35,687 nt of DNA from Zoogloeaceae bacterium. Its GTDB lineage: Bacteria > Pseudomonadota > Gammaproteobacteria > Burkholderiales > Rhodocyclaceae. Position numbers and translations under genes: made by a program. Below are positions 1 through 35,687 of the stretch, piece after piece. Below the pieces are notes generated by a model that was not told the origin of the DNA, searched no databases, and worked only from the letters and a program-made list of their open reading frames with translations. The stretch spans positions 1 through 35,687 of the forward strand of contig JAITRP010000117.1 in assembly GCA_031288305.1 (NCBI GenBank), written 5' to 3'. Each line of letters opens with the position of its first letter. Within the stretch, counting starts at the first letter, position 1.

Positions 1-274
1 TGGCGGCTGTCGATTCTGGATGGTCAGAGGCGGTATGCGCATGTGACGGCTTGCGAGGGGATGACGCGGGGCCGCGGAGACCGGGGATGAAGAAGATCGG
101 CGGCGAAAGTCGTAGGCGAACTCGCGCGTCCGGCGCTCCGCGCGCACGGACGGGAAAGCGAAGAAGAACGGAAGGCGCGCGGCGGCGCAGCGCCTTCGGC
201 AGCGAAGGCGTCATGGCGGGGCGGAAAGGTCTGGAAGCAGACCTGCCTCTTCAAATCGCGCCGGTACGCCGGGG

Positions 275-445
275 TCAAGCGTCTGATGCACTGCAACCTG
301 CCGGCTCCTGCTCACGCTCACCCTCCGGCGCGCGCGGACGGTGACAGCCCAGCGGATGCGCCTTGCGAGGCGGCAAGAGCGGCTCTATCCGCTCCCAGGG
401 CTTGTCGTCCAGCCGCCAGCCGTCATTCTTGGCAATCCGTCCCAT
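275..445 (-). pseudogene. Truncated IS5-family transposase N-terminus
   Basis: Minus-strand translation from ATG at 445: MGRIAKNDGWRLDDKPWERIEPLLPPRKAHPLGCHRPRAPEGE..., resembling IS5-family N-termini (W-x-L-x-D-x-x-W-E-R-I-x-P-L-L-P); diverges and stops after 56 aa with no catalytic domain. Confidence 0.7.
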
Positions 446-501
446 TTCCTCTCCTCTCCTTTCATTTCAATGCCGTACAGGGATGCTTCATCACTGAAAT
501 C

Positions 502-637
502 AGCAAGAAATTAGCGGCAGACCTTCAGGTCTGCCGGTCTAACGTCATTGGGAAGGGGTTTGCATCCCCTCCCCAATGGCTACGGTCGAAACCCCGGCCT
601 TCAGGGCGGGGTTTCAAACCAGAGTTAGTTTTACGAT
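502..637 (+). repeat. Multi-hairpin palindromic element (family 2), copy A
   Basis: AGCAAGAAATTAGCGGCAGACC-TTCA-GGTCTGCCG...CATTGGGAAGGGG...CCCCTCCCCAATG...CCCCGGCCTTCAGGGCGGGG...GTTAGTTTTACGAT; near-identical to 29796-29932 and to the reverse complement of 28698-28866. Confidence 0.9.
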
Positions 638-722
638 GAAATAGGCTCTGAATCCTCATTGCCCTATCGCGATCCATCGTCTAGCATTGTGCCCTTGAGC
701 TTTTGCGTTGCTGACAGACAAA

Positions 723-1106
723 ATGAACGGGGTCGAAATCCACGATATGCACCCAAGGGGTTATCTTGCCTTCGATTTGAAGGAAATTCTGGTGTGCCTG
801 AAGGAAGATGCGCTTGCGAGAGAGTGGAGTACAGCGAGCGTTGAGAGCACGGGCAGCGCTGCCGTTGCGCTTGAGTCCCTCGAAGATGGCGCTCCTGTGT
901 CAGGAGAGCGGCTACTTGATCTGTCTACGGGCGTCATTCAAATCATTTGGGGCGTTTTCTCAGGCCGTATTCCTGGCGAGGCAACGGACAGCCTGGTCAT
1001 CAAGGCGATTGACAGCACGTTTTGGGAGGTCTTCGGCAGTCCAGCGCACCTGGCAGGGATCCAAGCATGTTTCCATGATGTCAGGCCTGCGGGTTACACT
1101 ATCTGA
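723..1106 (+). CDS. Hypothetical protein, possible immunity-like family
   Basis: ORF 708-1106; alternative ATG at 723 (MNGVEIHDMHPRGYLAFDLKEIL...). Soluble, contains 'IKAIDSTFWEVFG'. Directly upstream of a DUF4288-like ORF. No family firmly recognised. Confidence 0.5.
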   Translation: MNGVEIHDMHPRGYLAFDLKEILVCLKEDALAREWSTASVESTGSAAVALESLEDGAPVSGERLLDLSTGVIQIIWGVFSGRIPGEATDSLVIKAIDSTFWEVFGSPAHLAGIQACFHDVRPAGYTI

Positions 1107-1124
1107 CATGGCTGGGATACACAA

Positions 1125-1518
1125 ATGGCTGAATACGCAAAAGATGTCTCTCCCGTTGGCTGGCACATCGGCTCTTACCTGCTCCGGTTCGTAGAACTCG
1201 ACGCCCTTGGCAATGATGATCCAGACGAGGAGTTTCTCGTCTGGGAGACCACGGTCATTGTGAAAGTCGGCAGCATTGATGAGGCATATCATAAAACCGT
1301 TGCTGTGGCAGAGGCTGAAACCACTCCATACAAGGGCGGACAGGAGGGAGTTCCGGTGCAATGGGTCTTCGAGGGGGTAACCGAACTTTTGCCTATCCAT
1401 GAACCATCTTGAGGATGGCGCTGAGATCATGTGGGCGGAGCATGAGACCGTTAAGCTCAGTGATTTGAGAAAACGCGCAAGGTCGTTGAGCGCCTTCAAG
1501 GAACGCAAGCCGCGCTAA
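1125..1518 (+). pseudogene. DUF4288-like protein, apparently frameshifted near its 3' end
   Basis: 1125-1412 encodes MAEYAKDVSPVGWHIGSYLLRFVELDALGNDDPDEEFLVWETTVIVKVGSIDEAYHKTVAVAEAE...WVFEGVTELLPIHEPS*, with a DUF4288-type pattern; an overlapping frame from 1399 continues ...LEDGAEIMWAEHETVKLSDLRKRARSLSAFKERKPR*. Confidence 0.45.
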
Positions 1519-1554
1519 CTATTCATTCAAAAGCCGATGCCTTCGGCGCGGTGT

Positions 1555-2484
1555 TTAATCCAGGCGATAGACGTACAGCGCTGGTTCGCTTTTTGCGTCG
1601 GGCGGCAGGTCGGGCTCGACATCGGGAACCGGAAAGGCGTTGCTGATGAACAGGCTTTCCGGTTGCATTTCCCTCTTGGCCTTGCGCCAGAGTTCCGGCA
1701 TGGGCGCGGGCGAGAGAAAGCAATACACCGCCGAATAGGGCGCCAGGGGATGCCGCCAGAAATTGCCCCAACGCCAGACTATTTTTGTATTGCGGGTACG
1801 CAGCCAACCGATGAGCCAGGGCAACGGCGCATTTTCAACGCCAACGAGGCGCAGGTCGGGACGCAGGCGGGAAAGCGGCAAGAGCAGGCTGGCAATCCCC
1901 GCGCCAGCATCCAGCATTGCCGCTTCGCCGGGCAGCAGGGCGGCAAGGCGCCGGGCGGCAGGCTCGCCGCTCAAGAACAGGGGTACCCGCCCGCTCGCCG
2001 CGCCGCGAAACACCAAAAACAGCAACACGAAGGCCGACAGATACCAGAGCGGGGAAATGGAGCGTTGCAGCGCAACCCAAAGGAGCGGCGCGAAAAGGAA
2101 ATGCATGGGCGGTCGCCACCAGGGTTCCTCCAGAAAACAGGCGAACAAGGCGGCGGTCGCGCCGATGCCCAGACAGACGAACAGCAGCGAATCCAGCCAC
2201 GGCCATGCAAAACCAAAGAACAGGACAGTCAACAAAAGCGGGATACGCCACCAGAACCGCCGGTTTTGGCGCGGAAAACAGGCGAGCAGCACCGCGATTG
2301 TCCCGATGAACGGAGCAATCTCCAACAGCCGCCCAGCCGTCCGCGACGACCGCAGCGTCATGACGCCGAACAACTCCCCGCCAGCAACGGGAAACAACGC
2401 GCCCAAGCCCAGGACGAGGAAGGCGGCCAGGACTTGCAGGTTGAACAGCCGTACAAACTCGCGCATGGCCTGTATGTCGTTCAT
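1555..2484 (-). CDS. Membrane-anchored class I SAM-dependent methyltransferase-like protein
   Basis: 309 aa ORF; several N-terminal hydrophobic helices, then 'AMLDAGAGIASLLLPLSRLRPDLRLVGVENAPLPWLIG' (motif I-like). Adjacent to hemB. Confidence 0.7.
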   Translation of the reverse strand: MNDIQAMREFVRLFNLQVLAAFLVLGLGALFPVAGGELFGVMTLRSSRTAGRLLEIAPFIGTIAVLLACFPRQNRRFWWRIPLLLTVLFFGFAWPWLDSLLFVCLGIGATAALFACFLEEPWWRPPMHFLFAPLLWVALQRSISPLWYLSAFVLLFLVFRGAASGRVPLFLSGEPAARRLAALLPGEAAMLDAGAGIASLLLPLSRLRPDLRLVGVENAPLPWLIGWLRTRNTKIVWRWGNFWRHPLAPYSAVYCFLSPAPMPELWRKAKREMQPESLFISNAFPVPDVEPDLPPDAKSEPALYVYRLD

Positions 2485-2501
2485 TCTTCCTGGTTATCTC
2501 T

Positions 2502-3527
<1,026 letters not shown>

Positions 3528-3540
3528 TCATGAAAGGAAA

Positions 3541-4167
3541 TCAGGGTACAACGCCGTTTGAGGTTGGGGAGGCAAACCCCAACCAGCGCGCCAATACGCT
3601 TTCGCATTCGGCGACGCCGGTTTTTTTCAGACTGGAAAACAACTGCGCCGAACATTGCGCGCCCAGCGGCTTCAGGGCGGCGCGCACCTCGGTGAGCGCG
3701 GCGTTCTGCGCCTGCCGGGAAAGTTTGTCGGCCTTGGAGAGCAGGATATGCAGCGGACGCCCGGTGGGCGCAAACCAGTTCAGCATGCGGCAATCCAGTT
3801 CCGTCATCGGATGGCGGCAATCCATGATGACGAGCAGTCCCTTCAGCGGACCTCGGCCTTCCAGATAGGGCACGAGCAACTTCTTCCACTCTTTCTGGAT
3901 GGTCTCTGGCGTCCTGGCAAAGCCGTAGCCCGGCAAATCCACCAGATACTTGCCGGGAGCCACCGCGAAGTAATTGAGATGCTGGGTGCGCCCTGGCGTC
4001 TTGCTCACAAAGGCAAGCCGGGCACGTCCGACCAAGGTGTTGATGGCGGAAGACTTGCCCGCGTTGGAACGCCCGGAAAAAGCCACTTCGGCAAGGGAAT
4101 CCACTGGCAGGTCATGCAGGCGGGCAACCGTGGCGAGAAAAACGGCATTTTGCAAAAGGGGCATCAT
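3541..4167 (-). CDS. engB: Ribosome biogenesis GTP-binding protein YihA/EngB
   Basis: EVAFSGRSNAGKSSAINTL (P-loop), KTPGRTQHLNYF, LVDLPGYGFA, LLSKADKLSR. Internal start MMPLLQNAVF preferred over the longer ORF start at 4218. Confidence 0.95.
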   Translation of the reverse strand: MMPLLQNAVFLATVARLHDLPVDSLAEVAFSGRSNAGKSSAINTLVGRARLAFVSKTPGRTQHLNYFAVAPGKYLVDLPGYGFARTPETIQKEWKKLLVPYLEGRGPLKGLLVIMDCRHPMTELDCRMLNWFAPTGRPLHILLSKADKLSRQAQNAALTEVRAALKPLGAQCSAQLFSSLKKTGVAECESVLARWLGFASPTSNGVVP

Positions 4168-4277
4168 CTGTGACCGGAAACAACAATTGCTATAGAATAA
4201 CAGGTTTGTAGGTATCAACGACCAGACGAATGTCTCATCGGGACCTTTCGCCTCATTTAGTACAAAGGAGTCTCCTC

Positions 4278-4904
4278 ATGATGCGCACAATGGCGCTGGC
4301 GCTCGTCGCTGCCGGCTTTGGTTTGAATGTCGCGGCGCAGGAAACCGCCACGCCCGCCGATCCCAATGCGGTTCCAATGCTGGTTGGAGCCGTTTGCACA
4401 CAATGCCACGGCGAAACTGGCATTAGCGCCGACCCCGCCAAATATCCGCATCTGTCCGGTCAGGTTCCCGATTACATCATCAAGCAATTGCGCGACTTCA
4501 AGGGGGGGGCGCGCAACGACCCGGAAATGACCGGCATGGCCTACACCGTTAGCACGGATGAAGACGCGCGCGCCATTGCGAACTGGTACGCCAAACAGAG
4601 CGTGACGCCTTCCGCCGCCACGCAGCCTGACCTGATCGAGCGCGGCAAGAAGCTCTGGCGCGCGGGGGACGCCGCCAAGGCTATCCCCGCGTGTTCAGGT
4701 TGTCACGGCGCGTCCGGCCAAGGCTTGCCCGCCCAGTACCCCCGTCTTTCCGGGCAACTTCCGTCTTATCTCGCCCTGCAACTGCAACGTTTCCGCAACG
4801 GCGAGCGCGCCAATGACCCGGAAGGCATGATGCGCGCCATCGCCGAACGGCTCACCGACAACGACATCAAGTCCGTTTCCGAATACGCCAGCGGCTTACG
4901 CTGA
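4278..4904 (+). CDS. Diheme cytochrome c4-type protein
   Basis: Signal peptide MMRTMALALVAAGFGLNVAAQ; two CxxCH motifs (CTQCH, CSGCH); repeated YPxLSGQxPxYxxxQLxxF motif typical of cytochrome c4. Confidence 0.92.
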   Translation: MMRTMALALVAAGFGLNVAAQETATPADPNAVPMLVGAVCTQCHGETGISADPAKYPHLSGQVPDYIIKQLRDFKGGARNDPEMTGMAYTVSTDEDARAIANWYAKQSVTPSAATQPDLIERGKKLWRAGDAAKAIPACSGCHGASGQGLPAQYPRLSGQLPSYLALQLQRFRNGERANDPEGMMRAIAERLTDNDIKSVSEYASGLR

Positions 4905-4923
4905 ACGCCATCGCGGATGGGAT

Positions 4924-5045
4924 TTGCGTCGAAAAAAACGCCAGGCAAAGTTTGGCGTTTTTTTTCGGGATAGGTTTGGGTTTGAAAGCAAAGTAAGCTC
5001 TTCGCCTTCAAACTGTGTACTCGACGCAAAACTAGCGCGCCTGGG
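4924..5045. repeat. Degenerate family 1 element / bidirectional terminator
   Basis: GCGTCGAAAAAAACGCCAGGCAAAGTTTGGCGTTTTTTTTCGGG hairpin followed by the GGTTTGAAAGCAAAG..CTTCGCCTTCAAACTG palindrome, between convergent cytochrome c4 and sppA. Confidence 0.65.
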
Positions 5046-5054
5046 TTGCGCGCC

Positions 5055-6056
5055 TTACTTCAGCGTTTTGGTCATCTGTTGCTTCAGCGATTGGCCGAAG
5101 CCGGTGGCGGCGTCCGCGCCCAAGCGTTTGGCAAAGCGTTCTGCAAGGTTTTCCTTGACCGAGAAATCGACGATTTTTTCCGCCTTGATCACCTCGCGCG
5201 CCACGCTGTCGGTCGTGCCCAGCGCATCCGTCAGCCCCAGTTCCACGCTTTTTGCGCCGCTCCAGACGAGGCCGGAAAACATTTCCGGCGTCTCTTTCAG
5301 GCGCTCGCCCCGTCCGGCGCGCACGGCCTGGATGAATTGCTGGTGAATTTCGGCCAGCAGACCTTCAATATACGCCTTGTCTTCCTCTTTCATGGGCGAG
5401 AAGGGATCCAGAAAGCCCTTGCTTTCCCCGGCGGTCATCAGGCGGCGTTCCACGCCCATTTTTTCCATCGCGCCGGTAAAGCCAAAACTATCGATCAAGA
5501 CGCCAATGGAGCCGACCAAGCTGGATTGATTGACATAAATCCCGTCCGCCGCCGCCGCGACGAAATACGCGCCGGAAGCGCAGATGTCCTCCACCACGGC
5601 ATACACGGGAATATCGGGATGCAGCGTTCTCTGGCGGCGAATCTCGTCATAAATCATTCCCGATTGCACCGGCGATCCGCCGGGGCTGTTGACCCGCAGG
5701 ATGACGCCTGCCGTATTCCGGTTTTCGAAAGCGGATTTGAGGGCGGAGTTGATGCGCTCCGCCGTCACGTCGCCCTGCGCGTCAATGACGCCTTGCAGGT
5801 TGATGAGCGCCGTATGCCGCGCATCTCCTGTCGGCTCGCTGTCCGCTTGCCATCCCGCCAGCACGGCCAGCAGGATGAAAAAATAGGCGAGCGCGGCGAG
5901 CTTGAAAAAAATCCCCCAGCGTCGTTTGGCGCGCTGTTCTTTCAGTGTGGCCAGGACCAGGTTTTCCAGAATCTTGCGCTCCCAGCCGGAATTGGGGTTG
6001 TCGGGGGTATTGGGGGTATTGGCGGTGTTCATCGTATCGTTTTCCGTAGAAGACAT
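5055..6056 (-). CDS. sppA: Signal peptide peptidase SppA / S49 family peptidase
   Basis: TM segment after MNTANTPNTPDNPNSGWERKILENLV; AVVEDICASGAYFVAAAADGIYVNQSSLVGSIGV (S49 catalytic Ser region). Confidence 0.92.
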   Translation of the reverse strand: MSSTENDTMNTANTPNTPDNPNSGWERKILENLVLATLKEQRAKRRWGIFFKLAALAYFFILLAVLAGWQADSEPTGDARHTALINLQGVIDAQGDVTAERINSALKSAFENRNTAGVILRVNSPGGSPVQSGMIYDEIRRQRTLHPDIPVYAVVEDICASGAYFVAAAADGIYVNQSSLVGSIGVLIDSFGFTGAMEKMGVERRLMTAGESKGFLDPFSPMKEEDKAYIEGLLAEIHQQFIQAVRAGRGERLKETPEMFSGLVWSGAKSVELGLTDALGTTDSVAREVIKAEKIVDFSVKENLAERFAKRLGADAATGFGQSLKQQMTKTLK

Positions 6057-6133
6057 GAAAAAGCGGTTCGGCACAGGAACCGCGCGTACAGCATACCCGC
6101 AAGTCAAATCACTGTCGATTTTGTCCGGACATT

Positions 6134-6787
6134 TCAGGCGTTTCTTTCCAGCCAGGCGTCCAATTCCGCCACGCTGCCAACGCAAGCCAGCGGCGAATCG
6201 GCGCGCAGGGCGGAGGCCGTGTGCGCGCCGTAACAAACCCCCACGGCGGCAACACCGGCATTCCTTGCCATTTCCAGGTCATGCGTGGTATCGCCAATCA
6301 TCAGGGTGCGTTCCGACGGGACACGTCGTTCCCGCATGAGTTCCAGCAACATTTGCGGATGCGGCTTGGAGCGGCATTGATCGGCGCAACGCAAGGCATG
6401 GAAACGGGCGCGCAGATTGAAATTATCCAGCGCCGCATCCAGTCCCTGGCGGCTTTTCCCGGTAGCGACCGCCAACTGGAATCCGCGTTCGGCAAGCCGC
6501 GCGAGCAGGCTTTCCACGCCCGGGAACAATGCCAGTTCGCGCTGGCAGGAAAAATAATGCCGCTGGTAACAATCCGCCATTTCCGGATAGCGTTCCGGCG
6601 GCAAATCCGGCGCGACATGGCGCAGCGCCTCGTACAGACCCAGACCGATGACATGCCGCGCCCGTTCTTCGGTTGGCGGCGTCAGTTCCAGATCGAGGCT
6701 GGCGGCGGAAATGGCATGCGCAATGGCGGCGGCGGAATCCATCAAGGTGCCGTCCCAGTCGAAAACGACGAGATCAAAGTTTCTCAT
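6134..6787 (-). CDS. HAD-superfamily hydrolase, phosphoglycolate phosphatase-like
   Basis: DLVVFDWDGTLMDSAAAIAHAI (motif I), ATGKSRQGLDAAL, MIGDTTHDLEMARNAGVAAVGVCYGAH. Confidence 0.9.
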   Translation of the reverse strand: MRNFDLVVFDWDGTLMDSAAAIAHAISAASLDLELTPPTEERARHVIGLGLYEALRHVAPDLPPERYPEMADCYQRHYFSCQRELALFPGVESLLARLAERGFQLAVATGKSRQGLDAALDNFNLRARFHALRCADQCRSKPHPQMLLELMRERRVPSERTLMIGDTTHDLEMARNAGVAAVGVCYGAHTASALRADSPLACVGSVAELDAWLERNA

Positions 6788-7024
6788 GGCAATGTCGAAT
6801 GTTGAAAAGGGAAATTACGATTTTTACGTTTGCGCATCCTTGCATTGTATTGATAACTTTGGCGAAAAACGGCAAACACGCGCATTTTAGGTCAAAAACA
6901 GATGCAATGCCGCACCCCGAAAAGGAAGGAAAACAAGGAAAATACCGTAAAACAACGACTTTTGCTTTACAAAATTTTCATGACGTTGTACCATCAACAA
7001 TCGTTTTTATGGACGACTTTTGTT

Positions 7025-8758
7025 ATGGTCGAATCTGTTACGGCATCGAGCCTGGGCGGACTGGCGCTGGCGCTGGTGCGAAGCAACCTGATCAAGGAAA
7101 GCGACGCGGCGCGCCTTTTGGCGCAATCTTCCACCAGCAAGACATCTTTTGCGGAAACACTGGTCAGCGCCCAAATCATTTCCGCTTCCGAACTGGCAAA
7201 ACTGGCTTCCGACACCTTCAGCGTTCCCCTGTTCGATCTTGACGCCTACGATGAAGCGCAGGCGCCCCAAGCCATCGACAAAAGCCTGGCGCAACAGCAT
7301 GCCATCATTCCCCTGTGCCAGCGTGGAAACCGCTTGATTGTCGCTGCCGCCGACCCCGCCGACCGGCGCGGGCTGGACGCCATCCGCTTCCAGAGCGGCA
7401 TGACGCTGGATGCCGTGGTCGTGGAAGTCGACAAGCTGGTGAATCTGGTCGACAAGCTCTCGGAAGACGCCAAGAGCATGTTGAACCGTTCGGATGCCGG
7501 CGAGATGGAAGGCGACGATCTGGATTCGGCGCTGGCGAACGAGGAACTCGAGGAACGCAGCGATATCGTTTCCCTGGATGCCGATGTCGAGGACGCGCCC
7601 ATCGTCCGTTTCCTGCAAAAAATATTGCTGGACGCCATCAGCGAAGGCGCTTCCGACATTCACTTCGAGCCTTACGAAAAATTCTACCGCATCCGTTTCC
7701 GGGTGGATGGCGCGCTGAAGGAAGTCACCAATCCGCCCCTGAACATCAAGGAAAAACTGGCGTCGCGCATAAAGGTCATTTCCCGGCTGGACATTTCGGA
7801 AAAGCGTCTGCCGCAGGACGGGCGCACCAAGCTGGCGGTCACCAAGACCCGCATCATCGATTTCCGGGTCAGCACCTTGCCCACCCTGTACGGGGAAAAA
7901 ATCGTCATGCGGATTCTCGATTCCAGCACCACGACCATGGGCATCGAAATCCTGGGCTACACCGAGGAACAGAAGAACACCCTGACGGACGCCATCCGGC
8001 GTCCCTACGGCATGGTGCTGACCACCGGTCCCACCGGCTCCGGAAAAACGGTGTCGCTGTACTCCTGCCTCAACCTTCTCAACAGCCCCGGCACCAATAT
8101 TTCCACGGTGGAAGATCCGGCGGAAATCAACCTTCCGGGCATCAATCAGGTCAATGTCGACGAAAAAACCGGGCTGACCTTCGCCAGCGCCTTGCGCTCC
8201 TTCTTGCGGCAAGATCCGGATGTCATCATGGTGGGCGAAATCCGCGATCTGGAAACCGCTGAAATCGCCGTCCGCGCCGCCCAGACCGGGCACATGGTGC
8301 TTTCCTCCCTGCACACCAACGACGCGCCGCAAACCGTGGTGCGGCTGGTGGATATGGGCATTCCTGTTTTCAATATCGCCTCCAGCATCCTGCTCATTTC
8401 GGCGCAACGCCTGGTGCGCCGTTTGTGCCCCGACTGCAGGGAGCCGGTGGACATGCCGCATGACGCGCTGTTGAGCGCGGGCTTTACGGAAAAGGACCTG
8501 GCGGAAAAATGGACGCTGTACGGCCCCAAGGGCTGCATGAAGTGCAAGGGCAAAGGGTACAAGGGGCGAATCGGCATCTACCAGGTCATGCCAATCTCGG
8601 ATAATATTCGCCATCTCATTCTAAATCACGCTACCGTCATGGACATTGCCAAGCAGGCTTCGGCGGATGGCGTTAAAACCCTGCGTGAATCCGGCATCCT
8701 GAAAATCAAGCAGGGGGTGACATCGCTGGAAGAAGTCCTGAGTTCAACCAATATCTAG
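7025..8758 (+). CDS. pilB: Type IV pilus assembly ATPase PilB
   Basis: GPTGSGKTVSLYSCL (Walker A), MVGEIRDLETAEIAVRAAQTGHMVLSSLHTNDA, zinc motif CPDCREP...CMKCKGKGYKGRIGIYQVM. Start assigned at MVESVTASSLGGL (ORF is open further upstream). Confidence 0.95.
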   Translation: MVESVTASSLGGLALALVRSNLIKESDAARLLAQSSTSKTSFAETLVSAQIISASELAKLASDTFSVPLFDLDAYDEAQAPQAIDKSLAQQHAIIPLCQRGNRLIVAAADPADRRGLDAIRFQSGMTLDAVVVEVDKLVNLVDKLSEDAKSMLNRSDAGEMEGDDLDSALANEELEERSDIVSLDADVEDAPIVRFLQKILLDAISEGASDIHFEPYEKFYRIRFRVDGALKEVTNPPLNIKEKLASRIKVISRLDISEKRLPQDGRTKLAVTKTRIIDFRVSTLPTLYGEKIVMRILDSSTTTMGIEILGYTEEQKNTLTDAIRRPYGMVLTTGPTGSGKTVSLYSCLNLLNSPGTNISTVEDPAEINLPGINQVNVDEKTGLTFASALRSFLRQDPDVIMVGEIRDLETAEIAVRAAQTGHMVLSSLHTNDAPQTVVRLVDMGIPVFNIASSILLISAQRLVRRLCPDCREPVDMPHDALLSAGFTEKDLAEKWTLYGPKGCMKCKGKGYKGRIGIYQVMPISDNIRHLILNHATVMDIAKQASADGVKTLRESGILKIKQGVTSLEEVLSSTNI

Positions 8759-8777
8759 AGACCAAGGGGGAAGAAAT

Positions 8778-10019
8778 ATGGCCACGAGTGCAAGCATTCG
8801 CTCCGGCGCGAAGCGCCCGGAAAGCAGGGATCGTGTTTTTGTCTGGGAAGGCAAGAACAAGGAAGGCAAACAGATGCGCGGCGAGATGCGCGCCATGACG
8901 GAAACCGTCGTGCAAAACAACCTGCGACGTCAAGGCATCCGCGTTTCCAAGATTACCCCGCAACGCTTCAAGCGGGGAAAATCCATCAGCGAGAAAGATC
9001 TCTCGCTCTTTACCCGGCAACTGGCCACCATGATGCGCGCCGGCGTGCCGCTGCTCCATGCGTTCGACATCGTCGGGCGCAGCCACGGCAATCCTTCGGT
9101 CGGCAAATTGCTGCTGGACATCAAGGCGGACGTGGAAACCGGCAATTCGCTCTCCGGCGCTTTCGGCAAGTTTCCGCTCTACTTCGATCAGTTGTACTGC
9201 AACCTGGTCGCCGCTGGCGAACAGGCGGGCATCCTGGACAGCATCCTGGAGCGTCTGGCGAGCTACAAGGAAAAGATGCTCTCCATCAAGAGCAAGATCA
9301 AATCCGCCCTGTTCTATCCCATCGCGGTGATTGCCGTGGCGGTCATCGTCACCACCATCATCATGGTGTTCGTCATTCCGGCCTTCAAGGGCATTTTCGA
9401 GAGCTTCGGTCAGGAATTGCCGATGCCCACGCAAGTTGTCATTGCCATGTCGGACTTCATCGTCGCCAACTGGTATTTCGTCCTGGGCATTCCTATCGGG
9501 AGCCTGTGGGCGTTCTTCTATACCTGGAAGCGCTCGACCGCCATGCAGATCGTCATGGATCGCTACCTGTTGCGCCTGCCGCTTTTTGGCGAATTGATTC
9601 GCAAATCCGTGCTTGCGCGCTGGCACCGCACCCTGGCCACCATGTTTTCCGCCGGCGTGCCGCTGGTCGAGTCGCTGGAATCCGTGGGCGCGGCGTCCGG
9701 GAACTACGTCTACAAAATGGCCACGAGCAATATCCGGGGCGATGTCAGCACGGGCGTGAGCCTGACTACCGCCGTACAGAACACCAACATTTTTCCCAAC
9801 ATGGCCGTCCAGATGATGGCGATTGGCGAGGAATCCGGTTCGCTGGACACCATGCTGGGCAAGGTGGCCGACTTCTACGAGGCGGAGGTCGACGATGCCG
9901 TGGCGGCGCTCTCCAGCCTGATGGAACCTATCATCATGGTGGTATTGGGCGTACTCATCGGCGGCATGGTGGTTGCCATGTACCTGCCCATCTTCAAAAT
10001 GGGCGCCATGGTTGGCTGA
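8778..10019 (+). CDS. pilC: Type II secretion system F family protein / pilus inner-membrane platform PilC
   Basis: 413 aa; SLFTRQLATMMRAGVPLLHAFDIV, second repeat RWHRTLATMFSAGVPLVESLESV, MIAIGEESGSLD-type motif; directly downstream of pilB. Confidence 0.96.
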   Translation: MATSASIRSGAKRPESRDRVFVWEGKNKEGKQMRGEMRAMTETVVQNNLRRQGIRVSKITPQRFKRGKSISEKDLSLFTRQLATMMRAGVPLLHAFDIVGRSHGNPSVGKLLLDIKADVETGNSLSGAFGKFPLYFDQLYCNLVAAGEQAGILDSILERLASYKEKMLSIKSKIKSALFYPIAVIAVAVIVTTIIMVFVIPAFKGIFESFGQELPMPTQVVIAMSDFIVANWYFVLGIPIGSLWAFFYTWKRSTAMQIVMDRYLLRLPLFGELIRKSVLARWHRTLATMFSAGVPLVESLESVGAASGNYVYKMATSNIRGDVSTGVSLTTAVQNTNIFPNMAVQMMAIGEESGSLDTMLGKVADFYEAEVDDAVAALSSLMEPIIMVVLGVLIGGMVVAMYLPIFKMGAMVG

Positions 10020-10876
10020 TGACTTCCTTCTTGCTGCGCGCCGATTTCTTTGGCGGAATGCTGGGCGTACTGGGATTGATGATCGGCAGTTTTCTGAATG
10101 TCGTCATTTATCGGCTCCCCAAGATGTTGGAGACCGCCTGGCGCGCACAATATGCGGAGATGCGCGGGGAGACGGGCGAGAGCGAGGACACGGTCACGGA
10201 GACCTTCAACCTCGCCACGCCCCGTTCCCGCTGTCCGCATTGCGGACATCCGATTTCCGTGCTGGAAAACATTCCCGTCCTGAGCTATCTCTGCCTGCGC
10301 GGGAAATGCCGCGTCTGTCGCGCGCCCATTTCCCCGCGCTATCCCCTGATCGAATTAGCCGCGGCTCTTCTGGGGCTGGCCGCCGCCTGGCGTTTCGGAC
10401 CCGGCGTACAGGCAATGGCGGCGGCATTGCTGCTGTGGACGCTGCTGGCGCTGGCCATGATCGATCTCGATACCCAACTCCTGCCCGACGCCATTACCTT
10501 GCCGCTCCTTTGGGGCGGTTTGCTGTTCAATCTTTCCGGTCAGTTTGTTCCGCTCTCGCAAGCCGTCATTGGCGCGATGGCCGGCTATCTGGCGCTGTGG
10601 TCGGTATATTGGCTGTTCAAACTCATCACCGGCAAGGAAGGCATGGGCTATGGCGATTTCAAGCTGCTCGCCGCGCTGGGCGCCTGGCTGGGCTGGATCA
10701 TGTTGCCGGTCATTGTGCTGATTTCCTCGCTGGTTGGCGCGATCGTGGGGATTGCCCTCATCCTTTTTGCCCGTCATGGCCGCCATGTTCCGATTCCTTT
10801 CGGCCCCTATCTCGCCGCCGCCGGCATGATCGCCCTTTTCTGGGGCGAGGGAATCAACCGCTTGTATCTGGGCTGA
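10019..10876 (+). CDS. pilD: Prepilin peptidase / N-methyltransferase
   Basis: MIGSFLNVVIYRLP, zinc motif CPHCGHPISVLENIPVLSYLCLRGKCRVCRAPIS, aspartyl motifs AMIDLDTQLLPD and GMGYGDFKLLA; TGATG overlap with pilC. Confidence 0.96.
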   Translation: MTSFLLRADFFGGMLGVLGLMIGSFLNVVIYRLPKMLETAWRAQYAEMRGETGESEDTVTETFNLATPRSRCPHCGHPISVLENIPVLSYLCLRGKCRVCRAPISPRYPLIELAAALLGLAAAWRFGPGVQAMAAALLLWTLLALAMIDLDTQLLPDAITLPLLWGGLLFNLSGQFVPLSQAVIGAMAGYLALWSVYWLFKLITGKEGMGYGDFKLLAALGAWLGWIMLPVIVLISSLVGAIVGIALILFARHGRHVPIPFGPYLAAAGMIALFWGEGINRLYLG

Positions 10877-10897
10877 AAGGCGATGCCCACAAGGAGG

Positions 10898-10932
10898 CGT
10901 CAAAAAAACAGGGGGTTATTTTTTGGCGCCCC
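10898..10932. terminator. Boundary hairpin of family 1, solo degenerate copy after pilD
   Basis: GGCGTCAAAAAAACAGGGGGTTATTTTTTGGCGCC inverted repeat 22 bp after the pilD stop. Confidence 0.7.
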
Positions 10933-11091
10933 CCTGTTGTAATATCTCTTGACCATTGCGGACTCCATGACGGTATAATCACCGGCGCGCGTAAAAAGCG
11001 GAAAGAGGGTTCGCCTCTTCTGGAGACGACAACGGGTTATTGATGACTCCAGCGTCAACCCAGACGCCGGATTTGCTACGGAGGAAAGAAG

Positions 11092-11436
11092 ATGATGAAT
11101 AAGTACTGGAAACCTGTGCTGTGGATTGCCTTGCTGATGATGCTCACCAGTCTGCCCTTGCGGGCGCAGGAAGCATCCAAGGGAGACAGCGGCATTTTGT
11201 ACGGCACAATCGAGCAGGTGGGGGATAACAGCATCGTCATCAACCAGAAGGCCTACGGATTCACTCCGGATGCCACTGTCCGCCTTGGCGAAAAGGATCA
11301 CGTTTATTCCAAAAGTCTCCTGTCGCCGCAATGGGTGGGCAGACAGGTGATTTACCGCTATCGCGAACAGGGCGGCAAGCCGCTGCTGATCCATCTGTTC
11401 ATTCCCACGCGCAAGGCGCCGATAAGCGGAAGTTGA
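11092..11436 (+). CDS. Small exported hypothetical protein
   Basis: 114 aa with signal peptide MMNKYWKPVLWIALLMMLTSLPLRAQ; GGAGG-like RBS (ggaggaaag) upstream. Confidence 0.7.
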   Translation: MMNKYWKPVLWIALLMMLTSLPLRAQEASKGDSGILYGTIEQVGDNSIVINQKAYGFTPDATVRLGEKDHVYSKSLLSPQWVGRQVIYRYREQGGKPLLIHLFIPTRKAPISGS

Positions 11437-11467
11437 AGCGCGCCCGGCAGGGGTTGTGTGGCCCGCG

Positions 11468-12472
11468 TCATTCCGCCGTTGCTCGTTGCTGGAAGCGCCA
11501 GGCGCTCAGGCACATGTCTTCGAGGCCGCGCGTTGCCCGCCAGTGGAATTCGCGTTCTGCCTTGTCTGGGTTGGCATAGCATACGGCGACATCGCCAGGA
11601 CGCCGCGCCGTGATGCGGTAAGGCACGGGTTGGCCGCTGGCGGCGGCAAAGGCTTTTTGCATCTCCAGGACGCTGTAGCCCCGGCCTGTTCCCAGATTGA
11701 CGGCATGCCAGCCGGGGCGCGCTGCAAGCCAGTTCAGCGCCGCGACGTGACCTTCCGCCAGATCCATGACATGAATGTAGTCGCGTACTCCTGTGCCGTC
11801 CGGCGTGGGGTAATCGTTGCCAAATACCTGGAGTTCGGCCAGCTGTCCGCTGGCGACGCGGGCGATATAGGGCATGAGATTGTTGGGAATGCCAGCCGGG
11901 TTTTCGCCAATCAGTCCGCTCATATGCGCGCCAACCGGATTGAAATAGCGCAGGCAGGCAATCTTCCACCCGGAATCGGCGGCGCTCACATCGGCAAGCA
12001 TGTGCTCGATATGTAATTTGCAACGACCATAGGGGTTGGTCGCGCGCAGGGGATGCGCCTCATCGAGCGGCAGGTACTCCGGTTCGCCATATACCGTGGC
12101 GCTGCTGCTGAACACCAGCATCTTGCATGCCGCGGCGCGCATGGCTTCCAGCAGGCTTATCGTCCCCTGTACATTGTTGGCGTAATAGGCAATGGGATTT
12201 TGGGTCGATTCGCCCACTGCCTTCAAGCCCGCGAAATGCACCACGGCATGGATGCCGCAGGTTGTCAGCGCGTTTTGCAGACGGGCTGTATCGCGGACAT
12301 CCGCCTCGATGAATACCGGCGCTATGCCGCTGATGCGCGCGATGCGCGCGCCAACATCGGCGCCGCTGTTGGCCAGGTTGTCATAGAGCGTGACCACATG
12401 ACCGGCTGCCTGCAAGACTACTGCCGTATGACTGCCGATATAGCCCATGCCGCCCGTCAGAAGAACATTCAT
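11468..12472 (-). CDS. galE: UDP-glucose 4-epimerase
   Basis: MNVLLTGGMGYIGSHTAVVLQAAGH (Rossmann), VVHFAGLKAVGES, FSSSATVYGEPEYLPLDE, NPYGRCKLHIE, RYFNPVGAH, RDYIHVMDLAEGH. Confidence 0.97.
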   Translation of the reverse strand: MNVLLTGGMGYIGSHTAVVLQAAGHVVTLYDNLANSGADVGARIARISGIAPVFIEADVRDTARLQNALTTCGIHAVVHFAGLKAVGESTQNPIAYYANNVQGTISLLEAMRAAACKMLVFSSSATVYGEPEYLPLDEAHPLRATNPYGRCKLHIEHMLADVSAADSGWKIACLRYFNPVGAHMSGLIGENPAGIPNNLMPYIARVASGQLAELQVFGNDYPTPDGTGVRDYIHVMDLAEGHVAALNWLAARPGWHAVNLGTGRGYSVLEMQKAFAAASGQPVPYRITARRPGDVAVCYANPDKAEREFHWRATRGLEDMCLSAWRFQQRATAE

Positions 12473-12493
12473 GAAATTTGCCTTTTTTGGTGA

Positions 12494-12845
12494 GCGGCAA
12501 AAAGTAAAAACCCACTTTTTGCCGGTTTGTCTTGGGTTTGAAACCAGGCAAATCCTGGCTTCAAACCGTATAAAAAAACCAACGTGAAACCCATCCGGCC
12601 TGGCGGCCAGTCACGTTGAATCGACGCAATTTTGGCGTGACTGCCTGCCGGAAGCCCCCTGTCCCTTCCCCTTTGTGGGAGAGGATGGCGCAAAGCGCCG
12701 GGAGGGAGCGGCTCAAAAGAGCAAAGCCGCTGAACTGTGGCTTCCCCTGACCCCTCCCCCGCAAGGAGGAAGGGGGACAAAAGCGTTTGCCCTGTCTTCA
12801 GGCATTTTGAATTTCATACGGTTCATTCAGCATGACGGACTACCA
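12494..12845. repeat. Composite family 1 element with 'GTCACGTTGAATCGACGC' module
   Basis: GCGGCAAAAAGTAAAAACCCACTTTTTGCCGG hairpin, GGTTTGAAACCAGGCAAATCCTGGCTTCAAACC palindrome, then a block at 12610-12845 closely matching 28488-28895. Confidence 0.8.
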
Positions 12846-12960
12846 GAGTTTCGTTGCTTGCCTCACAAAACTGGATGAAGGTCGCCATGATAAGCTATCC
12901 GCGAATCTCTGCCCCTGTCCTGTCACCTGATCTATACTTTCCTCCTTCTGTCCGGAGTTT

Positions 12961-13449
12961 GTGATGATGATGCGTTTCTCTGTTGTGACGCTGTGTGCGG
13001 GTTTTCTGCTGGCGATGCCGGCCTGGGGACAGGTTTATCGCTGCACGGACGCGGAAGGACGTGTAACCATCACCAACGTCCTGATCGACAAAACCAACTG
13101 CAAACGAATGCAGATTGAAGCCGATACCGCCGTCCCGCCGCCGATTGACAGCACAAAGCGCCGTCCCGGCGCGGCCTCCGCGCCAACGCCGCCAGGCTTT
13201 CCCTCGGTGAGCGCGAATGAACAGAACGCGCGCAACGATACCCGGCGCGCTATCCTGAACCAGGAACTTGCCGACGAACAACAAAAGCTGGAAAGCGCAA
13301 GAAACCAACTGGCGACGCAGGAAAAAGTCCCGGCGGGGATGGAAGACGCCGAAAAGCGCGAAGCGCGTCTGCGTCCTTTCCGGGAAGCCATCGCCCGGCA
13401 TGAGCGCAATATCGAGGATCTGAACCGGGAAATCGGCAATCTGCGCTGA
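12961..13449 (+). CDS. DUF4124 domain-containing exported protein
   Basis: Signal peptide then QVYRCTDAEGRVTITNV; coiled-coil C-terminus. Located directly upstream of ntrB. Confidence 0.8.
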   Translation: MMMMRFSVVTLCAGFLLAMPAWGQVYRCTDAEGRVTITNVLIDKTNCKRMQIEADTAVPPPIDSTKRRPGAASAPTPPGFPSVSANEQNARNDTRRAILNQELADEQQKLESARNQLATQEKVPAGMEDAEKREARLRPFREAIARHERNIEDLNREIGNLR

Positions 13450-13469
13450 TTCGGGCACCCCCTTGCGGC

Positions 13470-14582
13470 ATGGCGACTCCACAAAAAGCCTTTCCTCCTT
13501 CCCTGGGTGGTCTGGATTATCTGGCCTCCGCCATTCTTTTGCTCGATGCCGGGCAACGGGTCTGTTATGCCAACAGCGCCGCCGAAAATCTGCTGGAAGC
13601 CACGGGACGCGCCCTGTTGCATCGTCCGCTGCATGAGGTGATGCGCTATACGGCAGCGCTCCAGCAAGCGCTGGACAACGCGCTGATCAATAACTGGAGC
13701 TATACCGGGCAAAACGTGGAAATCCGGCGCGGCAGGCCAGAGCGAGGCGAAACGCTGCATTTGAACTGCACGGTGACGCCCATGCAGTCGCCCGACGCGC
13801 CGGAAGTTTGCATGTTGATGGAATTGCAGCCCATCGACCAGCAATTGAAGGCCAACCGGGAAGAGCGCCTGATCGAGCAACAACAGGCCAGCCGGGAACT
13901 GATCCGCAACCTGGCGCACGAAATCAAGAATCCGCTGGGCGGCATACGCGGCGCGGCGCAATTGCTGGAACGCGAACTCAACAATCCAGCCTTGCGGGAG
14001 TATACTGATGTCATCGTGCAGGAAGCGGATCGCCTGCAGGATCTGATGCAACGCCTGCTCTCCCCGCACCGAGCCACCCTGCAAGCGCAGCGGATGAGTG
14101 TGCACGAGGCGCTGGAGCGAGTGGGCAGCCTGCTCAAACTGGAATTTCCATCTACCCTCTCCATCCTGCGAGATTATGACGCTAGTCTTCCAGAACTGAC
14201 CGCTGATCGTGAGCAACTGATCCAGGTCTTTCTCAATATTGCCCGCAATGCCGCGCAGGCGATGAACGGCAAGGGGGAAATCACCTTTCGCAGCCGATCG
14301 GCAAGGCAGGTTACGCTTGCCAAGCGGCGTTTCCGTCTGGCAATCGATGTCGCCATCATCGACGACGGGCCGGGCATTGCCGACGATTTCCGCGAACGCA
14401 TGTTCTACCCGCTGGTTTCCGGCCGTCCGAACGGCACGGGACTTGGCCTGACGCTGGCGCAAAGTTTCGTGCAGCAACATCAAGGTACAATTGAATGTGA
14501 AAGCCGCCCCGGGCGTACCGTATTCCTGGTTCGCCTGCCCTTGAACGCCTTTGAACCCGCGCCTACGGAAAGTCCGCAATGA
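13470..14582 (+). CDS. glnL: Nitrogen regulation sensor histidine kinase NtrB
   Basis: PAS-like N-term; NLAHEIKNPLGGIRGAAQLLERE (H box), FLNIARNAAQAM (N box), DDGPGI, NGTGLGLTLAQSFVQQHQGTIECES. Confidence 0.95.
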   Translation: MATPQKAFPPSLGGLDYLASAILLLDAGQRVCYANSAAENLLEATGRALLHRPLHEVMRYTAALQQALDNALINNWSYTGQNVEIRRGRPERGETLHLNCTVTPMQSPDAPEVCMLMELQPIDQQLKANREERLIEQQQASRELIRNLAHEIKNPLGGIRGAAQLLERELNNPALREYTDVIVQEADRLQDLMQRLLSPHRATLQAQRMSVHEALERVGSLLKLEFPSTLSILRDYDASLPELTADREQLIQVFLNIARNAAQAMNGKGEITFRSRSARQVTLAKRRFRLAIDVAIIDDGPGIADDFRERMFYPLVSGRPNGTGLGLTLAQSFVQQHQGTIECESRPGRTVFLVRLPLNAFEPAPTESPQ

Positions 14583-15970
14583 AACCAATCTGGATTATCG
14601 ACGATGACCGCTCCATCCGCTGGGTGCTGGAAAAGACCCTGGCGCGCGAAAACATTCCCCTTACCAGTTTTTCCTGCGCCGATGACGCCATTGCGGCGCT
14701 GGAAGCCGGAGATCAGCCGCAGGCGATGATTTCCGACATTCGCATGCCCGGCGCTTCCGGCCTGGAATTGCTAAAGCGCGTCAAGGCGCGCTATCCGCAA
14801 ACGCCGGTAATCGTCATGACAGCGTATTCCGACCTCGAATCCGCCGTCGCCGCTTTCCAGGGCGGGGCGTTTGAATATCTGCCCAAACCTTTTGACGTGG
14901 ATCAGGCGCTCGAACTGATACGGCGCGCCATCAACGAGAGCACGCGCCAATCCGGCATTACCGCGAACGTAGACCTGACGCCGGAAATCCTGGGACAGGC
15001 GCCCGCCATGCAGGAAGTTTTTCGCGCCATCGGGCGTCTTTCCCAATCGAATGCCACTGTACTGATCACCGGCGAGTCCGGTTCCGGCAAGGAACTGGTC
15101 GCCCGCGCCCTGCACCGCCACAGTTCGCGCCAGAACGCGCCTTTCGTCGCCATCAATACCGCCGCCATTCCGAAAGATCTGCTCGAATCGGAACTTTTCG
15201 GTCATGAACGCGGCGCGTTTACCGGCGCGCAGAACCAGCGGCGCGGACGCTTCGAACAGGCCGATGGCGGCGCCCTTTTTCTCGATGAAATCGGTGACAT
15301 GCCGCCAGAATTGCAGACGCGCCTGCTGCGCGTCCTTTCCGACGGTCATTTTTATCGTGTCGGCGGGCACGCGCCCATAAAGGCCAATGTGCGCATCATC
15401 GCCGCGACGCATCAAAATCTGGAAGCGCGCGTCAAGGAAGGGCTGTTTCGCGAAGACCTGTTTCACCGTCTCAATGTCATTCGTATCCGCCTTCCCGCCC
15501 TGCGCGAGCGGCGCGAGGACATTCCCCTGTTGGCGCGGCATTTCCTGCAAAAGAGCGCGCAGGAATTGGGAGGCGAGGCCAAGCGGCTCTCGGAGGCCGC
15601 CCTGAAATACCTGACCGGTCTGGAATTCTGCGGCAATGTGCGGCAACTGGAAAATCTCTGTCACTGGCTCACGGTCATGGCGCCAGGTCAGCAGGTGGAA
15701 ATCAACGACCTGCCGCCGGAACTGCGCGAAGCGCCCATTGATCGGGGGGTAGCCGCCGATTGGGAAAGCGCGCTGGCAAGGGAAGTCGATCACCAACTTT
15801 CCGCCGCCACGCCGGAACTGCATGAGAAATTGCTGCGCGCTTTCGAGCGCGTCCTGATCCTGCGCGCCCTGAACCATACCGGCGGTCGCCGCATCGAGGC
15901 CGCACAGTCTCTTGGCATAGGCCGCAATACCATCACGCGCAAGATTCAGGAACTTGCGCTGGACGCATGA
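14579..15970 (+). CDS. glnG: Nitrogen regulation response regulator NtrC (sigma54 activator)
   Basis: Receiver domain MKPIWIIDDDRSIRWVLEKTL; ITGESGSGKELVARALHRHS, ESELFGHERGAFTGA (GAFTGA), C-terminal HTH; ATGA overlap with ntrB. Confidence 0.97.
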   Translation: MKPIWIIDDDRSIRWVLEKTLARENIPLTSFSCADDAIAALEAGDQPQAMISDIRMPGASGLELLKRVKARYPQTPVIVMTAYSDLESAVAAFQGGAFEYLPKPFDVDQALELIRRAINESTRQSGITANVDLTPEILGQAPAMQEVFRAIGRLSQSNATVLITGESGSGKELVARALHRHSSRQNAPFVAINTAAIPKDLLESELFGHERGAFTGAQNQRRGRFEQADGGALFLDEIGDMPPELQTRLLRVLSDGHFYRVGGHAPIKANVRIIAATHQNLEARVKEGLFREDLFHRLNVIRIRLPALRERREDIPLLARHFLQKSAQELGGEAKRLSEAALKYLTGLEFCGNVRQLENLCHWLTVMAPGQQVEINDLPPELREAPIDRGVAADWESALAREVDHQLSAATPELHEKLLRAFERVLILRALNHTGGRRIEAAQSLGIGRNTITRKIQELALDA

Positions 15971-16704
15971 TGACGCTGGACGCCCATCGCGTGGAATGGC
16001 GGGACGAATGCGCTTCCACCAATACCTTGTTGCGCGAACAGGCGGAAGCGGGCGCGCCTTCCGGCAAGGTGCTGGTCGCAAAGCGGCAAACGGCGGGGCG
16101 TGGACGCTGCGGGCGCGTCTGGCAGTCTTCGCCGGAGGGAAGTCTTACCTTTTCCGTGCTGTATACGGGAGGAAAAGGGGTGTTGTCCGGGTTGAGCCTT
16201 GCCGTGGGACTGGCGCTCTTGCGGGCATTGGAAAAACTGGGCGGGCGCGCGTTGCGCCTCAAGTGGCCCAATGATCTGCTGTGCCGGAAAAACGGGGGGG
16301 ACGCCAAGCTCGCGGGCGTGTTGATCGAACGCGCGGGAGATATGACCATCATCGGCATTGGTCTCAATCTCAAGGCGCCCGATCTGCCGGGGCAGGCCAC
16401 GGCGGGGCTGGAAGACTGCCTGGAAATGCCGGTGGAAAAACCCGCGCTGCTGGCGGCAATCGTTGGCGAACTGGACCTTATGTGGGCGGATTTTGGCGCG
16501 CGCGGTTTTGCGCCGCTGCGCGCCGACTGGCAGGCGCGTCATGTCTGGCAGGGAAAATCCGTGCGCCTTGTGGAAGAAGGACGTGTGCTGGCGGAAGGAA
16601 TCTGTCGCGGCGTGGCGGACAATGGCGCGTTGCTGCTTGCCGCTGCCGACGGCGAACGGGCTTTCTGGGCGGGCGATCTGAGCCTGCGCGCCGGAGACGC
16701 CTGA
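15967..16704 (+). CDS. birA: Biotin--[acetyl-CoA-carboxylase] ligase
   Basis: ECASTNTLLRE, AKRQTAGRGRCGRVWQSSPEGSLTFSVL, LKWPNDLL, KLAGVLIE, IGIGLNLKAP; lacks an N-terminal HTH. Confidence 0.93.
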   Translation: MMTLDAHRVEWRDECASTNTLLREQAEAGAPSGKVLVAKRQTAGRGRCGRVWQSSPEGSLTFSVLYTGGKGVLSGLSLAVGLALLRALEKLGGRALRLKWPNDLLCRKNGGDAKLAGVLIERAGDMTIIGIGLNLKAPDLPGQATAGLEDCLEMPVEKPALLAAIVGELDLMWADFGARGFAPLRADWQARHVWQGKSVRLVEEGRVLAEGICRGVADNGALLLAAADGERAFWAGDLSLRAGDA

Positions 16705-17432
16705 TGCTGCTTTGCCTGGATGCGGGCAACAGCCGCCTGAAATGGGGCCTGAGCCAGGAGCGCGCGGGCGGCTGGCAGGGCCAGGGAGCCTTGTCCTGGA
16801 CGGATATCGCCCATCTGCCCCAGGCGCTTGCCGCCGCGGGCGCGGCATCGACGCCACATTCGGCGCGCCTGGCCAGTGTGGTCGGTCGCGAACGGGAAAC
16901 GCTGCTCCGGCGTGTGCTGCAGGCAGCCTATCCGCGCCTTGCGCTGGATGTTGTGCGTAGCGGCGCGGCAGCGGCGGGCGTATGTAACGGCTACAGCGCG
17001 CCGGAAACGCTGGGTGCGGATCGCTGGTGCGCCCTGATTGGCGCGCGCGCGCTGGAAGCGCGTCCCTGCCTGGTCGTCATGGCGGGCACAGCCACTACCG
17101 TGGATAGCCTGGATGCGGCGGGCAATTTCCTGGGCGGTCTGATTCTGCCGGGTTTGCAGATGATGCGAACGGCGCTCATGGAGGGCACGACGCTCTCCCC
17201 CGCGGTCCTGGGCGCGCATCTTCCTTTTCCCCGCAATACGGCGGACGCGATTGCCAGCGGTTGCCTGGAAGCTCAGGCAGGCGCCATCGAACGCGCCTTC
17301 CTGCGTTTGCCCGATGCCGCCTGTTGCCTTCTTTCCGGCGGCGCGGCGCCAACGCTGCTGCCGCTGCTCGCCGCGCTGCCCGCGCGCCATGTTCCCTGCC
17401 TAGTGCTGGAAGGTTTGCGCCGGATGGAGTAG
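16704..17432 (+). CDS. coaX: Type III pantothenate kinase
   Basis: MLLCLDAGNSRLKWGL, LGADRWCALIGARAL, MAGTATTVDSLDAAGNFLGGLILPGLQMM; overlaps birA. Confidence 0.94.
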   Translation: MLLCLDAGNSRLKWGLSQERAGGWQGQGALSWTDIAHLPQALAAAGAASTPHSARLASVVGRERETLLRRVLQAAYPRLALDVVRSGAAAAGVCNGYSAPETLGADRWCALIGARALEARPCLVVMAGTATTVDSLDAAGNFLGGLILPGLQMMRTALMEGTTLSPAVLGAHLPFPRNTADAIASGCLEAQAGAIERAFLRLPDAACCLLSGGAAPTLLPLLAALPARHVPCLVLEGLRRME

Positions 17433-17433
17433 A

Positions 17434-17668
17434 AACGTCAAAACCTACTTTTTGCCCGGTTCAGTCAGCAAAAAAGGACAGGCAAAGCCTGCCTTTTCTG
17501 GGGTAAAGGCAACGCAACCCACTACCACCTGCACGGTACTGTAGGGGCGCACTGCGCGCGCCCGTCAGCCGTCACGCGGCGGATGATTTGCGGGCGCAGA
17601 GCGCTCCTATAACCACCATAAGGCCGAAAGCCGCGCAAAAAAAGCGGAGGGTTGCTTTTTGCCGCTTC
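17434..17668. repeat. Two-ended family 1 element
   Basis: Left AACGTCAAAACCTACTTTTTGCCCGGTT right after the coaX stop; right GCGCAAAAAAAGCGGAGGGTTGCTTTTTGCCGC; internal palindromes GGACAGGCAAAGCCTGCC, GTAAAGGCAACGCAACCCACTACC, TAGGGGCGCACTGCGCGCGCCC. Confidence 0.8.
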
Positions 17669-17743
17669 TTGCGGGAGCGGATGCCGATGTTCGGGTCTGG
17701 TTTTGCTTTATCATGCCGTCTCCAGATTTTTTGGCCTTTTTTT

Positions 17744-18916
17744 ATGCGCGTCCTGATGGTTTCCGATGTTTATTTCCCGCGTATCAATGGCGTGTCCACG
17801 TCCATTGAAACGTTCAGGAAAACACTGCAATCCTGCGGCATCGAAGTCGAAATCGTCGCGCCGCGCTATGGCGACGAGCCGGAGGAAAGCGGCGTTACCC
17901 GCGTGAAAAGCAGGCGGATTCCCTTTTCGCTCGACGTGGAGGACAAATGGCTTTCGTGGCGCAAGATGAAAAGCGCCGCGCTGGAGCGCGCCCGCGAATG
18001 CGACCTGATCCATATCCATACGCCGTTCGTCGCCCATTATGCGGGCATCCACGCCGCGCGCTTGCTGCGTCTTCCGGCGCTGGCGACCTATCACACGTTG
18101 TTTGTCGAATATCTGCAATATTACGTGCCCTTCCTGCCGCGTCGGCATCTGAGCCGCATCGCGCGCAGCTTTTCCCGCCGCCAGTGCAACGCCCTCGACG
18201 CCATCGTCGTGCCTTCCGCCGCCATGCTGGAGCAATTGACCGCCTATGGCGTGCAAGTGCCCATGCACATCCTGCCGACCGGCGTGCCGCTGGAAAAATT
18301 CGCGCGCGGCGACCGGGCGGCATTTCGCCGGGAACACGGCATCGACGAAGAGCGTCCGGTCGCGCTGTTCGTCGGGCGCGTCGCGCATGAAAAGAACATC
18401 GGCTTTTTGCTGCGCGTCTGGGCGCGCGCCTTGCGGCAAAATCCCGATCTCCTGCTGCTGGCGGCGGGCGACGGCCCGGCGCTGCCCGATCTCAAAAGGG
18501 AAGCGGAAACCCTGGGCATTGCCCATGCCGTTCATTTTCTTGGCTATCTCGACCGCAACGCGGCCTTGCTGGATTGCTACGCCGCCGCCGACGTGTTCGT
18601 GTTCGCTTCGCTCACCGAAACGCAGGGACTGGTGCTGCCGGAGGCGATGGCGGCGGGATTGCCCGTGATCGCGCTCTCCCGGCTGGGGACGCGCGACATT
18701 CTGGAAGCGGGCAGGGGTTGCCTCGCGCCGCCGGAAGAGGAAGACGCCTTTGCCGAAACGGTGTTGCGTTTCTTTGCCGACGCCGCGCTGCGCGCGCGTT
18801 TGGCGGCGGAAGCCCCGGAAACCGCCCGCGACTGGTCGGATGTCGCCAGTTCCCGGCGCATGGCCGAACTGTATCGCGCCCTGGCCTCCTCCACGCCCCG
18901 GCATGATGAATCCTGA
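17744..18916 (+). CDS. Glycosyltransferase family 4 (GT4-type, GT-B fold)
   Basis: MRVLMVSDVYFPRINGVSTSIETFRKTL, ALFVGRVAHEKNIGFLLRVW, AADVFVFASLTETQGLVLPEAMAAGLPVIAL. Confidence 0.92.
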   Translation: MRVLMVSDVYFPRINGVSTSIETFRKTLQSCGIEVEIVAPRYGDEPEESGVTRVKSRRIPFSLDVEDKWLSWRKMKSAALERARECDLIHIHTPFVAHYAGIHAARLLRLPALATYHTLFVEYLQYYVPFLPRRHLSRIARSFSRRQCNALDAIVVPSAAMLEQLTAYGVQVPMHILPTGVPLEKFARGDRAAFRREHGIDEERPVALFVGRVAHEKNIGFLLRVWARALRQNPDLLLLAAGDGPALPDLKREAETLGIAHAVHFLGYLDRNAALLDCYAAADVFVFASLTETQGLVLPEAMAAGLPVIALSRLGTRDILEAGRGCLAPPEEEDAFAETVLRFFADAALRARLAAEAPETARDWSDVASSRRMAELYRALASSTPRHDES

Positions 18917-20624
18917 GCGGCGCTTCGATGGGCCTGCGTTTTTCTGGCTCTTCCTTTTCGTCTGGTATTTCTCCGGCCTGCCGCAAATCCTCTATCTGCT
19001 CTCCGGCACAGGGCGAATGGAAGATTTGCTGGCGACCCTGCCCTTGAGCTTGTTCTGGCTGGCCGTGGCGCTCTTCTTGCCGCCCGCGCGGCAACGGCTG
19101 GCGCTTGGCGTCATCGGTCTGTTGCTGTGGGCGGCTTCCCTGGTCAGCCTGGGTTATTTCGGCATCCACGGAGACCCGATGACGCAAAGCGTCGTCTTTG
19201 CCATGTTCGAGTCCAACCCGGAAGAATCGCGCGAATTTTTCAGCCAGTACCTCACCTGGCAACTGGTCGGCGGCTTGTCGCTGTACACCCTGTCCGCCTT
19301 CCTGCTCTGGAAGCGGCTGCGCCCGGCGGCGTTGCCGCGCGCGCGCGTCATACCCGTCTGCGCGCTGCTGCTGGCAATCAGCGCCTGCTACCCATTGCTT
19401 ACGCGCGACCACACCGTGGAAAAGGCGCAAAACCGCCTGCGCGCCGCGATGCCCTGGCCGATCCTCACCGGCTATTGCCAGTACAACCGGCAACTGGCGC
19501 GGCTGCGCGAGCGGCTGGCAGGCAAGACGCCGCTGCTGGCGCAACTCGAAGATGTCAGCGGCGACGCGCCGCGCGCCCTCGTGCTGGTCGTTGGCGAATC
19601 GACCACAAGCCTGCGCATGAGCCTGTACGGCTACCCACGCCCAACCTCGCCCCGGCTGGAGGCGTTGCGCGCCGATGGATTGACCGTGTTCGCGGATGTG
19701 ATCGCCCCACGCCCCTACACCATCGAAGTGCTGCAACAGGCGCTCACCTTCGCGCATCAAAAAGCGCCGCGCCGTTTCCTCGACGAGCCAAGCCTGATCG
19801 ACCTGATGCGGCAGGCGGGCTACAAGACCTTCTGGATCACCAACCAGCAGACCATGAACCGCGACAGCCTGCTGACCTTCTTTGCCCGGCAGGCGGACGA
19901 AACGCGCTACCTGAACCGCCAATTCCAGCAGGACGCCAACCAGTTCGACGAGATTGTCCTCGATCCCTTTGCCCGCGCATTGCAGGACCCGGCGCGCAAA
20001 AAATTCATCGTCGTGCATTTGCTGGGCGCGCACATCAAATATCAATACCGTTACCCGAAGAGCTTCGATCGCTTCGAGGGCAAGGAACACGCGCCGCCCG
20101 GCCTGGACGCGGCAAAACTGGCGCAATACAACGCCTACGACAACGCCATGCTGTACAACGATTTCATCGTTTCCCGCCTGATCGAAACCTTTACGCGGCA
20201 GGCGGCGAACGGGTTTTTGTTGTATTTCTCCGATCACGGCGAAGAGGTTTTCGATACCGCGCCGCATCAAACCCTGGGACGCAACGAGGACGCGCCCACG
20301 CCCGGCATGTACCGCGTGCCCTTCCTCCTGTGGACTTCTCCTTCCTGGCGGACGGCGCATCCGCGCGATTTCCAGGGCATGACCGGGAGAAAATACAGCA
20401 CGGAACACTTGATCCACACCTGGTCCGATCTGGCGGGACTGCGCTACGACCGCTACCAGCCGGAACTGAGCGTGACGAACCCGGCTTTCAGGGAATTTAC
20501 GCGCTGGATCGGCAACCCCGATGGCAAGCTTGAGGATTTCGACGGGATGTGCTGGCAATGCGGCGCGCACAAGGATTCAGGGAAACCGGAGGAAGCGCCC
20601 GCCCGCCGGAAAACGGGACGCTGA
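18903..20624 (+). CDS. Phosphoethanolamine transferase (sulfatase-fold, EptB/CptA-like)
   Basis: N-terminal TM segments; LVVGESTTSLRMSLYGYPRPTSPRL, FIVVHLLGAHIKYQYRYP, LYFSDHGEEVFDT. Start overlaps the glycosyltransferase end. Confidence 0.88.
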   Translation: MMNPERRFDGPAFFWLFLFVWYFSGLPQILYLLSGTGRMEDLLATLPLSLFWLAVALFLPPARQRLALGVIGLLLWAASLVSLGYFGIHGDPMTQSVVFAMFESNPEESREFFSQYLTWQLVGGLSLYTLSAFLLWKRLRPAALPRARVIPVCALLLAISACYPLLTRDHTVEKAQNRLRAAMPWPILTGYCQYNRQLARLRERLAGKTPLLAQLEDVSGDAPRALVLVVGESTTSLRMSLYGYPRPTSPRLEALRADGLTVFADVIAPRPYTIEVLQQALTFAHQKAPRRFLDEPSLIDLMRQAGYKTFWITNQQTMNRDSLLTFFARQADETRYLNRQFQQDANQFDEIVLDPFARALQDPARKKFIVVHLLGAHIKYQYRYPKSFDRFEGKEHAPPGLDAAKLAQYNAYDNAMLYNDFIVSRLIETFTRQAANGFLLYFSDHGEEVFDTAPHQTLGRNEDAPTPGMYRVPFLLWTSPSWRTAHPRDFQGMTGRKYSTEHLIHTWSDLAGLRYDRYQPELSVTNPAFREFTRWIGNPDGKLEDFDGMCWQCGAHKDSGKPEEAPARRKTGR

Positions 20625-20634
20625 GCGTGAAAAT

Positions 20635-20665
20635 ACAAAACGCCGGACTCGCCGACGTTTTGTAA
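20635..20665. terminator. Bidirectional hairpin terminator
   Basis: ACAAAACGCCGGACTCGCCGACGTTTTGT-type inverted repeat between the transferase and tRNA 3' ends. Confidence 0.6.
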
Positions 20666-20671
20666 ATGGTG

Positions 20672-20749
<78 letters not shown>

Positions 20750-20829
20750 TCAGAGTCAGAGAAAGACGATTATAGGGAGGATGCGAGATGGCGTCAACGA
20801 TCAGAAGAAGGCAAGGGAAACCCATTACC

Positions 20830-21043
20830 GTCCGGTCATAGGGGCGCACTGTGCACGCCCCTATGACCGGACGGACGGGTAGTGGGTTACGTTGTCTTTA
20901 TTCCAAAAAAGGCAGGCTTTGCCTGTCTTTTTTGGAATATGAAACCGGCACAAGGCCGAAGGCTGGTCTGGCGAAGCCAAATGCGGCTTTGCTCTTGCAG
21001 GTTGCAAAGCCGCGCAAAAAGTAGGTTTTCATTTTTTGACGTC
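20830..21043. repeat. Family 1 mosaic repeat with boundary hairpin at right end
   Basis: GGTCATAGGGGCGCACTGTGCACGCCCCTATGACC palindrome, TAGTGGGTTACGTTGTCTTTATTCCAAAAAAGGCAGGCTTTGCCTGTCTTTTTTGGAAT, GGCTGGTCTGGCGAAGCC, then GCGCAAAAAGTAGGTTTTCATTTTTTGACGTC; abuts ccmB 3' end. Confidence 0.8.
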
Positions 21044-21047
21044 TTTT

Positions 21048-21716
21048 CTATTCCAGCGCGATCCGCAGCGCCGCCGCCGCCGCCCAGGGCGCGAAGGTCA
21101 GTCCGCCGACCGTCAGCGCCGCCAGCAGGAAGAGATGCGCGGCGGGACTCGCGCCGCCAACACAGGCATCAACCGCGCCCGTGCCGAAAATCAGCACGGG
21201 AATATACAGAGGCAGCACCAACAAGGAAAGCAGCACGCCGCCGCCGCGCAGCCCTAGGGTGAGCGCCGCGCCAATCGCGCCGATGCTGGAAAGCGCCGGC
21301 GTGCCGATGAACACCGAGAACACCAGCGTCGCCAGCGCCTCCGGCGGCAAATCGAACTGCAACCCCAGAAGCGGCGCAATCAAGGCCAGCGGCAGGCCGG
21401 AAACCAGCCAGTGCGCCAGCGTCTTGCCCAGCACCGTCAATCCCAGCGGATAGGGCGCGAGCGCCAGTTGCTCCAGCGCGCCGTCGTGAAAATCCTCGGC
21501 AAACATCCGGGGCAGCGAAAGCATGGTCGCCAAAAGCGCGCCCACCCAGATCACGCCGGGCGCGAGACGACGCAGAATTTCCGCCTCCGGCCCCACCCCC
21601 AGTGGAAACAGGCTGGCGACGAGAATGAAAAAAAACAGCACCGAACACACGTCCGCCGGACGCCGCAAGGCCAGACGCAGATCGCGGGCGATGACATAAA
21701 AGACGATGCGCAGCAT
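21048..21716 (-). CDS. ccmB: Heme exporter protein CcmB
   Basis: 222 aa membrane protein MLRIVFYVIARDLRLALRRPADVCSVLFFFILVASLFPLGVGPE; adjacent to ccmA. Confidence 0.93.
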   Translation of the reverse strand: MLRIVFYVIARDLRLALRRPADVCSVLFFFILVASLFPLGVGPEAEILRRLAPGVIWVGALLATMLSLPRMFAEDFHDGALEQLALAPYPLGLTVLGKTLAHWLVSGLPLALIAPLLGLQFDLPPEALATLVFSVFIGTPALSSIGAIGAALTLGLRGGGVLLSLLVLPLYIPVLIFGTGAVDACVGGASPAAHLFLLAALTVGGLTFAPWAAAAALRIALE

Positions 21717-21719
21717 GAT

Positions 21720-22337
21720 CTACGCGCCCAATCGCAGACGCCGCGCCGGTGCGGCGGAGATTTCCACCGCCTGATGCGTGGTCATCACCACCAGTCCGCC
21801 GCGTTGCAGATGCGCGCCTATCACCCCGGAAAGCCAGGCCATCGCCTGCGTGTCCAACGCCACGAAAGGCTCGTCGAGTATCCACAGCGGACGGCGTTCG
21901 CGCGCCAGCCGGGCAAGCGCCGCTCGCCGTTTCTGGCCTTGCGAGAGATAGCGGCAGGCTAGGTCTTCGCGTCCGGCCATCCCCACCTGTTCCAGCACCG
22001 CCAGCGCCGCGTCTTCCCCCAGCGGTTCGCCCGCCAGATGGGCACTGGCGAGGAGATTTTCCAGCGGCGTCAGGTCTTCCTTGACAGCGTTCTGATGGCC
22101 GAGGTAACAGAGTTGGGCGTGAAAATCCCCGCCCAGACGACGAATTTCCTCGCCCTGCCAACGGATTTCCCCGGCATCCGGCGGCGTCAAGCCGCACAAC
22201 ATGCGCAGCAAGGTGGTCTTACCCGCCCCGTTCTTGCCTTCCAAAAACAACAGTTCCCCCGCCACGAGCGTGAAGCCGACGCCTTGAAACAGACGCTGAT
22301 CGCCACGCAAACCCGCAAGATTCAGGATGTTCAGCAT
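21720..22337 (-). CDS. ccmA: Cytochrome c biogenesis heme exporter ATP-binding protein CcmA
   Basis: LEGKNGAGKTTLLRMLCGLTPP (Walker A), YLSQGQKRRAALARLARERRPLWILDEPFVALD. Confidence 0.94.
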   Translation of the reverse strand: MLNILNLAGLRGDQRLFQGVGFTLVAGELLFLEGKNGAGKTTLLRMLCGLTPPDAGEIRWQGEEIRRLGGDFHAQLCYLGHQNAVKEDLTPLENLLASAHLAGEPLGEDAALAVLEQVGMAGREDLACRYLSQGQKRRAALARLARERRPLWILDEPFVALDTQAMAWLSGVIGAHLQRGGLVVMTTHQAVEISAAPARRLRLGA

Positions 22338-22339
22338 GG

Positions 22340-22804
22340 TTAGCGCTTGTACCTCTTGTGGCAACTGCGGCAGCTTGCCTCCACCGGCGCGTAGGCCGCC
22401 TTGAGCGTCTCCACGGCCTGCTCCGCCTCTTCTGGCGCGTTCTGCGCGGCAAATTGCAGGTCCTTTACAGCGCGAATGAACTTGTCACGCTCATCGGCAA
22501 AAATCTCTGGCTCCTGCCACAGACGGTCGGTGGACTTGCTGGGTGGATATTGCGTCTCCGCCCCGAAGTATTCCCACGGCGCGTCTTTCAATTCCGCGAG
22601 TTTTTCGGTGTGCTGCCGGAAGGTTTCCGCCTTGTACGTTTCCTCGCGCAACTGAATGCCCATCGGCTCAAAACTTTTCAGGATCGCCCGGAACGTCGCC
22701 TGTCGATGCGCCACCGGCTTTCCTGGCCGCGTATCCTCCACTTCGCCGCAGGCGACCAGCAGGAAAGCAAAAAACAACAAAGAAAAAAGAGATTTGACGG
22801 ACAT
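22340..22804 (-). CDS. Cytochrome c'-like lipoprotein
   Basis: MSVKSLFSLLFFAFLLVACGE (lipobox) and a single C-terminal heme motif CRSCHKRYKR typical of class II cytochrome c'. Confidence 0.85.
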   Translation of the reverse strand: MSVKSLFSLLFFAFLLVACGEVEDTRPGKPVAHRQATFRAILKSFEPMGIQLREETYKAETFRQHTEKLAELKDAPWEYFGAETQYPPSKSTDRLWQEPEIFADERDKFIRAVKDLQFAAQNAPEEAEQAVETLKAAYAPVEASCRSCHKRYKR

Positions 22805-22854
22805 GATGCGCAACGAACGAGAAAAGGCGCACATGATAATGCAGATCGGGGGTT

Positions 22855-22935
22855 CGGAAGACAGAGGGCGGAGAACAGAGGACAGAGCGGTCGCTGACGC
22901 GGCCTTTGTCGTCAGGGATCGGAATCAGGAATCAG
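22855..22935. repeat. Family 3 heptad-like repeat
   Basis: GGAAGACAGAGGGCGGAGAACAGAGGACAGAGCGGTCGCTGACGCGGCC...GGGATCGGAATCAGGAATCAG; compare 32921-32992 and 35413-35600. Confidence 0.7.
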
Positions 22936-22989
22936 TGAGGGCGGTTCTGGATTTGTTCGCTGAGCAAAAACGCCGGGCGGCACGCGTCT

Positions 22990-23275
22990 TTCCTATCTGC
23001 GCGCGCCACGCGCCGCGCCAATCTCTCCACTCGTCATTACGATGGGGTTTGCCCTTGCCTTGGCGTGGCGATCATAATGCATCTGCCGATCCGTCACCTC
23101 TGTCTGCCATACTGACCGCCACCGTGTGCGGCAGCCCTTGCGTATCCACGGTGTGATGCCAGACCTTCTTGCCCGCATCATAGCCTTCGCTCTTCGCCGT
23201 GTCCGTGTTCTTGACGCTTTGCGCATCCACAATCAACAACATACTGCAAGCATTGTTGTTTCTCTCGGGCCGCAC
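22990..23275 (-). pseudogene. Degraded IS5-family transposase remnant
   Basis: Minus-strand ACSMLLIVDAQSVKNTDTAKSEGYDAGKKVWHHTVDTQGLPHTVAVSMAD resembles the IS5-family core (usually ...GYDAGKKV(SGIKR)HIAVDTQGLPH...), with an apparent small internal deletion; the VTDR segment continues in a different frame. Confidence 0.85.
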
Positions 23276-23461
23276 CAGCCTGATTTTTTAGAGTATTTTC
23301 TATTTAAATCATTACAGTTTCTTTGTGGAAAGTTCGACTGAACCAGGTTTCTGCGCATATAGTGTCAATACCTAAACTGAAACTGCTCTAGTCCCTGGTT
23401 CCTGACCCGATTCCTGAACCTCGGTGTTAGACTGGCAAACTTTCATTTTTTTCTTTTCCTC

Positions 23462-24319
23462 GTGTCTGCTCTGGTTTCCCCGCGTTTCGATTTGCATGTG
23501 CATTCCACGGCTTCGGATGGGCTGTTCACGCCGGAGGCGGTGGCGGCACGCGCGAAAGCGCGGGGGCTGGATGGGTTGGCATTGACCGATCACGACAGCG
23601 TGGCGGGGCTTGCCGCGGCGCGGCGGCAGGCGGCGGCGGAAGACCTGGTCTTCATCAATGGCGTGGAAATTTCCGTCGAATGGCAAGATACGCCCATACA
23701 CATCGTCGGGCTGGGCTTCGATGCGGCGCATCCGGGTCTGCTGGCGGGCTTGAAGACGACGCAGGATGGACGGCTGGAGCGGGCGCGACGCATGGACGCG
23801 GCATTGGCGGCGGCGGGCATTGCCGGTACGCTTGCCGGCGCGCTGCGGCACACGGCGCATCCGGCGCAGATTTCGCGCGCCCATTTTGCCCGCCATCTGG
23901 TGGAAATCGGCCTCTTTGCCGATACGGGCAAAGTATTCGAACAGTACCTGACGCCGGGAAAACCTGGCTACGTGCCGCATCGCTGGGCGACGCTCGCCGA
24001 GGCCGTCGGCTGGATACGCGCGGCAGGCGGCGTGGCGGTGGTGGCGCATCCGGGACGCTACGAAATCTCCAGCGGGCAGATGCGCGTGTTCCTGGGCGAG
24101 TTTCGCGATCTGGGCGGCGAGGCAATCGAAGTTTCCTCCGGCAGTCATGTGCCGGCGCATATGCGCCGTTTCGCGCGGCTGGCGCGATCATTCGGTTTTC
24201 ACGCCTCGCAGGGTTCGGACTTTCATGGCGGCGCCGGAGCGGATCTGGGCGGATTCGCGCCGCTGCCGGAAGACTTGCCGCCCGTCTGGCGCTTATTGAA
24301 TGGGGACGTCAAAAAGTGA
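23462..24319 (+). CDS. PHP-domain phosphoesterase (RNase AM / TrpH-like)
   Basis: GTG start; FDLHVHSTASDGLFTPEAVAARAKARGLDGLALTDHDSVAGL; VVAHPGRY; GSDFHG. C-terminal GDVKK* is encoded by repeat sequence. Confidence 0.92.
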   Translation: MSALVSPRFDLHVHSTASDGLFTPEAVAARAKARGLDGLALTDHDSVAGLAAARRQAAAEDLVFINGVEISVEWQDTPIHIVGLGFDAAHPGLLAGLKTTQDGRLERARRMDAALAAAGIAGTLAGALRHTAHPAQISRAHFARHLVEIGLFADTGKVFEQYLTPGKPGYVPHRWATLAEAVGWIRAAGGVAVVAHPGRYEISSGQMRVFLGEFRDLGGEAIEVSSGSHVPAHMRRFARLARSFGFHASQGSDFHGGAGADLGGFAPLPEDLPPVWRLLNGDVKK

Positions 24320-24570
24320 AAGGCTACTTTTTGCCGGTTCGGCCAGCAAAAAAGGGCAAGCAAAGCTCGCCCTTTTTTGGTGTAAAGGCAAGGCAACCCA
24401 CTGCCTGTCCGCGCGATCCTGGATCCTGTAGGGACGCGCTGCGTGCGCCCCTGCGACAACCGCACCGCCCGCGCTGGTTTTTCGTTGGTTTTGCACGGTT
24501 TGAAGCCAGGCTTTGCCCGGTTTCAAACCCCGAAATAAACCGGAAGTAGGTTTTCACTTTTTGACGTATA
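24304..24570. repeat. Best-preserved family 1 element with inverted terminal hairpins
   Basis: Left GACGTCAAAAAGTGAAAGGCTACTTTTTGCCGG; right CCGGAAGTAGGTTTTCACTTTTTGACGTA (near-perfect inverted copy); internal palindromic modules shared with 17434-17668 and 31320-31600. Confidence 0.9.
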
Positions 24571-24577
24571 CAGCACC

Positions 24578-25222
24578 GTGACGCAATTCTTGAGCATCAA
24601 CGCCCAGAACCCGCAAGCGCGCCTGCTCGCGCAGGCCGGGGAGGCGCTGCGCGCGGGCGCGGTCATCGCCTTTCCCACGGATTCCTGCTATGCCCTGGGC
24701 TGCCATCTGGGCGACAAGGCGGCGCTGGATCGCCTGCGCGCCATTCGCGCCATCGACGAACGCCATCACCTGACCCTGATGTGCCGCGACCTTTCCGACA
24801 TCGCCAAATACGCGCGCGTGGATAACCGGCAATACCGGCTGTTGAAGGCGGTCACGCCGGGCAGCTATGTCTTCATCCTGGAAGGCGCAAAAGAATTGCC
24901 GCGCCGGGTGATGCACCCCAAACGCAAGACCATCGGCCTGCGCGTCCCCGATCATCCGGTGGCGCAAGCCCTGCTTTGCGAACTTGGCGAGCCGCTGCTT
25001 ACCGCTACCCTGCTCCTGCCAAACGAAGAAGATCCGCCCACCGAAGCCTGGCAGATCCAGGAGTCGCTGGAAGGGCGCATCGAACTGGTCATCGACAGCG
25101 GCGCCTGCGGCATGGAGCCGACCACGGTCATCGATCTTACTCACGCCGCGCCGGAACTGGTGCGCGCCGGACGCGGGGCGCTGGCTCCCTTCGGTTTTTC
25201 CGGAACGAACCAGAATGGATAA
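24578..25222 (+). CDS. Sua5/YciO/YrdC family protein (threonylcarbamoyladenylate synthase-like)
   Basis: GAVIAFPTDSCYALGCHLGDKAALDRLRAIR, HHLTLMCRDLSDIAKYA, TPGSYVFILEGAKELPRRVMHPKRKTIGLRVPDHP. Confidence 0.93.
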   Translation: MTQFLSINAQNPQARLLAQAGEALRAGAVIAFPTDSCYALGCHLGDKAALDRLRAIRAIDERHHLTLMCRDLSDIAKYARVDNRQYRLLKAVTPGSYVFILEGAKELPRRVMHPKRKTIGLRVPDHPVAQALLCELGEPLLTATLLLPNEEDPPTEAWQIQESLEGRIELVIDSGACGMEPTTVIDLTHAAPELVRAGRGALAPFGFSGTNQNG

Positions 25223-25862
25223 CAGCCTGCTCGCCAACATGGCCATTGCCGTCTTGCCCCTGATTTTTGCCATTACCCTGCACGAAGCCGCGCACGCCTA
25301 TGTCGCGCGTTATTTTGGCGACGATACCGCCGCGCGCCAGGGACGCATCACCCTGAATCCCTTGCCGCACGTCGACCCCATCGGCACCTTGCTGTTGCCC
25401 GCCGGGTTGTTCCTGTTAAGCGGCGGCATGTTTGCCTTCGGTTACGCCAAGCCGGTGCCAGTGGATTTTTCTCGCCTGCGGCGTCCCAAGCAGGATATGT
25501 TCTGGGTTGCCGCCGCCGGGCCATTCGCCAACCTGTTGATGGCGATAGCATGGGCATTGCTGCACAAACTGATGTTCCACATTCCCGTCAATCCCTACTA
25601 TACGCAGGCGCTGGTGTCCATGTGTCTTTTTGGCGCGACCTTCAACGTGCTGTTGATGCTCCTGAATCTCCTGCCCTTGCCGCCGCTCGACGGCGGGCGC
25701 ATCGTCGTCAGCCTGCTGCCGCTGCGCCAGGCCATCGCCTTTTCGCGCATCGAACCCTATGGCATGCTGATCCTGATTTTCCTGCTCGTCACCAATCTCT
25801 TGAGCGCCTTGCTCGAGCCGATGATCCGTTTTTGTCTTCTTCTCCTGCAACCTTTTCTTTAA
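25215..25862 (+). CDS. Site-2 protease family (M50) membrane metalloprotease
   Basis: FAITLHEAAHAYVARYFGD (HExxH), LPLPPLDGGRIV second metal motif; start overlaps the Sua5-family stop. Confidence 0.94.
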   Translation: MDNSLLANMAIAVLPLIFAITLHEAAHAYVARYFGDDTAARQGRITLNPLPHVDPIGTLLLPAGLFLLSGGMFAFGYAKPVPVDFSRLRRPKQDMFWVAAAGPFANLLMAIAWALLHKLMFHIPVNPYYTQALVSMCLFGATFNVLLMLLNLLPLPPLDGGRIVVSLLPLRQAIAFSRIEPYGMLILIFLLVTNLLSALLEPMIRFCLLLLQPFL

Positions 25863-25874
25863 GTCCTTGCCATC

Positions 25875-27068
25875 ATGTACGCAGAACGAGTCGTTTCCGG
25901 GATGCGCCCCACGGGCGCGCTGCATCTGGGGCATTATCATGGGGTGCTCGTCAACTGGATCAAACTCCAGCACGAATATCCCTGCCTCTTCTTTGTCGCC
26001 GACTGGCACGCGCTCACCACGCAATACGACGCGCCGGAAGAAATCCAGAAAAATACCCTGGAAATGGCAGTGGATTGGCTGGCCGCTGGACTGGATCCGA
26101 ACCAGGCGATCCTGTTCGTGCAGTCGCACGTGCCGGAACACGCAGAACTGCACCTGCTCCTCTCCATGATGGCGCCGCTGGGTTGGCTGGAACGGGTGCC
26201 GACCTACAAGGAACAGCAGGAAAAACTTGCCGGCAAGGATTTATCCACCTACGGTTTTCTTGGCTATCCGCTATTGATGTCGGCGGATATTCTCATCTAT
26301 CGCGCCAACCGCGTGCCGGTGGGCGAAGACCAGATTCCGCACATCGAATTCACCCGCGAAATCGCCCGCCGCTTCAATCACCTGTATGGGCGCGAACCTG
26401 GTTTCGAGGAAAAGGCAAGGGAAGCGGTAAAGAAACTGGGCGGCAAGCGGGCGCGGCTCTACGACGATCTGCGTACGCGTTTCCAGCGGAAAGGCGACAA
26501 GGAAGCGGTGGAACAGGCACACGCCCTTTTGGAAGAAATCCAGCATCTTTCCGTCGCGGATCGGGAACGATTGTTCGGCTACCTGGAAGGCACCGGCAAG
26601 ATGATCCTGGTTGAGCCGGAGGCGCTCCTGACCGAAGCGGCGCGCCTGCCGGGGCTGGACGGGCAGAAAATGAGCAAATCATATGCCAATACCATTTCAT
26701 TGCGCGAACCACCCGATTTTGTCAAGAAAAAGATTCGCGCCATGCCCACCGACCCGGCGCGCATCCGCCGCACCGATCCCGGCAATCCGCAAAAATGTCC
26801 GGTCTGGCAACTGCACCAGGTCTATTCCGGCGACGCTTGCCGCGCTTGGGCCGAAGCGGGCTGCCAGAGCGCCGGCATTGGTTGCGTCGACTGCAAGCAG
26901 CCCGTGATCGACGGCATCCTGAAAGAACAGGCGCCTATCCGCGAACGCGCCGAGTACTACCAGGACAACCCTGCCTTGGTGCGCAACATCCTCAACGAAG
27001 GCTGTGCCAAGGCGCGCGATCTGGCCAGGGAAACCATGCGCGACGTGCGCGAAGCCATAGGCATGTGA
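25875..27068 (+). CDS. trpS: Tryptophanyl-tRNA synthetase
   Basis: VSGMRPTGALHLGHYHGVL (HIGH variant), GLDGQKMSKSYANTI (KMSKS). Confidence 0.97.
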   Translation: MYAERVVSGMRPTGALHLGHYHGVLVNWIKLQHEYPCLFFVADWHALTTQYDAPEEIQKNTLEMAVDWLAAGLDPNQAILFVQSHVPEHAELHLLLSMMAPLGWLERVPTYKEQQEKLAGKDLSTYGFLGYPLLMSADILIYRANRVPVGEDQIPHIEFTREIARRFNHLYGREPGFEEKAREAVKKLGGKRARLYDDLRTRFQRKGDKEAVEQAHALLEEIQHLSVADRERLFGYLEGTGKMILVEPEALLTEAARLPGLDGQKMSKSYANTISLREPPDFVKKKIRAMPTDPARIRRTDPGNPQKCPVWQLHQVYSGDACRAWAEAGCQSAGIGCVDCKQPVIDGILKEQAPIRERAEYYQDNPALVRNILNEGCAKARDLARETMRDVREAIGM

Positions 27069-27106
27069 AAGCGGCAAAAAAGCAGGTTTTTACTTTTTGA
27101 CGTACA
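27069..27106. terminator. Single family 1 boundary hairpin between convergent trpS and queC
   Basis: GCGGCAAAAAAGCAGGTTTTTACTTTTTGACGTACAG starts at the trpS stop and covers the last codons (YVKK*) of queC. Confidence 0.8.
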
Positions 27107-27764
27107 GCGTCGGATCCGGTAGTCCTGCGGCATTGAATCCTTCACGACGCAGGCGGCAGGAATCACACAGGCCGCAGGCGCGGCCTTTTTCGTCTGCCTG
27201 GTAGCAGGAAACCGTGAGGCGGTAATCCACGTCCAGGCTGTGCCCCAGGCGGATGATCCCGGCCTTGGAAAGGCGCATCAGGGGCGTGTGCAAGGTGAGT
27301 TTTTCCCCTTCCGCCCCGGCCTTGGTGCCCAGGTTGGCCATGGACTCGAAGGCGGCGATGTATTCCGGACGGCAGTCCGGGTAGCCGGAATAATCCACGG
27401 CATTGACGCCAACGAAGATGTCGCGGCTGGAGAGCGCCTCGGCCCAGGCCAGCGCCAGCGACAGCATGATGGTGTTGCGGGCGGGCACATAGGTGACGGG
27501 AATGCCCGGCCGCACGCCCGCCACGGGAATTTCCATTCGCGCGTCGGTCAGGGCGGAGCCACCGAATTGTCCCAGATCGAGTTGCAGTATCCGGTGTTCC
27601 GCCGCGCCCGTCTCCGCCGCGACGCGACGCGCGGCATCCAGTTCGGCGCGATGCCGCTGCCCGTAGTCGAGGGAAAGACAGTAGGCCGCAAACCCCTGGC
27701 GTCTCGCCACCGCCAGGCAGGTTGCGGAATCCAGTCCGCCGGAAAGGAGAATGACCGCCTTCAT
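27090..27764 (-). CDS. queC: 7-cyano-7-deazaguanine synthase
   Basis: [25 protein letters not shown] (SGGLDS), [33 protein letters not shown], zinc motif [24 protein letters not shown]. Confidence 0.97.
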
Positions 27765-27770
27765 CGGGAT

Positions 27771-28175
27771 TCACGCCTCCGCGTCCGCGGAAGTCAGGTG
27801 TTCCAGTTCGCGGGAAAGCAGGGTTTCGTCGCCCAGGTTGAGTTCGATCAGGCGGCGCAGGTGGGTGATGCTGTCGAGGTCGATTTCCACGCAGACGAGG
27901 CCAATGTCCCGCCCGCGAATATGCGCGACTTTGGCGCGCATGCAAATGCCGCTCTCCAGAGTTTCGTCACCGTCCATGTCGCTCAGGTCCAGCGCCAGCG
28001 TACAGCTCGCGCCGGGCGCGAGATCGATGGGCGCGTCGGTTTGAATGAGCGCGCCCTTCAGGGAAAAATCCAGCACCTTCGCCGGATACTCCCGCTCCGC
28101 GCCTTGGCGCCGAAACGCCAGACAGGCCGGACTATTGAAATGAATGCGCGCAAAACGCCTGCGATTGGGTTCCAT
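27771..28175 (-). CDS. PilZ-domain protein
   Basis: MEPNRRRFARIHFNSPACL (RxxxR), LDFSLKGALIQTD (D-x-S-x-x-G) c-di-GMP binding motifs. Confidence 0.85.
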   Translation of the reverse strand: MEPNRRRFARIHFNSPACLAFRRQGAEREYPAKVLDFSLKGALIQTDAPIDLAPGASCTLALDLSDMDGDETLESGICMRAKVAHIRGRDIGLVCVEIDLDSITHLRRLIELNLGDETLLSRELEHLTSADAEA

Positions 28176-28197
28176 CGTTGCCTCCAGGAAGTAGTGT

Positions 28198-29008
28198 ACG
28201 GCAAAAAGTTAAACCCTGCTTTTTATCGAGTAAGTCAGGCGCAATGAAAAACAGAGAATACTGTCAATAATCTATCCCCAACGAAGCGCGCCAAACTTCC
28301 TCCCTCCCCTGCTGGAACCGAAGGCGGAAGGACAGCCGCGGGCTGGTCTGGCGAAGCCAGATGCGGCAAAGCCGCGCACAAGGGGAGGGCAGGAGAGCAG
28401 GCGTCAGCGCTCCGATGCAAGCCGCCTCGCCGCAATCCCTCTTGTCAGGTGAGAAGAAAACCGCGCGCCTTTGCGCCCTAGTAGCCCGTCACGTTGAATC
28501 GACGCGATTTTGGCGTGACTGCCTGCCGGAAGCGCCCTGTCCCTCTCCCCCTTGTGAGGGAGGGCTTGCACCCTGCAAGGGGAGCGGCTCAAAAGAGCAA
28601 AGCCGTTGAACCGTGGCTTCCCCTCTCCCCTGACCCCTCCCCCGCAAGGAAGGAGGGGGAAAAAGCGTTTGCTCTGTCTTCAGGCACTTTGAGTTTCATC
28701 GTAAAACTAACTCCGGTTTGAAATCCCGCCCTTCAGGGCGGTGCGAAGGTCGAAACCCCGGCCTGAAGGCCGGGGGATCAATCCGTAGCCATTGGGGAGG
28801 GGAGAGAAACCCCTTCCCAATGGAGTTAAACCGGCAGCCCTGAAGGGCTGTCGCTAATTTCTTGCTAGGGTTCATTCAACATGACGAACTACTAGGATCG
28901 TGCGGATGGGTAGTGGGTTTTCTTGCATTTACTCCAAAAAAGGGCGAGCTACGCTTGCCATTTTTTGCTGACTGAACCGGCAAAAAGCGGGTTTTTACTT
29001 TTTGCCGC
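28198..29008. repeat. Large composite family 1 element with nested family 2 copy C
   Basis: Left TACGGCAAAAAGTTAAACCCTGCTTTTTATCGAG; right GGCAAAAAGCGGGTTTTTACTTTTTGCCGCC touching the queE stop (TAG at 29009-29011 on minus strand); internal block 28488-28895 matches 12610-12845. Confidence 0.8.
28698..28866 (-). repeat. Multi-hairpin palindromic element (family 2), copy C, longest form
   Basis: Reverse complement of copies A/B but with two separate terminal hairpins (CCGCCCTGAAGGGCGG and CCCCGGCCTTCAGGCCGGGG) instead of one fused hairpin. Confidence 0.9.
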
Positions 29009-29653
29009 CTACCTCCCCTGCATGTTACCCCAGAGTTGTTTGTGCAATGGTAACTGAAAGCGCGCTTCCAGACCGTCGGCGAGGATCCATTCCGCCAGTT
29101 TCACGGGGGATTGCAGGCCATGCGCCGGGGAAAAGAATACCGGACAGCGCGCCGGAAACGGGCGCTCTGCCATTTTCGCGCGTGCCCAGTCATAATCCGC
29201 GCGGTCGGCGATGATGATTTTGAGTTCATCCCTGGGCGTGAGCAAGGCGAGATTTTCCCAGCGGTTCTTGTCCGCTTCGCCAGACGATGGCGTCTTGATA
29301 TCGACGATGCGCGCCACGCGCGCGTCCACGCCGCCAATGGCGAGCGCGCCGGATGTTTCCAGGCAAACTTCATAGCCCGCGTCGCACAGCGCCGCAAGCA
29401 GGACAAGACAGCGCTTCTGCGCCAGCGGCTCGCCGCCCGTGACGCAGATGTGCCGGGCAGGCCAGCGGCGCGCGGCGGCGAGGATCTCGTCTATCGTCAT
29501 GTCCTCGCCGCCGGAAAACGCATACGTCGTATCGCACCAACGGCAACGCAGCGGACACCCGGTCAGGCGAACGAACACGCTGGGCAAGCCCGCGCGCGAA
29601 GCTTCGCCCTGCAGGGAGAAAAAAAGCTCATGTACCCGCAGAGGGGCGCGCAT
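29009..29653 (-). CDS. queE: 7-carboxy-7-deazaguanine synthase (radical SAM)
   Basis: MRAPLRVHELFFSLQGEASRAGLPSVFVRLTGCPLRCRWCDTTYAF (CxxxCxxC), VTGGEPLAQ. ATG at 29653 chosen; the ORF extends further upstream into repeat sequence. Confidence 0.95.
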   Translation of the reverse strand: MRAPLRVHELFFSLQGEASRAGLPSVFVRLTGCPLRCRWCDTTYAFSGGEDMTIDEILAAARRWPARHICVTGGEPLAQKRCLVLLAALCDAGYEVCLETSGALAIGGVDARVARIVDIKTPSSGEADKNRWENLALLTPRDELKIIIADRADYDWARAKMAERPFPARCPVFFSPAHGLQSPVKLAEWILADGLEARFQLPLHKQLWGNMQGR

Positions 29654-29662
29654 GGATGTGTG

Positions 29663-29795
29663 CGATGTGTACGTCAAAAAGTGAAACCCCTGCTTTTTGT
29701 GCGGCTTTTCCGCATCTGGCTTCGCCAGACCAGCCTTCGGCCTTGTGCCGGATAAATTTGGGGTTGAAGGCAAAGCAAATCTTCGCCTTCAACCC
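29663..29795. repeat. Family 1 element, left boundary hairpin plus modules
   Basis: GTACGTCAAAAAGTGAAACCCCTGCTTTTTGTGCGGC, CTTCGCCAGACCAGCCTTCGG, GGTTGAAGGCAAAGCAAATCTTCGCCTTCAACC. Confidence 0.8.
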
Positions 29796-29932
29796 AGCAA
29801 GAAATTAGCGGCAGACCTTCAGGGCTGCCGGTCTAACGTCATTGGGGAGGAGTTTCTCTCCTCTCCCCAATGGCTACGGATTGATCCCCCGGCCTTCAGG
29901 GCGGGGTTTCAAAACGGAGTTGGTTTTACGAT
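29796..29932 (+). repeat. Multi-hairpin palindromic element (family 2), copy B
   Basis: AGCAAGAAATTAGCGGCAGACCTTCAGGGCTGCCG...CATTGGGGAGGAG...CTCTCCCCAATG...CCCCCGGCCTTCAGGGCGGGGTTTC...TTTTACGAT. Confidence 0.9.
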
Positions 29933-29977
29933 AAAAACCCAACGAAAAACCCATCCGGCGGGGTTTTGTTGCCTTTG

Positions 29978-30718
29978 CTATTTAACGCGTTGTCGCGCCT
30001 GTGCCGCCGCTTGCGAGGCGGGGTATTTTTCGATGAGATTCGTCAGCGTGCGCCGGGAAGCGGTTTGATTGCCCATGTCGCGTTGGCAGTTGGCGATGGT
30101 GAGCAGGGCGTCCGGGGCGCGCGTGGAATCCGGCCAGCGGGTTGTGACCACCAGTTGCGCGTCAATGGCTTCGCGGCATTGTTTCTGGGCGTAGTAGGCG
30201 TTCCCCAGCCAGAATTGCGCGCCGGGCGTCATCTCGCTGTCGGGATAGACGCGCACGAAATCCGCCAGCGCCCTGGCGGCGGCGGCGTATTTGCCCGCCT
30301 TGAACTGGGCGAGCGCGTTCTCGTACGCCTGGCTTTCGGCCTGGGCTTCCGGCGTGTTTTCCGGCATTCTGGCGCTGCTGCTGCTGGCGCTGACGGGCGT
30401 GGATTCCATGCGCGCAAGGCGGCCATCCAGATCCAGATACAAATCCTGCAAACGTTTCTTGGCCTGCGCGTTTTCGTAATTCAGGGTTTCGATTTCCCCG
30501 CGCAGGCGGGAGATTTCCTCGCGCAATCCCATGAGCTGGGTTGCCAGTTCCAGTTGCGCCTTGGACTGGGTTTCGAGCTTGGCCTCGAAGGCGGCCTGCA
30601 TCTCCCGGATTTGCTGGCGCGCCTCGTTGTCGTCGAAGAGTCCCGCCTGCGCGACGGAAATGCAGGACGCGGCGCAGAGAAGCCCCAGCGCATAGCGGGA
30701 AAGGAGCGCCGGACGCAT
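29978..30718 (-). CDS. cpoB: Cell division coordinator CpoB (YbgF, Tol-Pal system)
   Basis: Signal peptide ...CISVAQAGLFDDNEARQQI, coiled coil, TPR region AYENALAQFKAGKYAAAARALADFVRVYPDSEMTPGAQFWLGNAYYAQKQ; next to pal. Confidence 0.93.
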   Translation of the reverse strand: MRPALLSRYALGLLCAASCISVAQAGLFDDNEARQQIREMQAAFEAKLETQSKAQLELATQLMGLREEISRLRGEIETLNYENAQAKKRLQDLYLDLDGRLARMESTPVSASSSSARMPENTPEAQAESQAYENALAQFKAGKYAAAARALADFVRVYPDSEMTPGAQFWLGNAYYAQKQCREAIDAQLVVTTRWPDSTRAPDALLTIANCQRDMGNQTASRRTLTNLIEKYPASQAAAQARQRVK

Positions 30719-30720
30719 GC

Positions 30721-31239
30721 TCAGAACTCGCCGGAATAGAGAATGTCGGCGCGGCGGTTTTCCGCCCAGGCGGTTTCGTTATGCCCTTCGGCGCGCGGCT
30801 TTTCTTCGCCCAGACTGACAGCTTCCACCTGCGCTTCCTGTACGCCCAACAGCAACAGCATCTGCCGCACCGCTTCCGCGCGCTTCTGACCAAGCGAGAG
30901 GTTGTATTCACGGCTGCCGCGTTCGTCGGTGTTGCCCTGGATCAGCACCTTGAAATTCCGGTTTTCCACCAGGAAACGGGCGTGCGCGGCAACCAGATCG
31001 CGGTAGCCTTCCTCGATGTTGTAGCGATCGAGCGCAAAATACACGCTGCGCTTGGAAAGCGATCCCTTGGTGAGAATGTCCGGAAGATTGCCGCCAACAA
31101 CGATGTCGGTACCGACGGGCGGGATGTAGCCGTCGCGCTCCTCCACCGGCGCGGCATCGGTTTCCGGCCCGGTGGTGGTGCAGCTTGCCAACGCCAGCGC
31201 CGCAAGCGTCATGAGAATCCAGGAAACAATTTTTTTCAT
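30721..31239 (-). CDS. pal: Peptidoglycan-associated lipoprotein Pal
   Basis: MKKIVSWILMTLAALALASC lipobox; OmpA-like VLIQGNTDERGSREYNLSLGQKRAEAV. Confidence 0.96.
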   Translation of the reverse strand: MKKIVSWILMTLAALALASCTTTGPETDAAPVEERDGYIPPVGTDIVVGGNLPDILTKGSLSKRSVYFALDRYNIEEGYRDLVAAHARFLVENRNFKVLIQGNTDERGSREYNLSLGQKRAEAVRQMLLLLGVQEAQVEAVSLGEEKPRAEGHNETAWAENRRADILYSGEF

Positions 31240-31319
31240 GTCATTTCTCCTCGTTGGAACAGGTTGTCGAGAAAGGATAGCACTCTGGCGGATTTACGCT
31301 CGCTTTGCAAATTTGTTTA

Positions 31320-31600
31320 AGCGGGAAAAAGTGAAAACCCACTTTTTCCCGGGTTAATCAGGGTTTGAAGGCAAAGCAAAGTTTCGCCTTCAAACCGTGA
31401 AAAAGCAACGAAAAAACCAGCGCGATCCGCATGGTTCTCGTAGGGACGCACACGGCGCGCCCCTGCGACCGGTGTTCAGACCGGATGGGCGGCAGCAGTG
31501 GGTTTTCGTTGCCTTTCCCCCAAAAAAGGACGAGCTTTGCTTGCCCTTTTTTGCTGATCTGAACCGGCAAAAAGCAGGTTTTTGCTTTTTTGACGCCTAC
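31320..31600. repeat. Two-ended family 1 element between tolB and pal
   Basis: Left GGGAAAAAGTGAAAACCCACTTTTTCCC; right GGCAAAAAGCAGGTTTTTGCTTTTTTGACGCC overlapping the tolB stop; internal GGTTTGAAGGCAAAGC..CGCCTTCAAACC, TAGGGACGCACACGGCGCGCCCCT, CAGTGGGTTTTCGTTGCC, CCAAAAAAGGACGAGC..GCCCTTTTTT. Confidence 0.88.
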
Positions 31601-32883
31601 CGTAAAAACGGCCCCCAGGCGGGTTCGCGCACATCGCCCACCGGAACGGAGAGGCGTTGCCGGATGCTGCCGTCCGTGGATACCGCCGACAGCACGCCGC
31701 GCCCGTTGGCTTCCGTCGCCAGCACGATCATGCGTCCATTGGGCGCGAAGCTGGGGGATTCGTCCCGTCCGAAATCCGAAAGCATCTGCACCTGGCGGCT
31801 TTGCAAATCCATGAGCGCCAGTTGGAAGCGCCCGTCCCGCCGGGTGATGAAGGCCATGTTCTTGCCGTCTGGCGAAGGGTGCGGCGAGACGTTGTAGCCG
31901 CCCTCGAAGGTGACGCGTTCGGCGGCACCGCCCGAAGCCGCCACCCGATAGATCTGCGGACTGCCGCCGCGGTCGGAAGTAAAGTAGATCTGCGCGCCAT
32001 CGGCGGAAAATTGCGGTTCGGTGTCGATGCCCGCCGATGTGGTCAGGCGCGTGGGCGCGCCGCCGTTTGCGCCGATGAGATAAATCTGCGAATTGCCGTC
32101 GCGGGTGAGCACGATGGCCAGCCGCTGACCATCCGGCGACCAGGCGGGCGCGGAATTGGAACCCTTGAAATTGGCGACGACCTGCCGCGCGCCTGTGCTC
32201 AGCGAATGCACGAAGATGATGGGTTTCTTGTTCTCGAAGGAAACATAGGCGATGCGCGCGCCATCGGGCGACCAGGCCGGGGAAATGATGGGTTCGCGCG
32301 AAACCAGCGCCGTTTGGGCGTTCTGTCCATCGGAATCGGCAATGCGCAATTCATAGCGCCCGCTCGTTTTGTGTACATAGGCGATGCGCGTGGAAAACAC
32401 CCCTTTTTCGCCCGTCAGTTTTTCGTAGATATAATCGGCGACGCGATGTCCGGCGGCGCGCAGTTGCGCCGTTGCCGCAAGATAGGCCGCGCCGCCCAGA
32501 TTATCCTGGCGGTTGACGTCATACAGACGAAAGCGCGCTTCCAGACGGCCATCGGCATTGCGCCGCAAACTGCCCGCCGCCAGCGCGTCCGCGCCCCGGA
32601 TTTTCCAGAGGCCGTAATCCACGGCGGAAGTCTCGCTCAGGGTTTCGCTCTTCGCGTCCACCAGACGAAACAGGCCGCTGCGCTCCAGATCGCTCTTCAC
32701 CACGGCGGTCAGCGATTGCCCATCCTTCGCGTCGCCGCCAAAATTCGCAATCGCCACGGGAATCTGGTTCATGCCCGCGCCGGTAATCTCAATCGCCAAC
32801 TGCGCCTCGGCGGCAAGGCTCCAACACAACAATCCGCCCAGCAACAAACGGGCGAACCTATCCAGGGAACAGGAAAATTTCAT
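31597..32883 (-). CDS. tolB: Tol-Pal system beta-propeller protein TolB
   Basis: Signal peptide; repeated PAWSPDGxRIAYVS/FSADGAQIYFTSDRGGSPQIY beta-propeller motifs. Confidence 0.96.
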   Translation of the reverse strand: MKFSCSLDRFARLLLGGLLCWSLAAEAQLAIEITGAGMNQIPVAIANFGGDAKDGQSLTAVVKSDLERSGLFRLVDAKSETLSETSAVDYGLWKIRGADALAAGSLRRNADGRLEARFRLYDVNRQDNLGGAAYLAATAQLRAAGHRVADYIYEKLTGEKGVFSTRIAYVHKTSGRYELRIADSDGQNAQTALVSREPIISPAWSPDGARIAYVSFENKKPIIFVHSLSTGARQVVANFKGSNSAPAWSPDGQRLAIVLTRDGNSQIYLIGANGGAPTRLTTSAGIDTEPQFSADGAQIYFTSDRGGSPQIYRVAASGGAAERVTFEGGYNVSPHPSPDGKNMAFITRRDGRFQLALMDLQSRQVQMLSDFGRDESPSFAPNGRMIVLATEANGRGVLSAVSTDGSIRQRLSVPVGDVREPAWGPFLR

Positions 32884-32920
32884 GATCACCACGACAAAAG
32901 AAAATCAAAGTCCGTATTCT

Positions 32921-32992
32921 ACGTTCAGAAGACGGAGGACAGAAGACAGAATGCTCGCTGCGCTCGCGTGTGGTCTGTCTTCCGTCCCCTGA
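32921..32992. repeat. Family 3 heptad-like repeat with GCTCGCTGCGCTCGC palindrome
   Basis: AGAAGACGGAGGACAGAAGACAGAATGCTCGCTGCGCTCGCGTGTGGTCTGTCTTCCGTC between tolB and the EI gene. Confidence 0.8.
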
Positions 32993-32993
32993 A

Positions 32994-34724
32994 CTATAGC
33001 CTCTCCACGGCTTCCATGATCTTTTCGGTTTCGTCCAGGCGCAGGATGCGGCGGGCGAGGGGCGCGAGTTCGCTGGCGTTGGCCTGGATCACGCGGCTCT
33101 TGACGCGCATGATTTGCGAAGGGTGCATGGAAAAGGTGCGCAGACCCAATCCCAGCAGAAGACGGGTAAAACGGGCGTCGCCCGCCATTTCGCCGCAGAG
33201 GGAAACCGGAATCCCCGCTTTTTCCGCCGTGGAGAGCGTATGCGCCACCAGCATCATCACGGCGGGATGCAACGGATCGTAGAGACTGGCGACCTGTTCA
33301 TCGCTGCGATCGATCGCCAGCGTGTATTGGATCAGGTCGTTGGTGCCGATGGAAAGAAAATCCAGGCGCTTCAGGAACATGTTGATGGCCAGCGCCGCGC
33401 CGGGAATTTCGATCATGCCGCCGATTTCGATGTCCTCATCGAAGGCGACGCGCTCCGCCCGCAGGCTTTCCTTGGCGGCATTCACCGCCAGGAGCGTGGC
33501 GTCAATCTGGCGGGCATGGGAAAGCATGGGAACCAGGAGCTTGACCTTGCCATGACGCGAGGCGCGCAAAATGGCGCGCAGTTGCAGGCGGAACATCCAC
33601 GGTTCGGCCAGTGACAGGCGAATGGCGCGCCGTCCCAGCGCCGGGTTGGTCGGGGTGCGCTGGGTATCCGGCGTCTTGTCGCCGCCCAGATCGAAGGTGC
33701 GTATCGTCACGGGACGGCCATCCATGTCCTTCACCACCTTCCTGTACGCCTCGAACTGCTCTTCTTCCGAAGGCATGTCGCCGCGCCCCAGGAACAGGAA
33801 TTCGGTGCGGAACAGTCCTATGCCGTCCGCGCCCGCTTCCAGCGCCGCGCGCGTGTCGGAAGGAATTTCGATGTTGGCGAAAATGCCCACGTCCACGCCA
33901 TCCAGTGTGCGCGCCTGCGTGGATTTCAGGCGTTTCAGCTTGGTGCGTTCGAGTTCCAGCTGTTCCTTGCGAATCCGGTATTCGTCCAGCACCTGCTCGT
34001 CGGGATCGACCAGCAACACGCCGCGCGTGCCATCGACGATCAGGGTTTCGCCATCGCGAATCATGGCGCGGGCGCTGGACAGGCCGACAATGGCGGGGAT
34101 CGCCATGCTGCGCGCCAAAATCGCGGTATGCGAGGTCGCGCCGCCGACATCGGTGACGAAGGCGGCGAAATGATGCTCCTTGAAGGCGATGGTATCGGCG
34201 GGCGACAGATCGTGCGCCACGATGATCAGCATTTCTTCCGTCACGTCCCTGGCCTTCTTCAGCGATACCCGTCCCGGACGACCGAGCAATTCCTTGATGA
34301 TCCGCTCGCCCACTTGCAGGACATCGTACTTGCGCTCTTTCAGATAGGGGTCATCAAACTGCTCGAACTGTTCGACCAGGTGCTCCATCTGCTGCACCAG
34401 CGCCCATTCGACATTGCACAGGCGTTCGCGCACGATGCGCCGGGTCGCGTCGATGAGTTCCGGATCGGAGAGGAACAGCACATGCAGGTCGATGAAGGCC
34501 ATCAACTCGTTGGGCGCGGTGGAAGCGCGGTCATTGTGCGCCTTCAAGGCCAGCAATTCGGCGCGCACCGCTTCCACGGCGCAATCCAGGCGCGCCAGCT
34601 CCTTGTCCGCCTGACGGGGGCTGATCGTCAGGTGCGCCACCTCCAGCGTGGCATGCGACATGAGCATGGCCTGCCCGATGGCAATGCCGCCAGAGATGCC
34701 CAGACCGTGCAGGGTATAACTCAT
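32994..34724 (-). CDS. ptsI: Phosphoenolpyruvate-protein phosphotransferase (PTS Enzyme I)
   Basis: MSYTLHGLGISGGIAIGQAML; GGATSHTAILARSMAIPAIVG (active His), GIGLFRTEFLFLGR, SIGTNDLIQYTLAIDRSDEQVASLYDPLHPAV, VSLCGEMAGD. Confidence 0.96.
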   Translation of the reverse strand: MSYTLHGLGISGGIAIGQAMLMSHATLEVAHLTISPRQADKELARLDCAVEAVRAELLALKAHNDRASTAPNELMAFIDLHVLFLSDPELIDATRRIVRERLCNVEWALVQQMEHLVEQFEQFDDPYLKERKYDVLQVGERIIKELLGRPGRVSLKKARDVTEEMLIIVAHDLSPADTIAFKEHHFAAFVTDVGGATSHTAILARSMAIPAIVGLSSARAMIRDGETLIVDGTRGVLLVDPDEQVLDEYRIRKEQLELERTKLKRLKSTQARTLDGVDVGIFANIEIPSDTRAALEAGADGIGLFRTEFLFLGRGDMPSEEEQFEAYRKVVKDMDGRPVTIRTFDLGGDKTPDTQRTPTNPALGRRAIRLSLAEPWMFRLQLRAILRASRHGKVKLLVPMLSHARQIDATLLAVNAAKESLRAERVAFDEDIEIGGMIEIPGAALAINMFLKRLDFLSIGTNDLIQYTLAIDRSDEQVASLYDPLHPAVMMLVAHTLSTAEKAGIPVSLCGEMAGDARFTRLLLGLGLRTFSMHPSQIMRVKSRVIQANASELAPLARRILRLDETEKIMEAVERL

Positions 34725-34990
34725 TCCGCTTCTCCGAAACGGCTGGCGATCAGGGCGGACAACGCCTGTATGGCCGCTTCCTCGTCGCGTCCCGAGGCTT
34801 CCAGCGTGACCTGCTTGCCGCATCCGGCGGCCAGCATCATCACGCCCATGATGCTCTTGGCGTTGACGCGGCGGCCATTGCGCTCCATCCAGATGTCGCT
34901 TTCAAAGGCGCTTGCCAGTTGCGAAAGCTGACCGGAAGGTCGCGCGTGCAATCCCAGCTTGTTTATGATTTCGACTTCGCGCCTTTGCAT
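34721..34990 (-). CDS. HPr family phosphocarrier protein
   Basis: 89 aa MQRREVEIINKLGLHARPSGQLSQLAS (active His), VNAKSIMGVMMLAAGCG; between EIIA and EI. Confidence 0.95.
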   Translation of the reverse strand: MQRREVEIINKLGLHARPSGQLSQLASAFESDIWMERNGRRVNAKSIMGVMMLAAGCGKQVTLEASGRDEEAAIQALSALIASRFGEAE

Positions 34991-35382
34991 CAGACGTCCC
35001 TTTGCATGTCGAGCGCGCCATCGCGCGCGCCGCTGATGGCCTTGGCCGCCATCGTCTCCAGCCCTTTTTCCCGATAGGTCAGGGCGCGCAGCAACATGGG
35101 CAGACTGACGCCGGAGACGCCTTCCACCTTCCCCGGCTCCAGGAGCTTCAACACCAGATTGGCCGGCGTCGCGCCAAAGATGTCCGTCATTACCAGCACG
35201 CCCGCGCCGCCATCCACCTGCCGCAGACAATGCCGCGCCAGCGGCAGGACATCCAGCGGATCGTCCTGCGCCGCAACCCCAAACTGCGCCAGCAACGGCG
35301 GACGCTTGCCGAGCACGTGACAGACGTTCTGCAACAACGCCTCGCCCAGCGTCCCGTGCGTTACCAATAAAATGCCTATCAT
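34990..35382 (-). CDS. PTS EIIA component, mannose/fructose type
   Basis: MIGILLVTHGTLGEALLQ (active His), GGAGVLVMTDIFGATPANL. Confidence 0.94.
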   Translation of the reverse strand: MIGILLVTHGTLGEALLQNVCHVLGKRPPLLAQFGVAAQDDPLDVLPLARHCLRQVDGGAGVLVMTDIFGATPANLVLKLLEPGKVEGVSGVSLPMLLRALTYREKGLETMAAKAISGARDGALDMQRDV

Positions 35383-35412
35383 GCGCGTCCCGGTGCGAAA
35401 ATGAATGAAGCA

Positions 35413-35600
35413 GAGATTCTAAGGGATCGGGGGATCAGAGGACAGAGGGCAGGGCGGCGCTTTGCGCCTTTGTAGTCTGTAGTCTGTGGGAACCTGCGGA
35501 GCACAGCATGATAAACACGCGGCCACGGACTACGGAATACAGACCACAAGGCGAGCGCAGCGAGCGTCCTGTCTTCTGTCTTCCGTCTTCCGGTCGGTGG
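35413..35600. repeat. Family 3 repeat, inverted double copy
   Basis: Left arm GATCAGAGGACAGAGGGCAGGGCGGCGCTTTGCGCCTTTGTAGTCTG; right arm reverse complement GGAAGACGGAAGACAGAAGACAGGACGCTCGCTGCGCTCGCCTTGTGGTCTG. Confidence 0.75.
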
Positions 35601-35687
35601 ATGCGGGCGATTTTGACGCTTTTGTCCTGGGCTTGGACGACTTCCACGGTAACGCCGTGAAGTTTCAGGCTGACGCGGGTTTCGGGG
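35435..35687 (-). CDS. C-terminal fragment of a gene entering from the right, possibly a HlyC/CorC-type transporter domain
   Basis: ...PETRVSLKLHGVTVEVVQAQDKSVKIARIHRP then repeat-encoded EDGRQKTGRSLRSPCGLYSVV...; open to the window edge. Confidence 0.4.
   Translation of the reverse strand, partial: PETRVSLKLHGVTVEVVQAQDKSVKIARIHRPEDGRQKTGRSLRSPCGLYSVVRGRVFIMLCSAGSHRLQTTKAQSAALPSVL

Follow-up and report, generated by a model that had tools for sequence, protein, structure and literature searches.

A REP-like head-to-head dimer of a two-hairpin unit at gene borders of a Zoogloeaceae genome

What kind of sequence separates the PHP-domain gene from the Sua5 gene at positions 24307-24566 of the 35,687-nt stretch of Zoogloeaceae bacterium DNA analysed here (the window), and how did it come to lie there? 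A preliminary description took it for an undescribed mosaic of separate palindromic modules between inverted hairpin ends, and for a mobile or modular element rather than simple terminators. We find that it is one of more than 100 genome copies of a small hairpin-ended repeat, and that this repeat is a REP-like head-to-head dimer of a ~95-nt two-hairpin unit. The bacterial data for the species come from MAGs throughout: the source MAG (2.72 Mb in 224 contigs) is 90% complete and that of the sister 62% complete, and about 40% of the source genome was sampled in sequence.

The unit consists, in this order, of a hairpin T (CG[T/G]C-AAAAAGTRAAAACCYACTTTTT-GCCG), a hairpin S and a conserved tail, and two such units are joined with their T hairpins outermost and their tails toward the centre. 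The left T occupies 24307-24336 on the forward strand and reads CGTC AAAAAGT GAAAGGCT ACTTTTT GCCG; it is followed on the same strand by S at 24347-24379 (AAAAAAGGGC...GCCCTTTTTT), a bidirectional terminator-like hairpin with A6/T6 arms, and by the tail at 24380-24399 (TAAAGGCAAGGCAACCC; consensus TAAAGGCAACGMAA). Nested in the spacer at 24428-24450, also on the forward strand, is module D, a GTAG-REP-like hairpin in which GTAG precedes the palindrome GGGACGCGC..GTGCGCCC. The right unit lies on the reverse strand, with its tail at 24477-24493 (reverse complement AAAACCAACGAAAAACC), S at 24497-24529 (GGTTTGAAGCCAGG...GGTTTCAAACC) and T at 24537-24566, an inverted copy of the left T from whose stem 4 nt are deleted (CCGGAAGTAGG versus the consensus CCGGCAAAAAGTGG). 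The ends are inverted hairpin copies at the coordinates first proposed, and the element folds far better than its shuffles (z = -7.9). The upstream PHP-domain gene (23462-24319) ends inside the left T, which supplies its TGA at 24317-24319 of the forward strand.

The relationship between the two halves was revealed by genomes of another bacterial family (G133 and G088), which contain 14 copies of a two-hairpin unit and in which single units (T-S-tail) stand alone. These copies comprise a T hairpin with the invariant core AAAAGTRAAAACCTACTTT, an A/T-rich linker, hairpin S and a tail ending near CRACGAAA. The pairing of both hairpins is kept while the stem sequence changes: we counted 46 double-change cells versus 13.6 expected from shuffles, a number reached by 0 of 500 shuffles, with slid controls giving at most 13. 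A covariance model (R1) built solely from these 14 units matches both halves of the element, at 24305-24399 on the forward strand (E 5.4e-8) and at 24477-24568 on the reverse strand (E 2.3e-7), the E-values here and below being rough owing to a short calibration. It also matches both halves of 31320-31597 and units at 12493, 17425, 20884, 28197 and 28915, and gave one weak match in 228 kb of element-poor relatives. Because a model from another family recognises both halves, two module types of the repeat, B and F, prove to be versions of hairpin S, and the element to be a head-to-head dimer; modules unrelated by sequence thus become recognisable as one structure. The first and last modules of the preliminary description, B at 24347-24379 and F at 24497-24529, are not separate palindromes but two versions of one hairpin; what looked like a mosaic is a two-hairpin unit joined head to head with a second one, and some copies enclose a GTAG-type palindrome as well. 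B modules lie within 330 bp of a T in 68 of 73 cases, and all 41 F modules are near a T.

With up to three mismatches allowed, 241 T hairpins were found genome-wide, compared with none for the reversed control pattern; 233 hairpins were catalogued in 1.07 Mb of the source genome drawn from T-bearing contigs. Among close T neighbours in this 1.07 Mb (at most 600 bp apart), 56 of 61 face inward, 2 outward and 3 are in tandem, and thus the ends are kept as a pair. The CGTC foot is the commonest (~54%), while in ~40% of T hairpins the foot is CGGC, which pairs with GCCG; the stem, AAAAAGTA/TACTTTTT, is of the 8-9 bp kind with A-T first and second pairs, the loop is 6-8 nt long with the consensus RAAAACCY, and the stem is followed by GCCGG. 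The sizes of inward pairs cluster at ~200, ~255 and ~300 bp, module D being absent from the first class, single in the second and paired in the third. D is a GTAG-tagged palindrome at one common internal site of composite copies; of 86 D hairpins in the two sister genomes, 80 are no more than 330 bp away from a T, and D is absent from one sister and present in the other at the same locus (L228 versus L205). Its presence or absence at one locus between sisters, together with its nearly constant proximity to T, suggests that composite copies were amplified whole, and an independent dispersal of D as a GTAG REP was rejected as the main story given the 80 of 86 hairpins near a T. About 10 nt outside each T are C-poor and carry a weak GNAAR motif beside CG at both ends, which may reflect a preference at insertion or belong to the end itself in degenerate form. 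A reading of this purine-rich flank (GNAAR|CG) as a ribosome-binding site was rejected for the source genome because the flank runs into the element from both sides.

Within the window, the recurrences noticed earlier were recovered at 17433-17664, 20808-21041, 28199-29007 and 31322-31595. The last belongs to a second full dimer (31320-31597), whose left T (31322) carries a compensated stem change, GGGAAAAAGT..ACTTTTTCCC. The covariance model and locus comparison identify a dimer with its interior filled by two other repeat families at 28197-29009, where the orthologous site is 323 bp long in the sister and empty in four relatives, and a degraded dimer at 17425-17664, where the sister has an intact copy of ~310 bp with a D pair. 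The copy at 20808-21041 is partial, is devoid of the left T and adjoins a tRNA. Half or minimal copies had been overlooked: a single unit (T-S-tail) at 12493-12586 on the forward strand, followed by another repeat family; a minimal lone T hairpin at 27072-27102 on the reverse strand, between two convergent genes; and a forward-strand copy at 29672-~29975 with its left T intact and its right end replaced by another repeat, whereas the sister copy at that site has kept both of its ends. The flanks of 27072-27102 are found on different contigs in G010, G013, G011, G015 and G016, and the T hairpin may mark a rearrangement breakpoint.

The copies lie close behind genes, at a median distance of 8 nt from gene 3' ends and ~150 nt from 5' ends, these context counts being approximate because the gene calls are crude (coding fraction 0.66). 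The statement that the modules are always intergenic is nearly correct, with 8 of 175 sites falling within crudely predicted ORFs, and at 41 of 175 sites the adjacent gene terminates within the T hairpin, its stop codon almost always lying at AAAAAGTAA or AAAAAGTGA. By supplying stop codons, the repeats rewrite gene ends.

That the element was inserted is apparent from orthologous sites. The locus between the PHP-domain and Sua5 genes is free of the element in relatives, and at ~15 loci tested, including this one, it is missing from one to four same-genus genomes (G013, G011, G015 and G016), the gap at empty sites being mostly a few to ~30 nt and at most 73 nt. Flank identity to these genomes is ~85%, and exact insertion junctions are for this reason uncertain by several nucleotides. 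Comparison of the length of host sequence at filled and empty sites revealed no duplication, and direct repeats of at least 3 nt flanked the ends in 0 of 76 pairs. In the sister genome (G010), whose coding flanks are ~91% identical, all 14 sites tested in one direction of comparison and 16 of the 18 tested in the reverse direction are shared, and neither of the two remaining sites is cleanly empty; neither a clean presence/absence difference between the sisters nor a recent insertion polymorphism was found. Since the sister has the sites and the other relatives are without them, the burst is placed before the split from the sister and after the split from G013; an ancestral burst at gene borders has been followed by apparent quiet. 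The preliminary suggestion of mobility is therefore borne out as to insertion, which is ancestral, but not as to any clean difference between the sisters, and the claim that the copies are more than simple terminators stands, as they behave like a non-autonomous element that was inserted and whose ends form a pair. Neither of the two outcomes named there as refuting mobility, unpaired ends or copies confined to shared orthologous positions, was observed.

When public genomes were scanned with the pattern of the ends, nearly all matches fell on MAG contigs named Zoogloeaceae bacterium Nm470_bin6, and a few on contigs of Azoarcus sp. Nm470_bin107 and Burkholderiales bacterium Cf509_bin15; the isolate names of the nearest named relatives suggest termite-gut samples. 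Other members of the genus have low copy numbers, and the spread across the order is patchy, with one to four matches in each of 4 other genomes among 399 sampled. NCBI assigns Zoogloeaceae to the Rhodocyclales. The two-hairpin unit is not confined to this family but is present in others and in phages. Among viral contigs, a scan for the exact core picked out two with T-S units (covariance-model E 1e-9 to 3e-16), located in gaps of a head/tail gene cluster at 4553-4811 and 6681-6776 of L349 and at 4534-4630 and 5958-6073 of L350. A unit is carried by 4 of 75 loci with a related coat gene, all in closely related phages, and in all 4 carriers it directly follows this major head protein gene. Between L351 and L352, whose coat proteins are 98% identical, the loop is the same and the outer stem is wholly different yet complementary, a change that could reflect template-switch correction, compensatory selection or replacement by a new copy. 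Plasmids and named phages gave no match to the element.

The nearest known kind of sequence is the head-to-head dimer of CGTC-tagged REPs, an orphan class without a transposase, most members of which are arranged in such dimers around a structured spacer (Di Nocera et al. 2013, PMC3733652). The likeness is partial in the CGTC outer foot (altered tags are also listed for these REPs) and extends to A-T first pairs of a ~8-bp stem, tags on the outside with head-to-head dimers predominant, structured spacers (two stem-loops in the dimers of A. tumefaciens), a position near gene 3' ends and the lack of a linked transposase. The differences are a loop of 6-8 nt versus 4-5 nt, a GCCGG tail instead of 3 unpaired nucleotides, mostly CCA, the ~40% of feet that read CGGC and pair, a spacer of ~130-230 bp in which each half is a two-hairpin unit with a tail, and a CGTC tag that is not conserved in family f3 or in the phage units. 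The definitions of the four published CGTC families thus exclude the element, though it works as their members do; it is undescribed as a family, while its kind was already known. It shares with REPINs and BIMEs served by RAYT (TnpA_REP) the arrangement of two inverted hairpins as one mobile unit, extragenic location, high copy number and solitary remnants (PMC3116915, PMC8266576), and with GTAG REPs, whose ends can provide stop codons (PMC3733652), the supply of stop codons by its T ends. Identity with REPINs was rejected, as T has the foot CG[T/G]C and no GTAG tag, which occurs solely on module D, and no RAYT gene was found in the 90% complete source MAG; the internal region, with hairpins of its own, is also longer. 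MITEs, among them Coxiella QMITE2 with its internal GTAG REP, resemble the element in their inverted ends, lack of coding capacity, nested GTAG palindrome (here D) and mostly 3' untranslated or intergenic location (PMC5896051), in contrast to which the ends here are structured as hairpins.

We regard it as probable that the repeat is a REP-like non-autonomous mobile palindromic element, of which the head-to-head dimer is the mobile form and which a hairpin-recognising enzyme would move in trans. A trans-acting single-strand transposase of this sort is favoured because the ends are hairpins, insertion leaves no duplication, the pairs are head-to-head and the loops are constant. Recognition would take place on T hairpins in single-stranded DNA, such as that of the replication fork, with the foot and the constant loop AAAACCY as its signals. 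The enzyme, presumably of the HUH/Y1 type by analogy with RAYT and IS200/IS605 and supplied in trans, would cut at the foot and join the dimer between genes. A copy that lands within the final codons of a gene or immediately beyond them would survive because T gives an in-frame TAA or TGA and S serves as a terminator-like hairpin in both directions. The enzyme may have been lost or may be missing from both MAGs, the copies would be decaying in place, and lone T hairpins and half units may be the remnants. In these incomplete MAGs, neither a RAYT nor any other transposase was found to adjoin T hairpins or to lie between them, and inward T pairs 450-5000 bp apart in 1.3 Mb enclose ordinary genes with no recognisable transposase (the longest ORF was inspected). 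The Y1_Tnp profile gave four partial matches in the source genome and none in the sister (MAGs 90% and 62% complete); as RAYT candidates the four were rejected, since they look like IS200-type fragments and are not flanked by T pairs.

A MITE, that is, a deletion derivative of an IS with ~36-bp terminal inverted repeats moved by a DDE transposase in trans, would also account for paired inverted ends, uniform size classes, high copy number, the lack of coding capacity and empty sites. This origin is nevertheless unlikely: a target duplication was seen in 0 of 76 pairs, each end is a conserved hairpin backed by a second, homologous one and lone single units occur in another bacterial family, neither of which is predicted for a DDE derivative, and no parental IS was found among the inward T pairs of 1.3 Mb. 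A typical MITE was rejected because no duplication was seen in these pairs and no parent was found in this sequence. It is also conceivable that the hairpins matter and mobility does not, the units being cis-acting RNA elements (terminators, mRNA end protectors or processing sites) under selection, as the strong pair covariation, the median distance of 8 nt from gene 3' ends and the phage copies in gaps of the head/tail cluster, once after the major head protein gene in each of four related phages, would lead one to expect. We consider this quite improbable, given that the same borders exist without units in same-genus genomes, that the interior varies freely at one locus between sisters and that Rfam yielded no match above any gathering score; in G133, moreover, units point with as well as against the direction of transcription, and this speaks against a strand-specific RNA role being the main reason that they exist.

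The repeats might instead be made or spread by an IS110/IS1111 recombinase, IS1111 being known to target REPs (PMC5896051). The source genome has four matches to genes of this family (on C102, C156, C37 and C145), several of them inside or beside T-bearing, repeat-filled gaps, but other repeats separate the IS110 copies from the T hairpins, and the genes for this reason have the appearance of passengers; the 1.9-kb locus of the C156 copy is devoid of T hairpins. IS110 was accordingly rejected as the autonomous partner, and we hold this explanation to be very improbable. A further reading goes beyond the REP-like mobile element and is doubtful, if less so: the units would form a distinct class of structured mobile DNA, an invariant-loop two-hairpin unit present in at least three bacterial families and in phages, inserted at gene borders without target duplication, and with outer stem arms that are rewritten between copies and yet remain complementary, even in phages with 98% identical coat proteins. 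If this were true, a hairpin-templated insertion or repair would be tied to movement, and the mobiliser would be neither RAYT nor a known transposase. With this family, the question of the orphan CGTC REPs gains a test system with defined ends, ~15 empty sites, a datable burst, a cross-family covariance model and phage copies in which gain and loss can be followed.

Other repeats accompany the element in the window. A second abundant family (CCCCGGCCTTCAGG...) is present at 28694-28869, 29793-29910 and 502-614, with inverted copies 92% alike, and has dozens of copies in G013 and G015; similar sequence near an IS200-like transposase in G011 may indicate a non-autonomous element derived from IS200/IS605. 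A third family is found at 12596-12840 and 28474-28690 (88% alike), and at 28694 the second family is inserted into the third, a nested insertion within the T dimer. Finally, a GACAGAAGACGG-type repeat forms inverted 56-nt copies at 32912-32967 and 35551-35606, which are 82% alike.

Follow-up and report, generated by a model that had tools for sequence, protein, structure and literature searches.

Whether a short sequence that interrupts one of two similar blocks of a contig is a mobile element, and if so of which kind, where it inserts and what it does to the genes beside it, is the question raised by this locus. The window, i.e. the whole stretch of 35,687 nucleotides that was analysed, is contig C183 of a 2.72-Mb genome in 224 contigs (G000), whose closest named relatives by QueC are the Zoogloeaceae bacterium MAGs Nm470_bin6 (92%) and Pcl387_bin2 (85%); going by how these MAGs are named, the origin may be an insect gut. 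A first-pass annotation had paired the two blocks as a filled and an empty site and had offered them as a natural comparison for insertion or precise excision. The fixed TTCAT target, the position at start codons and the link to IS200/IS605 elements, all described below, are additions to that annotation.

A filled and an empty site

The features of the pair are:
28700..28866, minus strand: element copy C, 167 bp, reading AGCAAGAAATTAGCG...GGAGTTAGTTTTACG on the minus strand and CGTAAAAC...TTTCTTGCT on the plus strand (transposon reading)
28695..28699, plus strand: target TTCAT (ATGAA on the minus strand), with a single occurrence in filled site and empty copy alike
12813..12817, plus strand: the empty-site TTCAT, within the paralogous copy of the host repeat
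12596..12855, unstranded: host repeat, empty copy
28474..28895, unstranded: host repeat, filled copy, a block absent from sister species L068

The claimed homology of the two blocks holds: with the element removed, 28466-28900 and 12591-12860 share 219 identical columns out of 261, and the alignment score of 342 compares with a best score of 33 among 200 shuffles. Without 28700-28866 both blocks are 84% identical and the junction neither gains nor loses a base. The element had been placed at 28698-28866 with a length of 169 bp; its existence is borne out, its bounds and length are not, since the empty copy has the AT of 28698-28699 as well and these two bases form part of the target, which puts the proposed start two bases early. 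On the plus strand the filled junction reads TTTCAT/CGTAAAAC...TTTCTTGCT/AGGGTTCATTC, with AGGGTTC as right flank, and the empty junction TTTCAT/ACGGTTCATTC, the whole empty stretch being TTTCATACGGTTC. Non-homologous flanks, or a lack of clean junctions at other copies, had been named as what would speak against the pairing; the junction of copy C duplicates and loses nothing. The empty site at 12.8 kb is a paralogous repeat and not an allele, and further copies of the host repeat are likewise uninterrupted. Copy C does not front a gene: its surroundings are an intergenic repeat, and the frame opened by its ATG runs for 36 codons and shows no coding signal.

The host repeat is a separate intergenic repeat of ~230-300 bp that begins GTCACGTTGAATCGACGC and also occurs in L168, L181, L183, L184 and L185. 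Half-copies of it adjoin elements in L148 and L150, which suggests either that further elements inserted at this TTCAT or that elements recombined with each other. A further dispersed intergenic repeat family, of the CAAAAAGTGGGTTTTTAC / CCAAAAAAGGGCGAGC type, is also found in L068 and occupies 12477-12575, 17433-17563, 20878-20986, 24307-24530, 28894-29007 and 31304-31590 of the window.

Insertion or excision

Two more copies are present in the window:
29796..29930, plus strand: element copy B, 135-bp form; the orthologous L068 locus is empty, CAACCC/ATGAAACC
502..635, plus strand: element copy A in its 134-bp form; ATGAAATAG comes next, with no gene

The proposed search for more filled and empty pairs yielded copy B against L068 and the trkA copy against four congeners. 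Copy B is missing at the collinear locus of L068, a sister species ~90% identical, which reads CTTCAACCC/ATGAAACCAACG where the window reads CTTCAACCC/element/ATAAAAACCCAACG. The trkA locus carries a copy in G000 but none in G011, G013, G015 and G016, whose sequence continues unbroken over the site at 84-89% identity. A copy at rdgB is missing in G013, where the few bases preceding the ATG differ. Neither duplication nor loss of the target was seen at any filled/empty pair compared (copy C, copy B, trkA).

Excision of IS200/IS605 elements is precise, so any empty site might in principle be an excision product, and the pair could record a precise excision at the 12.8-kb copy with no insertion at 28.7 kb. 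We regard this as highly improbable; several other long host-repeat copies, within the 410 kb examined, are uninterrupted at the site, relatives have empty orthologous loci, and insertion is the more parsimonious reading. The comparison offered by the first-pass annotation is thus supported and now has a direction: judged from these sequence comparisons, the copy C pair is an insertion event, because other host-repeat copies are empty, L068 lacks copy B and four congeners lack the trkA copy.

Copies, forms and distribution

The end motif AGCAAGAAATTAGCG occurs 150 times in the 2.72 Mb with up to two mismatches allowed, and a control pattern, the motif reversed, occurs 0 times forward and once in reverse in the same genome. 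The element was detected in 16 of the 21 genomes searched within the genus and in 0 of 20 from other genera. The 46 full copies of G000 have a mean pairwise identity of 91%, reaching 98.8% in the best pairs, and a form of 134-135 bp (copies A and B of the window) lacks one internal hairpin. Some 20 fetched G000 contigs stop inside an element copy (e.g. L113, L114, L120, L122, L128, L130), so the repeat fragments this assembly. Matches to the left end only were considered as a candidate autonomous parent and rejected, all being truncated or diverged copies. At L051:17-64 and G000:C169:160-207 (L162) a solo 48-nt hairpin is found in which the AGCAAGAAATTAGCG end is mirrored, AGCAAG...TTGCT; possibly it is a minimal derivative of the element.

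Target site

Target statistics are based on the 57 copies with a readable right flank. In the orientation ending ...GGAGTTAGTTTTACG, this flank is ATGAA in 44 of 57 and ATGA in 49 of 57, while A at position 4 is invariant (57/57). On the other strand the element thus lies 3' of TTCAT, usually with G next; a preferred base after the target is also described for IS608 and ISDra2 (PMC5934647, PMC7290912). The opposite (left) flank has no fixed sequence, its first base being C in 31/57 copies (p = 0.03 against the non-coding background). Insertion is therefore 3' of a fixed pentanucleotide, exact in 44/57, that is retained in empty sites. The open literature yielded no IS200-type elements that target TTCAT or start codons.

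Hairpins and folding

Four local hairpins and a proposed guide were located in copy C:
28720..28723, plus strand: proposed left-end guide GAAA, from the family consensus compared with IS605 left ends
28726..28741, plus strand: left-end hairpin CCGCCC-TTCA-GGGCGG, with a core common to IS605 of the genus
28756..28775, unstranded: internal GC-rich hairpin CCCCGGCC-TGAA-GGCCGGGG, absent in the 134/135-bp copies
28789..28823, unstranded: internal long hairpin, minus strand CCATTGGGAAGGGG...CCCCTCCCCAATGG, in which species differ by compensatory changes
28832..28853, plus strand: right-end hairpin CGGCAGCCC-TGAA-GGGCTGTCG, with compensatory changes across species

A structural alignment of 20 sequences from eleven genomes shows changes on both sides in 11 of 35 pairs, whereas none of 500 shuffles scored as high and slid controls gave 1-3. 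Helices 1, 2 and 3 provide the compensatory support; in helix 4, the one closest to the start codon, changes affect a single side, e.g. G-C to G-U. Both ends carry subterminal hairpins, helices 1 and 4 being formed in 97-98% of the alignment cells. Both strands fold much better than their shuffles, with a z of -5.2 as RNA and -5.9 as DNA. The two ends form an imperfect inverted repeat, in which the outer helix is standard in 94% of cells with many G-U pairs, and for copy C an end-to-end stem that buries GGAG is predicted. Such a terminal RNA stem was rejected as a family feature, as it lacks covariation.

The ability of the ends to pair, albeit imperfectly, is what a classical MITE, mobilised by a DDE transposon through its terminal inverted repeats, would display. 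That origin has very little probability left, being largely refuted by the absence of target duplication at every filled/empty pair, and the fixed target on one side only and the terminal helix devoid of compensatory change also argue against it.

Start codons and displaced leaders

Genes were predicted over 410 kb of the genome with a simple home-made caller. Exactly at the ATG of an open reading frame with coding composition lie 22 of the 57 copies. Family models match element-fronted genes from residue 1 (TrkA, DinD, DadA) or from near residue 1 (UbiE, RdgB, NusB and the uroporphyrinogen-III methyltransferase CobA), with further matches to LolA-like and CHASE2 cyclase models. TTCAT being the complement of ATGAA, many insertions come to lie exactly between a leader and the ATG. 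Of the ATGAA copies 20/44 (45%) are at start codons, which is close to the 70/190 (37%) of non-coding ATGAA sites in general (p = 0.27); against ATGA sites there is a significant excess (p = 0.006), which arises from the fifth target base. These figures lend no support to a preference for start codons over and above that for the target, and the target sequence together with avoidance of coding DNA explains the share.

The element end contains GGAG, 11 nt before the ATG, which is kept in 18/22 copies at starts and 25/35 others, a difference that is not significant by count. At trkA the native leader lies 166 bp from the ATG; given this distance, translation presumably has to use the element end (GGAG) or coupling. 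The copies do stand before start codons, and we infer that they functionally replace the leader. Scaling 22/57 to 150 copies, an extrapolation, would give ~50-60 genes with the element as leader.

A spreading regulatory leader, riboswitch- or thermometer-like and selected before a set of genes, would account for the strongly conserved fold, for end pairing that could bury GGAG and for 22 copies exactly at start codons. It would leave the remainder unexplained: the start-codon share equals that of non-coding ATGAA sites, 35/57 copies have no recognised gene there, the fronted genes are functionally unrelated, GGAG is not significantly better kept at starts and an Rfam search matched the element to no family. 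On balance a regulatory origin appears improbable.

Relation to IS200/IS605 elements

IS608 and ISDra2 insert 3' of a tetra- or pentanucleotide and cause no target duplication (PMC5934647, PMC7290912). The genus does contain Y1 transposase genes, and in G015 an open 148-codon tnpA frame adjoins tnpB. In a group of IS605 left ends of the genus the hairpin CCCCGCCCTTCAGGGCGGGG follows CAAG in 11/12 cases and CAAA in one, and TTGAC precedes 8/12 of these ends. The left end of our element has the same hairpin core, CCCCGCCCTTCAGGGCGG, preceded by GAAA, after TTCAT. In the IS608 structure A16 of the guide pairs with T-3 and A17 with T-4, A18 being the next guide base (PMC5934647); in that register guide base 1 would read -3, base 2 would read -4 and base 4 would read -1. 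Both CAAG/TTGAC and GAAA/TTCAT obey it, although these are two pairs compared post hoc, and the two differing guide bases face the two differing target bases. GAAA/TTCAT versus CAAG/TTGAC thus likely represents a natural guide switch within the genus. Guide and target do not covary within the family, and altered guides were rejected as the cause of copies at other targets, 7/8 of which carry the same guide.

The left hairpin is the only part shared with the ends of a Y1 element that could act in trans. The right end is unlike that of IS605 (GAAT...TCAA), and a guide complementary to its own cleavage site was not found there: the cut falls after TTGCT, with no matching tetranucleotide before the hairpin. 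The element is therefore classed as working like IS200/IS605, and as a PATE by anatomy only. A search of G000 for an intact Y1 tnpA gave fragments only, and G005, with ~100 candidate copies, gave no Y1 match. The expected bias of orientation with replication, towards the lagging strand, was not seen by GC skew, which is weak on these short contigs.

Two loci bring element and IS605 side by side. In L059 (G015:C5, ~1915-2080) the element lies between divergent IS605 tnpA and tnpB, directly before the tnpB ATG, so that this IS605 is itself a victim of the element; the matching IS605 of L051 lacks it. In L044 / L236 (G000:C178:16093) an IS605-type left end and tnpB start directly follow the GTTTTAC that ends an element copy, and replace the ATGA flank.

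Discussion

Precise insertion, the TTCAT target, the family, hairpins with compensatory changes and a left hairpin core shared with IS605 are all observed. We consider it probable that the element is a transposase-less PATE of the IS200/IS605 (HUH-Y1) type, 134-167 bp long, that inserts 3' of TTCAT and is mobilised in trans by a Y1 enzyme. Such a transposase, supplied in trans, would excise and insert the element as single-stranded DNA; the left guide GAAA would read TTCAT by base pairing, and the helper may be TnpA of the genus IS605 type (CAAG/TTGAC). Insertion would move the native leader ~167 bp away, with the GGAG end of the element standing in.

PATEs of Haloquadratum walsbyi (PMC3119063) have a similar non-coding length, palindromes near the ends, no target duplication, related IS605-type ends, a high copy number and an equally elusive intact helper. 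Ours differs in forming one homogeneous genus-restricted family, in a target complementary to ATGAA, in a right end unlike the local IS605 and in ends that are an imperfect inverted repeat. With IS608 (TTAC) and ISDra2 (TTGAT) it shares insertion 3' of the target, subterminal hairpins and a guide at the hairpin foot (PMC5934647, PMC7290912), but it has no tnpA/tnpB, has a new target and departs from the right-guide rule. With IS605 of the genus (e.g. L059, L232) it shares the left hairpin core, whereas guide CAAG, target TTGAC, tnpA/tnpB and another right end set these apart.

REPINs and RAYTs (PMC6006769) are another case of intergenic hairpin repeats that reach high copy number and depend on a link to Y1 enzymes, and the element might be REPIN-like, i.e. 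two inverted palindromic units moved by a RAYT (REP-associated Y1 transposase). Copy number, intergenic location, lack of target duplication, inverted hairpins (each end has GCCCTTCAGGGC, but on opposite strands), and RAYT-like Y1 genes in G018 and G014 would fit. The hairpins nevertheless have no GTAG/GTGG foot in the family consensus, full element copies do not border the RAYT-like loci (in incomplete assemblies), G000 yielded no RAYT-like gene, and a fixed pentanucleotide target suits IS200/IS605 better; we hold a REPIN-like nature to be unlikely, if less so than a regulatory leader.

Under the preferred IS200/IS605-type reading, re-programming of guides, so far achieved by engineering (PMC5934647 and work cited there), here looks natural, as the genus has two guides whose differences are matched by those of their two targets. 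As the target overlaps the start codon, a non-coding element displaces the leaders of core genes (trkA, ubiE, rdgB, nusB) and breaks no protein, a displacement repeated tens of times in one genome. More tentatively, a guide change may have shifted the target of an IS605-type element from TTGAC to TTCAT, and with an outward ribosome-binding site such an element could spread on start codons cheaply; several dozen unrelated genes would then gain a common structured 5' leader and may be co-regulated.

Follow-up and report, generated by a model that had tools for sequence, protein, structure and literature searches.

Targets of IS200/IS605 elements are set by base pairing. Two members of this family have subterminal hairpins and a preferred base at +1: IS608 inserts 3′ of TTAC, in ~70% of cases into TTAC|C, and ISDra2 inserts 3′ of TTGAT, in ~90% of cases into TTGAT|G (PMC5934647). 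PATEs, or IS200/IS605 MITEs, are short, carry no open reading frame (ORF), have palindromic ends, leave no duplication and are presumed to be moved by a Y1 TnpA acting in trans (PMC7290912). REPINs, with their RAYTs, are high-copy, hairpin-rich, non-autonomous and HUH-linked (PMC3116915), and on Borrelia plasmids free-standing IS605 stem-loops, which have IS605-like end structures, have spread without a transposase and are linked to genes (PMC2775950).

The element described here resembles each of these systems in the properties just named and departs from each in others. It differs from PATEs in that the searches found no autonomous parent sharing its ends, in a TTCAT target that lies on start codons, in its Shine-Dalgarno-like and stop signals, and in its more than 100 copies. 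It differs from ISDra2 and IS608 in inserting at TTCAT|G, in containing neither tnpA nor tnpB, and in a right-end guide pairing that is not recognisable; from REPINs in being larger, with four hairpins, non-inverted ends, a defined pentanucleotide target and no associated RAYT; and from the Borrelia stem-loops, which lie at the 3′ ends of lipoprotein genes, in its position at 5′ start codons and in having a defined junction. A literature search, not exhaustive and with subscription papers outside its scope, met no prior account of bacterial MITEs that target start codons. The TTCAT target landing on start codons and the ends compatible with translation appear to be the new aspects. We regard the element as probably a non-autonomous, IS200/IS605-like element of the MITE/PATE type, mobilised in trans, with clean insertion 3′ of TTCAT and ends compatible with translation.

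Copies and architecture

The window is the whole stretch of DNA that was analysed, 35,687 nucleotides from a Zoogloeaceae bacterium whose genome (G000) is a short-read draft of 2.72 Mb in 224 contigs. The copy under study, copy B, belongs to an element with 143 left-end and 129 right-end motifs in this genome, whereas the reversed control patterns gave 0 matches for either end. A search of the same genome with a 137-base query gave a full-length match (E = 8e-67), and 61 match segments were listed; the repetition is far greater than chance would give. Many contigs stop inside element copies, as expected of a short-read draft. The element is a dispersed mobile repeat of about 130–140 copies without a protein-coding gene.

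The element is bounded by AGCAAG...TTTTACG and is commonly ~160–168 bp long (~160–170 bp overall). The common form consists, in order, of AGCAAGAAATTAGCG, hairpin 1, GGTCTAAC, hairpin 2, GCTACGG, hairpins 3 and 4, and AAACCGGAGTTAGTTTTACG; copy C has the full form, and the shortened copies A and B have a single fused hairpin 3/4. The start of copy B at 29796 and its flanks are as the earlier note gave them, but the AT at 29931–29932, which lies within the span given in that note, belongs to the target, since the empty site in the closest relative (G009) places the element's end, ...TTTTACG, at 29930. The features of the window are as follows.

502–635, plus strand: element copy A, with target ATGAA at 636–640
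12813–12817, minus strand: empty counterpart of the copy C site in a paralogue, reading TGAACCGT^ATGAAATTC on the minus strand
28700–28866, minus strand: element copy C, full form of 167 bp, with target ATGAA at 28699–28695 on the minus strand
29796–29930, plus strand: element copy B, 135 bp, shortened; in the transposition (HUH) orientation it would be read on the minus strand
29806–29808, plus strand: TAG at element positions 11–13, which closes upstream ORFs that formerly ended in an ATGA overlap
29810–29829, plus strand: hairpin 1 (right-end hairpin in the HUH orientation), with compensatory changes among relatives
29840–29872, plus strand: hairpin 2, whose arms covary in relatives
29887–29906, plus strand: fused hairpin 3/4 (left-end hairpin in the HUH orientation); CCCCGGCCTTCAGGCCGGGG...CCGCCCTGAAGGGCGGGG in full copies
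29916–29919, plus strand: a Shine-Dalgarno-like GGAG, 11 nt upstream of the position taken by the A of the target ATG
29931–29935, plus strand: target of copy B, ATAAA, where the empty orthologue in G009 has ATGAA; on the transposing strand, a 5′ flank resembling TTCAT

Folded as single-stranded DNA, the element is far more structured than its shuffles (z = −10.6). Hairpin 1 shows clear two-sided changes, for instance C-G replaced by G-C in 18 of 46 sequences and A-U by G-C in 13, and hairpin 2 covaries as well. The fold and the covariation of hairpin 1 place subterminal hairpins at both ends of the transposing strand. No curated covariance model in Rfam matches the element. The element contains a CTAAC...GTTAG core like that of an integron attC site; this candidate was rejected by eye, the junctions lying outside the core and R′ being unlike GTTRRRY.

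Two variants were met. One copy of ~690 bp (L164:1531-2217, in G013:C15) has the usual ends and an ATGAA target and carries a 149-aa ORF (MEKAKGFVSNIRNT...) between hairpins 2 and 3; the product looks membrane-bound, and the copy is possibly a cargo-bearing form. Separately, a perfect palindrome of 48 bp, AGCAAGAAATTAGCGACAGCCCTTCAGGGCTGTCGCTAATTTCTTGCT, occurs alone at L152:17-64 and L209:4711-4758; it corresponds to an element end facing itself and is a separate repeat.

Empty sites and target

Insertion was followed by comparing filled sites with their empty counterparts. The orthologue of copy B in G009 is empty and reads CTTCAACCC^ATGAAACCAACG, against CTTCAACCC[element]ATAAAAACCCAACG in the filled site. 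In G014, one IS605 has a free tnpB start (...CTGAAT^ATGAAACGTCTTC, L152) and a second is filled (...CTGGAC[element]ATGAAACGACTTC, L158). Searching the joined flanks of G000 copies against five relatives yielded further exact empty junctions before ATG, at a trkA-like gene (four relatives), nusB (four), rdgB and ubiE and at L018, L268, L277 and L280; at a few of these sites the relative's own sequence beside the junction differs. For copy C the comparison can be made within the window, where an empty paralogue, TGAACCGT^ATGAAATTC (reverse complement, ~12809-12825), stands against the filled TGAACCCT[element]ATGAAACTC; the empty site that the earlier note read for this copy is thus real. At about ten empty/filled orthologous sites no target-site duplication was seen, as that note had supposed from the window alone, and nothing was lost either. 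One base, the A at the junction, is ambiguous, and the cut is possible on either side of it. We conclude that the whole element inserts as a unit, precisely and directly 5′ of ATGAA, and that target bases are neither duplicated nor deleted.

The two intergenic blocks that provide the copy C comparison (12477–12817 and 28474–28699) are paralogous, multi-modular and ~88% alike, and copy C interrupts the second.

Flank statistics were taken over 157 non-redundant complete copies, a sample of the copies rather than an exhaustive alignment. Aligning flanks over the copies, as the earlier note had proposed, gave a consensus: the right flank after TTTTACG was exactly ATGAA in 123 of 157, and most of the others were one change away. 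The left flank had no motif except a C at −1 (93 of 157, 59%), which was enriched over 1879 control ATGAA sites (33%, p = 5e-8), also when only start-like sites were compared (69% versus 42%, p = 1e-3). On the opposite strand the element sits 3′ of TTCAT, with a preference for TTCAT|G; the last bases of its other end are TTGCT. The target is thus a one-sided pentanucleotide on one strand, with the other flank free except for the bias at −1, and this +1 base preference, by analogy, mirrors that of IS608 and ISDra2. These 157 flanks and the G009 empty site overturn the shared target read earlier from the window, AACCGTAT split as AACC|..|AT: the target is ATGAA, on the right side only, and copy B itself has ATAAA. 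The modules at ~12560 and ~31388 that had been taken for matching empty sites are paralogous repeats and not the pre-insertion site, and AACCGTAT reflects a chance agreement between two paralogous modules.

Rolling-circle elements of the IS91/Helitron kind also insert beside one short target without duplication. An HUH element of that kind, with a Y2 transposase, would account for the one-sided target, the missing duplication and a hairpin ~12 nt from one end, and, given the ambiguous A, the insertion point could lie between A and T. Y2_Tnp was found only in G004, which is without the element, and was absent from all element-bearing members of the genus; we consider this origin very improbable. 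Families of the IS110/IS1111 type choose their sites via a guide RNA (PMC11187229). The strong RNA-like fold and the lack of duplication would suit an element whose site is picked in this way, and yet the conserved target amounts to just five bases on one side, which makes such an element still harder to credit. The IS200/IS605-like reading is the one carried forward below.

Start codons and translation signals

With a TTCAT (ATGAA) target, many insertions fall on start codons. We called a site start-like if an ORF of at least 80 codons began at that ATG and an in-frame stop lay no more than 50 codons upstream, a definition based on ORFs and not on annotation. By this measure 52 of the 109 ATGAA insertions with enough flank were start-like, compared to 247 of 1619 control ATGAA sites (OR 5.1, p = 2e-14). 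Against non-coding ATGAA only, the start-like share was 0.79 versus 0.69, which is not significant (p = 0.11), so the excess at starts may reflect survival bias and not start targeting. The data are most simply explained by loss of insertions within genes and by a tolerance at starts similar to that in intergenic DNA; this tolerance at starts is notable in itself.

Both empty and filled orthologues were found at the trkA-like, nusB, rdgB and ubiE starts, and further copies lie at the starts of mnmG and gatB. Proteins downstream of copies include MnmG, GatB, NusB, UbiE, Ham1/RdgB, TrkA and an XerC/D-type recombinase, along with ProQ-domain, Methyltransf_4, ManC-type and FliR-type proteins. Several have a Pfam domain that starts within the first ten residues, and Pfam domains run from or near residue 1 in several downstream ORFs (MnmG, GatB, TrkA_N, Ham1, DAO and OrfB HTH). 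On the Polaromonas JS666 plasmid the element ends at 382 and an annotated IclR-family CDS (RefSeq-derived) starts at base 383; no sigma-70 promoter was found inside that copy. Many targets of the element are therefore start codons, a point absent from the earlier note, and several belong to conserved genes.

A structured sequence with a Shine-Dalgarno-like motif, often directly upstream of ORFs, could also be a conserved 5′ leader RNA, a riboregulator inherited with its genes and not mobile. Orthologous genes in relatives lack the element and have exactly joined flanks, about half of the copies are not at ORFs, and Rfam gave no match; as with the guide-RNA element above, we give this explanation hardly any weight. 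As a full account it is refuted by the empty sites; some copies may still regulate genes to the benefit of the host.

An insertion between a ribosome-binding site and a start codon should normally silence the gene. The ends of the element carry two signals that bear on this. Among 157 copies, 117 had GGAG (and 27 AGAG) at positions −15 to −12 relative to the ATG, and 144 had TAG at element positions 11–13. Upstream ORFs of 50 codons or more formerly terminated at the TGA of ATGA at 36 sites. With the element in place, nearly all of these ORFs end as x-Ala-Arg-Asn-stop, a reading given by its first bases, A GCA AGA AAT TAG; the ATGA-overlap junctions closed by the element's TAG include those upstream of nusB and rdgB. 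These end motifs likely preserve the expression of host genes, a translational camouflage predicted from the sequences, although GGAG and TAG may instead be conserved for transposition, given that all of both ends is conserved. Insertions at start codons would survive because the element provides its own translation-initiation region, with transcription coming from upstream. A broader proposal is that the ATGAA target and the ends (TAG in the frame of the ATGA overlap, GGAG at a fixed distance) co-evolved for life at the starts of active, even essential, genes, with the element acting as a mobile and exchangeable 5′ leader in place of the native translation-initiation region; we put this forward tentatively, at somewhat short of even odds.

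In several betaproteobacterial lineages a high-copy parasite occupies the first codon of genes such as nusB, gatB, mnmG, ubiE and rdgB. Should it provide translation initiation and tidy the stops of upstream genes, it would have a natural route to neutrality inside operons and would amount to a wholesale rewiring of 5′ leaders; base pairing, which sets the targets of IS200/IS605 elements, would also make it a possible lead for programmable insertion. How parasites can build up 100 or more copies without killing a 2.7 Mb genome becomes directly testable with this element.

Mobilising machinery, distribution and neighbouring repeats

Very likely the element works like a non-autonomous IS200/IS605 element. 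Four of the seven features that define such elements were found (no duplication, a one-sided target, the +1 preference and subterminal hairpins), and none of the six examined was contradicted. A Y1 (HUH) TnpA, possibly from a resident IS605, would recognise the end hairpins, excise a single strand and join the element to TTCAT in single-stranded DNA. The earlier suggestion of a single-strand HUH/IS200-IS605 mode thus gains the clean empty sites, the one-sided target, the +1 preference, the hairpins and an IS605-like left end, while the matching Y1 TnpA or REP-associated tyrosine transposase it pointed to did not emerge: among Y1 hits in G000, 19 same-genus and 6 further genomes, no transposase gene was flanked by the element's ends.

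G000 itself has four Y1_Tnp fragments, which are of the IS200/IS605 type and not RAYTs. The left-end hairpin of a resident IS605 fragment there (L032, AAGCCCCGCCCTTCAGGGCGG) agrees with the element's left end at 20 of 21 bases in the same orientation, scoring 18.5 against a shuffle maximum of 11. In G010 the IS605 and the element both carry a TTTAGGG loop variant; in G014 the match between the two left-end hairpins is within the shuffle range. The right-end hairpin and end sequence of the element differ from those of the resident IS605. Because GC-rich palindromes are common here, we treat the left-end match as a lead and not as proof. A further feature of such elements, known for IS608, is a guide tetranucleotide 5′ of each hairpin that is complementary to the cleavage site; by eye, TGAAA/AAAC is plausible as a guide at the left end, and none is obvious at the right end. 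A search for autonomous copies, as left ends without a nearby right end, returned only decayed, interrupted or cargo-bearing copies and none with tnpA. GC skew around 53 copies gave no signal of replication-strand bias (20 positive, mean −0.004), a measure confounded by gene direction. TnpB-guided persistence in G000 was dismissed as a candidate, the PF07282 search having detected no TnpB-type domain there. One element copy (L033:1643-1775) lies inside an IS200-type tnpA (Y1) remnant, and this remnant adjoins what looks like a piece of an IS5-like transposase, a case of nested IS decay.

The copies might instead be REPIN-like and moved by a RAYT (TnpA-REP), a domesticated Y1 transposase. RAYT-like Y1 proteins occur in G013, G017 and G003, and the element is high-copy, hairpin-bearing and mostly extragenic. 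Against this, those RAYT loci have no element ends within the fetched flanks, no RAYT lies beside the copies or is among the Y1 matches of G000, the ends are not two inverted REPs with a GTAG-like foot, and RAYTs cut at CT or CA dinucleotides (PMC8266576) and not at a pentanucleotide. We judge a RAYT-driven origin unlikely, and the IS200/IS605-like element remains our preferred reading.

The element was present in G000 and in 14 of 19 other genomes of the genus, and absent from all 40 other family and order genomes searched. It also occurs in MAGs or genomes labelled Zoogloeaceae, Accumulibacter, Azoarcus, Sulfurisoma and Rhodocyclaceae, in Rhodoferax ferrireducens OTU1 and in Betaproteobacteria bacterium MS502-56. 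A plasmid search gave one match, Polaromonas JS666, and a phage search gave none.

The window holds other repeats. REP-like GTAGGGGCGCACTGCGCGCGCCC repeats lie at 17542–17563, 20839–20860, 24429–24450 and 31441–31462, and the RAYTs of the relatives G003, G013 and G017 could be the movers of these. Another palindromic family (CGGCAAAAAGTGAAAACCCACTTTTTGCCGG) has at least 8 copies in the window, including 12495–12527, 24307–24339, 28199–28231 and 31322–31354, and G009 has dozens of related modules. Finally, the segments at 24307–24420 and 28894–29007 form a 114-nt inverted repeat pair, 83% complementary and made of several small modules.
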